Part shown: positions 1-44,129 of the stretch, one piece after another | How positions within the stretch are numbered: position 1 is the stretch's first letter | Layout of the letters: every line of letters begins with the position of its first letter | Notes under the pieces: model-generated | The model's database searches: none | What the model was told of the DNA's origin: nothing | The model's input: the letters and a program-made list of their open reading frames with translations, nothing else | NCBI GenBank assembly: GCA_024224155.1 | Contig: JAAENP010000196.1 | Span: 1 to 44,129 of the forward strand | Direction: 5' to 3' | Source: a bacterium | GTDB taxonomy: Bacteria; Acidobacteriota; Thermoanaerobaculia; Multivoradales; JAHEKO01 | DNA length: 44,129 bases | Position numbers and translations under genes: made by a program

Positions 1-711
1 ATGGTCGAGATCGGCGGCATGCCGATCCTCTGGCACATCATGAAGATCTACGGCTTTCACGGCGTGGAGCGCTTCGTCCTCTGCCTCGGCTACAAGGGCT
101 GGGTGATCAAGCAGTATTTCCTCCGCTACCACGAGATGATGCGTGATTTCACCGTTTCCATGGACCACCCGGAGTCGCCCGAGTTCCACAACCGGCGCGG
201 CGAAGAGCGGTGGCAGGTGACCTGTTCAGAGACCGGAGAGGAATCGGGTACCGGTGCGCGGCTCCGACTGGTGCGGGACTATCTCGACAAGGAGACCTTC
301 TTCTTCACGTATGGCGACGCGGTCGGCAACGTGGATATCGGCAAGCTGCTCGACTATCACTACGAGCAGGGCAAGATCGCGACCGTCACCGGCGTTCATC
401 CAACGTCCCGGTACGGCGAGATGGAAGTCAAGGACGGCGTCGCCCTCGAGTTCAACGAGAAACCGACCGTGGCTACGGGCGTGGTCAGCGGAGGCTTCTT
501 TGTCTTCCAACGGGAGGTGTTCGACTACCTGAACGACGACCCAGAGCTCCTGCTCGAGCTCGAGCCGCTGCAGGCTCTGGCCCGCGACGGCGAGCTCGCG
601 GTTTATGTCCACGAGGGTCACTGGGAGCCGATGGACACCTACCGGGATTACCTCCACCTCAACAAGACCTGGCGCGAGGGCAGCCCGCCCTGGAAGATCT
701 GGAAGGACTAG
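1..711 (+). CDS. rfbF: Glucose-1-phosphate cytidylyltransferase (5' end outside window)
   Basis: Probable RfbF, which makes CDP-glucose from CTP and glucose 1-phosphate in the cytoplasm for dideoxyhexose sugars of surface polysaccharide. The visible 236 residues begin at the conserved segment MVEIGGMPILWHIMKIYG and continue through GYKGWVIKQYF. Both stretches are typical of the family just after the N-terminal nucleotide-binding GxGTRL loop. That loop, about 25 residues, must lie left of the window, so the ATG at position 1 is an internal methionine and not the start. The C-terminal part keeps VSGGFFVF and a WEPMDTYRDY-like segment seen in sugar-phosphate nucleotidyltransferases. It ends 13 bp from the convergent PagL-like gene. 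A relative with a different sugar or nucleotide specificity cannot be excluded. Confidence 0.88.
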   Translation: MVEIGGMPILWHIMKIYGFHGVERFVLCLGYKGWVIKQYFLRYHEMMRDFTVSMDHPESPEFHNRRGEERWQVTCSETGEESGTGARLRLVRDYLDKETFFFTYGDAVGNVDIGKLLDYHYEQGKIATVTGVHPTSRYGEMEVKDGVALEFNEKPTVATGVVSGGFFVFQREVFDYLNDDPELLLELEPLQALARDGELAVYVHEGHWEPMDTYRDYLHLNKTWREGSPPWKIWKD

Positions 712-724
712 GGAATCGCCGTTT

Positions 725-1246
725 CTACGGAAAGCCGACCACGAACACCAGCGAATTGCTGCCCGGGTTGAGGTCGTAGAACCCGGCGTTCGACAGATGG
801 TAGACGAGCAGACCGAGTCGGAGATCTCGGCGAGTTCGATAGGTCGCTTCCAGGCTACTGCGAAACTCGATCGCTCCGCCCAGGTCCTTGCCGTCACCCT
901 TCTCGAACACGCTCACCGCGAACCCGGGCCGCACGCGCCATTTGCCGCCCGGCTCCCACCTCCAGGAGGCTCCCGCGTAAGCCCACACCGCTTCATCGGC
1001 GGTCCCGGCGATCCCACCGACGAGGTCGAACCCCCTGGTGCCCATTGGGCGCTGAATCTCGAAGCCCAGCTCGGACGTTTCGCCCTCTTTCTCGAGCCCC
1101 CACCGGCCGGCGTAGACCGACCACTCGATCTGATCCGCCGCCGCCGGTGCGCCCGCCCCTGCAAGACTCGAGAGCGCGATCAGCACCGCCATGCCCGAGA
1201 CAACCGCCCTGTCAGCGAAATGTCGTTTGTTGTCAGGACTGGACAT
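725..1246 (-). CDS. PagL-like lipid A 3-O-deacylase (acyloxyacyl hydrolase family)
   Basis: Small outer-membrane beta-barrel of 173 residues, likely of the PagL family, which removes the 3-O acyl chain of lipid A. A hydrophobic stretch (MAVLIALSSLAG) ending in APAAADQ is a signal peptide, so the mature protein starts near residue 38. Alternating aromatic and polar strands follow (SVYAGRWG, WAYAGASWRW). The C-terminus carries HLSNAGFYDLNPGSNS, which aligns with the PagL active-site segment HxSNAG. His and Ser are kept. The position of the catalytic Glu of Pseudomonas PagL appears to hold Asn (PGSNS), so activity should not be assumed. The start at 1246 was kept, although Met19 would also give a good signal peptide. 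The gene is divergent from the mannosidase with a gap of about 41 bp. Confidence 0.7.
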   Translation of the reverse strand: MSSPDNKRHFADRAVVSGMAVLIALSSLAGAGAPAAADQIEWSVYAGRWGLEKEGETSELGFEIQRPMGTRGFDLVGGIAGTADEAVWAYAGASWRWEPGGKWRVRPGFAVSVFEKGDGKDLGGAIEFRSSLEATYRTRRDLRLGLLVYHLSNAGFYDLNPGSNSLVFVVGFP

Positions 1247-1287
1247 CGCGGGATCTTACTGCAAGCGATTCCTCGGTTCTATTGCAA

Positions 1288-4200
1288 ATGAAGGCCAACC
1301 GGAAAGCGCGCCTCTACGTCGTTGCGACCTCGCATCTGGACTCCCAGTGGCGCTGGACCATTCAAACGACGATCCGGCACTTTCTCCGACGAACCCTGCT
1401 CGACAATTTCGATCGCCTGCGGGCTTTCCCCGGCTACGTCCTCAGCTTCGAGGGCGCCTTTCGCTACCAGCTCGCCGAGGAGTACTACCCGAAGGAGTTC
1501 CAGGAGCTCACGCGCTGGGTCCGCGCAAAGCGCTGGCGCCCCGCCGGCGCCATGCTGGACGCGCCCGACACCAACTTGCCGTCACCCGAATCGCTGATTC
1601 GCCATGTTCTCTACGGCAACGGCTATTTCGAGAACAAGTTCGGCCAGCGCTGCATCGACGTTTTCCTTCCGGATTGCTTCGGTTTCCCCTGGAGCCTTCC
1701 CACCGTCGCCGCCCACTGTGGACTCGAGGGATTCTCGAGCCAGAAGCTCATCAAGTGGATGTCGCCAGCGAAGATCCCGTTCGACATCGGCCTCTGGGAG
1801 GGTCCGGACGGATCCCGCATCGTCGCGGTGCTCGACCCGGGTGGCTACGGTGCGCCGTTGCGCGAGGATCTCTCGAGATCTCGGGCATGGAAAAGAAGAC
1901 TCGAGGTGAAGCGCGATGAGACCGGCGTGCCCCTTGGCTACAGGTACTTCGGCGTCGGTGACCGAGGCGGCGCTCCGGACCCGACATCTCTCGACTACCT
2001 GGAGCAGGGCTTGGCCGCGGACGGAGAGATTGAGGTCGTTCACTCGGGCTCTGATCAGTTCTTCCGTGATCTGGCGGCCCAAGACCGCGACCGGCTTCCG
2101 GTCCATCGCGGAGACCTTCTGCTCCCGACCCACGGTACCGGCTGCTGGACTTCCCAGGCCATTCTCAAGAAGTGGAACCGGCGCTGCGAGTTGCTCGCCG
2201 AGGCCGCGGAGCGGGCTGCGCTGGCCGCCGACTGGCTCGGAGGCCAGGACTACCCTCGGGCGGAGCTCCGCCAGGAATGGACCCGGTTTCTGTGGCATCA
2301 GATGCACGACGACCTCACCGGCACCAGCTCTCCGGAGGCCTATCGATTCACTTGGAACGATCTCGTGCTGGCGCAGAATCGCTTTTCGTCGCTGCTTCAA
2401 TCCAGCGTGGCCGCGGTAGCTCGCGGACTCGACACCCGGTCCGAGGGGGTCCCGATCGTCGTGTTCAATTCCCTGGGCTTCGACCGCGAAGAGCTTGTCG
2501 ATGCCTGGGTCCGGTTCGACCGCGAGCCGCCGAGATTCGTGACCGTCAGCGATCCCGCGGGGGCTGAGATCCCGAGCCAGGAGCTGGAACGCGAGGGCAA
2601 CCGGCTGCGGCTGTTGTTCCCGGCGTCGGTGCCCTCGGTCGGAGTTGCCGTCTACCAGGTCATGCCGGCGGCCCAGGCTCGATCGGTGGATTGCGATCTG
2701 GCGATCACGGCCAGGACCCTCGAGAACCACCGCTACCGGGTCGAGTTCGACGACCACGGCGGGATCGTGAGCCTGTACGACAAGAAGCTCGAGCGCGAGC
2801 TACTGAACGGCCCCATGGACGTCGTCTTGCTCCCCGACCGTTCCTCGAAGTGGCCGGCCTGGGAGCTCCGCTACGAGGATCTGTGCTCGCCGCCGTCTGC
2901 CGTGGGCGGAAGGGCGGACTTTCGGATCGCGGAGACGGGCCCGGTTCGAGCGACTCTCGAGATCGTGAGAACGGCCGGGGCCACCACCCTGCTTCAGCGG
3001 ATCTCGCTTGCGGTCGGTGATGCCGGATCGCGGCTCGAGATAAGGCTCGACATCGACTGGCAAAGCTCGGGCCAGCTGCTCAAAGCCGTTTTTCCTCTGG
3101 CCCTCGATGGAGCGATTGCGACCTACGACATGGGCCTCGGGGCGGTGGAGCGCGAACCGAACCGGCGCGAGCGGTACGAAGTGCCGGCCCACGAGTGGGC
3201 CGATCTTTCGGGACCGGACTGGGGCGTTTCAGTTCTGAGCCAGCACAAATACGGTTGGGATCGGCCCGACCCGAGCACCTTGCGCTTGAGCCTGTTGCGC
3301 GCGCCCAAGGCTCTGCGCAGGTTTGCCCACCAGGCGGTCCAGGATCTCGGCCGCCACCGCATGGCCTATGCCATCGAGAGCCACGGCGTCGACTCGGCGG
3401 CTGCGATCGCGGCGCGGGCAGCGAGTTTCAACCAACCTCTGTTTCCGTTTCAGGCGGGACCTCATCCCGGTGCTCTCGGACGCAGGTTCTCACTGCTGCG
3501 AATCGAGAGCCGGAGCGCCCAGCTCATGGCGCTCAAGCAGGCAGAAGATCGGCGGCTCTGGCTGGCTCGCATCCGTGAAACCGCGGGCGGGCGCTCGGCC
3601 TCGGTCTCACTGGCGGCACCCCAGCCGTTTCTGAGCGCCGCCGAGGTCAACGGCTGTGAGCAATCGGAGTCGCCGGCGGTGCTTACCGGCGGACGTCTGA
3701 GCATTGACCTCCAGGGCTTTGCGCCGCGCAGCTTCTTGCTGGCGCCAGGGGCTCCACCGAGCCGTGTGCCGCTCCTCGATCAGGCACGGGTCGAGCTTCC
3801 CTTCGAGACGCCTTCGACCAGTTTCCACGGTCAGCCGGGATCCAACTTCGATGGCGCGGGCCAATCGATCCCGGGTGAGCTCTTCCCACCGCAGATCACC
3901 GCCGGGGGCTTGTGCTTTGTTCTTGGGCCCAACGAGCCACACGAGCACAATGCGATGGCCTGCCGAGGGCAGGAGCTCGATCTGCCGGCCGGCGACTTCG
4001 ATCGCTTGGCCTTCCTGGCGACCTCGACCAGCCGGGACGGGACGACGATGAGCTTCCCCGGCGGAGACGGCAAATCCGTGCGCGTGCCCTACTACTCGGG
4101 CTTCGTCGGGCAGTGGAAACGCTTCTCGGGACGGTTCGGCTTTCTTCTCCGCCGCTGGAAGCCAGGCTTCATCGAACGGACGCCGGTCGCCTGGACCGCC

Positions 4201-4392
4201 ACACACCGCCACGACCGCAAGGTCCGCGATCAGGTCTACACCTACTGCTACCTCTTTCTCTTCGAGATTCCGATCTCGCCGGAAGCCCGCTCGGTCAAGC
4301 TTCCAGTCGCGCCGGACGTCAAGCTGTTCGCCACCACGGCGTCACTTTCCGGCGAATGGACGCTCGAGCCCGCGGCGCTCTTCTACGACTGA
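1288..4392 (+). CDS. Glycoside hydrolase family 38 alpha-mannosidase-like protein
   Basis: A 1034-residue protein with the layout of GH38 retaining alpha-mannosidases, zinc enzymes that trim mannosyl glycans. Near the N-terminus is ATSHLDSQWRW, matching the HxD zinc motif (usually HAHIDxAWLW). Around residue 129 is LPDCFGF, which carries the expected Asp nucleophile. Near residue 340 is WHQMHDDLTGTSSPEAY, matching the FHDxLxGxS zinc motif at the end of the catalytic region. The C-terminal half looks like the beta-sandwich domains of the family. No signal peptide is visible, so it is probably cytoplasmic. The ATG at 1288 was chosen because homology begins directly after it (MKANRKARLYVV); the frame is open further upstream, but that region overlaps the PagL-like gene. 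The first motif deviates from consensus, so the substrate is uncertain. Confidence 0.85.
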   Translation: MKANRKARLYVVATSHLDSQWRWTIQTTIRHFLRRTLLDNFDRLRAFPGYVLSFEGAFRYQLAEEYYPKEFQELTRWVRAKRWRPAGAMLDAPDTNLPSPESLIRHVLYGNGYFENKFGQRCIDVFLPDCFGFPWSLPTVAAHCGLEGFSSQKLIKWMSPAKIPFDIGLWEGPDGSRIVAVLDPGGYGAPLREDLSRSRAWKRRLEVKRDETGVPLGYRYFGVGDRGGAPDPTSLDYLEQGLAADGEIEVVHSGSDQFFRDLAAQDRDRLPVHRGDLLLPTHGTGCWTSQAILKKWNRRCELLAEAAERAALAADWLGGQDYPRAELRQEWTRFLWHQMHDDLTGTSSPEAYRFTWNDLVLAQNRFSSLLQSSVAAVARGLDTRSEGVPIVVFNSLGFDREELVDAWVRFDREPPRFVTVSDPAGAEIPSQELEREGNRLRLLFPASVPSVGVAVYQVMPAAQARSVDCDLAITARTLENHRYRVEFDDHGGIVSLYDKKLERELLNGPMDVVLLPDRSSKWPAWELRYEDLCSPPSAVGGRADFRIAETGPVRATLEIVRTAGATTLLQRISLAVGDAGSRLEIRLDIDWQSSGQLLKAVFPLALDGAIATYDMGLGAVEREPNRRERYEVPAHEWADLSGPDWGVSVLSQHKYGWDRPDPSTLRLSLLRAPKALRRFAHQAVQDLGRHRMAYAIESHGVDSAAAIAARAASFNQPLFPFQAGPHPGALGRRFSLLRIESRSAQLMALKQAEDRRLWLARIRETAGGRSASVSLAAPQPFLSAAEVNGCEQSESPAVLTGGRLSIDLQGFAPRSFLLAPGAPPSRVPLLDQARVELPFETPSTSFHGQPGSNFDGAGQSIPGELFPPQITAGGLCFVLGPNEPHEHNAMACRGQELDLPAGDFDRLAFLATSTSRDGTTMSFPGGDGKSVRVPYYSGFVGQWKRFSGRFGFLLRRWKPGFIERTPVAWTATHRHDRKVRDQVYTYCYLFLFEIPISPEARSVKLPVAPDVKLFATTASLSGEWTLEPAALFYD

Positions 4393-4437
4393 ATCGGGGC
4401 CACCATTCTCTGGTGTCCTCTTCCAAGAGCTGCCCGC

Positions 4438-4575
4438 CTGAAGGAGCGACGAGTGGGCCTCGGAGGGAGCCTCTCTTCGCTCCCGGAGAGACCACACCGG
4501 AGCGACGCATCTGGTCCAGTCGGCTCGGAGGTCGAGCCGTCCTCTGGCGAATCACTTGTCGACCGCCCGTCGACT
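4438..4575. repeat. Structured intergenic repeat, copy R1
   Basis: It fills the convergent gap between the mannosidase and the glycosyltransferase. Positions 4438-4508 match 36630-36701 almost base for base, with small indels. Hairpin A (4453-4497) has an inner GGGAGC/GCTCCC stem with an 8-nt loop and GGA/GGA internal bulges. Hairpin B (4521-4539) is CGGCTCG/CGAGCCG with loop GAGGT. An outer pairing, 4447-4455 with 4553-4561, is also possible. The right end holds CTGGCGAATC and, after 11 extra bases, GCCCGTCG. Those two words are adjacent at the right end of the element at 28287-28440. There is no T-run, so it is not a standard terminator. Confidence 0.75.
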
Positions 4576-4580
4576 CCGAA

Positions 4581-5444
4581 CTAGCCCGCCCCGTCTCCAG
4601 GCCGTTCCCAGGTCTCGGCGCTCTCGTCGAAGGCGGGTAACTCGACCTCCTGGCCGAGGCGGGTCCGCACCCCGTACTCCCAGAGGCGGGCATACTTCAT
4701 GAACACGCCCGTCGCCTGGAGTCCACAGATCGCCAAGCCGTGCATGCCGTCGAGAATGCCAAGCTGCAGAAAGTAGGTCCGGAAGAAGCGCCACAGCGGT
4801 CGGCCACCGATTGCCAGGAGTCCCGCGCTGCGGCCTTCCCGAAACCCCTGGGCCGCACCCCAATCGGCGTAGTTCATGAGCTTCTGGAAGTACTGGTCAA
4901 AGGTCCGGTAGGTGTAGTGCAGAAGCGAGCTCTTGAGAGTCGGAACGTCGCCGTCGATATCCAGATCCGCGTGAACGCGGCGATTCGGATACCGACCGTG
5001 GGCGCGATCGAACAGACGGATGACCTTGTCGGTCGACCATCCGGAGTGCTTGATCACCTTCTCGAGGACCACATTCTTGCGCCGGATGTAGTAGCCATAC
5101 GCCCGGGGCGGCACTGAGAGGATCCCCTGAATCTCGTCGGCGAGCTCGGGCGTGATGCGCTCGTCGGCGTCGACGATCAAGACCCAGTCGTTCTCCACCC
5201 GGTCGCGCGACCAGTTTTTCTGGGCCGCGGAACCAAAGTACTCGCGCTGCAGTACCTTGACCGGATAGCTTTTCGCGATTTCGACCGTCTCATCGGTCGA
5301 ATAGGAATCCACCACCAACACCTCATCGGCCCAAAGAGCAGACTCGATGCAGTCACCGACATTCACCTCTTCGTTGAAGGTCGTGATGATCACCGAGAGA
5401 GGCCGGCTTGGGCGCTTGCTGGCTTGCTCACTATGTTTCGGCAT
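4581..5444 (-). CDS. Glycosyltransferase family 2, WaaE/KdtX-like
   Basis: A 287-residue GT-A fold glycosyltransferase, likely cytoplasmic and membrane-associated, adding a sugar to LPS core or a related surface glycan. The N-terminus has LSVIITTFNEEVNVGDCIESA, the nucleotide-sugar binding beta strand of GT2 enzymes. Next come ADEVLVVDSYSTDET and the metal-binding DADER (DXD-type) motif near residue 94. The segment REYFGSAAQKNWSRD is characteristic of the WaaE/KdtX branch. A C-terminal hydrophobic region may be an amphipathic membrane anchor. Its first codons overlap the end of the ymdB-like gene by 14 bp on the same strand, so the two are probably translated from one transcript. The acceptor sugar cannot be read from sequence. 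Confidence 0.87.
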   Translation of the reverse strand: MPKHSEQASKRPSRPLSVIITTFNEEVNVGDCIESALWADEVLVVDSYSTDETVEIAKSYPVKVLQREYFGSAAQKNWSRDRVENDWVLIVDADERITPELADEIQGILSVPPRAYGYYIRRKNVVLEKVIKHSGWSTDKVIRLFDRAHGRYPNRRVHADLDIDGDVPTLKSSLLHYTYRTFDQYFQKLMNYADWGAAQGFREGRSAGLLAIGGRPLWRFFRTYFLQLGILDGMHGLAICGLQATGVFMKYARLWEYGVRTRLGQEVELPAFDESAETWERPGDGAG

Positions 5445-6219
5445 CTTGCACCATGATCCTCTCGATCCGGGCCGCCTTCCCGGAGAGCTCGTCGACCGTG
5501 ATCAGACAGCCCGCCAGACGGACGTCCCTCTTGGCCACCTCGAACGGAAACGGAGTCTGCTGAAGGAAGCGCCGCAGGACTTTGTCTGTCTTCATGCCGA
5601 TAATCGATTCGTAGGGTCCGGTCATGCCCGAATCGGTTTGAAACGCGGTACCCGCCGGCAAGACCCGTTCATCGGCAGTCGGCACATGGGTATGGGTTCC
5701 TACGACCGCGCTGACTCTGCCATCCAGATAGAACCCTAGCGCCTGTTTCTCACTCGTGGCCTCAGCATGAAAATCCACGAAGACGACCTTGACCTCGTCG
5801 GCGAGCTCTCCCAGGATCCGATCGGCCGTGCGAAAGGGGCAGTCGAGCGATTTCATGAAGACTCGGCCTTCCAGATTGAGGGTCGCGACCTTGACGCCAC
5901 CCGCGGTCTCACCCACATGGACACCCGAGCCGGCCGTGCCCTCCGGATAGTTGGCCGGTCGCAGCAGTCTGGCCTCCGACCCGAGAATCTCGACTACCTC
6001 ACGCTTGTCCCAGATGTGGTTGCCGCTGGTGAAACAGTGAATCGGAAGCTCGTCCAGCTCCGCGAAAACCGGCGCCGTCAGCCCAAAGCCCCCGGCCGAG
6101 TTCTCCACGTTCACGATGACGTAGTCGGTCCGATATTCGTCGATCAATCGCAGCAGATGACGGGCCAGCATGCGCCGGCCCGGCTTGCCCATCACATCGC
6201 CGACGAAAAGGATCTTCAT
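5431..6219 (-). CDS. ymdB: YmdB-family metallophosphoesterase (TIGR00282 type)
   Basis: A 262-residue calcineurin-like phosphodiesterase of the YmdB family. Bacillus YmdB hydrolyses 2',3'-cyclic nucleotides and influences RNase Y-linked RNA turnover. Metal-ligand motifs are visible in order: GDVMGKPGR near residue 7, [17 protein letters not shown] near residue 67, [10 protein letters not shown] near residue 150 and [10 protein letters not shown] near residue 175. The length is normal. The start ATG overlaps the rny stop as ATGA (6216-6219), the usual sign of translational coupling. The rny-ymdB pair is conserved in many bacteria, which supports both calls. Actual substrate here is inferred from the family. 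Confidence 0.93.
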
Positions 6220-7796
6220 TTGGCGTATTCGATCGAGCGCGTTTCCCGAATTACCGTGACCTTGATCTGGCCGGGATAGGTGAGCTCGGATTCGACCTTG
6301 CCGGCGATATCGCGCGAGAGCCAGATCGCCTCGTCGTCATTGACCTTCTTGCTGTCCACGATCACCCGCACCTCGCGCCCCGCCTGAATCGCGTAGCTCT
6401 TCTGAACACCCTTGAAGCCCTGCGCCAGCTCCTCGAGCGCTTCCAGACGCTTGACGTAGGTTTCCAGAATCTCTCGCCGCGCTCCGGGTCGGGCCGCCGA
6501 AAGCGCATCGGCCGCGGTCACCAGCACCGCCTCGACTGTTTCCGGATCGTAGTCGCCATGATGGCAAGCCATCGCGTGGACGACGTCTTCGCGCTCGCCG
6601 TACTTGCGCAGCAGATCGATTCCGATCTCGAGATGAGTGCCCTCCATCTCTCGGTCGACGGCCTTGCCGATGTCGTGCAGCAAGCCCGCCCGTTTGGCCA
6701 CCTGGACGTTGCATTTGAGCTCGGCAGCCATGGTGCCGGCCAGAAACGACACCTCCTTGCTGTGCTGAAGGACGTTTTGCCCGTACGAGGTCCGGTAGCG
6801 AAGGCGTCCGAGGAGGCGCACCAGTTCTTGGTGGACATTCGGCAGATTGAGCTCGCGAAGAGCGGACTCTCCTTCCTGGCGGATCTTCTGGTCGAACTCG
6901 ACCTTGACCTTCTCCACCACCTCCTCGATTCGCGCCGGGTGAATCCGGCCATCCGCGATCAACCGCTCAAGAGCGGTTCGCGCGATCTCGCGACGAAACG
7001 GATCAAATCCGGAGACGATGACCGCCTCGGGCGTGTCATCGACGATCAAATCGACGCCGGTTGCCGCCTCGATCGCCCGGATGTTGCGCCCTTCACGTCC
7101 GATAATGCGGCCCTTCATCTCATCGCTGGGCAGCATCACGACCGAGACCGTGGTTTCGGAGACGTAGTCCGAGGCTGCTCGCTGCACCGCCATGCCGACG
7201 ATGCGCTGGGCCTCGCGCGAGGCTTTTTCGCGCGACTCGTCTTCAATCCGCTTGACCATATGCGCGGCTTCCATCCGGGCATCGGTCTTCATGGCCTCGA
7301 CCAACTCATCCTTGGCCTGCCGAGCCGTGAGGCCGGCGATCTGCTCGAGCTTCCCGGTCTGAACCGAGATCAACTCATCCAGTTCCTTGTGCCTCTCCTC
7401 GAGCGCGGCTTCCCGAGCCGTCAGCTTTCGCTCGCGTTTTCCGAACGACTTCTCTTCGCGGCGCAACTCGGCGCTCGCTCGCTGGACCGCATCCTCTTTC
7501 TGCTGGACCACGTCCTCCTTCTGAAGGACGCGTTTTTCCAACTGTTCGAGTTCTTTGCGTTGGCGCCGCGAGGCCTTTTCGAATTCGCCCCGCGCCTGGA
7601 GGAGTTTCTCGCGAGCCGCCAACTCGGCTTCCTTGAGCTTGGCCTCACTCTCCCGCTGGGCGGCCGCGAGGATTCCCTCGGCCTCTCGCTGAGCCTGCGC
7701 CGTGACTCTCTCCGCCGCCCGCCGGAAAAAGAACCACCAGGCGGCCAATATCAGTATCAGAGCCGCGGCCGCGGCAACCAGAATTTCGGTCAACAT
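6216..7796 (-). CDS. rny: Ribonuclease Y
   Basis: A 526-residue RNase Y, the membrane-anchored endonuclease that starts mRNA decay. The layout is canonical. An N-terminal transmembrane helix ([19 protein letters not shown]) is followed by a long coiled coil rich in Glu, Lys and Arg from about residue 28 to 160. A KH domain contains [15 protein letters not shown], and an HD domain contains [20 protein letters not shown] and ACHHGDY. The protein ends with the conserved [19 protein letters not shown]-like tail. The start at 7796 is supported by an AGGGGG Shine-Dalgarno six bases upstream. That site sits inside a perfect 8-bp hairpin (see 7800-7824). It lies downstream of the 6S RNA and zapA, and upstream of ymdB. 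Confidence 0.97.
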
Positions 7797-7799
7797 TTC

Positions 7800-7824
7800 G
7801 ACCCCCTATTTCAAAGAGGGGATC
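7800..7824 (-). promoter_or_regulatory. Hairpin covering the rny ribosome binding site
   Basis: On the minus strand GATCCCCT (7817-7824) pairs with AGGGGGTC (7800-7807) over eight positions including one G-U, leaving the 9-nt loop CTTTGAAAT. The 3' arm contains the rny Shine-Dalgarno, just before the start codon at 7796. Folded, it would hide the site. This is a structure read directly from the sequence. A regulatory role is inference. Confidence 0.5.
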
Positions 7825-7865
7825 GGGTGGATGGAGAGAAACCTCGCTTGTCCGGGAAGGTGTGA

Positions 7866-8051
7866 GCACCCCCCGTGAAGCCGTGTGGGCGGTATTAGAA
7901 CCTGGTGTGCACCAGGTGGGTGTCCGCTTCGAGGGCCGTTAGCGTCCCCGTCAAAGCGGGGCTGGCACAGGCCACGGGAATGAAAGACTCCCTGGAATTA
8001 AGAGTTGGTTCTACAACTACCTTACCCATCACGAAACCTCACAGGGGATGC
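7866..8051 (-). ncRNA. ssrS: 6S RNA
   Basis: Candidate 6S RNA of 186 nt, which would bind housekeeping-sigma RNA polymerase and repress transcription in slow growth. It lies directly downstream of zapA, the common location of ssrS. The ends form a perfect 13-bp terminal stem: GCATCCCCTGTGA (8039-8051) with TCACGGGGGGTGC (7866-7878), two pairs being G-U. Inside, CGTG-A-TGGG pairs with CCCA-CACG. GGTA and AGAACC pair with GGTTCT and TACC, alternating with the local hairpin ACCTGGT/ACCAGGT. The apex has CCCCG/CGGGG around CTTTGA. A long rod with an open centre is the 6S hallmark. Length fits the usual 180-190 nt. I found no clear promoter, so it may be processed from the zapA transcript. It explains the 307-base gap between rny and zapA. 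Confidence 0.8.
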
Positions 8052-8103
8052 CAAGCTCAGTCTTCAATTTCTTATCGCGGCGAGCCGACCTGCAAAAAGC
8101 AAG

Positions 8104-8406
8104 TTAGCTCTCGAGCGCCTTTTCTAGTCTCTCTGTCAGCGTCGCCACTCTCTCCTGGATATCTACCCGTTCCCCTTCCTGCTGCTTCCCACGCCGATAC
8201 ATCTCATCGGCTATGTTGAGCGCCGCCAGGATCGCGATCTTGGCCGTGTCTACAGTCGTGACCTGTTGTGCGACTTCTCGCATCCTCTGGTCCACCAAGT
8301 TCGCTACTTCCTGGAGATGCTCCGGGTTATCCTCGCCCCGGACGTGATAGACGGTTCCGAAGATCTCCACATCGGTCGTCGTGGTCGTCTTTGTAGCCAT
8401 CATCAT
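8104..8406 (-). CDS. zapA: Cell division protein ZapA
   Basis: A 100-residue ZapA, a cytoplasmic protein that bundles FtsZ filaments at the division ring. The N-terminal domain has VEIFGTVYHVRGEDNPEHLQ, close to the family pattern of a short beta-hairpin followed by a helix (AxxVDxRMREVA). The ILAALNIADEMYR segment and the C-terminal ERVATLTERLEKAL coiled coil complete the domain. Three ATG codons in a row (MMMATK) make the exact start ambiguous by a few residues. Length is normal. The 6S RNA gene follows 52 bp downstream on the same strand, an arrangement shared with enterobacteria and many other bacteria. Confidence 0.93.
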   Translation of the reverse strand: MMMATKTTTTTDVEIFGTVYHVRGEDNPEHLQEVANLVDQRMREVAQQVTTVDTAKIAILAALNIADEMYRRGKQQEGERVDIQERVATLTERLEKALES

Positions 8407-8528
8407 TCCCGGAAAAGACCTCGCCCCGAGGCCGATAAAACGGCTTCGAGATGAGCTTCGACGAGAAAACTATAGCACAGGCCCGACCGCCCTCGGCCTG
8501 TCCTCCGAGCCCTCACAGAGGCGACAAG

Positions 8529-9119
8529 TCAGTCGCTGTCAGGGATTTCCTGCAGTTTCCGATAGCCGCGATTCCAGTACGCCAGTGGCATCTCGTCGGG
8601 CCGCTCGACCATGGACGCTTCCACCTTGCCGACGTAGATCGTGTGGCTCCCGGTCTTGGATCTCGAGTAGATGGAGCAATCCATCCAGGCCAGAGCGGAG
8701 GACAGGACCGGAGCTCCGGTCGCCGCCGTAGTCCAGTCTCCAACCGCGAAGCGATCTTCGTCCTTCACCCAGGCGAATCGATTGGAAAGCTCGACCTGAT
8801 CGTGGGCAAGGATATTGACCGCAAACGAGGCGCCTTCCTCCTGGAGAAGCCCGTAGGCCCGATGCCGATGGTCGATCATGATCAGAACCAGCGGGGGATC
8901 GGGCGAAACGGACGCGAAGGCGGACACGGTCAGACCGTGGCGAGTTTCGCCCGAGCGCACGGTCACGATGGTCACGCCGGACGGAAAGTGCCGCAGAACA
9001 TCCCGGTAGTCGTCGGTGCTGATAGTCAATGGATAAACCCTCGCCAAGTGAGTGTCGGTCGCGGATTCTAGCAGCGCAGAGCGCCAGATCGCGGCCGCGG
9101 ATCGCGTCTTCCCGGGCAT
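8529..9119 (-). CDS. Flavin reductase-like FMN-binding protein
   Basis: A protein of the flavin reductase-like domain family, which binds FMN and reduces or transfers flavin for partner oxygenases. Typical segments are DVLRHFPSGVTIVTVRSG, HGLTVSAFASVSPDPPLVLIMID and FAVNILAHDQVELSNRFA, then a C-terminal AWMDCSIYSRSKTGSHTIYVGKV-like region with the conserved SHTIYVG. The conserved domain starts about 30 residues after the ATG at 9119. A TTG at 9029, preceded by GAGGG, would give MTISTDDYRDVL and would remove the overlap with the divergent PilZ-like gene. It may be the true start. No partner monooxygenase is adjacent. The nearest redox gene is the UbiD decarboxylase. Confidence 0.85.
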   Translation of the reverse strand: MPGKTRSAAAIWRSALLESATDTHLARVYPLTISTDDYRDVLRHFPSGVTIVTVRSGETRHGLTVSAFASVSPDPPLVLIMIDHRHRAYGLLQEEGASFAVNILAHDQVELSNRFAWVKDEDRFAVGDWTTAATGAPVLSSALAWMDCSIYSRSKTGSHTIYVGKVEASMVERPDEMPLAYWNRGYRKLQEIPDSD

Positions 9120-9651
9120 GTGGCCGCAACAACCCAGCGCCCGGGAGCCTGTCCGGCGGCGAGACCGGCCTCGCGCCGCCGATGTCGAGCGACGCCGGAC
9201 CGACCGTCAATCGGCCAGGGGTACGGTGCTGATATGCCCCGGCAACGAGGGCTTGCTGGTGGACTGGAGCGCCGGAGGCTTCGCGGTTGAATCCAACATC
9301 GCGGTGCGAGTGGGAGCCACCTACCGGTTGCGCTGGTGGCTCGGTGAGATTCCACGCCCGATGGCAGCCGTCGTGCGCTGGAGCCGGTTGAGCCGGACTC
9401 TCGTCGAATCGGGCGTCGACTCCGTGGGCGACGTGACGCCGGTCTTTCGCTCGGGATTCGAGTTGGTCAAGATCCGGCCAGACGCTCACACCGGAGTCAG
9501 CTGTGCCGAGCTCGAGTCGCCCATCTCCAGCCCGTCCGCGAAGTACTCCGTCCAGCGCCGATCGACGAGTCGCGAGATCTCGTCCGAACAGAACAGCTCG
9601 TCGGGGAACCCCAGCTTGACCCGCGCGTCGAGAACGATCGGCATGCGATAG
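9118..9651 (+). CDS. PilZ-like domain protein (tentative)
   Basis: A plus-strand reading frame in a gap between two minus-strand genes. Its middle looks like a PilZ domain, the c-di-GMP receptor fold. An Arg-rich run with an R-x3-R pattern (ERRRTDR) is followed by VDWSAGGF, matching the [D/N]xSxxG motif. Alternating hydrophobic strands follow (VGATYRLRWWLG, MAAVVRWS, RSGFELVKI). The last 55 residues are serine-rich and lie antisense to the 3' end of the UbiD gene. The natural stop may therefore have been lost, or the tail may be spurious. The ATG at 9118 overlaps the flavin reductase start. The domain call rests on motif pattern only. A non-coding explanation remains possible. Confidence 0.5.
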   Translation: MWPQQPSAREPVRRRDRPRAADVERRRTDRQSARGTVLICPGNEGLLVDWSAGGFAVESNIAVRVGATYRLRWWLGEIPRPMAAVVRWSRLSRTLVESGVDSVGDVTPVFRSGFELVKIRPDAHTGVSCAELESPISSPSAKYSVQRRSTSREISSEQNSSSGNPSLTRASRTIGMR

Positions 9652-11309
9652 CTGAGGTGGTTTCTCACCACCTCGGTACCGGCCGCATGGATATCGGCTG
9701 CCGGTTCGAATCGAGTGAAGGTCGTCCAGAGAAAGTTGATCGAGCTCGCCACCGCCCTCTCGGGCTCGTCGGTAACGACGACCAAAGGCCACTCTGAAAA
9801 CGCCGGATGGCTCGCAATCCGCTCCGGCAAGCCCGGCTCTTCCGACTTGGGCGCTCCTCCGACCACGAGACAGCCGCGGCAGAAGGGCTCGGCAAAACTC
9901 ACGCCTTGCGGCAACTCGGCTGTCTCGAAGGCGGCTGGAAGCCGTCGCACGGGATCGCCGAGCCCCAGCCAGATTCCCTTGGAGCCCTCGTTGACGGCGG
10001 GTCCGGTGTAGTCGAGCGTGTCCATGGCCAGGTTCGCGAAGACGAAAAGGTCGGTTTCGACACGCGTACGCTCGAGAACGTGCTCGAGCGTTGACCGAAA
10101 GTCTCGCAGGTCTGTCGGCCGGTCTGTAGCCAGGAGAAACTTGGTGAGGGAAAGTTGGCCTTCTCCAAGGATTCGAAAGGCGCTGGCCATCGCCTCGCGC
10201 GCGTAGCGTTCACGAACTACCGCGGCAGCCAGCGAGTGATACCCGGTCTCACCATAGGACCAGAGGTCCACCACCCCGGGCATGACCAAGGGGAACAGAG
10301 GCGAAAGCAGATCCTGGAGCAGATCGCCGATGTAGAAGTCTTCCTGGCGCGGCTTGCCGACTACGGTCGCCGGGTAAACCGCACCGTTGCGATGGGCGAG
10401 GTGTTCGACCTCGAGCACGGGATAATCGTGCTCGAGCGAGTAGTAGCCGTAGTGGTCGCCGAAAGGTCCCTCGGGGCGACGCTGCCGTGGCGGCACACGG
10501 CCTACCAGGGCAAACTCGGCCTCGGCGAGCAGCGGTAGCGGCCCCGGCCCATCGCACAGCGGCAACTTGCCGCCCTGGATCAGAGACGCCAAGACCAGCT
10601 CGGGCACGTTCTCTGGCAGCGGCGCGATCGCCGACAACATCGCCGCCGGCGGTCCGCCGACGAAGACGTTTACCGGCAGCGCCTCTTCGCGCGCCTCGGC
10701 GACCGCGTAGTGGTAGCCACCGCCCTTGCCGATCTGCCAGTGCATGCCGGTGGTCCGCTCGTCGTACACTTGCAACCGGTACATGCCCAGATTGTGGCCC
10801 TTGCCTTCGGGGTGTTCGGTATACACCAGGGGCAGGGTCACGAACGGCCCGCCGTCGTCGGGCCAGGTCGTCAGCACCGGCAAATCTCCGAGGTTCGGAG
10901 TCGAGCTCAGGTTGTCGGTGACCGGGCCACGACGATAGCGCTTGAGGCCTACCCGCAGCAGCCCGCCGAGCACGTCCCGGTGCTGCCAGAGCGTGGCCGC
11001 CGAAGGCGGCATAAGGTTCTCGGCGAGCTCGACTGCCCGTTGAATCAGCCGGAACGGGTGACGCCCAAAGGCCATCTCGGCGCGCCGGGCGCTGCCGAAC
11101 AGGTTGGTGACGCACCGGAAGCGCGACCCGTGCACGTTGTTGAAGAGTAGGGCCGCACCTTCCGCCGCAATCACCCGGCGATGGATCTCGGCAATCTCGA
11201 GACGGGCATCGACCCCGGCCTCGACCTCCACCAATTCACCCTCGCGCCGAAGAGCGTCGAGGAAGCTGTTCAGATTCTGGAATGGCTTCCTGGTTGAGGT
11301 AGTCATCAA
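9486..11309 (-). CDS. UbiD-family decarboxylase
   Basis: A 607-residue member of the UbiD family, which uses prenylated FMN to decarboxylate aromatic or unsaturated acids and serves in ubiquinone or menaquinone synthesis. The N-terminal part includes LNSFLDALRREGELVEV. The middle has the hallmark RPEGPFGDHYGYYS, which contributes active-site Glu. It is followed by AHRNGAVYPATVVGKPRQED and DLLQDLLSPLFPLVMPGV, all strongly conserved. It is longer than Escherichia UbiD (about 497 residues) and closer in size to menaquinone-type decarboxylases of around 600 residues. No ubiX, which makes the cofactor, is visible in the window. It follows the TSUP transporter by 41 bp on the same strand. Confidence 0.9.
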   Translation of the reverse strand: MMTTSTRKPFQNLNSFLDALRREGELVEVEAGVDARLEIAEIHRRVIAAEGAALLFNNVHGSRFRCVTNLFGSARRAEMAFGRHPFRLIQRAVELAENLMPPSAATLWQHRDVLGGLLRVGLKRYRRGPVTDNLSSTPNLGDLPVLTTWPDDGGPFVTLPLVYTEHPEGKGHNLGMYRLQVYDERTTGMHWQIGKGGGYHYAVAEAREEALPVNVFVGGPPAAMLSAIAPLPENVPELVLASLIQGGKLPLCDGPGPLPLLAEAEFALVGRVPPRQRRPEGPFGDHYGYYSLEHDYPVLEVEHLAHRNGAVYPATVVGKPRQEDFYIGDLLQDLLSPLFPLVMPGVVDLWSYGETGYHSLAAAVVRERYAREAMASAFRILGEGQLSLTKFLLATDRPTDLRDFRSTLEHVLERTRVETDLFVFANLAMDTLDYTGPAVNEGSKGIWLGLGDPVRRLPAAFETAELPQGVSFAEPFCRGCLVVGGAPKSEEPGLPERIASHPAFSEWPLVVVTDEPERAVASSINFLWTTFTRFEPAADIHAAGTEVVRNHLSYRMPIVLDARVKLGFPDELFCSDEISRLVDRRWTEYFADGLEMGDSSSAQLTPV

Positions 11310-11350
11310 ACGATGACGAGTCTACGCGAACGTCCGGGGACTCGCCCGGC

Positions 11351-12097
11351 CTAGGCGAGCAAGCGGCGCAGAAGCACGGCAATCGCCAGCAAGACAACCA
11401 CGCCCAAGACCTTCTGCACGGTCCGGGGACGGAACCTGACCGACCCCAGATGAGAGCCGATCACGCCACCGAGCAGGACGGAAATGGAAAGAGGTAACAA
11501 CCAGGTGACCTCCAGCGACCCGGTCTGAGCCCGCGGCAGCAGTCCCGCCAGCGAGTTGAGCATTACGAAGACGGCACCGGCGGTCGCGGCCTCGCGTTCG
11601 CTGGCGAGATTCAGGGAGATCAGCAAGGGAATCAGGTAGATGCCGCCTCCGATCCCGACGGTGCCCGCCACGAAACCGAGAACCGCTCCGAGAGCGAGAC
11701 ACGCGGCCAGGCGGCTTCCAGCCTTGAGCTCTAGATTCGAATGAAGATCCCCGACGAGGTAGATCCGAGCCGCCACGGCCACCAAGGTGGCCAACAGGAG
11801 CCACTGAAAGACCCTTGCGGCAAGAACCAACTGACCGCCCAAAAAGGCCATGGGCATCGAAGCGAGCAACAACGGCAGGATCAGCTTGGGCCGGAAGTAG
11901 CCCGCACGGGAAAAGCTCGCCAGACCCAGACTCGCGACGATCACGTTGAGAGCCAGAGACGTTGTCGGGATGATCGCTTGCGCTACGCCGGCGATCGCGA
12001 GAATCGCGGTATAGGAGGTGCCGCCTCCCAGCCCGACCGACGAGTAGAGGAGTGCGACGAAAAAGAAGGCGATCGCGAAAGGCGTCGGGTCGTTCAT
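11351..12097 (-). CDS. TSUP-family (TauE/SafE) membrane transporter
   Basis: A 248-residue integral membrane protein of the TauE/SafE family, whose members export or import sulfur-containing organic and inorganic anions. About seven to eight hydrophobic segments are visible, starting with FAIAFFFVALLYSSVGLGGGTSY. Two family signatures occur: SVGLGGGTSYTAIL near the N-terminus and GTVGIGGGIYLIPLLI near residue 145, as expected for the internally duplicated fold. The length is normal. It lies between the squalene synthase and UbiD genes on the same strand with 51- and 41-bp gaps. It could be co-transcribed with them, though no link to isoprenoids is known. Substrate cannot be assigned. Confidence 0.88.
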   Translation of the reverse strand: MNDPTPFAIAFFFVALLYSSVGLGGGTSYTAILAIAGVAQAIIPTTSLALNVIVASLGLASFSRAGYFRPKLILPLLLASMPMAFLGGQLVLAARVFQWLLLATLVAVAARIYLVGDLHSNLELKAGSRLAACLALGAVLGFVAGTVGIGGGIYLIPLLISLNLASEREAATAGAVFVMLNSLAGLLPRAQTGSLEVTWLLPLSISVLLGGVIGSHLGSVRFRPRTVQKVLGVVVLLAIAVLLRRLLA

Positions 12098-12148
12098 CGA
12101 AAACGGCGCCGCTTCAATAAGAGCTACTGCCCTGGTAAAAAGGTCGGG

Positions 12149-13135
12149 CTAGCTGCTCTGCGGAGCCGATCTTCGCGACTCCAGCACCGGGCGGCCTTCC
12201 TCGATGGCCTGATGAACTTGAGCGTACAAGGCGAACACCCGCTCGCGCGTGATCTTGGCACCGGGTCCGCGCTCTTCGACCAGATCGAGGGTCGCCCAGG
12301 CCAATTCGACAGGCAGCGCCGTGAACGCGACCACTCCCGCCGGCGCGCCTGCTCGCTGCAGCTCGCGCGAGTACTCTGTGGCTGCCTGGAGATCGGTTCG
12401 TGCCAGCGCGAACACCTCTCCCCGATCGACCGTGGACGGCAGGAAATTCCGGCCTTCACCTTCGTCGGATGCGCTGTCCTTCAGAATGTTGACCAGCTGA
12501 AGCCCTTCACCGAACGCCGAAGCCCGCTTGCGAAGAAACTCCGCTGACGCAGCCAGGCTGTCGCTGCCCAACAGGAAGAGATCGGTGAGCATCTCACCGA
12601 CAATTCCGGCCACGGCGTAACAATACGCGCGCAGGTCGTCCAGGTCTCGCAAGCGCAAGACCCCGGCTCCGTCGGTGTGGGCCACGAACTCCGCCATCAG
12701 CTGTGCAGTGCGGCCCGTGTGTTCGACGATGGCGGTACGCGAGGGTTCGTCCAGCGCGAGCAAGGCGGCAAAAACCAGCGGTGTCTCTTCGAGCAGCTCG
12801 AGGTATCCCGCGTGGTCGGTGGGTGGCTCTCGCGACCACTCGCGGACACAGCGTTGCGCCCGCTCGACGGAAGGCGAGTCCAGAAGATGGTCGAACTCCT
12901 TGAGCGCCGCGAGCCGCTGCGGCCGGTCCCAGAGCACGCTGGCATCCTCGAACGTATCGGCGATCCGGAAGAGAAGATACGCGATCGTAACTTCGCGCAG
13001 TGTCGGCTGCGGCAGCTGCGGAATCGCAAGCGCGAAAGTACGGCTCGTCTTCACCAACAGATCGTGAAGACGCGCGTCACGATCTGCAGGCTCCGACGGT
13101 TGGGCCGTTTCCGTGCTGATGGGTCTTTCGTCCAT
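12149..13135 (-). CDS. Squalene synthase (squalene/phytoene synthase family)
   Basis: A 328-residue head-to-head prenyltransferase, probably joining two farnesyl diphosphates to squalene. It shows KTSRTFALAIPQLP, the first Asp-rich motif DTFED at residues 60-64, and YCYAVAGIVGEMLTD. These are followed by GEGLQLVNILKDSASDEGEGRNFLP, with the second motif at about 220-224. This pattern matches bacterial one-enzyme farnesyl-diphosphate farnesyltransferases better than phytoene synthases. The squalene-hopene cyclase gene in the same strand block supports a squalene product. The ATG at 13135 (MDERPIST) was chosen because homology starts soon after it. The upstream extension is Arg-rich and overlaps the IPK gene. 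No HpnD or HpnE partner is visible, so a single-enzyme route with NADPH reduction is inferred. Confidence 0.88.
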   Translation of the reverse strand: MDERPISTETAQPSEPADRDARLHDLLVKTSRTFALAIPQLPQPTLREVTIAYLLFRIADTFEDASVLWDRPQRLAALKEFDHLLDSPSVERAQRCVREWSREPPTDHAGYLELLEETPLVFAALLALDEPSRTAIVEHTGRTAQLMAEFVAHTDGAGVLRLRDLDDLRAYCYAVAGIVGEMLTDLFLLGSDSLAASAEFLRKRASAFGEGLQLVNILKDSASDEGEGRNFLPSTVDRGEVFALARTDLQAATEYSRELQRAGAPAGVVAFTALPVELAWATLDLVEERGPGAKITRERVFALYAQVHQAIEEGRPVLESRRSAPQSS

Positions 13136-13244
13136 TTGAAACGATCCGTTACCGTGGATCCTACCCGACCTTTCGGGCACCGTTTCCGACGCTCCGGCAC
13201 CGAAAGTACGGCGCCCGGCGTTGACGGGTTCTGTGAAAGCGAGT

Positions 13245-14081
13245 CTAGTCCGGGTCCACGCGCGTGCCCGAAACCTCTTCGCCGCGGGCCGCGGCAAGGA
13301 GCAAGCCCTCTGAGCGGCCGTCCAGAATCCATGAGGGCACGCCCAGGCGACTGAGCGCCAGCGCGCTCTTCACTCGGTGCCGCATTCCGCCGGTCACGTC
13401 GCTGACACCGGGCGGACCCTTGACGACCTCGGAGCTCGCGGTTTCGGACAGACTGTCCATCACCTCATCGGCGTTGGCTCTGGTGATCAGGCCGATCGTC
13501 TCACCGACCGAGTCGAGAACCCCGTCGGTGTTGCCGAGCCAATAGGCGGCCGATACCCGGAATCCCCTTGCCATAAGCAGGGGCGTGACCGCCAGGAACA
13601 CCCGCTCGGTCGAGAAGATCCGGGCGCGATCCTCGGTATCGAGGACGACGTCTCCGAACAGCACCGGCAGCAGCCCGCACTCGATCGCTCCGGCCAACGG
13701 CTCGATGCTCAGGCTCACGAGTCGGCCCTTCGAAGACACCATCGAGCTGCCAGGCGCCACCGAGAACGGATCCAGACCGGCTTCGAGTAGCGCAGCCATC
13801 ACCTTCCGATGAAGACGAGCCGCGGCGTCCTGCGTGCGAACCAGAGTGTCGAGCGACGGTTTCACGCCCGGCGAAGACCATCCGCCGCTGGTGGCCACCG
13901 CATGACCGAACGATCCGCTACCGTGCCCCAAAACCATACCGCCGGCAATGACCTCCCTGACTTCGCGCAATTCGGCGGCCAACCTCGCCAGAACGCCGGT
14001 TCGAACCGACTCCTGGCCGGCCTTGTCGGTGATGAGACTGCCGCCGAGCTTGACCAGAATCACCGGAGGTTTCTCCGTCAT
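13245..14081 (-). CDS. Isopentenyl phosphate kinase
   Basis: A 278-residue amino-acid-kinase-fold enzyme that phosphorylates isopentenyl phosphate to isopentenyl diphosphate with ATP. The N-terminus reads VKLGGSLITDK, the IPK version of the phosphate loop. GHGSGSFGH ends at residue 60. The final His of this motif corresponds to the catalytic His that separates IPK from other amino acid kinases. LGNTDGVLD later matches the nucleotide site (usually GDxDGVY), and VTGGMRHRVKSAL matches the TGGMxxK segment. Its start overlaps the decarboxylase stop by 4 bp (ATGA, 14078-14081). IPK is standard in archaea and plants and sporadic in bacteria. Placement inside a mevalonate operon without phosphomevalonate kinase implies a pathway role. 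Confidence 0.9.
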   Translation of the reverse strand: MTEKPPVILVKLGGSLITDKAGQESVRTGVLARLAAELREVREVIAGGMVLGHGSGSFGHAVATSGGWSSPGVKPSLDTLVRTQDAAARLHRKVMAALLEAGLDPFSVAPGSSMVSSKGRLVSLSIEPLAGAIECGLLPVLFGDVVLDTEDRARIFSTERVFLAVTPLLMARGFRVSAAYWLGNTDGVLDSVGETIGLITRANADEVMDSLSETASSEVVKGPPGVSDVTGGMRHRVKSALALSRLGVPSWILDGRSEGLLLAAARGEEVSGTRVDPD

Positions 14082-15106
14082 GAGCCTCCCAGGTGCTCCG
14101 ACGTCGAGTAGGGTCCTTCGCCGACACGATCGCGCAGAACCGATTCAACCTCAGCCATCGATTCGAACTCCTTCGCAACTTGCTCTTCGAACTCGGCCGG
14201 GCAGATCGCGTGTACATTCGGTCCGGCGTCAATGGTCGCGTACACGGGAACTCCGTCTCTACGCAGCGACCTTATCGACCAAAGCACGGCAAGGGTACCG
14301 GGCTTCCAGTAGTAGATCGGCGGTCGCGACGACATCGCGACGTGGTGCAGGTCGATGGCTTCGGACTCCACGATCGGTCCGAGGGTCTCGAGGTCGCGCC
14401 GCTTGATCGCGTCCCGAACGGCTTCGAGTCGCTCTCCCAGCTCTCCGAGTCGGGGCGCGAACCGCGGACTTGAGGGAGCGCGCCGATGACCGTCGCGTGA
14501 AGAAACGCCTTTCGGCGCCGAGTCGACAACCGCCACTACGTCCCGCAAGTCCCAGTGCTCGGCGGTCGCGATCCGCATGGCCGCCGGTTCATCCAAGTCA
14601 CCGACATCCGCCGGCCATTGCACGTAGCCGCCCATAACCGACCGCGCCGCCGAGCCGGAACCGCTCATTCGCGCCAGGACGGAGGCTTCTGTGGCGTCCT
14701 CGGGGGGCGTTCCCAGCGCCTCGGTTGCGGCCAGTGTCAGGGCCGAGAAACCCGATGCCGAGGACGCGATCCCGGCGCCGGTGGGAAAGCTGTTCTCCGT
14801 CCAGACCTTACAGCCCCCGCTCTTCCCAGCCCGCCTCCGGAGATTCTCGAGATGCCGTTGAACGGGCCGTGCAAAGCCGTCCGGGGCCGGCTCGAAGGTG
14901 CCGCCCACCTGGCGAAACCGGACTTCATCCCCGCTCCGGGTGCTGTCGTACTCTACGGTGCACTTCGAAGTGCATCTGGACAAGGTCATCGAGATCGAAG
15001 GATTGCAGGGCAGCACCTTGTCTTCGTCTCGAATACCCCAATACTTGATGAAGGCGATATTGGAGGGGGCGACAAAGGTGGCTCGCTGCGTTTCAGGCAT
15101 TGTCAT
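14078..15106 (-). CDS. Mevalonate-phosphate or -diphosphate decarboxylase (GHMP superfamily)
   Basis: A 342-residue GHMP-fold decarboxylase of the mevalonate pathway. Hallmarks are APSNIAFIKYWG at the N-terminus, PCNPSISMTLS, then FPTGAGIASSASGFSALT (the phosphate-binding motif), MSGSGSAARSVMGGYVQW, and the late TIDAGPNVH. These define the diphosphomevalonate decarboxylase family. The same family includes enzymes that act on mevalonate 5-phosphate, for example in Roseiflexus and haloarchaea. The neighbouring IPK and the absence of a phosphomevalonate kinase make the monophosphate substrate the more coherent reading, giving isopentenyl phosphate. That is inference and sequence alone does not settle it. 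It overlaps the mevalonate kinase gene by 14 bp and IPK by 4 bp, so the three are very likely translated together. Confidence 0.92.
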   Translation of the reverse strand: MTMPETQRATFVAPSNIAFIKYWGIRDEDKVLPCNPSISMTLSRCTSKCTVEYDSTRSGDEVRFRQVGGTFEPAPDGFARPVQRHLENLRRRAGKSGGCKVWTENSFPTGAGIASSASGFSALTLAATEALGTPPEDATEASVLARMSGSGSAARSVMGGYVQWPADVGDLDEPAAMRIATAEHWDLRDVVAVVDSAPKGVSSRDGHRRAPSSPRFAPRLGELGERLEAVRDAIKRRDLETLGPIVESEAIDLHHVAMSSRPPIYYWKPGTLAVLWSIRSLRRDGVPVYATIDAGPNVHAICPAEFEEQVAKEFESMAEVESVLRDRVGEGPYSTSEHLGGS

Positions 15107-16214
15107 CTCGCGTCAGTTCCAGACCTTGGCCGCCGAGTCGCGCGTCGAATGGCCGGTATGCACCTAGGATAGCGTCGAGGTCCGCGCCGGCTCGAGCCTT
15201 GGGCGGCCAGAGCACGAGCAGGCTGCCGGCGGCGGCGGCGGAGAGGCTCCCGGCACCAGAGATCTTAGCCGCGCCCCCCGCGGCCTCGACGCGGCGCACG
15301 GCTTGGGCCACCGGAGCCGGCACCACTCCGAGCTCCTCGAGGCAAAGCTCGAATCTCCGAACCGCGTTCACCAGAGTCGGCCAGTCGGGGGTCTCCCGCC
15401 CCAGCGCTTCCATCAGCGTTCGGGTAGACCTCTCCATCGCGTCGAGCCGATCGGCGAACCGGCTTGGCTCACGATCGCGCAGATCTCGGACGGCCGCCAC
15501 GACCTCTCCCGTCGTCTCGGCGGGCGCCCCGGTGTCATAGACCCGAATCCCCTGGCGAAACCAACCCGGCCGAGCCAGATCGGTAGCACGAAGCGACCCG
15601 TCCTCTCTGGCCACCGCCAAGAAACCGCCGCGAATGACGGCGGTGTGATCCACTCCCGAAGGCCGCCCATGTTGCCGCTTCTCGGCTTCGAGAGCGACGT
15701 CGACGATGCGTTCATCGCCTACCGACAACTCGGTCCCCGCCGACAGCGAGCCCAGAATCGCTGCGGCGACGGCTACGGCGACCGACGCCGAGCTGCCGAA
15801 GCCGGAGCCCACCGGCAGCTCGGACCGCACGGACAGGCGCAAAGCCGGGCTCGGGCTGGTGCCCTCAGTCTGCTCCAGGGATCTCATGGCCTCGGCGAGC
15901 GCGACCTTGACGACCCCGGCTTCATCGCGTGACCCGAGTCCGGCGAAGTCTCCTCCTGCCGGCCGTTCACGGTAGCTTCGCCAAGACTCGCGGCGCCGAT
16001 CACCATACGCCGAGATCTCCTCCCAGGTGCACTCTTCCCGATAGCCCAGATCAGGAAGGTCGAGCTCCAGCTCTCCTGTTTCCACCGGTGAAATCCGCGC
16101 CCGGGTGCGCAGACCGACCGCGGCAACCAATGCCGGCCGGCCGTATACCGCGGCATGCTCTCCCATGAGAATCAGTTTGCCGGGAGCGCTCGCCTGGCAT
16201 CGAAGCGCGGACAC
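15093..16214 (-). CDS. mvk: Mevalonate kinase (GHMP family)
   Basis: A 373-residue GHMP kinase that phosphorylates mevalonate at O5. Motif 1 is SAPGKLILMGEHAAVYGRPAL near the N-terminus. GEH followed by AVYG favours mevalonate kinase over phosphomevalonate kinase, which usually reads GEYAV. Motif 2 is LPVGSGFGSSASVAVA around residue 135. GRPSGVDHTAV carries the expected Asp, and motif 3 is AAKISGAGSLSAAAAG near residue 330. Motif 3 is less glycine-rich than the usual KLTGAGGGG, a mild oddity. It starts 8 bp after the HMG-CoA reductase stop and overlaps the decarboxylase gene by 14 bp. A phosphomevalonate kinase role is possible but less likely. No second GHMP kinase gene is in the window. Confidence 0.88.
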   Translation of the reverse strand: MSALRCQASAPGKLILMGEHAAVYGRPALVAAVGLRTRARISPVETGELELDLPDLGYREECTWEEISAYGDRRRESWRSYRERPAGGDFAGLGSRDEAGVVKVALAEAMRSLEQTEGTSPSPALRLSVRSELPVGSGFGSSASVAVAVAAAILGSLSAGTELSVGDERIVDVALEAEKRQHGRPSGVDHTAVIRGGFLAVAREDGSLRATDLARPGWFRQGIRVYDTGAPAETTGEVVAAVRDLRDREPSRFADRLDAMERSTRTLMEALGRETPDWPTLVNAVRRFELCLEELGVVPAPVAQAVRRVEAAGGAAKISGAGSLSAAAAGSLLVLWPPKARAGADLDAILGAYRPFDARLGGQGLELTRDDNA

Positions 16215-16222
16215 GGAGCTCG

Positions 16223-17494
16223 CTATTCCTGAACCCGGCCGCGGCCCAGCTCCTCGTGAGCTCTCGCCAGGTCGCTGGAGGTAAAGGCCGCCAGAAGCGA
16301 AAGCTCGCCCGCCAGAACAGTTGCCCCCAGGATCTCCGCCAGCCGCATCACCGCGGCGCCCTTCGCGTCTGACCGTGCGCTGACTCCGAGCAGGGCCAGC
16401 GCTTCCGCCTGGGTGTCGAGCGCCGTCCCACCTCCGACGGCACCTAGCGGCAGGTCCGGCATGTAGATCGAAGCGATCACTCCGCCCTCGGCGCGCGCTT
16501 CGACCGTGGTCACACCCATCGAGCCCTCGACCACTTGAGCCACGTCCTGTCCGGTCGCAATGAAGAACGCCGCCAGAATATTGGCGAAGTGGGCGTTGTA
16601 GCCCATCGAGCCCGCGGCTATCGAGCCCAGGAGATTCTTGCGATACTGGACTTCGACCAAGTCCCGGGCCGACGTCTTGAGATAGCGCTCGAGAACATCA
16701 TCATCGAGCCCAACCTCGGCCCAGACACGCTTGCCTCGACCCTCGAGGAAGTTGATCGCCGATGGCTTCTTGTCGACACAGAAGTTCCCCGAGAGTGCCA
16801 GGCAGGGCAAGCCGGTCTCAGGCTCGATGAGCTCCCGAATCACCCGATCACAGGCGACCGTTGCCATGTTCATTCCCATTGCATCGCCGGTAGCGAAGCG
16901 AAAGCGCAGATAGATCGAGCTGCCGAATACCTGAGAGCGGATATCCAACAGCTCGAGATGGTTGCTGGTGGCTTCCGTGACCTCGCGTATGCGGTCTTGG
17001 TTCTCATCAACCCAGTCGAGGAACCTACGGGTCGCGTCGATACCGTCGGATCTGAATACCGGAGCTCGGGTCATGCCCACGTCCTCGACGCGTACGACCG
17101 CACCCCCAGCCTCACGAATCGCTCGGCAGCCGCGGTTCGTGCTGGCGATGAGCGCGCCCTCGGTCGTAGCCAGCGGTATGTAGAGCTCTTCGTCCGGCGA
17201 TACGTAGCGACCGCTGACCGATAGGGGACCGGTGATCCCGACCGGAACCTGTGCGGCACCGATGAAGTTCTCACAATGGCGGCTGGCGGCCCGAGCCGCG
17301 TCGAGCGCATAGTCGCCGGTTCGCGCGAGCGAGACGCCGCGTTCCTCCTCGAGCGCTCTGCGGCGAATGCGCGCCGCATGTCGTGCCGGCAGATCGGCGG
17401 GTAGCTCATGTAGCTGCCGCTTGCCGGAAACCAGCTCGCTCACGAGCCGTTCGGTGACTCTCTGGTCTTCGTCGCTGCGTTCAGATTCACTCAT
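16223..17494 (-). CDS. mvaA: Hydroxymethylglutaryl-CoA reductase, class I-like
   Basis: A 423-residue HMG-CoA reductase that converts HMG-CoA to mevalonate with NAD(P)H, the committed step of the mevalonate pathway. Catalytic residues are visible: Glu112 in TTEGAL, Lys242 in CVDKKPSAINF, Asp317 in GQDVAQ and His413 in ARAHEELG. ENFIGAAQVPVGITGP and GDAMGMNMATVACD are strongly conserved. The DKKPSAIN and ENFIG patterns place it with class I enzymes, the soluble archaeal type without the membrane domain. Length is right for that group. It starts 6 bp after the IPP isomerase stop. Thiolase and HMG-CoA synthase are not in the window. Confidence 0.96.
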   Translation of the reverse strand: MSESERSDEDQRVTERLVSELVSGKRQLHELPADLPARHAARIRRRALEEERGVSLARTGDYALDAARAASRHCENFIGAAQVPVGITGPLSVSGRYVSPDEELYIPLATTEGALIASTNRGCRAIREAGGAVVRVEDVGMTRAPVFRSDGIDATRRFLDWVDENQDRIREVTEATSNHLELLDIRSQVFGSSIYLRFRFATGDAMGMNMATVACDRVIRELIEPETGLPCLALSGNFCVDKKPSAINFLEGRGKRVWAEVGLDDDVLERYLKTSARDLVEVQYRKNLLGSIAAGSMGYNAHFANILAAFFIATGQDVAQVVEGSMGVTTVEARAEGGVIASIYMPDLPLGAVGGGTALDTQAEALALLGVSARSDAKGAAVMRLAEILGATVLAGELSLLAAFTSSDLARAHEELGRGRVQE

Positions 17495-17500
17495 TGCGAG

Positions 17501-18547
17501 CTACTCCGTCGCTCCGCGTCCCGCGCCGATCGAGTGGAGCCTCGTGTGCTGAAGGGCGGCCACCGAAGCCGCACCGACGCAAAACATCGCGATCCTGAGC
17601 TCGCGCACCACCCGCGCCGCGCTTTCGGCGGCCTTCTCGGAGGACTCGTTCGCGCTCTCGAGGAACACTTGTGCCATCCCCACGATGTCGGCACCCAGGG
17701 CGATCGCCTTAGCTGCGTCGAGGCCGTTGCGCACCCCTCCGCTGCCAATGATCGTAAGCCCACCAAGACCCCGGAGCTCCCTAATGGACCGCGGCGTCGC
17801 TACGCCCCAGCCGGCGAAGATCTCGCCCAGCTCGGCATCGTTGGCGCGGCTGGCTTCGATACGCGCCCAGCTGGTACCACCGAGACCGGCCGTATCGAGG
17901 ATCTCCACCCCGGCTTCCTTGAGCCGGCGAGCCGTCTCTATCGACAGACCACAGCCGATCTCCTTGACCAGCACCGGAACCTCCAGCTCCTCCGCGATGC
18001 GTCCGATCTTCTCGATCAGACCGGAAAAATCCGTCTGGCCCTCGGGCTGTATCGCCTCCTGCAGCGGATTCAAGTGAAGCACCAGGGCGTCGGCTTCGAT
18101 CATCTCGACCGCGCGTCGGCACTCATCCAGACCGAAGCCGTAGTTGAGCTGAACTGCTCCCAGGTTGGCGAGAATGGGAACATCCGGTGCCGAGGATCGA
18201 ATCTGAAAGCTCTCTGCTTGAGCGGGGTCCTCGATCGCCTTGCGCTGCGAGCCGACACCGATCGCAATGCCGACCTCTTGCGCTGCAGCCGCGAGGTTGC
18301 GGTTGATCCGCGCGGCCTGGCCGGTGCCTCCGGTCATGCAGGAAATGAGAAGCGGCGCCTTGAGCGAATAGCCGAGGAACCGGACCGAAAGATCGATATC
18401 GGCCATGTTGATTTCCGGCAGCGCCAGATGGTCGAAGTAGTACCGATCGAAGAAGTGCGCCGATAGCTGCATCCGATCTTCCAGCGCAAGATCGATGTGC
18501 TCGGCTTTGCGGTCGCGCTCGAGAGCCTTGGCGGAGGACACGTTCAA
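17501..18547 (-). CDS. fni: Type 2 isopentenyl-diphosphate delta-isomerase
   Basis: A 348-residue FMN- and NADPH-dependent isomerase interconverting IPP and DMAPP. It shows RKAEHIDLALE near the N-terminus, LISCMTGGTGQAARINRNLA, GVGSQRKAI, HLNPLQEAIQPEGQTDF, VKEIGCGLS and GGTSWARIEASR. GSGGVRNGLDAAKAIALGAD closes the TIM barrel. These are the FMN-binding and active-site segments of Fni. Its start overlaps the prenyl synthase stop as ATGA (18544-18547), and HMG-CoA reductase follows after 6 bp. It is the only isomerase in the block. That is consistent with a mevalonate route, in which IPP alone is produced and DMAPP must be made from it. Confidence 0.97.
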   Translation of the reverse strand: MNVSSAKALERDRKAEHIDLALEDRMQLSAHFFDRYYFDHLALPEINMADIDLSVRFLGYSLKAPLLISCMTGGTGQAARINRNLAAAAQEVGIAIGVGSQRKAIEDPAQAESFQIRSSAPDVPILANLGAVQLNYGFGLDECRRAVEMIEADALVLHLNPLQEAIQPEGQTDFSGLIEKIGRIAEELEVPVLVKEIGCGLSIETARRLKEAGVEILDTAGLGGTSWARIEASRANDAELGEIFAGWGVATPRSIRELRGLGGLTIIGSGGVRNGLDAAKAIALGADIVGMAQVFLESANESSEKAAESAARVVRELRIAMFCVGAASVAALQHTRLHSIGAGRGATE

Positions 18548-19635
18548 TGCTCCCGGTCTCTGAGGAAAGCGATGAGGCCGGCGAAGAAGGTTTCCGCGCC
18601 CGCGGTCAAATCGACGCCTTTCAGTGCCACGGCCGCCCGCTCGAGTCGACTCTCGATCATCCGCTCGATCTCCGCGCGAGCTCCCGACGCCTCGACCACC
18701 TCTCGCGCCGCCGTCAACTGAGGCTCCGTTACGCCACGGTTCCCCAAAGCGGCTTCGAGCAGATCACGTCCCTGGTCGTCCGAGCGCTCGAGCGCCTGCT
18801 GAACGAGCACCGTGAACTTGCCCTCGGCGATGTCAGAGTCCACCGACTTGCCGACGGTGTCACTCGCTCCAAAGACGCCAAGCAGATCGTCTTTGAGCTG
18901 AAAAGCCTCGCCCAGAGCCTTGCCGTAGTTCGCCAGCCCCTCGAGCGTCTGCCCGGACGCGCCCGCCGCCAGCGCGCCGAGTGCGATCGGCCGCTCGACG
19001 CTGTAGCGGCCGCTCTTGAGCCGGAGTACCTTGAGCAAGTCCTCCTTGCTCAGGCTCTCTCGATAGGGAGCGGTCATCTCCAGATACTGGCCCAGGACAA
19101 CCTCCTGGCACATCGCCGTAAAGCAAGCCGACAGTTCGGGTCTGACCACGTGGGCTTGGGCCTCCAGGAATAGCTCGACAGCGCAGGAATGGGCCAGATC
19201 GCCAAGCAGGATGGCCACGGACTCGCCGTGGTGTTGTGAGTCCCCTACCCAGCGTTTTCCCCGATGATCGGCCTCGAACAGGATGTGCGCGGTCGGCCGG
19301 CCACGCCGCACATCGGCGCTGTCCATGATGTCGTCGTGAATCAACAAGTAGGTGTGGAGTAGCTCCGTTGACATCGCCAGTGGCAGGACCACCTCCCTGT
19401 CGACGCCGCCGCAGCCCTCGTAGGCAAAGAAGACGAGCGCCGGTCTCAGCCTCTTGCCTCCGCGTGCGACGAACTCGCGGAGCCGCGAGGTGAGCTCCGC
19501 CACTCCCGACGCCTCAACGAGGTAGTTCTTTTCTTTCCGATCGAGCCAGGCGAGGAGCTCCGGCTCGACCAGCTCCTGAAAACGGGTCAAGGATCCGCTT
19601 TGGGCGGTCGAAGAGGGTTTGAGCAGAGTCGTCAT
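18544..19635 (-). CDS. Prenyl diphosphate synthase (FPP/GGPP type)
   Basis: A 363-residue trans-prenyltransferase condensing IPP with allylic diphosphates. The first Asp-rich motif is DDIMD at residues 101-105, without the two-residue insertion of bacterial type II FPP synthases. The second is DDLLG near 249-253. GGKRLRPAL near residue 60 binds IPP. Tyr96, five residues before the first motif, is an aromatic at the position that often sets chain length in archaeal-type enzymes. This suggests a C15 or C20 product. The squalene synthase and cyclase in the same block favour farnesyl diphosphate. It follows the phosphatase-like gene after 72 bp and overlaps fni by 4 bp. Product length is not decidable from sequence. 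Confidence 0.93.
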   Translation of the reverse strand: MTTLLKPSSTAQSGSLTRFQELVEPELLAWLDRKEKNYLVEASGVAELTSRLREFVARGGKRLRPALVFFAYEGCGGVDREVVLPLAMSTELLHTYLLIHDDIMDSADVRRGRPTAHILFEADHRGKRWVGDSQHHGESVAILLGDLAHSCAVELFLEAQAHVVRPELSACFTAMCQEVVLGQYLEMTAPYRESLSKEDLLKVLRLKSGRYSVERPIALGALAAGASGQTLEGLANYGKALGEAFQLKDDLLGVFGASDTVGKSVDSDIAEGKFTVLVQQALERSDDQGRDLLEAALGNRGVTEPQLTAAREVVEASGARAEIERMIESRLERAAVALKGVDLTAGAETFFAGLIAFLRDREH

Positions 19636-19707
19636 GTCACGATCGGTTTGCGAAGCGGCTGGAATCCGTCATCTTATCGAGTGTCGAGCGGTCGGGAGCG
19701 CACGGCC

Positions 19708-21153
19708 TCACTCCGAGTTCCCTTGGGCGAGCTTCGGGACCTGAGAAGCGCCGCGCGCGACCCGAAGCTCAGGACTGGAAAGCAGCGGGCGCAGAGCTGT
19801 GGAGAGACTGATTCCGCTTCGAGAGGTGCGGCCGGGCACGTCGGTAAGCAGAAAGCCCGCCGTTGCCTCCCAATGCAGGGCGCCATGGGTCCAACGCAGC
19901 TTCCCGCCAGCCAGACGCGCGGCTCTCTCGGTCTTCCTGGCGCCATACATGTAGCCGGGATCCGCCGAACAGATGACTGTAGCCGGGTTCTCCACCAGCT
20001 CGAAGCCGCGTGCGATGCGACGGAGCGCGTCGGGGTAGAACTCGTCTTTTGTCGCCTCGAACCACTCGGAATCCGAGAACCAGCCCGGCTCGCCGGATTC
20101 GCCTGTGACGGCTCGAAGCCGAGCCGTCACACTCCGGTAGCCGAGAGGATCTCCCGTCCGCGGAAGATAGGCCCACTCACGGCCGCGGTTGCCGATAGTC
20201 GCCAAACCACTCGCCGACACGACCCACAACTCCCCTGCCGCCCTGTAGGCGCAGAGCCCCACCCCCTCGACCGAGGTCAGGACTTCCGCCAGGCGTGGCG
20301 CGCTCTCGTCATGAGCATAGACTTCGAGGCTCGAGACCAGGCCGTAGGGCGTCAACGCCACATCATTCCTGGTTCGCAAGCGCTTGACTCGCCTGAGACC
20401 GACCCTCTGGAAGCGCTTCAAGATTCCCGGGAGGACATTCTTCAAGGGTTCGCCGCCCGCGATTCCATGATCGGAAAACACCACGACTCGAAACTTTTCG
20501 CCCGCGGCGCGCGCGGCTTGAATTGCCAGCCCCAGGTTTCGAAACATCTTGTCGAGAGACGAGGGCCCGCGCAGATGAGCGGCCGTGTCCGTGGTCTCTA
20601 TGTAGGCGAAGAAGTCCTGCCGATCCGAGGCAAGAAACGCATCCAGAGCGCGCAACACCCTGCGCTCGCTCGCTACGACGGGCCGCAGGCTGGCGACGGC
20701 GCTCCGGGCCACGCCTTTCTTGCTCCATTCAAAGAAACGCCGCCAGGGAAAGTCGATCCGGAAGTAGCTGATCGCCCCGCCACCTCGGATCGTCTCTTCT
20801 TCCCAATCAAAGAACCGTGCTTCGTACCCCGGCGAGATCTCCAGTCCCAGCGAACCCAGCGCCGCTCCCAGAGCCACGGTCGTCGTCGAGGGAAAGGTGC
20901 TGATCAAAGGCGCCGGGGGACCCAGCTCATCGAACAGCTCCGGCGCGCCTCCATCCCTATAGAGCGCGTCAACGGCACCGTACGGCACCGCATCCACGAG
21001 GAGGAAGAAGGTCCTCTCGGTCGCGCCCCCCTCATTCGACGCACCGAGTCCGGCTCCAGCGAACAGCAGGCCGGAAGCGGCCACCGCGACTGCCCACCCG
21101 AAGCGACTCAATCGAGAATCGTAATCAGTGCCTGCTCGAGCCTCTCGGCGCAC
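19708..21153 (-). CDS. Exported alkaline-phosphatase-superfamily protein in the hopanoid cluster
   Basis: A protein of up to 481 residues in the alkaline phosphatase/nucleotide pyrophosphatase superfamily. An N-terminal hydrophobic segment (WAVAVAASGLLFAGAGLGA) is a signal peptide or anchor, so the enzyme acts outside the cytoplasmic membrane. Metal and nucleophile motifs appear in order: LLVDAVPYG (Asp), STFPSTTTVAL (candidate Thr nucleophile), ETTDTAAHLRG (Asp, His), VVFSDHG (Asp-His) and WTHGALHW (His). The ATG at 21153 overlaps hpnG by 46 bp. A TTG at 21111 overlapping the hpnG stop (TTGA) would give a shorter, more typical signal peptide. Its place between hpnG and the prenyl synthase suggests a lipid phosphatase role. 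The substrate is unknown. Confidence 0.8.
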   Translation of the reverse strand: MRREARAGTDYDSRLSRFGWAVAVAASGLLFAGAGLGASNEGGATERTFFLLVDAVPYGAVDALYRDGGAPELFDELGPPAPLISTFPSTTTVALGAALGSLGLEISPGYEARFFDWEEETIRGGGAISYFRIDFPWRRFFEWSKKGVARSAVASLRPVVASERRVLRALDAFLASDRQDFFAYIETTDTAAHLRGPSSLDKMFRNLGLAIQAARAAGEKFRVVVFSDHGIAGGEPLKNVLPGILKRFQRVGLRRVKRLRTRNDVALTPYGLVSSLEVYAHDESAPRLAEVLTSVEGVGLCAYRAAGELWVVSASGLATIGNRGREWAYLPRTGDPLGYRSVTARLRAVTGESGEPGWFSDSEWFEATKDEFYPDALRRIARGFELVENPATVICSADPGYMYGARKTERAARLAGGKLRWTHGALHWEATAGFLLTDVPGRTSRSGISLSTALRPLLSSPELRVARGASQVPKLAQGNSE

Positions 21154-21890
21154 AATCTCACTCTATCGCTTAGATTCAACAATCCACGGATAGCCGCCGG
21201 ACGCCTCAGGACGCCTCCGATGACCCGGGCTTTCGAGAGCGAGCCGTCGGACCGCAGTGCCTGGTTGAAATCAAGCGGCAGGTCCTCGGAGGCCGTATCG
21301 CTGATGGCGCGCACGACCACGAACGGAATACCGGCCGCGCACGCGGCCGAGACCCATTCCCAGCTTTCCATGTCGGTCGCCGCGGTCCCATTCCCCAAGA
21401 CATGACGCTGGGCCAGCTCGTGCTTGCGAACCGCCGTCGAAGCGACTCGGTGGCTACTCACCAGGGTCCCCCGCTCGGACCTCGGCAGCCCCGCTGCACG
21501 CTCGAACCAAGGCGAGCCGGGAACCGCAATCACCGCGGCCTCCGGGACGCCGCCGTTCGCTCCCGACTCATCGTCCAGCAAGACCCTCTCCGCGACCACC
21601 AGATCGCCCGGGGTCAAACCGGCCGAGATCGCTCCCGCTGTGCCAAGGAAGACGATGGCCCTCGGCGACGCCTCGGCGACCAATTCGGAGACACCATTGC
21701 GGGCATTGGTGAGGCCGACTCCGGTACAGACCACTTCAACGAGATGGCCCGAGACCCGACCCCGCCATCGCCGAGAACCCTGGACGGCCGGTTCGAGCCC
21801 ATGGTTTCTGACCAGAGGCCGAACCTCCTCCGGAAGCGCGCTGACAACCGCGATCCACCGATCCCGTTTGTGGTGCCTAGACGTATCCAT
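21108..21890 (-). CDS. hpnG: Hopanoid-associated nucleoside phosphorylase HpnG
   Basis: A 260-residue protein of the purine nucleoside phosphorylase/MTA nucleosidase fold, matching HpnG, which removes adenine from adenosylhopane. It has VVSALPEEVRPLV at the N-terminus, VVCTGVGLTNA, IVFLGTAGAISAGLTPGDLVVA (phosphate or ribose site) and ATDMESWEWVSAACAAGIPFVVVRAISD, which contains the purine-site Met-Glu pair. SDTASEDLPLDFN follows, with the Asp that usually protonates the base. The gene overlaps hpnA by 14 bp. Context with shc, hpnH and hpnA makes HpnG far more likely than a general nucleosidase. Whether it yields phosphoribohopane or ribosylhopane cannot be told here. Confidence 0.92.
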   Translation of the reverse strand: MDTSRHHKRDRWIAVVSALPEEVRPLVRNHGLEPAVQGSRRWRGRVSGHLVEVVCTGVGLTNARNGVSELVAEASPRAIVFLGTAGAISAGLTPGDLVVAERVLLDDESGANGGVPEAAVIAVPGSPWFERAAGLPRSERGTLVSSHRVASTAVRKHELAQRHVLGNGTAATDMESWEWVSAACAAGIPFVVVRAISDTASEDLPLDFNQALRSDGSLSKARVIGGVLRRPAAIRGLLNLSDRVRLCAERLEQALITILD

Positions 21891-22860
21891 GTTCCCGAAA
21901 CCAGCCTACCGCTCGGGCCAGGGCCTCGCGCACGGGAGTCTGCCTGAAGCCCAACTCGGCGACGGCCTTGCCGGAGTCGAAGAACATCTTGTGCCGTGCC
22001 AGCCGGGCAGCTTCGAGGGCGACCCGCGGCTCACCGCCGAGCAATCGCGCGCGCGCCGTATCCAAGGCGGCGAAGACAATTGGCACCACATGCGGCAACT
22101 TGACCTTGGGTGGCTCGAGTCCGGTCAGATCGGCCAGGATCCCGAAAATCTCTTGAAGAGAGAGATTCGCATGGCCCAGAATGTACTTCTCGCCCACACG
22201 TCCTCTCTCGGCCGCAAGAACATGGCCCTCGGCCACGTCCCGTACGTCCACGAGATTGAGTCCGGTCTCGACATAGGCCGGAGTTTTTCGGCGCAGAAAG
22301 TCGACGATGATCCGGCCCGTGGGAGTCGGCTTGAGATCCCCTTCGCCGACCGGGGTAGAGGGGTTCACGATGACCACCGGAAGACCGCTTCGAAACGACT
22401 CCTCGGCGACTCGCTCCGCCAGAAACTTCGACCTCTTGTAGTGGCCGACCATGTCGTCGAGAGTGACCGGCGTTTCTTCATCGGCAGGCGTACCTTCCGT
22501 GCGCAGACCCAAGGCACCAACCGAGCTCGTGTAGACCACCCGCTCGACCCCAGATCGGAGAGCTTCCTCGAACAGGCTCTTCGTTCCATCGACATTGATC
22601 CGATACATCTCGCGCGGCTCGCGCGCAAAAAATCGATAGTCGGCGGCGCAATGGTAGAGCTCGACGCAGCCCTCGAGTGCCCCCCGGTAGGAGTCCGGGT
22701 CCGTCAGGTCGCCCTCGATCGTCGCTGCGCCGCTCGCCGCCAGATTCCGCCGATCGCTGGAGCGCCTGACAAGACAGACGACTTCCCGGCCTCGAGCCTC
22801 CAGGGCCCGCAAGACATGCCCCCCGACGAACCCGGAGGCGCCGGTGAGAAAGGCCTTCAC
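21877..22860 (-). CDS. hpnA: Hopanoid-associated sugar epimerase HpnA
   Basis: A 327-residue extended short-chain dehydrogenase of the HpnA family, NAD-dependent and found in hopanoid clusters. The exact reaction is unsettled in the literature I know. The Rossmann motif is FLTGASGFVGGHV at residues 4-16. TSSVGALG holds the catalytic Ser or Thr, and HYKRSKFLAE gives the YxxxK pair. NPSTPVGEGDLKPTPTG and NLVDVRDVAEGHVLA are typical of HpnA. It begins 13 bp after the hpnH stop and overlaps hpnG. The length is normal for the family. A relation to dihydroflavonol reductase-like enzymes explains possible alternative naming. Confidence 0.93.
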   Translation of the reverse strand: MKAFLTGASGFVGGHVLRALEARGREVVCLVRRSSDRRNLAASGAATIEGDLTDPDSYRGALEGCVELYHCAADYRFFAREPREMYRINVDGTKSLFEEALRSGVERVVYTSSVGALGLRTEGTPADEETPVTLDDMVGHYKRSKFLAERVAEESFRSGLPVVIVNPSTPVGEGDLKPTPTGRIIVDFLRRKTPAYVETGLNLVDVRDVAEGHVLAAERGRVGEKYILGHANLSLQEIFGILADLTGLEPPKVKLPHVVPIVFAALDTARARLLGGEPRVALEAARLARHKMFFDSGKAVAELGFRQTPVREALARAVGWFREHGYV

Positions 22861-22873
22861 AGGGTGTGTCCCC

Positions 22874-23875
22874 CTAGCCCAGAACGTTCCAGGCAGCCAT
22901 CCGAGCCAGATCGACCGGTCTCTTCGGCAGCTCCTTCACCACTGAGGCCTCGAAGCCCGAGTGCATCGCGCAGTTCTGGCACAGGCTGTCTTGCCGCGAC
23001 TCCCAGTAGTCCCAGTCCGTGCCGGACCAGAACTCATCCCAGGTCTCGTAGTATTTCTTGCCGATGAGATAGCAGGGCCCCTTCCACCCCAGTGGGGTAA
23101 AGGTAACCGTGCTCCATGGCGAGCAGTCGTAATCGCGCAGTCCGGCGGCGAACTCGAGAAACATCGGACTCGAGTGCAGCCGGTACGTCTTGGAAAGCTC
23201 GAGCACTCGCTTGAACTTGTTTTCCGTATCCTTGCGGGTCATGAAGATATCGCTTTCGACCGACTCATATTGATAGCCAGGCGAGACCATCATGCCGTCG
23301 ATGCCGATCGATTCCAGCAGCCGACAGACTTCCTCGACCTCCTCGATCTGGGTCTCCTTGAAGATCGTGGTGTTGGTCACCACGTGGTACCCCAGGCTCT
23401 TCGACTTCTTGATCATCTCGATGGCCTTGTCGAAGACTCCTTCTCGCGCGCAAACGTAGTCGTGGGTCTCCCGCATGCCGTCCAGGTGAACGTTGATCGA
23501 TAGGCGCTTGTGGGGCTCGATCTTGCCGAAGACCGTGTCCTCCATCAGCAGGGCATTGGTGCAAAGGTAGATATGGCGCCGCCGAGCGATGATGCCCGCG
23601 ATTAATTCCGGCAGCTCCGGGTACACCGTCGGCTCTCCGCCGCAGATCGAGACGGCCGGTGCTCCGCACTGGTCCGAAGCCTCGAGACACCGCTCGACCG
23701 GCAACCGGTCCTTGAGCTTGCCGGTGTGCCGCTCGGTGGCGCAACCGAGGCAGGCCAGGTTGCAGGTATAGAGCGGTTCGAGCATGAGCACGAACGGATA
23801 GCGGCGGTTCCGACGCCAGGCTTGGCGCACCTGGTGCCGGATCATGTCGGTGGTGATGTGAACAGGGAACCTCAT
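22874..23875 (-). CDS. hpnH: Adenosyl-hopene transferase HpnH (radical SAM)
   Basis: A 333-residue radical SAM enzyme that adds a 5'-deoxyadenosyl group to hopene, making adenosylhopane. The cluster motif CNLACLGC gives Cys38, Cys42 and Cys45 in the CxxxCxxC spacing. It is followed by SICGGEPTVYPEL, the GGEP motif that contacts SAM. HLDGMRETHD, TNTTIFKET and the C-terminal SPWSTVTFTPLGWKGPCYL and CQNCAMHSGFEA segments are distinctive of HpnH. The ATG at 23875 was chosen because homology begins there (MRFPVHITTDMIRHQ). It lies 4 bp after the cyclase stop. The open frame continues upstream but is antisense-like and overlaps shc. Confidence 0.96.
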   Translation of the reverse strand: MRFPVHITTDMIRHQVRQAWRRNRRYPFVLMLEPLYTCNLACLGCATERHTGKLKDRLPVERCLEASDQCGAPAVSICGGEPTVYPELPELIAGIIARRRHIYLCTNALLMEDTVFGKIEPHKRLSINVHLDGMRETHDYVCAREGVFDKAIEMIKKSKSLGYHVVTNTTIFKETQIEEVEEVCRLLESIGIDGMMVSPGYQYESVESDIFMTRKDTENKFKRVLELSKTYRLHSSPMFLEFAAGLRDYDCSPWSTVTFTPLGWKGPCYLIGKKYYETWDEFWSGTDWDYWESRQDSLCQNCAMHSGFEASVVKELPKRPVDLARMAAWNVLG

Positions 23876-23879
23876 ACTG

Positions 23880-25886
23880 TTAGGCGACCCTTTCTCTGGT
23901 TCGACCCTCGGCAAGCTCACGAACAAGGCGTGAGCGGTTGCGCCATTCTCCCAAGGCCAGAAGGGGGAAATAGAGCGCGTAGCCGTGGTAGTTAAGGTAG
24001 AACACCTTTGGAAAACCGGTACCGGTCCAGGCTCCGTCTCGCCAGCCGCCGTCCTCCAGTTGGCAAGAGACCAGAAAGTCGACACCCCGACGCGCCTCAG
24101 CGCAGTTCGCGCCACCGGCCGCCATGAGGCCCATGAGTGCCCAGGCGGTCTGGCTGGCCGTGCTCGGCCCGACGCCCTTCAGAGCCGGGTTGCTGTAGGA
24201 CTCGGGCAGCTCACCCCAGCCGCCGTCCGGATTCTGCTTGCTGCGCAGCCAGTCGGCCGCACGCCGCGCCCAAGGCCTACTCATGTCCTCTCCCGCCGCG
24301 GCCAGCCCCACGAGCGCCAGCCACGTTCCGTAGAGGTAGTTGCAGCCCCAACGGCCGTACCACGAACCGTCGGCCTCCTGCTCCGCCCTGATGAAGCGGA
24401 CACCGCGCCGGATCGCCGGATCGCCGCGATCGATTCCGAGACCGATCAGGGCTTCGATCACTCGCGACGTGATGTCGGTCGTCGACGGATCGATCATCGC
24501 ATTGTGATCGGCAAAGGGTATGAAGGTCAGAAACTCCCGATCGCAGCCCTTGTCGAACGAGGCCCACCCACCGTCGCGATTCTGCATCGAGAGGAGCCAG
24601 TCCCGAGCCCGGTCCATCGCTCCCTCGACGGCCAAAGACACCTCTCCGGACGCCCTCAGTCCGTTCAGCCCCTTCAAGACCTCGGCGGTATCGTCGCAAT
24701 CGGGGTAGTTCTCGTTCGAATACTCGAAAAACCAACCGCCGACCGGTCCCGCCGGGTTCTTCTGGCGCCAGTCGCCCGGGCGCCTGACCTCCTTGTCGGC
24801 CAGCCACGAGCCGGCCCTCGTGAAGGCCGGATGGTCGGGCGCCAACCCGGAGCCGACCAGAGAAGAGACCGCAAGCGCCGTGTCCCAGACCGGAGACTTG
24901 CAGGGCTGGACACGCAGTGTCTCGCCGTCCTCGATCTCGAGCTTCTCGAGCTCTCGAATCTGACTTGCCAGCACCGGATCGTCTTGCGAATAGCCCAAGC
25001 TCTCCAGAGCGATGATGGTGTTGACGATCGGCGGAAAGATCGCCGCCAGGCCGTCACTCTCGGGCAAGCGCTCGAGAATCCAGGCCTCGGCACGGTTGAT
25101 CGCCAGCTGGCGAAAAGGATGGAAGGGTATGAGCTGGCAGAACTTGATGAAGCGATCGATCAGAACGAAAACGAGACCCCAGAGCCTGCCCCGCAGACCG
25201 CTAACCGCCGGGTGCTCATGACGCGTGTCATCGACTCTGAGCTCGCCTATGCCGGCGCCCTCGGGCACCTCTCCTGCCGGCTTGAGCGCCCAGATAATCG
25301 CGAGCGGCACGACGATCGCGCGAGACCAGGCGGACATCTCGTAGAGGTTGAATGGGAACCACTTCGGTAGCAGCACGAGCTCCGGGGGAACGGCCGGAGC
25401 GCGATTCCAGTCGTACTGCCCGAACACCGACAGATAGAGCTTGGTGAACGAGTTACAGGCCTCGAGGCCTCCCGCCTCGAGTATCGCTCGGCGGGCGCGG
25501 CTCATCGGCTCCGAGCTCGGGTCGTCGCCCAGGATCTTGAGAACGAAGTAGGCCTTGACGGAAGCGCTGACGTCGGCCGGCCCGCCCGGATACAGGCTCC
25601 AGCCCCCCTCCGACCTTTGCGACCGGCGAAGATGCTCTGCCGCCTTGTGCACGCGGGCCTCGTCGGCGCGGCCCAGATACTGCATCGTGAGGATGTACTC
25701 CGACTCCAGAATCAGGTCGCCCTCGAGCTCGGCACACCAGTGGCCGTCCGCCGCTTGGCGTTCCAGCAGGCACCCTTGCGCCCTCGTGACCGCCTCTTCC
25801 AGGCCCTGCGCGAAGTCCAGGTCTCTCGGTTCTTCGGCTCCAGCCAAGGATGAAAATCTTTCCCCCTCGGGCTCTCGTGGCTTCAT
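23880..25886 (-). CDS. shc: Squalene-hopene cyclase
   Basis: A 668-residue class II triterpene cyclase that turns squalene into hopene or hopanol at the membrane. The catalytic acid motif DCDDT is at residues 396-400. Several QW repeats are visible: QNRDGGWASF, QEADGSWYGRWG, QNPDGGWGE and QLEDGGWRDG. CKSPVWDTALAV and SNENYPDCDDTAEV are strongly conserved. The length is normal. The ATG at 25886 (MKPREPEG) was chosen because the upstream frame is non-conserved and enters the divergent promoter region. Its Shine-Dalgarno is poor, so the start could vary slightly. It is the first gene of the minus-strand hopanoid and mevalonate block and is followed 4 bp later by hpnH. Confidence 0.97.
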   Translation of the reverse strand: MKPREPEGERFSSLAGAEEPRDLDFAQGLEEAVTRAQGCLLERQAADGHWCAELEGDLILESEYILTMQYLGRADEARVHKAAEHLRRSQRSEGGWSLYPGGPADVSASVKAYFVLKILGDDPSSEPMSRARRAILEAGGLEACNSFTKLYLSVFGQYDWNRAPAVPPELVLLPKWFPFNLYEMSAWSRAIVVPLAIIWALKPAGEVPEGAGIGELRVDDTRHEHPAVSGLRGRLWGLVFVLIDRFIKFCQLIPFHPFRQLAINRAEAWILERLPESDGLAAIFPPIVNTIIALESLGYSQDDPVLASQIRELEKLEIEDGETLRVQPCKSPVWDTALAVSSLVGSGLAPDHPAFTRAGSWLADKEVRRPGDWRQKNPAGPVGGWFFEYSNENYPDCDDTAEVLKGLNGLRASGEVSLAVEGAMDRARDWLLSMQNRDGGWASFDKGCDREFLTFIPFADHNAMIDPSTTDITSRVIEALIGLGIDRGDPAIRRGVRFIRAEQEADGSWYGRWGCNYLYGTWLALVGLAAAGEDMSRPWARRAADWLRSKQNPDGGWGELPESYSNPALKGVGPSTASQTAWALMGLMAAGGANCAEARRGVDFLVSCQLEDGGWRDGAWTGTGFPKVFYLNYHGYALYFPLLALGEWRNRSRLVRELAEGRTRERVA

Positions 25887-26045
25887 CTCTCGATGTCTCG
25901 ACAACTTTCCCCCGGCTGTCCCCGATTGTCGACCTTTCGCGCCTTTGTGGTGATTCTCCGGTTTTTCGACCCCATCTTGCTCCAAGTACGAGCATAGGTA
26001 GGAAACAGATTCGCCGTTCTCGACCCCAATTCCCTGCAAGGACCA

Positions 26046-26051
26046 TACAAT
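26046..26051 (+). promoter_or_regulatory. Possible -10 box of the TatT-like gene
   Basis: TACAAT, one base from the TATAAT consensus, ends 8 bases before the ATG at 26060. Transcription would then start at or next to the ATG, suggesting a nearly leaderless mRNA. No good -35 box is visible 17 bases upstream and there is no clear Shine-Dalgarno, so the call is weak. Confidence 0.3.
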
Positions 26052-26059
26052 GACTCGGG

Positions 26060-26923
26060 ATGAGCGCGCGTCTTGGAGTCCTCCTTTTGTCGCTGCTGCT
26101 CTGTGTCCAAGCAGCGGCCGGCGCAACGGTGCTTCAAGACCTGGCCAGAGGCGATGAGGCCTACGCCCGCCGAGCCGAGGGACACACGGGACTCTGGGCG
26201 GCCCCGGGACCGATTTCCGAGGCCATCGAGGCCTACGAAAAGGCCCTGCTGGCCGATCCCGACAACCAGCTCGCGCGCACGAAGCTGCTCCGGGCCCTGT
26301 TCTTCAAAGGTGACTATGTCGTCAGGGATCGCGACACCAAGCTGCGCATCTTCGAGCGCGGGCAGGCAGTCGGGGAGGATGGCATTACTCGCTTGATCGC
26401 CGGCACGAAACTCGACCGCGCGGGTGGCAAGCACCACGACGAGCTCATCGAACACCTGCGAAACGAGCCCCATGCGGCCGGAGTCTACTATTGGTCCGCG
26501 ATTCACTGGGGGCTCTGGGGAAGGCATCGAGGAAAGATCGCCGCCGCACGCCAGGGAGTTGCTTCCAAAGTGCGCAACTACGCCAGGATCGTCAACTCGG
26601 TCGATAGTACCTACGAGAGCGGTGGCGGTCACCGCATGCTGGGTCGCCTGCACGCCGAAGCACCCAAGATCCCCTTTGTCACCGGCTGGGTGAGTCGCGC
26701 CCTGGCCATCTCGGAGCTGGAGGCCGCACGGTCGTTCTCCGATGATCCACTGACGCTCCTCTACTACATCGAAGCGTTGTTCGAATACGACACCTCCAGG
26801 CACGACGAGGCCATTGATCTCCTGCGCTCGCTGGTGACGAGGGAGCCCGAGCCCGGTGCCGTCGTCGAGCACATGCGAGCGGTGTCGGACGCTCGCGTTC
26901 TTCTCGACCGTCTGAGCAAGTGA
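26060..26923 (+). CDS. TatT-like TRAP-associated TPR protein
   Basis: A 287-residue exported protein resembling the TatT family (T component of Treponema TRAP transporters), which forms TPR-like bundles thought to pass hydrophobic ligands. A signal peptide is clear (LGVLLLSLLLCVQAAAGA), and a Cys at residue 15 could be lipidated, though the surrounding bases do not form a classic lipobox. TPR-like helices appear around AIEAYEKALLADPDNQLARTKL, and ARGDEAYARRA precedes them. The AAGVYYWSAIHWGLWGRHRGK segment and PFVTGWVSRALAISELEAARSFSDDPLTLLYY fit the family pattern. No TRAP P, Q or M component is in the window. It starts 173 bp from shc in the opposite direction and is followed by a dehydratase gene after 31 bp. 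Confidence 0.7.
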   Translation: MSARLGVLLLSLLLCVQAAAGATVLQDLARGDEAYARRAEGHTGLWAAPGPISEAIEAYEKALLADPDNQLARTKLLRALFFKGDYVVRDRDTKLRIFERGQAVGEDGITRLIAGTKLDRAGGKHHDELIEHLRNEPHAAGVYYWSAIHWGLWGRHRGKIAAARQGVASKVRNYARIVNSVDSTYESGGGHRMLGRLHAEAPKIPFVTGWVSRALAISELEAARSFSDDPLTLLYYIEALFEYDTSRHDEAIDLLRSLVTREPEPGAVVEHMRAVSDARVLLDRLSK

Positions 26924-26954
26924 GAGCCTGACCTGACCCCTCCGTCCGCAGACA

Positions 26955-27935
26955 ATGGCCGTCTCCATCACCGCCGCCGAGGTCTTTCCGCAGATCGAGC
27001 TCGCCGCCCAGCGACTCGCGGGATATGCGAACGTCACTCCGATCCATTCCTCTCGCACCCTCGACGAGCTTGTCCGAGGCAGCGTTTTTCTCAAGTGCGA
27101 GAACTTCCAACGGGTCGGTGCTTTCAAGTTTCGCGGCGCCTTCAACACGATGTCGCAGCTTTCGAGGGCCGAGCGCGCCGCCGGCGTTCTGACCTACTCC
27201 TCGGGTAACCATGCCCAAGGCGTGGCCCTCGCCGGCAAGCTGCTCGACATCCCGACGACCATCGTGATGCCGACCAACGCGCCGAAGGTGAAGCGCGCCG
27301 CCACCGAGAGCTACGGCGCCCGCGTGATCGAGTACGACCCGGCAAAGACCACCCGGCGTGAAGTCGCCGAGCAGCTGGCTTCCGAACGGGACTTCACGCT
27401 CATACCGCCCTTCGACCACCTACAGATCCTCGCCGGCCAGGGCACCGCCGCTCTCGAGCTCCATCGCCAGGTACCCGAGCTCGACCTGTTCCTGGCACCG
27501 GTCGGCGGCGGCGGTCTGATGTCCGGATGCGCCGTAGCCACCAAGGCCGTCGCGCCATCATGCCGGGTGGTGGGCATCGAGCCGGAGGTCGCCGATGACG
27601 CCACTCGCTCGTTCAAGACCGGCCGGCTTCACACAGTCAAGAACCCACCGACCATCGCCGACGGCACCCGCACGCAGTCCCTCGGCGAGCACAATTTTCC
27701 GCTGTTTCTCGAGTGCGTCGATGACATGGTCACGGTGTCCGAAGAGGCGATCAAGAAAGCCGTGCGGTTCTTGATCCAACGCACCAAGCTCGTGGTTGAG
27801 CCCTCCGGTGCCCTCGGCGTCGCGGCGCTGCTCTCCGGAGCCGTCGAGCCCGGCAAGAGAACCGGGGTTCTGATCAGCGGCGGCAACGTGGACCCCGAGG
27901 TTCTGGCGGAGATTCTCGGCGTCTCAGTTGAATAG
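26955..27935 (+). CDS. PLP-dependent threonine/serine dehydratase family protein
   Basis: A 326-residue fold-type II PLP enzyme, likely a threonine dehydratase or a relative acting on serine or hydroxyaspartate. The PLP lysine sits in VGAFKFRGAFNT near residue 60. YSSGNHAQGVALAGKLL and the phosphate-binding PVGGGGLMSGCA are canonical, and LISGGNVDPEVL closes the domain. It lacks the C-terminal ACT regulatory domain of biosynthetic IlvA (about 500 residues). It is therefore the short, catabolic or racemase-like type. It is probably in one transcript with the TatT-like gene. The exact amino acid substrate is open. Confidence 0.92.
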   Translation: MAVSITAAEVFPQIELAAQRLAGYANVTPIHSSRTLDELVRGSVFLKCENFQRVGAFKFRGAFNTMSQLSRAERAAGVLTYSSGNHAQGVALAGKLLDIPTTIVMPTNAPKVKRAATESYGARVIEYDPAKTTRREVAEQLASERDFTLIPPFDHLQILAGQGTAALELHRQVPELDLFLAPVGGGGLMSGCAVATKAVAPSCRVVGIEPEVADDATRSFKTGRLHTVKNPPTIADGTRTQSLGEHNFPLFLECVDDMVTVSEEAIKKAVRFLIQRTKLVVEPSGALGVAALLSGAVEPGKRTGVLISGGNVDPEVLAEILGVSVE

Positions 27936-28034
27936 CAGGGAACGGCGCCGGACGGACAGCCGGTTCCGCCCTCGACCAGCGCTCGAGCCTTTCGGCTCAT
28001 GCGATCCGGCGGACTCTTGGAGAGGTCGGCTCGG

Positions 28035-28114
28035 GCGATTTGCGCGTCTCCTCGCTACCTTCCGCGAACAGGAGCCGTGTTGCCGAGCGCCCCGCTGCGG
28101 TGCGGGCAAATCGC
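28035..28114. repeat. Imperfect palindrome in the 27936-28446 gap
   Basis: GCGATTTGC (28035-28043) and GCAAATCGC (28106-28114) are exact inverted copies 62 bp apart, in the 511-base gap between the dehydratase and the Nudix fusion gene. The rest of the left part of this gap has no convincing gene. The open frame across it is Arg-rich with no recognisable domain. Confidence 0.5.
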
Positions 28115-28286
28115 TGCTCCTCACCTCCCCCTCCACTCGCCACGCCGGAGCCTCGCACCGCCTCAAACGGCTCCGCGCCGGCAAGGCCGGAACCGGCTCT
28201 TGTGCCGGAAACATGGCTCGATTCAACGGTCCGAGACGGCGTCGGCTGCCGGAGGCTCGCCGACACAAAGCACGCAGAAAAGGCGG

Positions 28287-28440
28287 CTCGGCGGGTGATT
28301 CGCCAGTGGGCTCGCCGCAAAGCGCTCCTAGGATCGAGTCGGAGGTCTCTGACGGTTTGCGCGCAGCGGCGCGCAGGCGAGAGCCCGACCCGTTGGAGGC
28401 CTTCTAGCTCGAGCCGGCCACTGGCGAATCGCCCGTCGGG
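28287..28440. repeat. Structured intergenic repeat, copy R3
   Basis: A 23-bp uninterrupted helix closes this element. Positions 28287-28309 pair with 28418-28440, including three G-U type pairs and a 13-base exact inverted core (GATTCGCCAGTGG). The 108-base interior holds two small hairpins, 28338-28353 (loop GGTC) and 28358-28375 (TGCGCGC/GCGCGCA). The right arm word CTGGCGAATCGCCCGTCG recurs, split by 11 bases, in the element at 4438-4575. It ends 6 bp before the stop of the Nudix fusion gene, in a convergent gap. Confidence 0.7.
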
Positions 28441-28446
28441 GCGCCA

Positions 28447-30099
28447 TCAACCAGCGTCGGAGGATTCTCGGACTTTCCAGCGCTCGATCGAGCCCAGTCG
28501 TTCCAGTCGGATCAAGTGCGCCTCGAGTTGCCGCGCCGCCAGCGGATGGGCCTGCTCGGGCACATCGTCGTAGACGGTCGACAGCAGCTCCTGGGTATCT
28601 CTCAGACCCTCGTTCCAGGCCTCGAGGACCTTGCTCTCTCGCCAGAGGCGGTGCCTGAGGTATTCGGTGAGCTTCTCCTTCACCGCAATTGTTGGCGGCC
28701 CGTGCGCGGGGAACAGCGTCTTCGCGCCCAGATCGCGCATCCGCTCGAGCGAGGCCAGATAGTCGTCCATATCGCCCTCGGGTGGATCGATCACGATCGT
28801 GCCGAATCCAGCGGTCAGATCTCCGCCCAGCAACGACCCCCCACCCTCGTCATGGAACGTGACGTGCCCTTGCGCATGTCCCGGGGTGTGCGAGATCAGG
28901 ACCGGAAACGGCGGCTCGCCTTCGAGGACTACCCGCTCTCCGTCTCTGAGATCGCGATCGACCCCGATGCCGGCCGAGGACAGTCGCTTTGCCGTCTCGG
29001 CATGCGCCGCGACCGGCACACCCAGTTCCGCGCGGAGTCGTTGAACACCGCCGACGTGGTCGGGATGGTGGTGGGTCAACCAGATCGCGGCGACCTTGCG
29101 GCCGTCGGTCTTCTCCAGATCGCGAATGGCTTGGATCATTCCATCGATCATCTCCGGGAACGGCGAGCCCGGATCAATCAGTACAGCTTCGCTCCGGCCA
29201 AGAATGTAGGCGTTGGTGTAGGCCGCCGGCGGCAGCGTCGGGGTTCTCAGCGGAAACATCAGGACACCGGGCCGGAACTCGATTCTGCGGAACGGTCCGA
29301 GGTTGACCTCAAACGGCTCGCGCAGCCTGGCCAGCCCCGTCTCGGACGGACCGTCCTCGGCCATGACTTTCAGGATGTGCAGAATGGGCGGCGCCGTCAC
29401 CACCTCGCCTGTCTCCCAGCGGCGGATGGCCTCGGCGGGCCGTATCCACTCCCCCGCCACTAGCTCGCCGTCGATCACGCTCGGCTGCGGCTCCCGGTCG
29501 GTAGGCCATTCCAGCAGGAAGAACCTATTGTCGAACCGGACCGGCCCGAGCGGCGGCGTCAGCCAGCGGCCGGCATAGACCAGCTCGCCAGCGTCGAGCT
29601 GCAGATCGCGCCCCGAGGCATCGCGGAGCTCTGCCCAGACTGCCTCGAAGTTCGCCCCCCGCTCGAGGCTCGCGTGCCTCGAGGTCTCGAACAGTTTGGA
29701 GTCGACCGAATCGGCACCACGCGCCAGCAGAATCCCGGTCTCTTCGAAGAGCTCTCGAAGAACGCACGCCATGATCCCGCGGGCGTCGATGGGCTCGAGC
29801 TCGATACCGTCAAGGACGTCGGCCGGCATCGCGGCCTCATTCGATGCGCCTTTGATGCCCGCGGGCGCCCCGAGAACTAGGAGATCGGTGTCCGAGCGTG
29901 ACCGGCCTCCACCCGGAAAGGCGTGAAAGCCGCCCATGAAGGCCAACTTCTTCGAGCGCTCGACCCAGTAGACCTCGACGTCACCGTCCGAGCCGGGAAC
30001 ATGACGCCACAGCACCGCTCCCCCCGAAGCACGCACCTTGGGCCGGGGCGCTTCGAGCCCCAGGCTCAACACCTTCTCGTAGAGACTCACTTCGCTCAC
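28447..30099 (-). CDS. Nudix hydrolase-metallo-beta-lactamase fusion protein
   Basis: A two-domain protein of about 550 residues. The N-terminal Nudix-like part runs from VRASGGAVLWR through MGGFHAFPGGG to VLRELFEETGILLARG, a near-complete Nudix box (RELxEExGI). A long insert separates GGG from the helix. The C-terminal metallo-beta-lactamase domain has THHHPDHVGG, the His-x-His-x-Asp-His zinc motif, HTPGHAQGHV, GGDLTAGFG and FPAHGPP. A winged-helix-like tail as in LACTB2 nucleases follows. The GTG at 30099 (VSEVSLYEK) was preferred because it leaves about 100 bp for a promoter. An ATG at 30177 is also in frame. The pairing suggests clean-up of nucleotides or thioesters, but the substrate is unknown. 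Confidence 0.87.
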   Translation of the reverse strand: MSEVSLYEKVLSLGLEAPRPKVRASGGAVLWRHVPGSDGDVEVYWVERSKKLAFMGGFHAFPGGGRSRSDTDLLVLGAPAGIKGASNEAAMPADVLDGIELEPIDARGIMACVLRELFEETGILLARGADSVDSKLFETSRHASLERGANFEAVWAELRDASGRDLQLDAGELVYAGRWLTPPLGPVRFDNRFFLLEWPTDREPQPSVIDGELVAGEWIRPAEAIRRWETGEVVTAPPILHILKVMAEDGPSETGLARLREPFEVNLGPFRRIEFRPGVLMFPLRTPTLPPAAYTNAYILGRSEAVLIDPGSPFPEMIDGMIQAIRDLEKTDGRKVAAIWLTHHHPDHVGGVQRLRAELGVPVAAHAETAKRLSSAGIGVDRDLRDGERVVLEGEPPFPVLISHTPGHAQGHVTFHDEGGGSLLGGDLTAGFGTIVIDPPEGDMDDYLASLERMRDLGAKTLFPAHGPPTIAVKEKLTEYLRHRLWRESKVLEAWNEGLRDTQELLSTVYDDVPEQAHPLAARQLEAHLIRLERLGSIERWKVRESSDAG

Positions 30100-30200
30100 G
30101 CGCGGTGTTTTAGCACACCGAGCCTCCCGGCACTCTCCGGTTGATACGCTAACCTGCATCTCCGACAGCCGAAGCATCCCGCTCTTCGACGGCCTGAGCC

Positions 30201-31352
30201 ATGCCCCGATATCCGCATATCGCGCCTACCATCGCCGGCATGACCGGCTCGATCTACTCCTCACTCGTGCACCGGCTGCACAGCTTCGAAGGCGAGACCT
30301 ATCCGTTTCACATCGGCGACACTTGGATGGAACCCGCCGTCGGCACCCGGATGGAAGACCTGACGGTCGCCGACTACCCGGGCATGCATCGCTACGCACC
30401 AGTTCAGGGCCGGAGAGACCTGCTCGAGGTCATTGCAGGGCGAACGCTCGAACGCACGGGCGCCGCCGCAGAGGCGAAGGACATTCTGGTGACCGCGGGA
30501 GCCACGGGAGCCCTCGGCGCGATCATCGGCGCGATCGCCGAGCCCGGAGACGAGGTCCTGTTGCTGGCGCCTTACTGGCCGCTGATCTCGGGAATCGTGC
30601 GCTCGGCGCGAGCCACCGCCGTCGACGTGCCCCTGATCGGAAGTGCCGATTCTCGGGAAACCGCGCTCGAGATCGTCAAGTCGCATCTCACCGATCGAGC
30701 GGTCGCCATCTACTGGAACTCGCCCAACAATCCGACCGGACGAGTCATCCCGAAATCCTGGATCGAGGCGTTGGTGGCCTGGGCGATCTCCGAAGACCTT
30801 TGGATCCTCGCCGACGAGGTCTACGAGAACTACGTGTTCGACGGCGAGCCCACCTACGCCCGCCCGCTCGCACCCGAGCGCACGTTTTCGATTCACTCCT
30901 GCTCCAAGGCGTTCGGCATGGCCGGCAACCGCTGTGGTTACGCCATCGGCCCGGGCGACACCATGTTTCACGTCCGCAAGGTCTCGACCCACACTTTCTA
31001 CTCGACACCCACCGCCGCCCAGATCGCCGCTCGGCGGGCCTACGCCGGCCCCGGCGACACCTGGGCGGCGGAAGCCTGTGCAAAGTACGCTGAGCTCGGC
31101 GTCGCCGCCGCGGCGAGGCTCGGGGTCGAGCCCCCGGAAGGCAGCACGTTCCTGTTTCTCGACGTCGCCGAGTTTCTCGACGGCGAGGGCCTCATGGGTT
31201 TTCTATCCAGGTGCGTCGATCGGGGCATCCTCCTGGCCCCCGGACCGAGCTTCGGCCCCTATCCGACCCACGTGCGACTCTGCTACACGGCGACGTCCCC
31301 CGAGGTCACCGAGCGTGGTATCGACAGCCTTGCCCGGTTGCTCGATCGGTAG
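30201..31352 (+). CDS. Class I/II PLP-dependent aminotransferase
   Basis: A 383-residue fold-type I aminotransferase. The expected landmarks are present: RYAPVQGRRDLLEVI, TAGATGALGAIIGAI, YWNSPNNPTGRVIP (substrate and PLP binding), ILADEVYENYVFDG and the PLP lysine in SCSKAFGMAGNRCGYAIG. FGPYPTHVRLCYT near the end carries the Arg that binds the substrate carboxylate. The family is broad (aspartate, aromatic and branched-chain amino acids) and I cannot assign a substrate. It is divergent from the Nudix fusion gene and followed after 21 bp by a small hypothetical gene on the same strand, probably co-transcribed. Confidence 0.92.
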   Translation: MPRYPHIAPTIAGMTGSIYSSLVHRLHSFEGETYPFHIGDTWMEPAVGTRMEDLTVADYPGMHRYAPVQGRRDLLEVIAGRTLERTGAAAEAKDILVTAGATGALGAIIGAIAEPGDEVLLLAPYWPLISGIVRSARATAVDVPLIGSADSRETALEIVKSHLTDRAVAIYWNSPNNPTGRVIPKSWIEALVAWAISEDLWILADEVYENYVFDGEPTYARPLAPERTFSIHSCSKAFGMAGNRCGYAIGPGDTMFHVRKVSTHTFYSTPTAAQIAARRAYAGPGDTWAAEACAKYAELGVAAAARLGVEPPEGSTFLFLDVAEFLDGEGLMGFLSRCVDRGILLAPGPSFGPYPTHVRLCYTATSPEVTERGIDSLARLLDR

Positions 31353-31373
31353 CTTTTCCGTACTGTCGCTGCC

Positions 31374-31742
31374 ATGAGTGACCATGACGGCTCCAAGTTC
31401 GCCAATAGACTCGAGAAAAACACCTACCAGAATGACACGCTGGTTCATTTCGGAACCGCCCCATCGCAGAGGGACCCCGAAAGCTGGGTCGGAGTGCCCG
31501 AACGGCTCGTCGCTCGCCTGACCAGTCTGGGGATGGCCTACGAGCTCCACCACGTCCAGATGATCGACATCTACGACGACACCACCTTCCGGAGTCAGCA
31601 GTGCGAGAAGCTCTACGGCGAGCTCGAGTTTCTGGCCGGAGTGACCAAGGACGCTTTACTGGGCGAGGTCATCAACACCCTCGCAGGCCTTCTCAAACCG
31701 GTCCTCGGCAAGCCGCACCATCTCATGGTAAGCGGCAACTGA
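31374..31742 (+). CDS. Hypothetical protein
   Basis: A 122-residue protein that I do not recognise. It has no signal peptide or membrane segment. The composition is mixed and soluble-looking, with SQRDPESWVGVPERLVARLTS and a predicted helical C-terminal half (YGELEFLAGVTKDALLGEVINTLAGLL). It follows the aminotransferase by 21 bp, which suggests one transcript. It ends 3 bp from the convergent yceI-like gene. The tight packing on both sides and codon use similar to its neighbours support a real gene. Confidence 0.65.
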   Translation: MSDHDGSKFANRLEKNTYQNDTLVHFGTAPSQRDPESWVGVPERLVARLTSLGMAYELHHVQMIDIYDDTTFRSQQCEKLYGELEFLAGVTKDALLGEVINTLAGLLKPVLGKPHHLMVSGN

Positions 31743-31745
31743 AAA

Positions 31746-32366
31746 CTAGCTCTCGTCGACGGTTTCCTCTTCCGGCCGGGAGGCCTCGAGCGCGAAGCTG
31801 ATCTTGACGTCGTTGCCGACGACCAGACCACCGGTGTCCATCACGCGGCTGAACGAGACGCCGTAGTCCTGACGATCGATCGTGAGTCCCCCCTCGATAC
31901 CGATCCGTAGCGTGCCGCGAGCCGAGATCGGTCCGCCGAAGGTCACCGGCATCTGAATCTCGTTGGTGGTTCCGCGGATCGTGAGATTCCCGGTAACCAG
32001 ATACTCGCCGTCACCGGCACTCTCGATCTTGGTGCTCTCGAAGGTCAGCTGGCCGTGATTCTCGGCATCGAAGAAGTCGGCGCTGCGCAAATGGCCATCC
32101 CTCTGCTCGTGATTGGTGTCGACGCTGTCGGCAACGATTTCGAGCTTCACCGAGGAGTTGACCAGGTCCTCTTCGTCGATCATCAGCTCGCCCGAGAACT
32201 CCTTGAACTCGCCCCGAACACTGGTGATCCCGAAGTGCTTGACCGAGAAACCGATGTTGGAATGGCTATTGTCGATGGCATAGGTCTCAGCGGCCTGAAC
32301 CGCGGGCACGGCAAAGGTGGCCAGAGCGGCCGCCAGGGCCAGGGTCGAAAGGAATCTTGATCGCAT
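31746..32366 (-). CDS. YceI-family periplasmic protein
   Basis: A 206-residue lipocalin-like YceI protein, periplasmic, thought to bind isoprenoid or other amphiphilic lipids. A signal peptide is clear (STLALAAALATFAVPAVQA), with cleavage before AETYAID. The conserved pattern AIDNSHSNIGFSVKHFGITSVRGEFKEF is followed by DTNHEQRDGHLRSADFFDAENHGQLTFES, YLVTGNLTIRGTT and DYGVSFS. These are typical of the family, including the Asn-His-rich DxRDxHLRSxDFF stretch. The ATG at 32366 was chosen because GAGGAG lies 7 bases upstream. The last residues are acidic (EEETVDES). A role with polyprenoids would fit the region, but there is no direct genetic link. Confidence 0.95.
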   Translation of the reverse strand: MRSRFLSTLALAAALATFAVPAVQAAETYAIDNSHSNIGFSVKHFGITSVRGEFKEFSGELMIDEEDLVNSSVKLEIVADSVDTNHEQRDGHLRSADFFDAENHGQLTFESTKIESAGDGEYLVTGNLTIRGTTNEIQMPVTFGGPISARGTLRIGIEGGLTIDRQDYGVSFSRVMDTGGLVVGNDVKISFALEASRPEEETVDES

Positions 32367-32573
32367 CTGGGTCTCCTCAATGAATCGGTGACTGTGATTG
32401 AAAACCGCCTTCCTCGGCTGACGAGGGGCCTGCCCCTCCACGCGACGCCGGATGATACAACCTCCAGGCCGCTGCGCTGCGAGTATTGTCATCCCACCCC
32501 TACGGACGGTGCGATCCTGCCGCTATGCGTGTCGCGGCTGGCGCATGCACGGTGGTAGCCTTCCCGGAAAACC

Positions 32574-35500
32574 ATGTCCAGCATCCCGCTAGAGGTGGAG
32601 AAGCGGAAGCGAGTATCGCCGTGCTGCCGGCTCGCGGCCTGCGCTCAGCTCTTCGCGCTCCTGTTGATACTCGCTGCAACCGAGGCCGGCGCTCAGGTGC
32701 CCAACCTCTTGAAAGACCTCAACGGTGTCAACGCGGGGTCTACGCCGTCCTACAAGGTGGAGATGGGCGGAATGCTCTATTTCTCCGCGTTCGAGCCCGA
32801 TCACGGCCGCGAGCTGTGGCGGTCCGATGGCACTTCGGCGGGCACGAAACTGGTCAAGGATCTCGTCCCGGGACCGGACTGGGGCATTTCCCGTCCGGTC
32901 GTCGTCGGTGGCGACAGGCTCCTCTTCTTTCTCTACGAGGTCGATCGCGACTCCTGGGATCTCTGGACCAGCGACGGCACCGCGAGGGGGTCGAAGAAAG
33001 TCATCGAGGTTCCTACCGGAGGTCGTGCCCCTTGGCTCCTACCCGCGAGCGGTAGGGTTTTCTTCGGCATCGAGTACAGCGTCCTCGGCGGCCAGCTCTG
33101 GACCAGCGACGGCACGGCCGAGGGAACGGAACGGATCGCCGAAGGCTTCGACGGGCTCAACTCCTTCTTTGCCGTTGGAGACCGCATGGTCTTCGTGGCG
33201 AACGACCGGGTTCACGGCAATGAGCTCTGGACCACCGACGGCAGCCGGGACGGCACGTTCATGCTCCGGGACATCCGCTCTGGGTCAGAAGGCTCATACC
33301 CGCGGTGGGCCGTCGCCCACGAAGGCAGCTTGTATTTCAGTGCCGACGACGGCGTTCACGGAATGGAGCTCTGGACGTCCGACGGCACCAAGAACGGGAC
33401 ATACCTTGTGAAGGACCTCGCTCCCGGACCGGCACCCGCGGAACCCGGGGCCTTCACCGCGCTCAACGGCGAGCTCTATTTCCTGACGCGAGAGCTGCCT
33501 CATCTCTGGATCACCGATGGAACAGAAGCCGGCACTCGGGTGGCGGTGAAGATCCCGGGTGCCGATTATCTGTATTGGCCCACCTTGGTCGACGGCCGTC
33601 TGTTCTTCACGAGCAACGAGTACGAGCTCTGGACGTCCGACGGCACCCAGGACGGCACGCGGTTCGTTGCATCGGTTGGAGAGGGGTACACGGGTCCGAG
33701 AGATCTGACCGAGGCCGGTGGTCGCGTCTTCTTCATCGCCGATGACGGCATCCACGGAGTCGAGCTTTGGTCGTCCGATGGCACGGAATCCGGCACCCGA
33801 ATGGCCAAGGACATCGGGCCGCCGGGACAAGCGCCGTTCTTCTATTTCAAGTACACCGGCGACTACATCCAAAGCTTCGAGTTCGACGATCGTCTGGTCT
33901 TCATCGCCAATGACGGCAGGCGTGGCTACGAGCTCTGGATTTCCAACGGCACCGAGTCCGGGACTTTCGTGCTCAAGGACATCAAGCCGGGGGCCTACGA
34001 CGCCGAGGTTGGCCTGTTTCTGGAGCTCGACGGGCGCCTCTACTTCAACGCCGACGATGGAGTCCATGGCGACGAGCTATGGAGCACGAACGGCAGCAGA
34101 GGTGGCACGGTTCTGGTCAAAGACATCGACTCGAAAGGGACTCTGAGCTCGTCTCCCACCGAGTTCACCGGCATGGAGGGCGTCCTTTACTTCACCGCGG
34201 ATGACTGCTCGTTCGAGTGCCCCGACCGGGACTATTCCACTGGGAATGATCTGAGTGATCGGGAGCTCTGGCGCAGCGACGGCACTGCCGCGGGCACCTT
34301 CAGGGTCAGAGACATCAACCCCGAGGGGCCGTCGTTTCCGACATACCTGGTCGCAGCCGGTTCGGGTCTCTTTTTCTTCGCTTCTGATGGTACGCACGGA
34401 AGCGAGCTCTGGACCAGCGACGGGACCCGACGCGGCACTCGCCTGGTTGACGATCTGGAACCGGGGCCCGAAAGCCTGTACGCGCACGACCTCGTGGCGG
34501 TTGGCGACCGCGTGTTCTTCAGCGGCTACTCTTCTGAATCCGGCCGCCAGCTCTACGTCAGCGATGGAACCGAGTTGGGAACCCGTTTCGTTTCTCCCCC
34601 CGAGGAGTTTCGCTGGCCCGATCGGCTCCACGCGCTCGGCGAGCTGGTTATCTTCCAGGCCGAGGACAGCGTACATGGAGAAGAGCTGTGGGTAAGCGAC
34701 GGCAGCGACGCCGGGACGCGGCTGCTCAAGGATGCCTGGCCCGGCGAAGCGCCGGGGTACCCGTCGGCGATCGGAAAAGCGAACGGCCGCCTCTTGCTGC
34801 ACATCCGCGACGAGGTACACGGACGGGAGCTATGGGTCAGCGACGGCACCCCCGAAGGTACCAGGCTGGTCAAGGACATCTGGGAGGGCCCCGAAGACTC
34901 CTATCCGGAGTACGCGCTGGGCGCGCTCGACGGCAAACTGTTCTTCTGGGCGGAAGACGGTGTTCACGGCGACGAGATCTGGGCGAGCGACGGCACGGCA
35001 GACGGAACCTACCTGGTCAAGGACATCCAGCCCGGTAGCGACAGCTCTATGGGCTACGGCACCGGCGCCGTCCTCGACGGCAGGATCTACTTCGCGGCCG
35101 GCGATGGTCGCGGCATCGAGCTCTGGAGCACCGACGGCACCGATGAGGGAACCTATCGGGTCAAGGACATCAACCCCGGGGCGGAGTCCTCGTTTCCGAA
35201 CGAGTTCCATGAATTCGATGGGCGGGTCTATTTCGCTGCCAATGACGGCGTCCACGGCTCCGAGCTGTGGAGCACTGACGGAACCCGCAGCGGTACCGTT
35301 CTGGTCGCCGACCTCGATCCCGGGCACACGCAATCCTGGCCGCAGCAGTTCGAAAGCGTCGACGGGCACCTCTTCTTCACGGCATCGAGCAAGCGGTCGG
35401 GCCAGGAGCTCTGGGTCCTTCGAGCCGGCTCCGCGACCGCGGGACTACCGAAGCTCCTCACACTGCCCGATCTCGACGGCCTGGGCGGCGACGAGCTGGC

Positions 35501-36530
35501 GATCCTGGGCTCGAACCTTGCTGTGCGCGATGCGGCCTCGGGTGTCGCGATTTCTGCTGCGGATTTCGCCCCATCGCACAGATGGGAGGCCGTCGACTTC
35601 GAGCTCGCCACAAGCTCTGCCGACGACGAGCCTACCGAGCTCGCGGTGCTCACCCGCCTGCGCAAACAGGTCCAGATCTCCGTGCGCAACGCACTCAACG
35701 GTGCGGAGACCTCGAGTATCGAGCTCACGAGCAAGCACCATCCGCTTGACCTGGAAGTCGTCCCGGCCAATGGCGGCGGACCGACTCGAGCCGCCGTGCT
35801 GAGCCGGCGCGGCCTTGGCAAACAGGCAAGTGTCCTTATAACCCCCTTCGGAGCTCAATCGTCGGATCCTCTCGAATTTGCCCTGCCGGAAGCCTTCGAC
35901 GCCGTCGACCTCGAAGTAACCGAGATCCCGAAACCGATACGTGGCCGTGACAAGTGGGGCCTCGTCGTCCTCGGCCGATCGAGTCTGTCTGGCTCCATGC
36001 GCCTTCTGACTCTCGACGCCGGGACCGGGCAGACGATCGGCGACGCGACGATCGACGGAAAGCTGGTCCCCATCGATCTCGAGATCGTCCAGGAAGACCC
36101 CAAGAAGCCCGAATACGCCAGCGTTCTGGCCCGCAGACGAAAGAACGGCGCTATCCGGATGATCACAGTGAATCTGCTCGACGGCTCAGTGACGCGAATC
36201 ATCAGATCCCGCAAGAAACGTCTACCGCTGGATCTCGAAATCGCGCCCGGCCCCAGAGACTCGGCCGGCCCAAATGTTTCGATCCTGTGGACGGACAAGA
36301 GCGGTACGAAGACCGGCCTCTCGACCCGAAACGCTTTCACGGGAAAACAGATCGGGTCCGTTATCTTCAAGGGCGTCCAACATCCGGAGGACTTCTCGCT
36401 GGTTCGACTGCCCGGACGCAAGGTGGCGGCCGCGGTCCTTGGCGAAGCCGAATGCGCTGATCTCCAACTTGCCATCACTCTGCGGGACACAGCCAGCGGC
36501 GACCTCGTGGGCTGCTATCCGGCCGACTAG
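32574..36530 (+). CDS. Large secreted ELWxxDGT-repeat protein
   Basis: A 1318-residue exported protein. A signal peptide (LFALLLILAATEAGA) is followed by 18 repeats of the ELWxxDGTxxGT type between about residues 80 and 910, each near 48 residues (ELWRSDGTSAGT, ELWTSDGTKNGT, ELWVSDGTPEGT). A degenerate last copy reads ELWVLRAG. The repeats usually alternate with VFFxADDGxHG strands, as expected for beta-propeller blades. From about residue 960 a different array begins, with seven units carrying hDhE...AVL...tG (VDFELAT, LDLEVVP, VDLEVTE, IDLEIVQ, LDLEIAP and relatives). This may be another propeller. No catalytic site or C-terminal sorting signal is recognisable. It is probably a surface or secreted binding protein. 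The gene is divergent from yceI with a 207-bp gap. Confidence 0.9.
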   Translation: MSSIPLEVEKRKRVSPCCRLAACAQLFALLLILAATEAGAQVPNLLKDLNGVNAGSTPSYKVEMGGMLYFSAFEPDHGRELWRSDGTSAGTKLVKDLVPGPDWGISRPVVVGGDRLLFFLYEVDRDSWDLWTSDGTARGSKKVIEVPTGGRAPWLLPASGRVFFGIEYSVLGGQLWTSDGTAEGTERIAEGFDGLNSFFAVGDRMVFVANDRVHGNELWTTDGSRDGTFMLRDIRSGSEGSYPRWAVAHEGSLYFSADDGVHGMELWTSDGTKNGTYLVKDLAPGPAPAEPGAFTALNGELYFLTRELPHLWITDGTEAGTRVAVKIPGADYLYWPTLVDGRLFFTSNEYELWTSDGTQDGTRFVASVGEGYTGPRDLTEAGGRVFFIADDGIHGVELWSSDGTESGTRMAKDIGPPGQAPFFYFKYTGDYIQSFEFDDRLVFIANDGRRGYELWISNGTESGTFVLKDIKPGAYDAEVGLFLELDGRLYFNADDGVHGDELWSTNGSRGGTVLVKDIDSKGTLSSSPTEFTGMEGVLYFTADDCSFECPDRDYSTGNDLSDRELWRSDGTAAGTFRVRDINPEGPSFPTYLVAAGSGLFFFASDGTHGSELWTSDGTRRGTRLVDDLEPGPESLYAHDLVAVGDRVFFSGYSSESGRQLYVSDGTELGTRFVSPPEEFRWPDRLHALGELVIFQAEDSVHGEELWVSDGSDAGTRLLKDAWPGEAPGYPSAIGKANGRLLLHIRDEVHGRELWVSDGTPEGTRLVKDIWEGPEDSYPEYALGALDGKLFFWAEDGVHGDEIWASDGTADGTYLVKDIQPGSDSSMGYGTGAVLDGRIYFAAGDGRGIELWSTDGTDEGTYRVKDINPGAESSFPNEFHEFDGRVYFAANDGVHGSELWSTDGTRSGTVLVADLDPGHTQSWPQQFESVDGHLFFTASSKRSGQELWVLRAGSATAGLPKLLTLPDLDGLGGDELAILGSNLAVRDAASGVAISAADFAPSHRWEAVDFELATSSADDEPTELAVLTRLRKQVQISVRNALNGAETSSIELTSKHHPLDLEVVPANGGGPTRAAVLSRRGLGKQASVLITPFGAQSSDPLEFALPEAFDAVDLEVTEIPKPIRGRDKWGLVVLGRSSLSGSMRLLTLDAGTGQTIGDATIDGKLVPIDLEIVQEDPKKPEYASVLARRRKNGAIRMITVNLLDGSVTRIIRSRKKRLPLDLEIAPGPRDSAGPNVSILWTDKSGTKTGLSTRNAFTGKQIGSVIFKGVQHPEDFSLVRLPGRKVAAAVLGEAECADLQLAITLRDTASGDLVGCYPAD

Positions 36531-36629
36531 CTCGTTTCAGCCTGAGCTTTTCTCCGACGTCCGTCGCTTGCCACTGCCGAACTCGGACACGAACTTCGAA
36601 CGACACGAGGTCGAACGCTACAAACGCGG

Positions 36630-36731
36630 CTGAAGGAAGCGCAGGGTGGGTCTCGGAGGGAGCCTCTCTGTGCTCCCAGAGAGACCTCACCGGCGCGACG
36701 CTATCGCCTCGGTCGAGACGGCTTTCGACCG
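36630..36731. repeat. Structured intergenic repeat, copy R2
   Basis: Near-identical to 4438-4508 over positions 36630-36701. Hairpin A (36645-36691) is GGTG-GGTCTC, bulge GGA, GGGAGC, loop CTCTCTGT, GCTCCC, bulge AGA, GAGACC-T-CACC. Hairpin B (36710-36731) is CGGTCGA/TCGACCG with an 8-nt loop, where the other copy has CGGCTCG/CGAGCCG. The change keeps pairing on both arms. It lies in the convergent gap between the ELWxxDGT gene and the nitrilase gene. No T-run follows either hairpin. Confidence 0.75.
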
Positions 36732-36768
36732 CTACTTCCGTGCCGAAGATCGAAGCCTATAGCAGCCC

Positions 36769-37584
36769 CTACAGCCGCCGGTGCTCGGCCACCGGCATGG
36801 CCCGCCGGACTTCGGCCAGTCTCTCCGGATCCAACTCGGCCACAATGACACCGGGCTCCTCCCCGGCCATCGCGAGCACCTCGCCCCAGGGGTCGATGAT
36901 CGCCGAGTGGCCCCAAGTCTCGCGCAGGCCTTCGTCGTCATGCTTGCCGCACTGGGCCGCGGCCAGGACGTAGCACTGGTTCTCGACCGCTCGCGCGCGG
37001 AGCAGGAGCTCCCAATGGGCCTTGCCGGTGGTCCAGGTGAAGGCCGACGGCACGCAGAGCAGCTCGGCGCCGTCTACGGTGAGCCGCCGGTAGAGCTCGG
37101 GAAAGCGCAGGTCGTAGCAGATCGAAAGACCGAGTGCGGCCAGGTCGGTATTCGCAACCACGACTTCCTCGCCCGGCTTGATGGTCGCCGACTCCCGAAT
37201 GCTGACCTCTTCCGAGAGATCGATGTCGAACAGATGGATCTTTCGATAGATCGCGATCCGTTTGCCTTCGGGGTTGAAAAGAACCGAGGTGTTGTAGCAG
37301 CGCTCGGGCTCGTCCGAGCGCTCGTTGAAGGAGCCCAGCAACAAGAACGCTTCACACTCGGCGGCGAGCTTGGCGAACCGCGTGCAGGTCTTACCGTCGA
37401 GCGACTCCGCCCGCCGCACCTTTTCCTCATGAGGGCCGAGGAAATTGGTGTTCTCGGGAGTCGCGATGAAGCGGGCTCCCCGCCCGGCAGCCTCTCGAAC
37501 GAAGGTCTTGGCCTCCTCCCAGTTGCGCTCCTCGTCGGAAGTCGAGGTCAGCTGGACCGCGGCGGCGAGAAACGGAGTATCCAT
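36769..37584 (-). CDS. Carbon-nitrogen hydrolase, Nit1/deaminated-glutathione-amidase-like
   Basis: A 271-residue nitrilase-superfamily amidase. The catalytic triad is visible: Glu in ATPENTNFLG near residue 44, Lys in YRKIHLFDIDL near residue 115 and Cys in GLSICYDLRFPELYR near residue 153. FTWTTGKAHWELLLRARAVENQCYVLAAAQCGKH and GHSAIIDPWGEVLA closely follow the Nit1 branch, whose members hydrolyse deaminated glutathione. The assignment is from motif similarity. The ATG at 37584 (MDTPFLAAAVQL) was chosen because the family begins with that strand. The frame upstream is non-conserved and overlaps the TorD gene. It ends the minus-strand molybdoenzyme block, 11 bp after the chaperone gene. Confidence 0.93.
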   Translation of the reverse strand: MDTPFLAAAVQLTSTSDEERNWEEAKTFVREAAGRGARFIATPENTNFLGPHEEKVRRAESLDGKTCTRFAKLAAECEAFLLLGSFNERSDEPERCYNTSVLFNPEGKRIAIYRKIHLFDIDLSEEVSIRESATIKPGEEVVVANTDLAALGLSICYDLRFPELYRRLTVDGAELLCVPSAFTWTTGKAHWELLLRARAVENQCYVLAAAQCGKHDDEGLRETWGHSAIIDPWGEVLAMAGEEPGVIVAELDPERLAEVRRAMPVAEHRRL

Positions 37585-37595
37585 GGAAGCCGATT

Positions 37596-38513
37596 CTACG
37601 CGGGCGGCTCGAGCGAAGCCGCAGCAGCGCGCAAGAGGGTCGCGGTGCCCTCGGCCCGCCGCCGCCAGAAGCTCGAGATCGGCGCGAGCGCCTCGTTTCG
37701 AGCTCGATGCCGATCCGCCCACCGATCCGCCTCCGCGGCGAGCCACTCGAGCGTCTCCCGCGGCGCCTGGCCGAGGAGGCTCTTCAAGGCATAGCGTCGC
37801 TCCCCCTTGCGCAGGCCCAGCCCCAGGTCTCGACCACAGCGCTCGAGGTCCGAACGCACCAGGATCATTCCCGTGCGAACCGGGGTCGTAATCGCCTGCA
37901 GGAACTCGTCGCCACCGGCATCGTCAAGCTCACCGAATGGCGGTGCCTCGCGCAGGTGAAGCGGCAGGCCGCCAGGCAATTGCGGAGATGGAAGAGCTGC
38001 CTCTTCGACCAGGGCGGCGGATAGCAGCTCACTCCATTTGCGATAGAAGTCCGAGCCGCTCTCTCCGACTTTCTCCAGATAGACCGGAAGCCAGCTCAGC
38101 AGATGTTCCCAGAGAAACGCCGAGCGCGCGTGTCGCCATCGGGATCGCGCCTCGTCGTCCTCGGCATCGGCCTGCCGCTCGGCGAGCTCGGCATAGGCCG
38201 CCAGCAGAACCGTCAAATGATCGGGCTCCGACGGCGGCGTTTCCCCGAGCGCGCGCCAGAAGCCCGCGATCCGGTCCCGTGCCTCGCCCCCCATCATGCC
38301 CTCACCGCCCAGGTAGACCGACGCGTACGGATAGAGCTGGAAGTCGAACAGATCCGTGTGTTCAACTTCGGAGGGTGGCGCTCCCAGTTCCAGGACCGTC
38401 GCGGCTTTCTCCAGAGCCGCACCGGGCGTCTCGGCGATCAGGGCGAGTAACCTGAAGATCTCCACTTTTCTCGAAGGTGCAGAGCGAAGACTGAAACGAC
38501 CCGCTCGGCTCAA
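37596..38513 (-). CDS. TorD/DmsD-family molybdoenzyme maturation chaperone
   Basis: A 305-residue cytoplasmic chaperone of the TorD/NarJ superfamily, which assists cofactor insertion into DMSO-reductase-family enzymes. The hallmark block is FQLYPYASVYLGGEGMMGG, followed by PDHLTVLLAAYAELAER, which matches the family pattern YPYASxxLxxEG and PDHLxxxLxFLxxL. WEHLLSWLPVYLEKV is the second conserved helix. It is longer than the usual 200 residues, with a C-terminal extension of about 100 residues (PVRTGMILVRSDLERCGRDLGL) that I do not recognise. The gene lies 25 bp downstream of the catalytic subunit on the same strand. That context strongly supports the call. Confidence 0.85.
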   Translation of the reverse strand: MSRAGRFSLRSAPSRKVEIFRLLALIAETPGAALEKAATVLELGAPPSEVEHTDLFDFQLYPYASVYLGGEGMMGGEARDRIAGFWRALGETPPSEPDHLTVLLAAYAELAERQADAEDDEARSRWRHARSAFLWEHLLSWLPVYLEKVGESGSDFYRKWSELLSAALVEEAALPSPQLPGGLPLHLREAPPFGELDDAGGDEFLQAITTPVRTGMILVRSDLERCGRDLGLGLRKGERRYALKSLLGQAPRETLEWLAAEADRWADRHRARNEALAPISSFWRRRAEGTATLLRAAAASLEPPA

Positions 38514-38538
38514 CTCAGGAGAACGGGTCCTTGCCGAT

Positions 38539-41466
38539 CTAGCTATTGACCGGCTCGGGCAGCTTGTAGGCGTTCTTAACCGGCTTGACCGGGCGCACCA
38601 GCCAAGCCGGGCGGCGGGTGCCGTCCGGGGAGTGGTCCATCGCCGACCGGGTCTTGGCCAACCAATCCTTGAACACTTGATGGGACCTCTCGATATCTAC
38701 CGAGATGTCGCCATAGCCGTCTTGCGGCTCGGCCTTCTTCACTCGCACCGCTTGGTGCCAGCAGTGCATGCCCGAGATCGGATCAGGGTGGACCGGGAAG
38801 GTCAGATTCTGGTGCACGCCGACGTCGGTCCACCAGATGCGCGAGGTGTCGGGGTCGCTCGACTCGTACGGCCCCGCGCCCTTCTTGCGCTGGATCTTCC
38901 AGTCGCTGCCCTGATTGTCGAGCGACACGGTGGCCATCAACTGGCGCTGGCCGCGCGCGAGGTCACCGTCCGGTTCTTGGAGCTTCCAGCGACCCATGTG
39001 ATGACTGCAAGCGACGACCTCGGGCTTGATTCCCTCGGTGACCCAGGCTTTGACCACGAAGTAGCCGTTGTGGGTCTCGACTCGCACCAGATCGCCGGTT
39101 CGGACACCGATCTCGGCGGCTTTCTTCGGGTGCAGCCACAGCGGGTTGGTGTGGGCGATCTCGTCCAGCCACTTGGCGTTGGCCGAGCGAGTGTGGATCT
39201 GCACCGGCAGCCGGAAGGTCGAGATAAGGCACATCTCGTCCGGAGCCATGTTGTCGGGGTGGACGTGGCTCTTGATATAGGTCGGGATCGTGTATTCGTC
39301 CCAGCCCCAGGCCGCCAGAGTCGGAGAATAGAACTCGAGCTTGCCCGACGGAGTCGGAAAGCCCCTGAGTATCTTGCCGTCGATCTTGACGCCGGCGAAG
39401 CGCCGGCCTTCATCGTCTCCGGGTGGAGCTCCGGTGGGAGCAAGGTTGACCGGCGCCGGCGCCGGCGCGCGCGTGAACACGCGTCCGTATTGGTCTTCGA
39501 CCGGGTCCTCGAGCTCGTCGGCGGGAACCTCGCGCTCGTAGACCGGCCCGATGTCGCGTTCCACCTCGAAGGCGCCGTAGCGGCGCATGTACTCGAGCGG
39601 TTTCAAGCCCTCGGCCGCGGCCTTCTCGGGCAGTCCAGGAACCGATTTCTCGAACAGGAAACGATAGTACTCCTCGACCTTGAGCGGCTCGCCGGGGCGC
39701 TCCTTGGACTCGACGAACGTACGAATACCGAGCTCGCCATCCGGGTCGATGCGCCAGGAAAGCTCGAGCCAGAACTCGTTCTCTTCCCAGACCTCGCCGG
39801 GGTTGGTCTCTCGGGTGTCGGTGACCGTCTCGCCGAGCCGCTCCCGGGCGGCGCGCATCACCGGCTGCCGGAAACCGATCCACTGGGCGTCGTGGGTCTC
39901 GTAGGAGTGGGTATCGTGGCGCTCCGACGAATGCCCCATGGGCAGGATGTAGTCGGCGAAGTAAGCGGTCTCGTTCCAGGTCGGCGTCAGTGCCACATGA
40001 AGGCCGGTCTTCTCCTCGTCGGTCAGCATCTCGATCCAGGAGAAGCCGTCCGGGTTGGTCCACACCGGGTTGTAGACGCGGCTGAAATAGGTGTCGAGCT
40101 TGCCGCGGCCGTCCTTGACCAGATGCGGTAGCAGAAACGAAGCTTCGTACATCGTGAGCGGGAACTCGATCGGCCAGGTGAGCTCGCTCCAGTACTCCGG
40201 ATGGCGCGGCAGGTGAATCGGCCGCGGCACGAACTTGTTCCAGGCGTTGGGGTAGGTGCCGCCGGGCACCGCGATCGCTCCCATCAGCGCATTCAAGAAG
40301 AACAGAGTGCGCGCGACTTGCCAGCCGCCCTCATTGGCCGAGCTGGCGCTCCTCCAGTTGTGGGTCGAGAGACGGGTGCCCGCGGTCGCCACCGTCTCGG
40401 CGACCCGGCGCAAGGTGTCGGCGTCGACGCCGGATTCCCGCGCCGCGAACTCGAAGGTGTAGCCCTCGTACTCGGCCTTCAACATGAGCTCGAAGCTCTC
40501 GAACGTGGGCTCGAGACCGGGGTGCACTGAACCGAGGTACTCCTTCCAGTTCCACCAGCGCTCGACGTACTCCCTGTTGTAGAGATCGTTCTGGATCAGG
40601 TAGTTGGCAATCGCCAGCATGACCGCGGCTTCGGAGCCGGGCTGGGTGGCGAGCCAGAAATCGGCATGGGTTGCCGTGTTCGAGAGGCGGGTGTCGAGCA
40701 CGATCAGCTTGGCGCCGTTCTTCTTGGCGGTCATGATCCGCTGCGCGTGCGGGTTGAAATAGTGCCCGGTCTCGAGGTGGGAGCTGATCAGCAAGATCAC
40801 CTCGGCGCGAGCGTGGTCCGGACTCGGCCGGTCGATGCCGCACCAGAACTGGTAGCCGGCACGGGCGCCCGATGAGCAGATATTGGTGTGGGAGTTGTGA
40901 CCGTCGACTCCCCAGGCCGCCATAACCCTCTCGGTGAAACCGTCCTCCCCGGGCCGGCCGACGTGATACATGATCTCGCGCTGCCGCCCCTCGCGAATGG
41001 CTTTGGCGACTCGCCTCGAGATGTCCTCGAGGGCTTGGTCCCAGGTGACTCGGACCCATTTGCCTTCGCCGCGCTTGCCGGCGCGCTTCAGCGGATAGAG
41101 GATGCGGTCCGGATCGATGATCTGGTTCAAGGTCGCCGGCCCCTTGGCGCAGTTGCGCCCGCGCGAGCCCGGATGCTCGGGATTGCCCTCGAACTTGCGC
41201 ACCTGAAGCGTGTCCTTGTCGATATAGGCCAGAAGCCCGCAGGCCGACTCGCAGTTGAAGCAGGTGGTGGGCACGAGCATGTAGCGCTTCTCGACCCGCT
41301 TCGGCCAGGACTTCGAGTCCAACTCGACCCAGTCGTCCCAGCGCTCCCTGGGCGGGAACGACGCCAGATGGATCCGGCTGGCGCCCGGGTAGAAAGTCTC
41401 GCCACGCGCTTCGGTATCTCTGCGTGCGGCGCTTACGCGCTCATTGAGTTTCTTGATGTCCGTCAT
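38539..41466 (-). CDS. Molybdopterin oxidoreductase catalytic subunit (DMSO reductase family, SoeA/PsrA-like)
   Basis: A 975-residue molybdo-bis-PGD oxidoreductase subunit. The N-terminal [4Fe-4S] site is Cys69-x2-Cys72-x3-Cys76-x29-Cys106 (CFNCESACG and RNCAKG). NICSSGARAG puts Cys197 at the usual molybdenum-ligand position. The long middle domain includes HLETGHYFNPHAQRI and LDTRLSNTATHADFWLATQPGSE, and the C-terminal cofactor domain has HTRSANAKWLDEIAH and NPLWLHPKKAAEIG. There is no twin-arginine signal, so it is likely cytoplasmic. That feature and the size resemble sulfite dehydrogenase SoeA more than periplasmic PsrA or PhsA, but the substrate is unproven. The ATG at 41466 overlaps the upstream stop as ATGA. 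The longer open frame upstream is antisense-like. Confidence 0.9.
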   Translation of the reverse strand: MTDIKKLNERVSAARRDTEARGETFYPGASRIHLASFPPRERWDDWVELDSKSWPKRVEKRYMLVPTTCFNCESACGLLAYIDKDTLQVRKFEGNPEHPGSRGRNCAKGPATLNQIIDPDRILYPLKRAGKRGEGKWVRVTWDQALEDISRRVAKAIREGRQREIMYHVGRPGEDGFTERVMAAWGVDGHNSHTNICSSGARAGYQFWCGIDRPSPDHARAEVILLISSHLETGHYFNPHAQRIMTAKKNGAKLIVLDTRLSNTATHADFWLATQPGSEAAVMLAIANYLIQNDLYNREYVERWWNWKEYLGSVHPGLEPTFESFELMLKAEYEGYTFEFAARESGVDADTLRRVAETVATAGTRLSTHNWRSASSANEGGWQVARTLFFLNALMGAIAVPGGTYPNAWNKFVPRPIHLPRHPEYWSELTWPIEFPLTMYEASFLLPHLVKDGRGKLDTYFSRVYNPVWTNPDGFSWIEMLTDEEKTGLHVALTPTWNETAYFADYILPMGHSSERHDTHSYETHDAQWIGFRQPVMRAARERLGETVTDTRETNPGEVWEENEFWLELSWRIDPDGELGIRTFVESKERPGEPLKVEEYYRFLFEKSVPGLPEKAAAEGLKPLEYMRRYGAFEVERDIGPVYEREVPADELEDPVEDQYGRVFTRAPAPAPVNLAPTGAPPGDDEGRRFAGVKIDGKILRGFPTPSGKLEFYSPTLAAWGWDEYTIPTYIKSHVHPDNMAPDEMCLISTFRLPVQIHTRSANAKWLDEIAHTNPLWLHPKKAAEIGVRTGDLVRVETHNGYFVVKAWVTEGIKPEVVACSHHMGRWKLQEPDGDLARGQRQLMATVSLDNQGSDWKIQRKKGAGPYESSDPDTSRIWWTDVGVHQNLTFPVHPDPISGMHCWHQAVRVKKAEPQDGYGDISVDIERSHQVFKDWLAKTRSAMDHSPDGTRRPAWLVRPVKPVKNAYKLPEPVNS

Positions 41467-43013
41467 GCCAAGGGTACCGCCTGTCCTGCCTGGACGTACG
41501 AGTGTTCGAAAGCCAGCAAACCCACGACAGCCACCGGAGCGGCGGCCGCGCCGATCCACGGGGCCGCCAGGACCGCAACCGTCAGTACTATTCCTGTCCA
41601 GAAGAAAGCTCTGTACCGGCCTCTCACCATCTCCCACGTTGCCAGGTGGGCATGAGCAGTGGTGTGGGTCAAGGTGACTTCGCCGAGCACCATGAGGAGA
41701 TGAATCAGCGCGGAGACTGCGAGAACGATCAAGAGAGGCGGCACCACGTCCGGATCGACGAAATACGCAACCGGCAGGAGCGCCGCCGACCCCGCGAGAA
41801 TCGCCTGCACGAGGAGGTGCGGTGGCAGAAGCGGGCTCTGCCAAAGATCTCGCGCCTTGGCCTGGGCGAAGAGATAGGCGGTGTAGACCGCGGTCATGGC
41901 CGCGAGCGGCAGACCGGGAGCGGCCAGGAGGGCTCGGCCGGGCCCGTCGAGCAGGGTCACCAGAAAGTGGAGTGCGAGGACCGCCGAATAGGCTCCGATG
42001 ACAAACGCGCCCTTGACCAGCCAGCTCTTCCAATGCGCCTTGGTGAAGATCATGTAGAAACGTTTCGGGTGCTCGAGATCGGCGATCAGGACCAGGCCGG
42101 TGAGCCCGAGGAACGCGCCGGAAACGATGGGCGCCGCCCATCGCCACATCGGACTCTCGGCGTCGAGCCAACCAAAAAGAATCATGAGGAGCGGCACGAG
42201 ATAAGCACCGGCCGCAACACCCTTGGTGAGGGTATAGAGGCTCACCCGCCAGTCCCACGGCGTCTTGTGGGGCACGTCGTAGGACAGGAGCGCCTTGGCG
42301 GAGGAATTGGCCACGTGGCCATCCTCGATGGCCTCCATCGGATAGCCCGAGACCACATTGTGCGCGCCCTCGGTCTGCTCACTCCACATGAAAAGAGCGC
42401 CCTCCGGCCGGCGCGCGGCCAGAGAGTCGAGCGTCGCTTGATGAGCGCCGCGGTAGAAAAGCTCGGGATGGGTCTCCTTCTCGGGCCGTCGGACAGCCAC
42501 CGGCTCACGATTGACCATCTGCGCGACGCGTGACCGCTGATCGTTGAGATCGCCGACCATGATCGCCTCGGTCGGACAGACCACGACGCAGGCGGGCTCC
42601 AAGTTCATGTCGATCCGGTGCGCGCAGGAGTTGCACTTCTCGGCCGAATGATCCTCCGGGTTGATGAAGATCGCGTCGTAGGGGCAGGCGGCGATGCAGG
42701 CCTTGCAGCCGATGCAGATGTCTTTATCGAAATCGACGATGCCGTCGGGACGGGCATGCATGGCCCGAGTCGGACAGGCCTGCGTGCACGGGGCGTCGGC
42801 GCATTGGTTGCACCGGGTTACCTGAAACGCGCGTCTCGCCTGCGGGAAGACACCGACATCGACGTACTTGACATAAGTTCGATTGACCGAAAGCGGCACC
42901 TCGTTTTCCGACTTGCACGCGGTTGAACAAGCGTGACATCCGATACAGCTTTCGTGGTCGATGACCTTGGCCCAGCGGGCCGTCTCGGTGCGGTCGGCCA
43001 CCGCTAGCGACAT
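41463..43013 (-). CDS. Fused four-cluster ferredoxin-NrfD membrane subunit
   Basis: A 516-residue fusion of a DmsB/PsrB-like ferredoxin and an NrfD/PsrC-like membrane anchor. The ferredoxin half has 16 cysteines in four groups (CIGCHACSTAC, CNQCADAPCTQAC, CIGCKACIAAC and CNSC...ACVVVC), enough for four [4Fe-4S] clusters. After a linker of about 100 residues come roughly eight hydrophobic helices beginning near WDWRVSLYTLTKGVAAGAYLV, typical of NrfD quinone-reacting anchors. The subunit would link the molybdoenzyme to the membrane quinone pool. The two halves are usually separate genes. The ATG at 43013 (MSLAVADR) was chosen because GAGAGG precedes it by nine bases. It overlaps the catalytic-subunit gene by 4 bp. 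Confidence 0.92.
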   Translation of the reverse strand: MSLAVADRTETARWAKVIDHESCIGCHACSTACKSENEVPLSVNRTYVKYVDVGVFPQARRAFQVTRCNQCADAPCTQACPTRAMHARPDGIVDFDKDICIGCKACIAACPYDAIFINPEDHSAEKCNSCAHRIDMNLEPACVVVCPTEAIMVGDLNDQRSRVAQMVNREPVAVRRPEKETHPELFYRGAHQATLDSLAARRPEGALFMWSEQTEGAHNVVSGYPMEAIEDGHVANSSAKALLSYDVPHKTPWDWRVSLYTLTKGVAAGAYLVPLLMILFGWLDAESPMWRWAAPIVSGAFLGLTGLVLIADLEHPKRFYMIFTKAHWKSWLVKGAFVIGAYSAVLALHFLVTLLDGPGRALLAAPGLPLAAMTAVYTAYLFAQAKARDLWQSPLLPPHLLVQAILAGSAALLPVAYFVDPDVVPPLLIVLAVSALIHLLMVLGEVTLTHTTAHAHLATWEMVRGRYRAFFWTGIVLTVAVLAAPWIGAAAAPVAVVGLLAFEHSYVQAGQAVPLA

Positions 43014-43107
43014 ACCAGGTTCCCTCTCGGCAGTTTCTTTTCGCGGCCGGCGATCACCGTCACTCCTCTTCCCGTCCACCAATTATGGAGTATCCGCCGC
43101 CCGACCC

Positions 43108-43155
43108 GAAGAAAAGAAGCAGCTGCTTCGCGGCGGCGTACCGCCTCGAAGCAGC
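43108..43155 (-). terminator. Intrinsic terminator of the FadL-type gene
   Basis: On the minus strand GCTGCTTCG, A, GGCGG, loop TACG, CCGCC, G, CGAAGCAGC forms a 14-bp stem with one A-G mismatch (43122-43155), followed by a T-rich TGCTTCTTTTCTTC (43108-43121). It lies 60 bp after the FadL stop and before the molybdoenzyme operon. This suggests separate transcription units. Confidence 0.75.
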
Positions 43156-43215
43156 CAAACCGAAGCAAGCAACTCGTGCTCAGAAGCGAGCCTTCTACCA
43201 ACCTCTATTCGGTCC

Positions 43216-44129
43216 TCAGATGCCCCAGGAGTATCCGATCTCCAGATCCCACTGATCCATCGCGATCTCGATCGTCTGCTGGCCGGGCGCCTCGAGCGGG
43301 TTCGGCCCGCTGACGCTGACCGACGGCGCGTGCATCAGAGAGACGCTGAAGGCCCGGTTGGAGGCGAGATCCCGTGTGAAACCGACGGTGATGTGGTCTT
43401 CGACCACACCTGGCGCCAGGATGTTGAACAAAACCTCGGTTCCGGGAATCGGCTGGTCGGTCGTCGAGTAGCCAAGCCGCCAAGTCCAGTCTTCTGAGCC
43501 CCACTGGAGGCCCGCCTTGATGACGGTCATGTCTTCCCAGCCGAAGCCGGGACCGGTCGGGCTGCCGAGCAGACCGCTCGGGTCGCCCATGAAGGCGCGG
43601 CCCAGAGCCGGAAAAATCGGGTTGCTGACACCTTTCACGTCGGTGTACATGATCTCCTGCATGTCGAGCACGAACACCGCGTTGTCGCCGAACTTGTAGG
43701 CGATGCCGACGACGTAGTTCGACGGGATGTCGAAATTACCGTCACCGGCGAAGAGACCGGCGTAGTCGCTGAACTCGTCCATCGAGATCTTGGTCTGGTA
43801 GGCGATGCCAAGAGACAACTGAGGACTGAGCTTGCCCAGGTAGCCGACTTTCGCGCCGAATCCGGTCGAGGTGTCGGCGCCGTTGTTGGTGAGCTTGGCC
43901 GGATCGGAAGAGAACATACCGAAAGCCTGGAGGCCTTCCGCCTCGAAGGTCTGGTAAGCGATGATCGGCGAGATGCCGATCGAGTGGTCTTCACTGCCGA
44001 ACTTGGTGGCATAGGTCGGGACGATGAACAGCTGCGACAGGTTGACGCCGGTCGGCGAAACGCCGAAGGTCGGCGCTGGATAGTCGGTGTTCATGCCGCC
44101 CTGGCCGTACACCGACAGGCCGAACGAGC
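43216..44129 (-). CDS. FadL/OMPP1-family outer-membrane transporter (5' end outside window)
   Basis: The C-terminal 303 residues of a FadL-type long-chain fatty-acid or hydrocarbon porin in the outer membrane. Amphipathic strands alternate throughout: VGYLGKLSPQLSLGIAYQTKISMDEF, FDIPSNYVVGIAYKF, MTVIKAGLQWGSEDWTWRLGYSTTDQPIPGTEVLFNILAPGVVEDHITVGFTRDL and the terminal WDLEIGYSWGI. The family pattern LPPSxxxGxAYKF and a strand with LRxGYS are well matched. The frame stays open to 44129, so the signal peptide and N-terminus lie to the right. It has its own terminator downstream and is on the same strand as the molybdoenzyme operon. A functional link to it is not evident. Confidence 0.9.
   Translation of the reverse strand, partial: SFGLSVYGQGGMNTDYPAPTFGVSPTGVNLSQLFIVPTYATKFGSEDHSIGISPIIAYQTFEAEGLQAFGMFSSDPAKLTNNGADTSTGFGAKVGYLGKLSPQLSLGIAYQTKISMDEFSDYAGLFAGDGNFDIPSNYVVGIAYKFGDNAVFVLDMQEIMYTDVKGVSNPIFPALGRAFMGDPSGLLGSPTGPGFGWEDMTVIKAGLQWGSEDWTWRLGYSTTDQPIPGTEVLFNILAPGVVEDHITVGFTRDLASNRAFSVSLMHAPSVSVSGPNPLEAPGQQTIEIAMDQWDLEIGYSWGI

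Follow-up and report, generated by a model that had tools for sequence, protein, structure and literature searches.

The window analysed here, i.e., a whole stretch of 44,129 nucleotides from a Thermoanaerobaculia genome, harbors three repeat families, referred to as A, B, and C (Table 1). Family A is an apparently undescribed repeat family of the known REP/BIME kind. On balance, it is best read as a lineage-specific, non-autonomous interspersed repeat, BIME/REP-like in nature, which spread mainly together with the RAYT-mobilised REPs of family B and which is tolerated at the 3' ends of genes.

Table 1. Repeat elements and associated hairpins located in the window.
Positions	Strand	Feature	Evidence
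4396..4420	+	Hairpin immediately 3' of the left gene's stop codon; candidate ordinary 3' hairpin	Common to G002; without canonical U-tract
4437..4512	+	Family A element, copy 1 (76-nt hairpin)	Match to covariance model R1, E 4.6e-17; aligned with 26 others
4529..4574	+	Right-end remnant of a family C repeat	blastn to 12/19 family C loci at E<0.001, best 9e-9; alignment
28282..28445	+	Complete family C copy; its terminal inverted repeats span 28 nt (86%)	At least 40 further copies in the genome; long hairpin fold
36595..36622	-	Possibly a degenerate REP of family B, to the left of copy 2	By eye; missed by the fuzzy pattern
36630..36705	+	Family A element, copy 2	Match to covariance model R1, E 3.2e-17
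36710..36735	-	Family B GTAG-headed REP (GTAGCGGTCGAAAGCCGTCTCGACCG), the copy-2 'hairpin B' of the original prediction	Pattern match; RAYT genes of G001 and G002 have copies of this family on both sides

The original prediction, made from the sequence of the window alone, held that positions 4438-4508 and 36630-36701 are nearly identical, although 32 kb apart, and that they represent a new family of structured repeats. Both statements were borne out: the two stretches share 86% identity across 64 nt, and, as far as the 76-nt element is concerned, further copies exist genome-wide, their placement being biased towards 3' ends (rather than random) and their pairing being conserved. The use of one family A copy as a blastn query against the whole genome to which the window belongs (G000, a Thermoanaerobaculia MAG of 5.71 Mb in 576 contigs) yielded about 30 matches at E<0.01, and the alignment of 27 of them served to build a covariance model (R1), with which this genome and its relatives were searched. 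The search disclosed matches in four relatives and, in the own genome, 69 copies at E<1e-5 plus a few weaker ones (about 70), 27 of the 69 being the model's own training copies, which match by construction, and the remainder being independent of model building.

The alignment of the 27 copies defines a common unit of ~76 nt (CTGAAGGAGCGCCGCGTGCGCCTCGGAGGGAGCCTCTCT..GCTCCCGGAGAGGCGGCACCGGCGCGAC.CTATC), the tips of which, CTGAAGG... and ...CTATC (GATAG in reverse), are conserved and located outside the stem. Family A copies are up to 97% identical to each other, and their flanks are mostly dissimilar. The outer stem exists in two versions, GGAGCGCC/GGCGCGAC and AGGCCGGCC/GGCGGCCT, and a third group of copies has an altered inner stem. 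Two copies (G000:C474:2775-2859, L098, and C420:897-980, L102) are chimeric, combining the left outer stem of one version with the right outer stem of another, as recombination among copies would produce. Neither of the window copies matched any Rfam family at the gathering threshold, and no match at E<=1 was found across positions 4380-4600.

Each family A copy folds into a single long imperfect hairpin with a 21-bp stem, and a stable fold is obtained on both strands. In the alignment of the 27 copies, 94.5% of the cells are paired versus 33-52% (maximum 51.5%) when the partner is slid, with changes on both sides at 10 of the 21 pairs (53 two-sided cells) and a covariation score reached by 0 of 500 shuffles; the corresponding values are 92% paired cells and 160 two-sided cells at 14/21 pairs for a plain MAFFT alignment of all 69 own copies, and 94.3% paired cells and 116 two-sided cells at 15/21 pairs (0/500 shuffles) for 40 matches from the relatives, whose alignment was fitted to the structure, and in all of these sets the copies are kin, i.e., the number of two-sided changes does not equal a number of independent events. 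The real covariation resides inside the hairpin common to copies 1 and 2, which the original prediction had not cited. G-U pairs occupy just 27 of 1447 cells in the 69 own copies, and so small a share, given how often changes are compensated, suggests conservation of the hairpin as DNA or, alternatively, in the RNA of both strands; the figure fits a DNA-level hairpin and RNA from both strands alike, so it does not decide between the two. Beside the varying stems, an unpaired GGA/GGA internal loop and the CCTCTC loop are among the most constant positions of the family. An H-type pseudoknot formed by the CCTCTC loop with GAGAGG was also considered by reading; it was dropped, given that covariation of the outer helix is not accompanied by any change in the loop.

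The covariation originally described concerned a different structure, a downstream 'hairpin B' (arms 4521-4527/4533-4539 in copy 1), whose two arms were said to have changed together between the copies. This claim did not survive the analysis: the copy-1 tail, overlapping these arms, stems from the right end of a family C repeat, the copy-2 tail, which reads GTAGCGGTCGA...TCGACCG, is a family B REP, and no significant similarity was detected between the two tails. Since the arms come from different, non-homologous families, the covariation stated for them carries no evidential weight. The third element of the original prediction (28287-28440) had to be reassigned as well, being a full member of family C, a ~165-nt repeat with at least 40 other copies in the own genome, and not of family A. 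The right-end words that it was said to share with copy 1 are indeed alike; however, this likeness is not a sign of membership in family A, since it arises from the family C end adjoining copy 1. About nine family C copies are located within 250 bp of an A copy, according to a hand count from the coordinates.

As regards the genomic context, 72 of 73 A copies do not overlap a called gene (8 of the 72 lie at contig edges), as befits a multi-copy extragenic palindrome; genes were called with our own codon-usage gene caller, and their boundaries are approximate. Fifty-three distinct gaps with genes on both sides harbor A, and they comprise 28 convergent, 21 co-directional, and 4 divergent gaps. 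In comparison with the room available for a 75-nt element in 400 kb of the own genome, convergent gaps are ~5-fold enriched (28/53 versus 11% of the room, p 2e-13) and divergent ones are underrepresented (4/53 versus 36%, p 2e-6). The background regions were hand-picked on long contigs once the A copies had been located, and they turn out to be free of A, i.e., they offer A-free gaps only. Since the genome-wide density predicts only about 4 A gaps per 400 kb, and 45 of the 333 background gaps (14%) are convergent, the choice of the background cannot explain the 53% observed.

Within the window, the elements occupy, as had been claimed, the only convergent gaps longer than 100 bp: the gaps at the three sites measure 188, 511, and 238 bp, and the two remaining ones 13 and 3 bp. 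The orientation of A relative to the genes is unbiased in co-directional gaps (11 same, 15 opposite). Ten gaps contain two or three A copies; by reading, adjacent copies face each other with their 5' ends in seven pairs, and no pair shows the opposite arrangement. The possibility that the densest A cluster (C311) lies in a mobile island was set aside on reading the genes located there, which look like ordinary chromosomal ones. Two other features of the window can be mentioned: a 6S RNA gene on the minus strand (7866-8050; Rfam RF00013, 67 bits) and an open reading frame of 1318 amino acids (32574-36530) with ~15 repeats, often 48 codons apart, carrying an ELWxSDGT-like motif.

Family B is a RAYT-associated GTAG REP, the RAYT genes being located in sister genomes. 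Its copies are imperfect palindromes with a GTAG head; exact matches to the family B pattern number 35 in G000, 213 in G001, 111 in G002, and 182 in G009 (0 matches for the reversed-pattern control in these genomes), and the copies also occur as REPIN-like inverted doublets. Two Y1 transposase genes, one in G001 (L211, contig C112) and one in G002 (L217, contig C97), are bracketed by oppositely oriented B copies. The RAYT proteins L211, L217, and L214 (G002, contig C41) are 57-61% identical, and L214 adjoins related GTAG hairpins with an altered stem (by eye); these three proteins, together with their REPs, represent an apparent case of RAYT-REP coevolution in Thermoanaerobaculia. No B-type RAYT was found in the MAG of the window; relative to the B-type RAYT, its three Y1 proteins reach 35% identity at best or do not match. 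The search for a REP-associated tyrosine transposase thus gave a positive outcome for family B, in the sister genomes, and a negative one for family A: at 14 Y1 loci of G000, G001, G002, G004, and G009 (incomplete MAGs), no A match at E<1 was detected within ~1.5 kb, and no A copies flanking a RAYT of their own were found.

The two families are nevertheless linked in their position. According to the fuzzy pattern, a B REP is located within 120 bp of 37-38 of the 69 A copies; among background gaps, 4 of 105 have one, and the reversed control gave 0. The low rate at which this pattern strikes coding DNA (69 matches in 400 kb) would account for ~4 of the 69. Moreover, the orientation of B relative to A is constant in 22 of 22 right-hand and in 18 of 21 left-hand REPs, the right-hand ones lying mostly 35-38 or 49-57 nt from A. 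The other 32 A copies have no recognisable B nearby, and G004 possesses a divergent A family and no strict B matches.

Family A was found in 5 of the 149 genomes of the class, all belonging to a single family, i.e., the own genome, G001 (24 matches), G002 (1), G004 (9, divergent), and G009 (11); the other 144 gave no A match in scans with stricter filters, which lose weak matches. Its presence is scattered within the family and patchy among genera. At site 1 (that of copy 1), the orthologous gap of G002 is short and holds the 4396-4420 hairpin without A, and that of G001 contains a B-type hairpin in place of A; the absence of A from the gaps of both sister species argues for a lineage-specific gain of A at site 1. 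About 30 genes of the window are collinear with contig C3 of G001, on which no R1 match was reported. In seven pairs of gaps from G000 and a relative, the flanking genes are in common and A-like copies are present in both. In one of these cases, the gap common to contigs C261 of G000 (C261:1480) and C150 of G001 (L077), the flank is the same and two compensated base pairs distinguish copies that look inherited; other pairs of gaps hold different A versions. Part of the A set was probably inherited in place, and not freshly inserted. The divergent A-like family of G004, which has a GCATCTCTGCGC loop, is located (L238, L239) behind genes whose G000 orthologues also have A behind them.

It has been reported that REPs prefer unidirectional and convergent gaps (Di Nocera et al. 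2013, PMC3733652) and that REPIN hairpins of ~71 nt carry compensatory changes (Bertels and Rainey 2011, PMC3116915). Since the same gap preference is on record for REPs and the same kind of changes for REPIN hairpins, position and covariation alone do not demonstrate a host function for A. The GTAG REPs associated with RAYTs (Nunvar et al. 2010, PMC2817692; PMC3733652), whose defining features are found in family B, resemble family A in being many-copy, extragenic, GC-rich palindromes, 3'-biased, arranged in mosaics, and with compensatory changes; unlike them, A has roughly double their length, lacks a GTAG or GTGG-like head, and is not adjoined by a RAYT. With REPINs (PMC3116915), A shares a long hairpin of ~70-80 nt, compensatory changes, and a non-autonomous nature, but its two ends do not represent a single conserved 16-mer in inverted orientation, and it has the conserved CCTCTC loop. 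The CGTC REPs (PMC3733652) are likewise palindromic intergenic repeats without a dedicated transposase alongside; their stems, however, are of 8-9 bp and bear a CGTC tag, whereas the stem of A spans 21 bp and its tips differ. Family A is therefore REP-like and not a REP, lacking the GTAG head, the adjacency to a RAYT, and the symmetry of REPINs. BIMEs, ERIC, and boxC are enterobacterial interspersed palindromes forming mosaic clusters of different families in one gap; A resembles them in architecture only, and no sequence relation is implied.

Among the roles originally proposed, that of a REP-like mobile element fits best. The strong enrichment in convergent gaps and the stability of the fold on both strands would also be expected from a functional RNA 3'-end element, that is, a bidirectional terminator or an RNase barrier selected in such gaps, and the two compensated pairs that distinguish the C261 and L077 copies suggest that pairing may be maintained in place. 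We consider this explanation rather unlikely, given that a convergent/unidirectional preference is general to REPs (PMC3733652), that A shows no orientation bias in co-directional gaps, that the orthologous gap of the sister species manages without it, its presence in the family being scattered, and that 0 terminator-like sites and no U-tract occur at either window copy on both strands. In particular, a canonical intrinsic terminator (a GC hairpin followed by a U-tract) is unsupported, and at site 1 the hairpin common to a sister species is already present upstream. A further, quite improbable, possibility is that A is a MITE mobilised, via terminal inverted repeats and independently of B, by some unidentified DDE transposon: the two tips of A are not inverted copies of one another, no autonomous partner was recognised when the genes at the densest clusters were read, and the fixed orientation of B would be left unexplained, even though the near-perfect inverted arms, the conserved tips past the stem, and the high identity of copies amid mostly unlike flanks agree with it.

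The hypothesis of a chromosome-organising or protein-binding site deserves very little credit. The patchy distribution among genera, the clustering of several copies per gap, and the lineage-specific gain argue against it, and the near-invariant unpaired GGA/GGA and CCTCTC motifs beside varying stems, which suggest recognition by a protein, also fit recognition by a transposase. It is also doubtful, to much the same extent as for the MITE, that A is a domesticated strand-specific structured element, whose GGA/GGA and CCTCTC loops would be recognised by a host protein and whose pairing would be maintained at inherited sites (as an example, the gap common to G000 C261 and G001 C150, with its orthologous-looking copies and their compensated changes).

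According to the interpretation that we favour, that of a passenger in BIME-like mosaics, A would have been copied mostly as part of A-B units: a RAYT-type HUH transposase might recognise the B REP in single-stranded DNA and mobilise the segment, and the A hairpin might be retained because of its folding in single-stranded DNA. Insertions would survive chiefly behind gene ends, where they should do the least harm, which would generate the bias towards convergent gaps, and any influence on RNA 3' ends would be a by-product. Families A and B document a REP/BIME-type system in Thermoanaerobaculia, in which a GTAG REP, with its RAYT in sister genomes, is accompanied by a longer structured repeat in fixed orientation and without a transposase of its own. 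The A-B pair offers a way to test whether an unrelated hairpin can be carried as a passenger by a RAYT.

Follow-up and report, generated by a model that had tools for sequence, protein, structure and literature searches.

The 44,129-nucleotide stretch of DNA that was analyzed (the window), from an uncultured acidobacterial lineage, carries between two convergent genes one copy of a dispersed palindromic repeat, module B, whose shared fold is modeled as a three-way junction, or Y, consisting of a long stem, P1, and two arms, P2 and P3. Copies of the repeat are scattered through the genome, are absent from the orthologous sites examined in relatives, preserve the fold by compensatory changes, and occur in several bacterial families. 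On balance, B is probably a non-autonomous mobile palindromic element of ~165–195 bp that is recognized by a putative enzyme as a folded single strand.

Stem P1 is formed on the plus strand by positions 28287–28309 (CTCGGCGGGTGATTCGCCAGTGG) and 28418–28440 (CCACTGGCGAATCGCCCGTCGGG) which pair at 23 of 23 positions, three of them as G-U, and enclose a loop of 108 nt (28310–28417). A preliminary description of the sequence had noted this perfect helix with its three wobbles, judged that so long an uninterrupted helix was improbable by chance, and placed its end 6 bp from a stop codon; all three statements were borne out. When the window was scanned with loops up to ~300 nt, P1 was the sole run of at least 16 uninterrupted pairs, and the longest uninterrupted helix in 12 first-order Markov randomizations of the window was 18 pairs. 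A chance origin of the 23-bp helix was rejected on these values. Position 28440 is 6 bp from the stop codon (28447–28449) of a minus-strand ORF. Compared with shuffled sequences, folding as RNA gave z = −6.7 for the plus strand and −3.9 for the minus strand, and folding of the strand as DNA gave z = −5.6.

Alignment divides the intergenic region into two modules, both on the plus strand. The B copy (~28267–28456, ~190 bp) gave an nhmmer match and matched a covariance model with 141 bits; the match to model R1 covers 28282–28446. Inside P1, arm P2 pairs 28310–28325 (GCTCGCCGCAAAGCGC), which is almost invariant in the genus, with 28359–28374 (GCGCGCAGCGGCGCGC), and arm P3, for which covariation was seen in three alignments, pairs 28376–28384 with 28407–28415. 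Module A, a second palindromic dispersed repeat of ~250 bp, occupies ~27958–28198 with outer arms at 27958–27967 and 28189–28198 and an nhmmer match at 27951–28211. The upstream ORF (26955–27935, plus strand) looks like a threonine dehydratase-type enzyme, and the convergent downstream ORF (28447–30177, minus strand) looks like a protein with Nudix and metallo-beta-lactamase parts; each has an ortholog in both genus mates. At the Rfam gathering threshold the only family detected over the window was 6S RNA (RF00013, 67.1 bits) at 7866–8050 on the minus strand, with no family at B.

A blastn search of the window's own assembly (G000) with the helix region returned at least 41 matches including itself. 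Two core patterns of B, with up to three mismatches allowed, were located at 53 and 49 places, compared with 1 and 0 for reversed controls; merged, these places correspond to 59 distinct B loci, and the covariance model produced 61 matches. The absence of additional copies, which the preliminary description had named as an outcome that would speak against its proposal, is excluded by these ~60 copies. The module A side of the region (27920–28290) gave 41 matches including itself. Where both modules are present, A mostly precedes B, with the two on one strand. Several A or B copies are at or near contig ends (G000 contigs 304, 576, 96, 63, 168, 565, 52, and others). Therefore, the repeat probably breaks the assembly and the counts of copies are minimum values. 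Another palindrome, which is short (GGGGACAC-(9 nt)-GTGTCCCC, with some variants), is found near A and B in 15 G000 loci, for example L015 (1692), L042 (855), and L049 (1429), and in the last of these appears to be located inside module A.

Of the intergenic gaps with copies, 18 are convergent, 22 tandem, and 8 divergent; for the window as a whole, a simple gene caller used for both sets gave 8 convergent, 17 tandem, and 7 divergent gaps. Inverted pairs of B with the 5′ ends facing were observed in G010 (three pairs ~61 bp apart), G006, G001, and the window assembly. At 848–1748 of L204 (G026 contig 584), a 327-bp unit is repeated 2.8 times in tandem, with one B copy in each unit and three B copies in all. 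Among 73 copies for which both neighboring genes were called, 62 had a shorter distance to a gene at the 3′ end of B than at the 5′ end (medians of 75 and 285 bp), a count that omits most G000 copies following a module A; at loci with a single listed copy the figure was 37 of 48. Orientation to the next gene is free, with the same strand used in 46 of 110 copies for which group labels were assigned by hand from search results. The 104 flanking proteins matched 151 Pfam families. Among the 25 commonest of these no family had more than two members, and no transposase family was present.

The neighbor genes of the window copy are in the same order in both genus mates (G001 and G002), but the matched flanks are 173 and 121 bp apart versus ~555–559 bp, and neither A nor B is present at the locus in either genome. 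Orthologous regions were compared at 12 loci, namely that of the window copy and 11 others (from 16 chosen, 15 of which were queried in full) for which a single contig in one or both mates contained both flanks. In none of the resulting 17 intergenic regions was A or B detected at E ≤ 1. Therefore, we infer that the copies at the examined loci arose by insertion, loss in both mates being possible for an individual locus. The preliminary description had listed a mobile inverted repeat among its suggestions, and the dispersed family with vacant orthologous sites supports that reading. Copies of B are old, with 70–90% identity to the window copy, and no recent move was seen for this reason.

The fold of B is under selection for pairing. 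In 33 copies (32 from the assembly and one from G001) the mean duplex energy of P1 arms with their own partners was −44.6 versus −35.2 (sd 1.09) with permuted partners; when the nearest left arm served as control, the own partner equaled or surpassed it in 26 of 33 copies, and in 19 of 33 with more tightly cut arms. The corresponding values for module A were −51.9 versus −43.3 (sd 1.33; 14 copies). Within genus g1, 95.6% of cells in the B alignment were paired and 12 of 38 pairs displayed double changes (5.9 on average after shuffling, and never as many in 500 shuffles), and for module A 94.1% of cells were paired with double changes in 20 of 64 pairs (shuffled 6.5; 0 of 500 as high). These permutation tests and genus-level pair counts use MAFFT alignments. 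Six tested pairs require 17 changes between Watson-Crick states in total on a tree of 100 other columns in which most forks are weakly supported. The double changes thus are not one event. Pairing energy revealed no clear strand preference: B leaned slightly to the plus strand, with lower arm energies there in 19 of 33 copies, and module A may lean to the opposite strand.

The same pattern extends beyond the genus, where the stem sequence is largely different and the base pairing of P1, P2, and P3 is kept. In other genera 38 of 46 consensus pairs have changes on both sides (48 copies), and in a set drawn mostly from further families 18 of 22 pairs have double changes (27 matches), each in an alignment fitted to the model. 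An alignment-free comparison of 23 distant copies, in which the model match set the ends of the arms and groups were labeled by hand, gave −65.2 for own-arm duplexes versus −51.5 (sd 1.68) when partners were exchanged inside a group. Compensatory changes in relatives, which the preliminary description had proposed as a check, consequently were found in copies elsewhere rather than at the locus itself, because the latter is empty in both genus mates.

The Y is the shared fold of the family and not always the predicted fold of lowest energy. Most copies in families f2 and f7 show the Y directly in the latter, with a P1 of ~30 pairs. In other genera, at least half of P2 was present in 27 of 46 lowest-energy folds and at least half of P3 in 33 of 46; in the window's genus, where these folds usually do not include the Y, the values were 8 of 41 and 9 of 41. 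For the window copy, the Y is 10.6 kcal/mol less stable than the lowest-energy fold (−104.3 versus −114.9). Accordingly, the two hairpins that the preliminary description placed inside the helix hold for the family fold, in which P2 and P3 comprise 12 and 7 pairs, respectively, and all 19 are standard in the window copy, but not for the lowest-energy fold of that copy which pairs the interior differently. The inner helix of this alternative fold (columns 66–98 with 124–160) is unsupported, unlike P2 and P3, as its own pairing is hardly better than swapped pairing (−22.6 versus −21.8, sd 0.52). Apical helix 7 of model R1, with 62.6% of cells paired, also was unsupported.

Searched with the B consensus by blastn, 16 of 147 genomes matched at E ≤ 0.001, all weakly except G001, G002, and the window's own genome, so that good matches were confined to the genus. 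With covariance model R1, built from 31 copies, matches to B were obtained in 11 of the 18 genomes in the bacterial family, which represent 6 of its 9 genera; outside the window assembly there were 1–15 per genome, nearly all full-length. Model R2, built from 46 copies, identified B in 24 of 148 genomes of the class at E ≤ 1e-4 and gave no match in 124. Beyond the family, R2 matches were in f2 (12 in G026 and 6 in G018), f7 (11 in G023), nine f3 genomes (1–2 each), and one f8 genome (1), these counts being of the best matches scored per genome, 22 at most. By genome, B was found in G006–G010, G012, G014, G017, G018, G023, and G026, and was not found in G003–G005, G011, G013, G015, and G016. 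Copies from other genera have only B in common, over a stretch from ~−40 to +200, and are preceded by partial companions. Genus g6 (L127–L138 and L150–L158) has short degenerate tandem words such as CCTCACTGCCTCAATGCC within up to ~45 bp upstream of B in several loci, and CGGTGCCAGAGG is shared just before the stem. Module A gave no match at E ≤ 1 in 40 other-genus loci; it is found only in the window's genus, often just upstream of B, and its exact core pattern was not found in viral contigs. The exact core pattern of B occurs in 22 stretches of GTDB contigs, only three of which, from the two genus mates, match the B profile well, and the best of the others has E 6.7e-4 over 32 model positions. 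Searches of plasmids and phages produced no match to B, six B loci gave only two weak matches to Rfam at E ≤ 2, both to eukaryotic families, and no description of the B family was seen among the papers listed in literature searches.

In the mechanism that we favor, a single strand of B would fold into the Y with its long variable stem and conserved arms, and a putative trans-acting enzyme would recognize the folded strand, either as single-stranded DNA or as RNA that is copied back, and would cut and paste, or copy, the element into intergenic gaps. Selection for recognition would keep the pairing while the stem sequence drifts, and the mRNAs of adjoining genes would carry the copies in the form of long double-stranded stems. 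That mobility caused the dispersal, that the element is recognized when folded, and that there is such an enzyme are parts of the proposal. Action of an enzyme on the folded strand is suggested because B was not found near the 30 Y1-transposase loci examined (see below), the flanks are diverse, matches in Rfam, plasmids, and phages are lacking, and no target-site duplication was evident: in 32 copies the longest word shared by the two flanks was 4.9 for own flanks versus 5.0 for swapped flanks, although this test is weakened by the age of the copies. No enzyme that moves B was found, which counts against mobility, as do the results on Y1 loci and target-site duplications and the age of the copies. 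A ~960-bp gap between A and B in L086 (G002), considered as a candidate autonomous element, contains small ORFs and no recognizable transposase. More tentatively, the copies in several families may constitute an undescribed class of dispersed elements defined by the three-way-junction fold and not by sequence, whose folded single strand, DNA or RNA, would be read by a dedicated machine, neither a RAYT nor a classical transposase, that propagates the copies and keeps them in step in each lineage.

Neighboring genes supply both a further argument against mobility and part of the case for its main rival, in which B is a dispersed structured RNA that is transcribed and kept for a function, whether as a stability element, an RNase III site, an sRNA, or a protein-binding RNA. 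A small RNA and an RNase III substrate had also been suggested in the preliminary description. Seven pairs of B loci from different genera have a homologous neighbor gene in common. B is upstream in the sense orientation at both loci in four pairs and downstream in antisense at both loci in one; in another it is upstream with opposite orientations, and in the last it differs in side. The four sense-upstream pairs, from different genera or families, precede aldolase-like (L030 and L145), ImuA-like (L040 and L144), FAD-oxidoreductase-like (L066 and L137), and sulfatase-like (L139 and L217) genes or regions. Therefore, some B copies may be old and kept, or some sites may be preferred, and retained functional copies could be meant. 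An RNA function also is favored by the conserved arms P2 and P3, whose pairs have changed in step in different families, and by the proximity of the 3′ end of B to genes. Nevertheless, we regard this alternative as possible but rather unlikely: fewer than half of the copies are followed in their own direction by a gene on the same strand, pairing energy shows no clear strand preference, and B is absent at all 17 orthologous regions. Furthermore, positions 27900–28500 include no promoter-like site when scored against the sigma-70 consensus only, and no intrinsic terminator (a stem followed by a T run).

Mobilization as hairpin DNA by a REP-associated Y1 transposase (RAYT) of the lineage, which would make B a REPIN, is improbable. 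Like REPINs and REP dimers as described (PMC3116915; PMC3733652), B is a multi-copy extragenic inverted repeat that folds as a hairpin, with compensatory changes and inverted pairs, and 14 of the family's 18 genomes have Y1_Tnp genes. However, none of 30 Y1 loci (84.7 kb), examined from 50 Y1 matches listed, contained B at E ≤ 0.1, with one weak match (E 0.31) at E ≤ 1, and among these loci no RAYT flanked by B copies was found. Nor do the two co-occur: in this set of incomplete genomes, no Y1 gene was found in G006 and G010, which are rich in B, and Y1 genes were found in G003, G005, G011, and G013, which gave no B. A RAYT as mobilizer hence is supported neither by adjacency nor by co-occurrence, and B was not classified as a REPIN because of the result on adjacency. 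The B unit also is branched and approximately five times the length of a REP, and P1 alone exceeds a REP stem. The Y1-type (RAYT-like) gene in L098 (G000 contig 533, ORF 1084–2148) has on its flanks a short palindrome of its own (GGGGACAGG / CCTGTCCCC) that is different from B.

The least probable reading, and indeed a very doubtful one, is that of a classical MITE, in which a DDE transposase would recognize the terminal inverted repeats of B and move it in double-stranded form. B has such repeats, no coding capacity, a length under ~200 bp, and ~60 copies, but was not assigned to this class because no target-site duplication was found among its old copies. In addition, no transposase is among the 25 commonest of the 151 flanking families, and the arms of different copies and genera vary in sequence but still pair, as would be expected if a fold and not a fixed end sequence were recognized.

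Judged by its proposed workings, B would be closest to REPINs (PMC3116915) and to the YPAL palindrome (PMC2229807). It shares lineage persistence with the former as described in that source, but is longer, with conserved P2 and P3 arms, and no short REP unit was shown. For REPINs, circular or excised molecules that point to a mobile intermediate have been reported (PMC3116915). Likened by its description in PMC2229807, the 168-bp Yersinia palindrome YPAL (RU-2) resembles B in size, palindromic structure, a composition that is not A+T-rich, ends without TA, intergenic location, the existence of both filled and empty sites, and the lack of a known mobilizer, whereas the target duplications of 3–26 bp described for YPAL were not seen with B. 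The NEMIS/Correia and RUP MITEs described in the same source also are non-coding, shorter than 200 bp, and have inverted termini, and their RNA may be cut by RNase III; B differs in lacking TA ends and target duplications and in conserving a fold rather than an end sequence. The GTAG/CGTC REP families, according to PMC3733652, likewise are palindromic, extragenic, and arranged as head-head dimers, some inserted in longer palindromes, but these REPs are 20–40 bp with stems of 5–13 bp, whereas P1 of B alone is at least 23 bp. The families of stem-loop sequences from 40 genomes, compared by description only, similarly are repeated in intergenic regions with a shared fold and range from 31 to >2,000 bp; a word search of that survey (PMC2267715) found neither "Acidobacter" nor "Solibacter".

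Module B is viewed as a repeat of the REPIN-, MITE-, and YPAL-like kind, set apart by its branched fold and by its spread over several families with a replaced stem sequence. Few bacterial palindromic repeats have a known mobilizer, and these essentially are REPINs with RAYTs. B has a fold common to several families, a stem replaced by paired changes, and copy numbers that reach the tens in a genome, and does not track the sole transposase type known for such hairpins. Thus, it offers a clean comparative system for the upkeep of repeats, whether by mobility, RNA function, or gene conversion, and its covariance models could help to annotate the intergenic regions of these uncultured genomes and the points at which their assemblies break.
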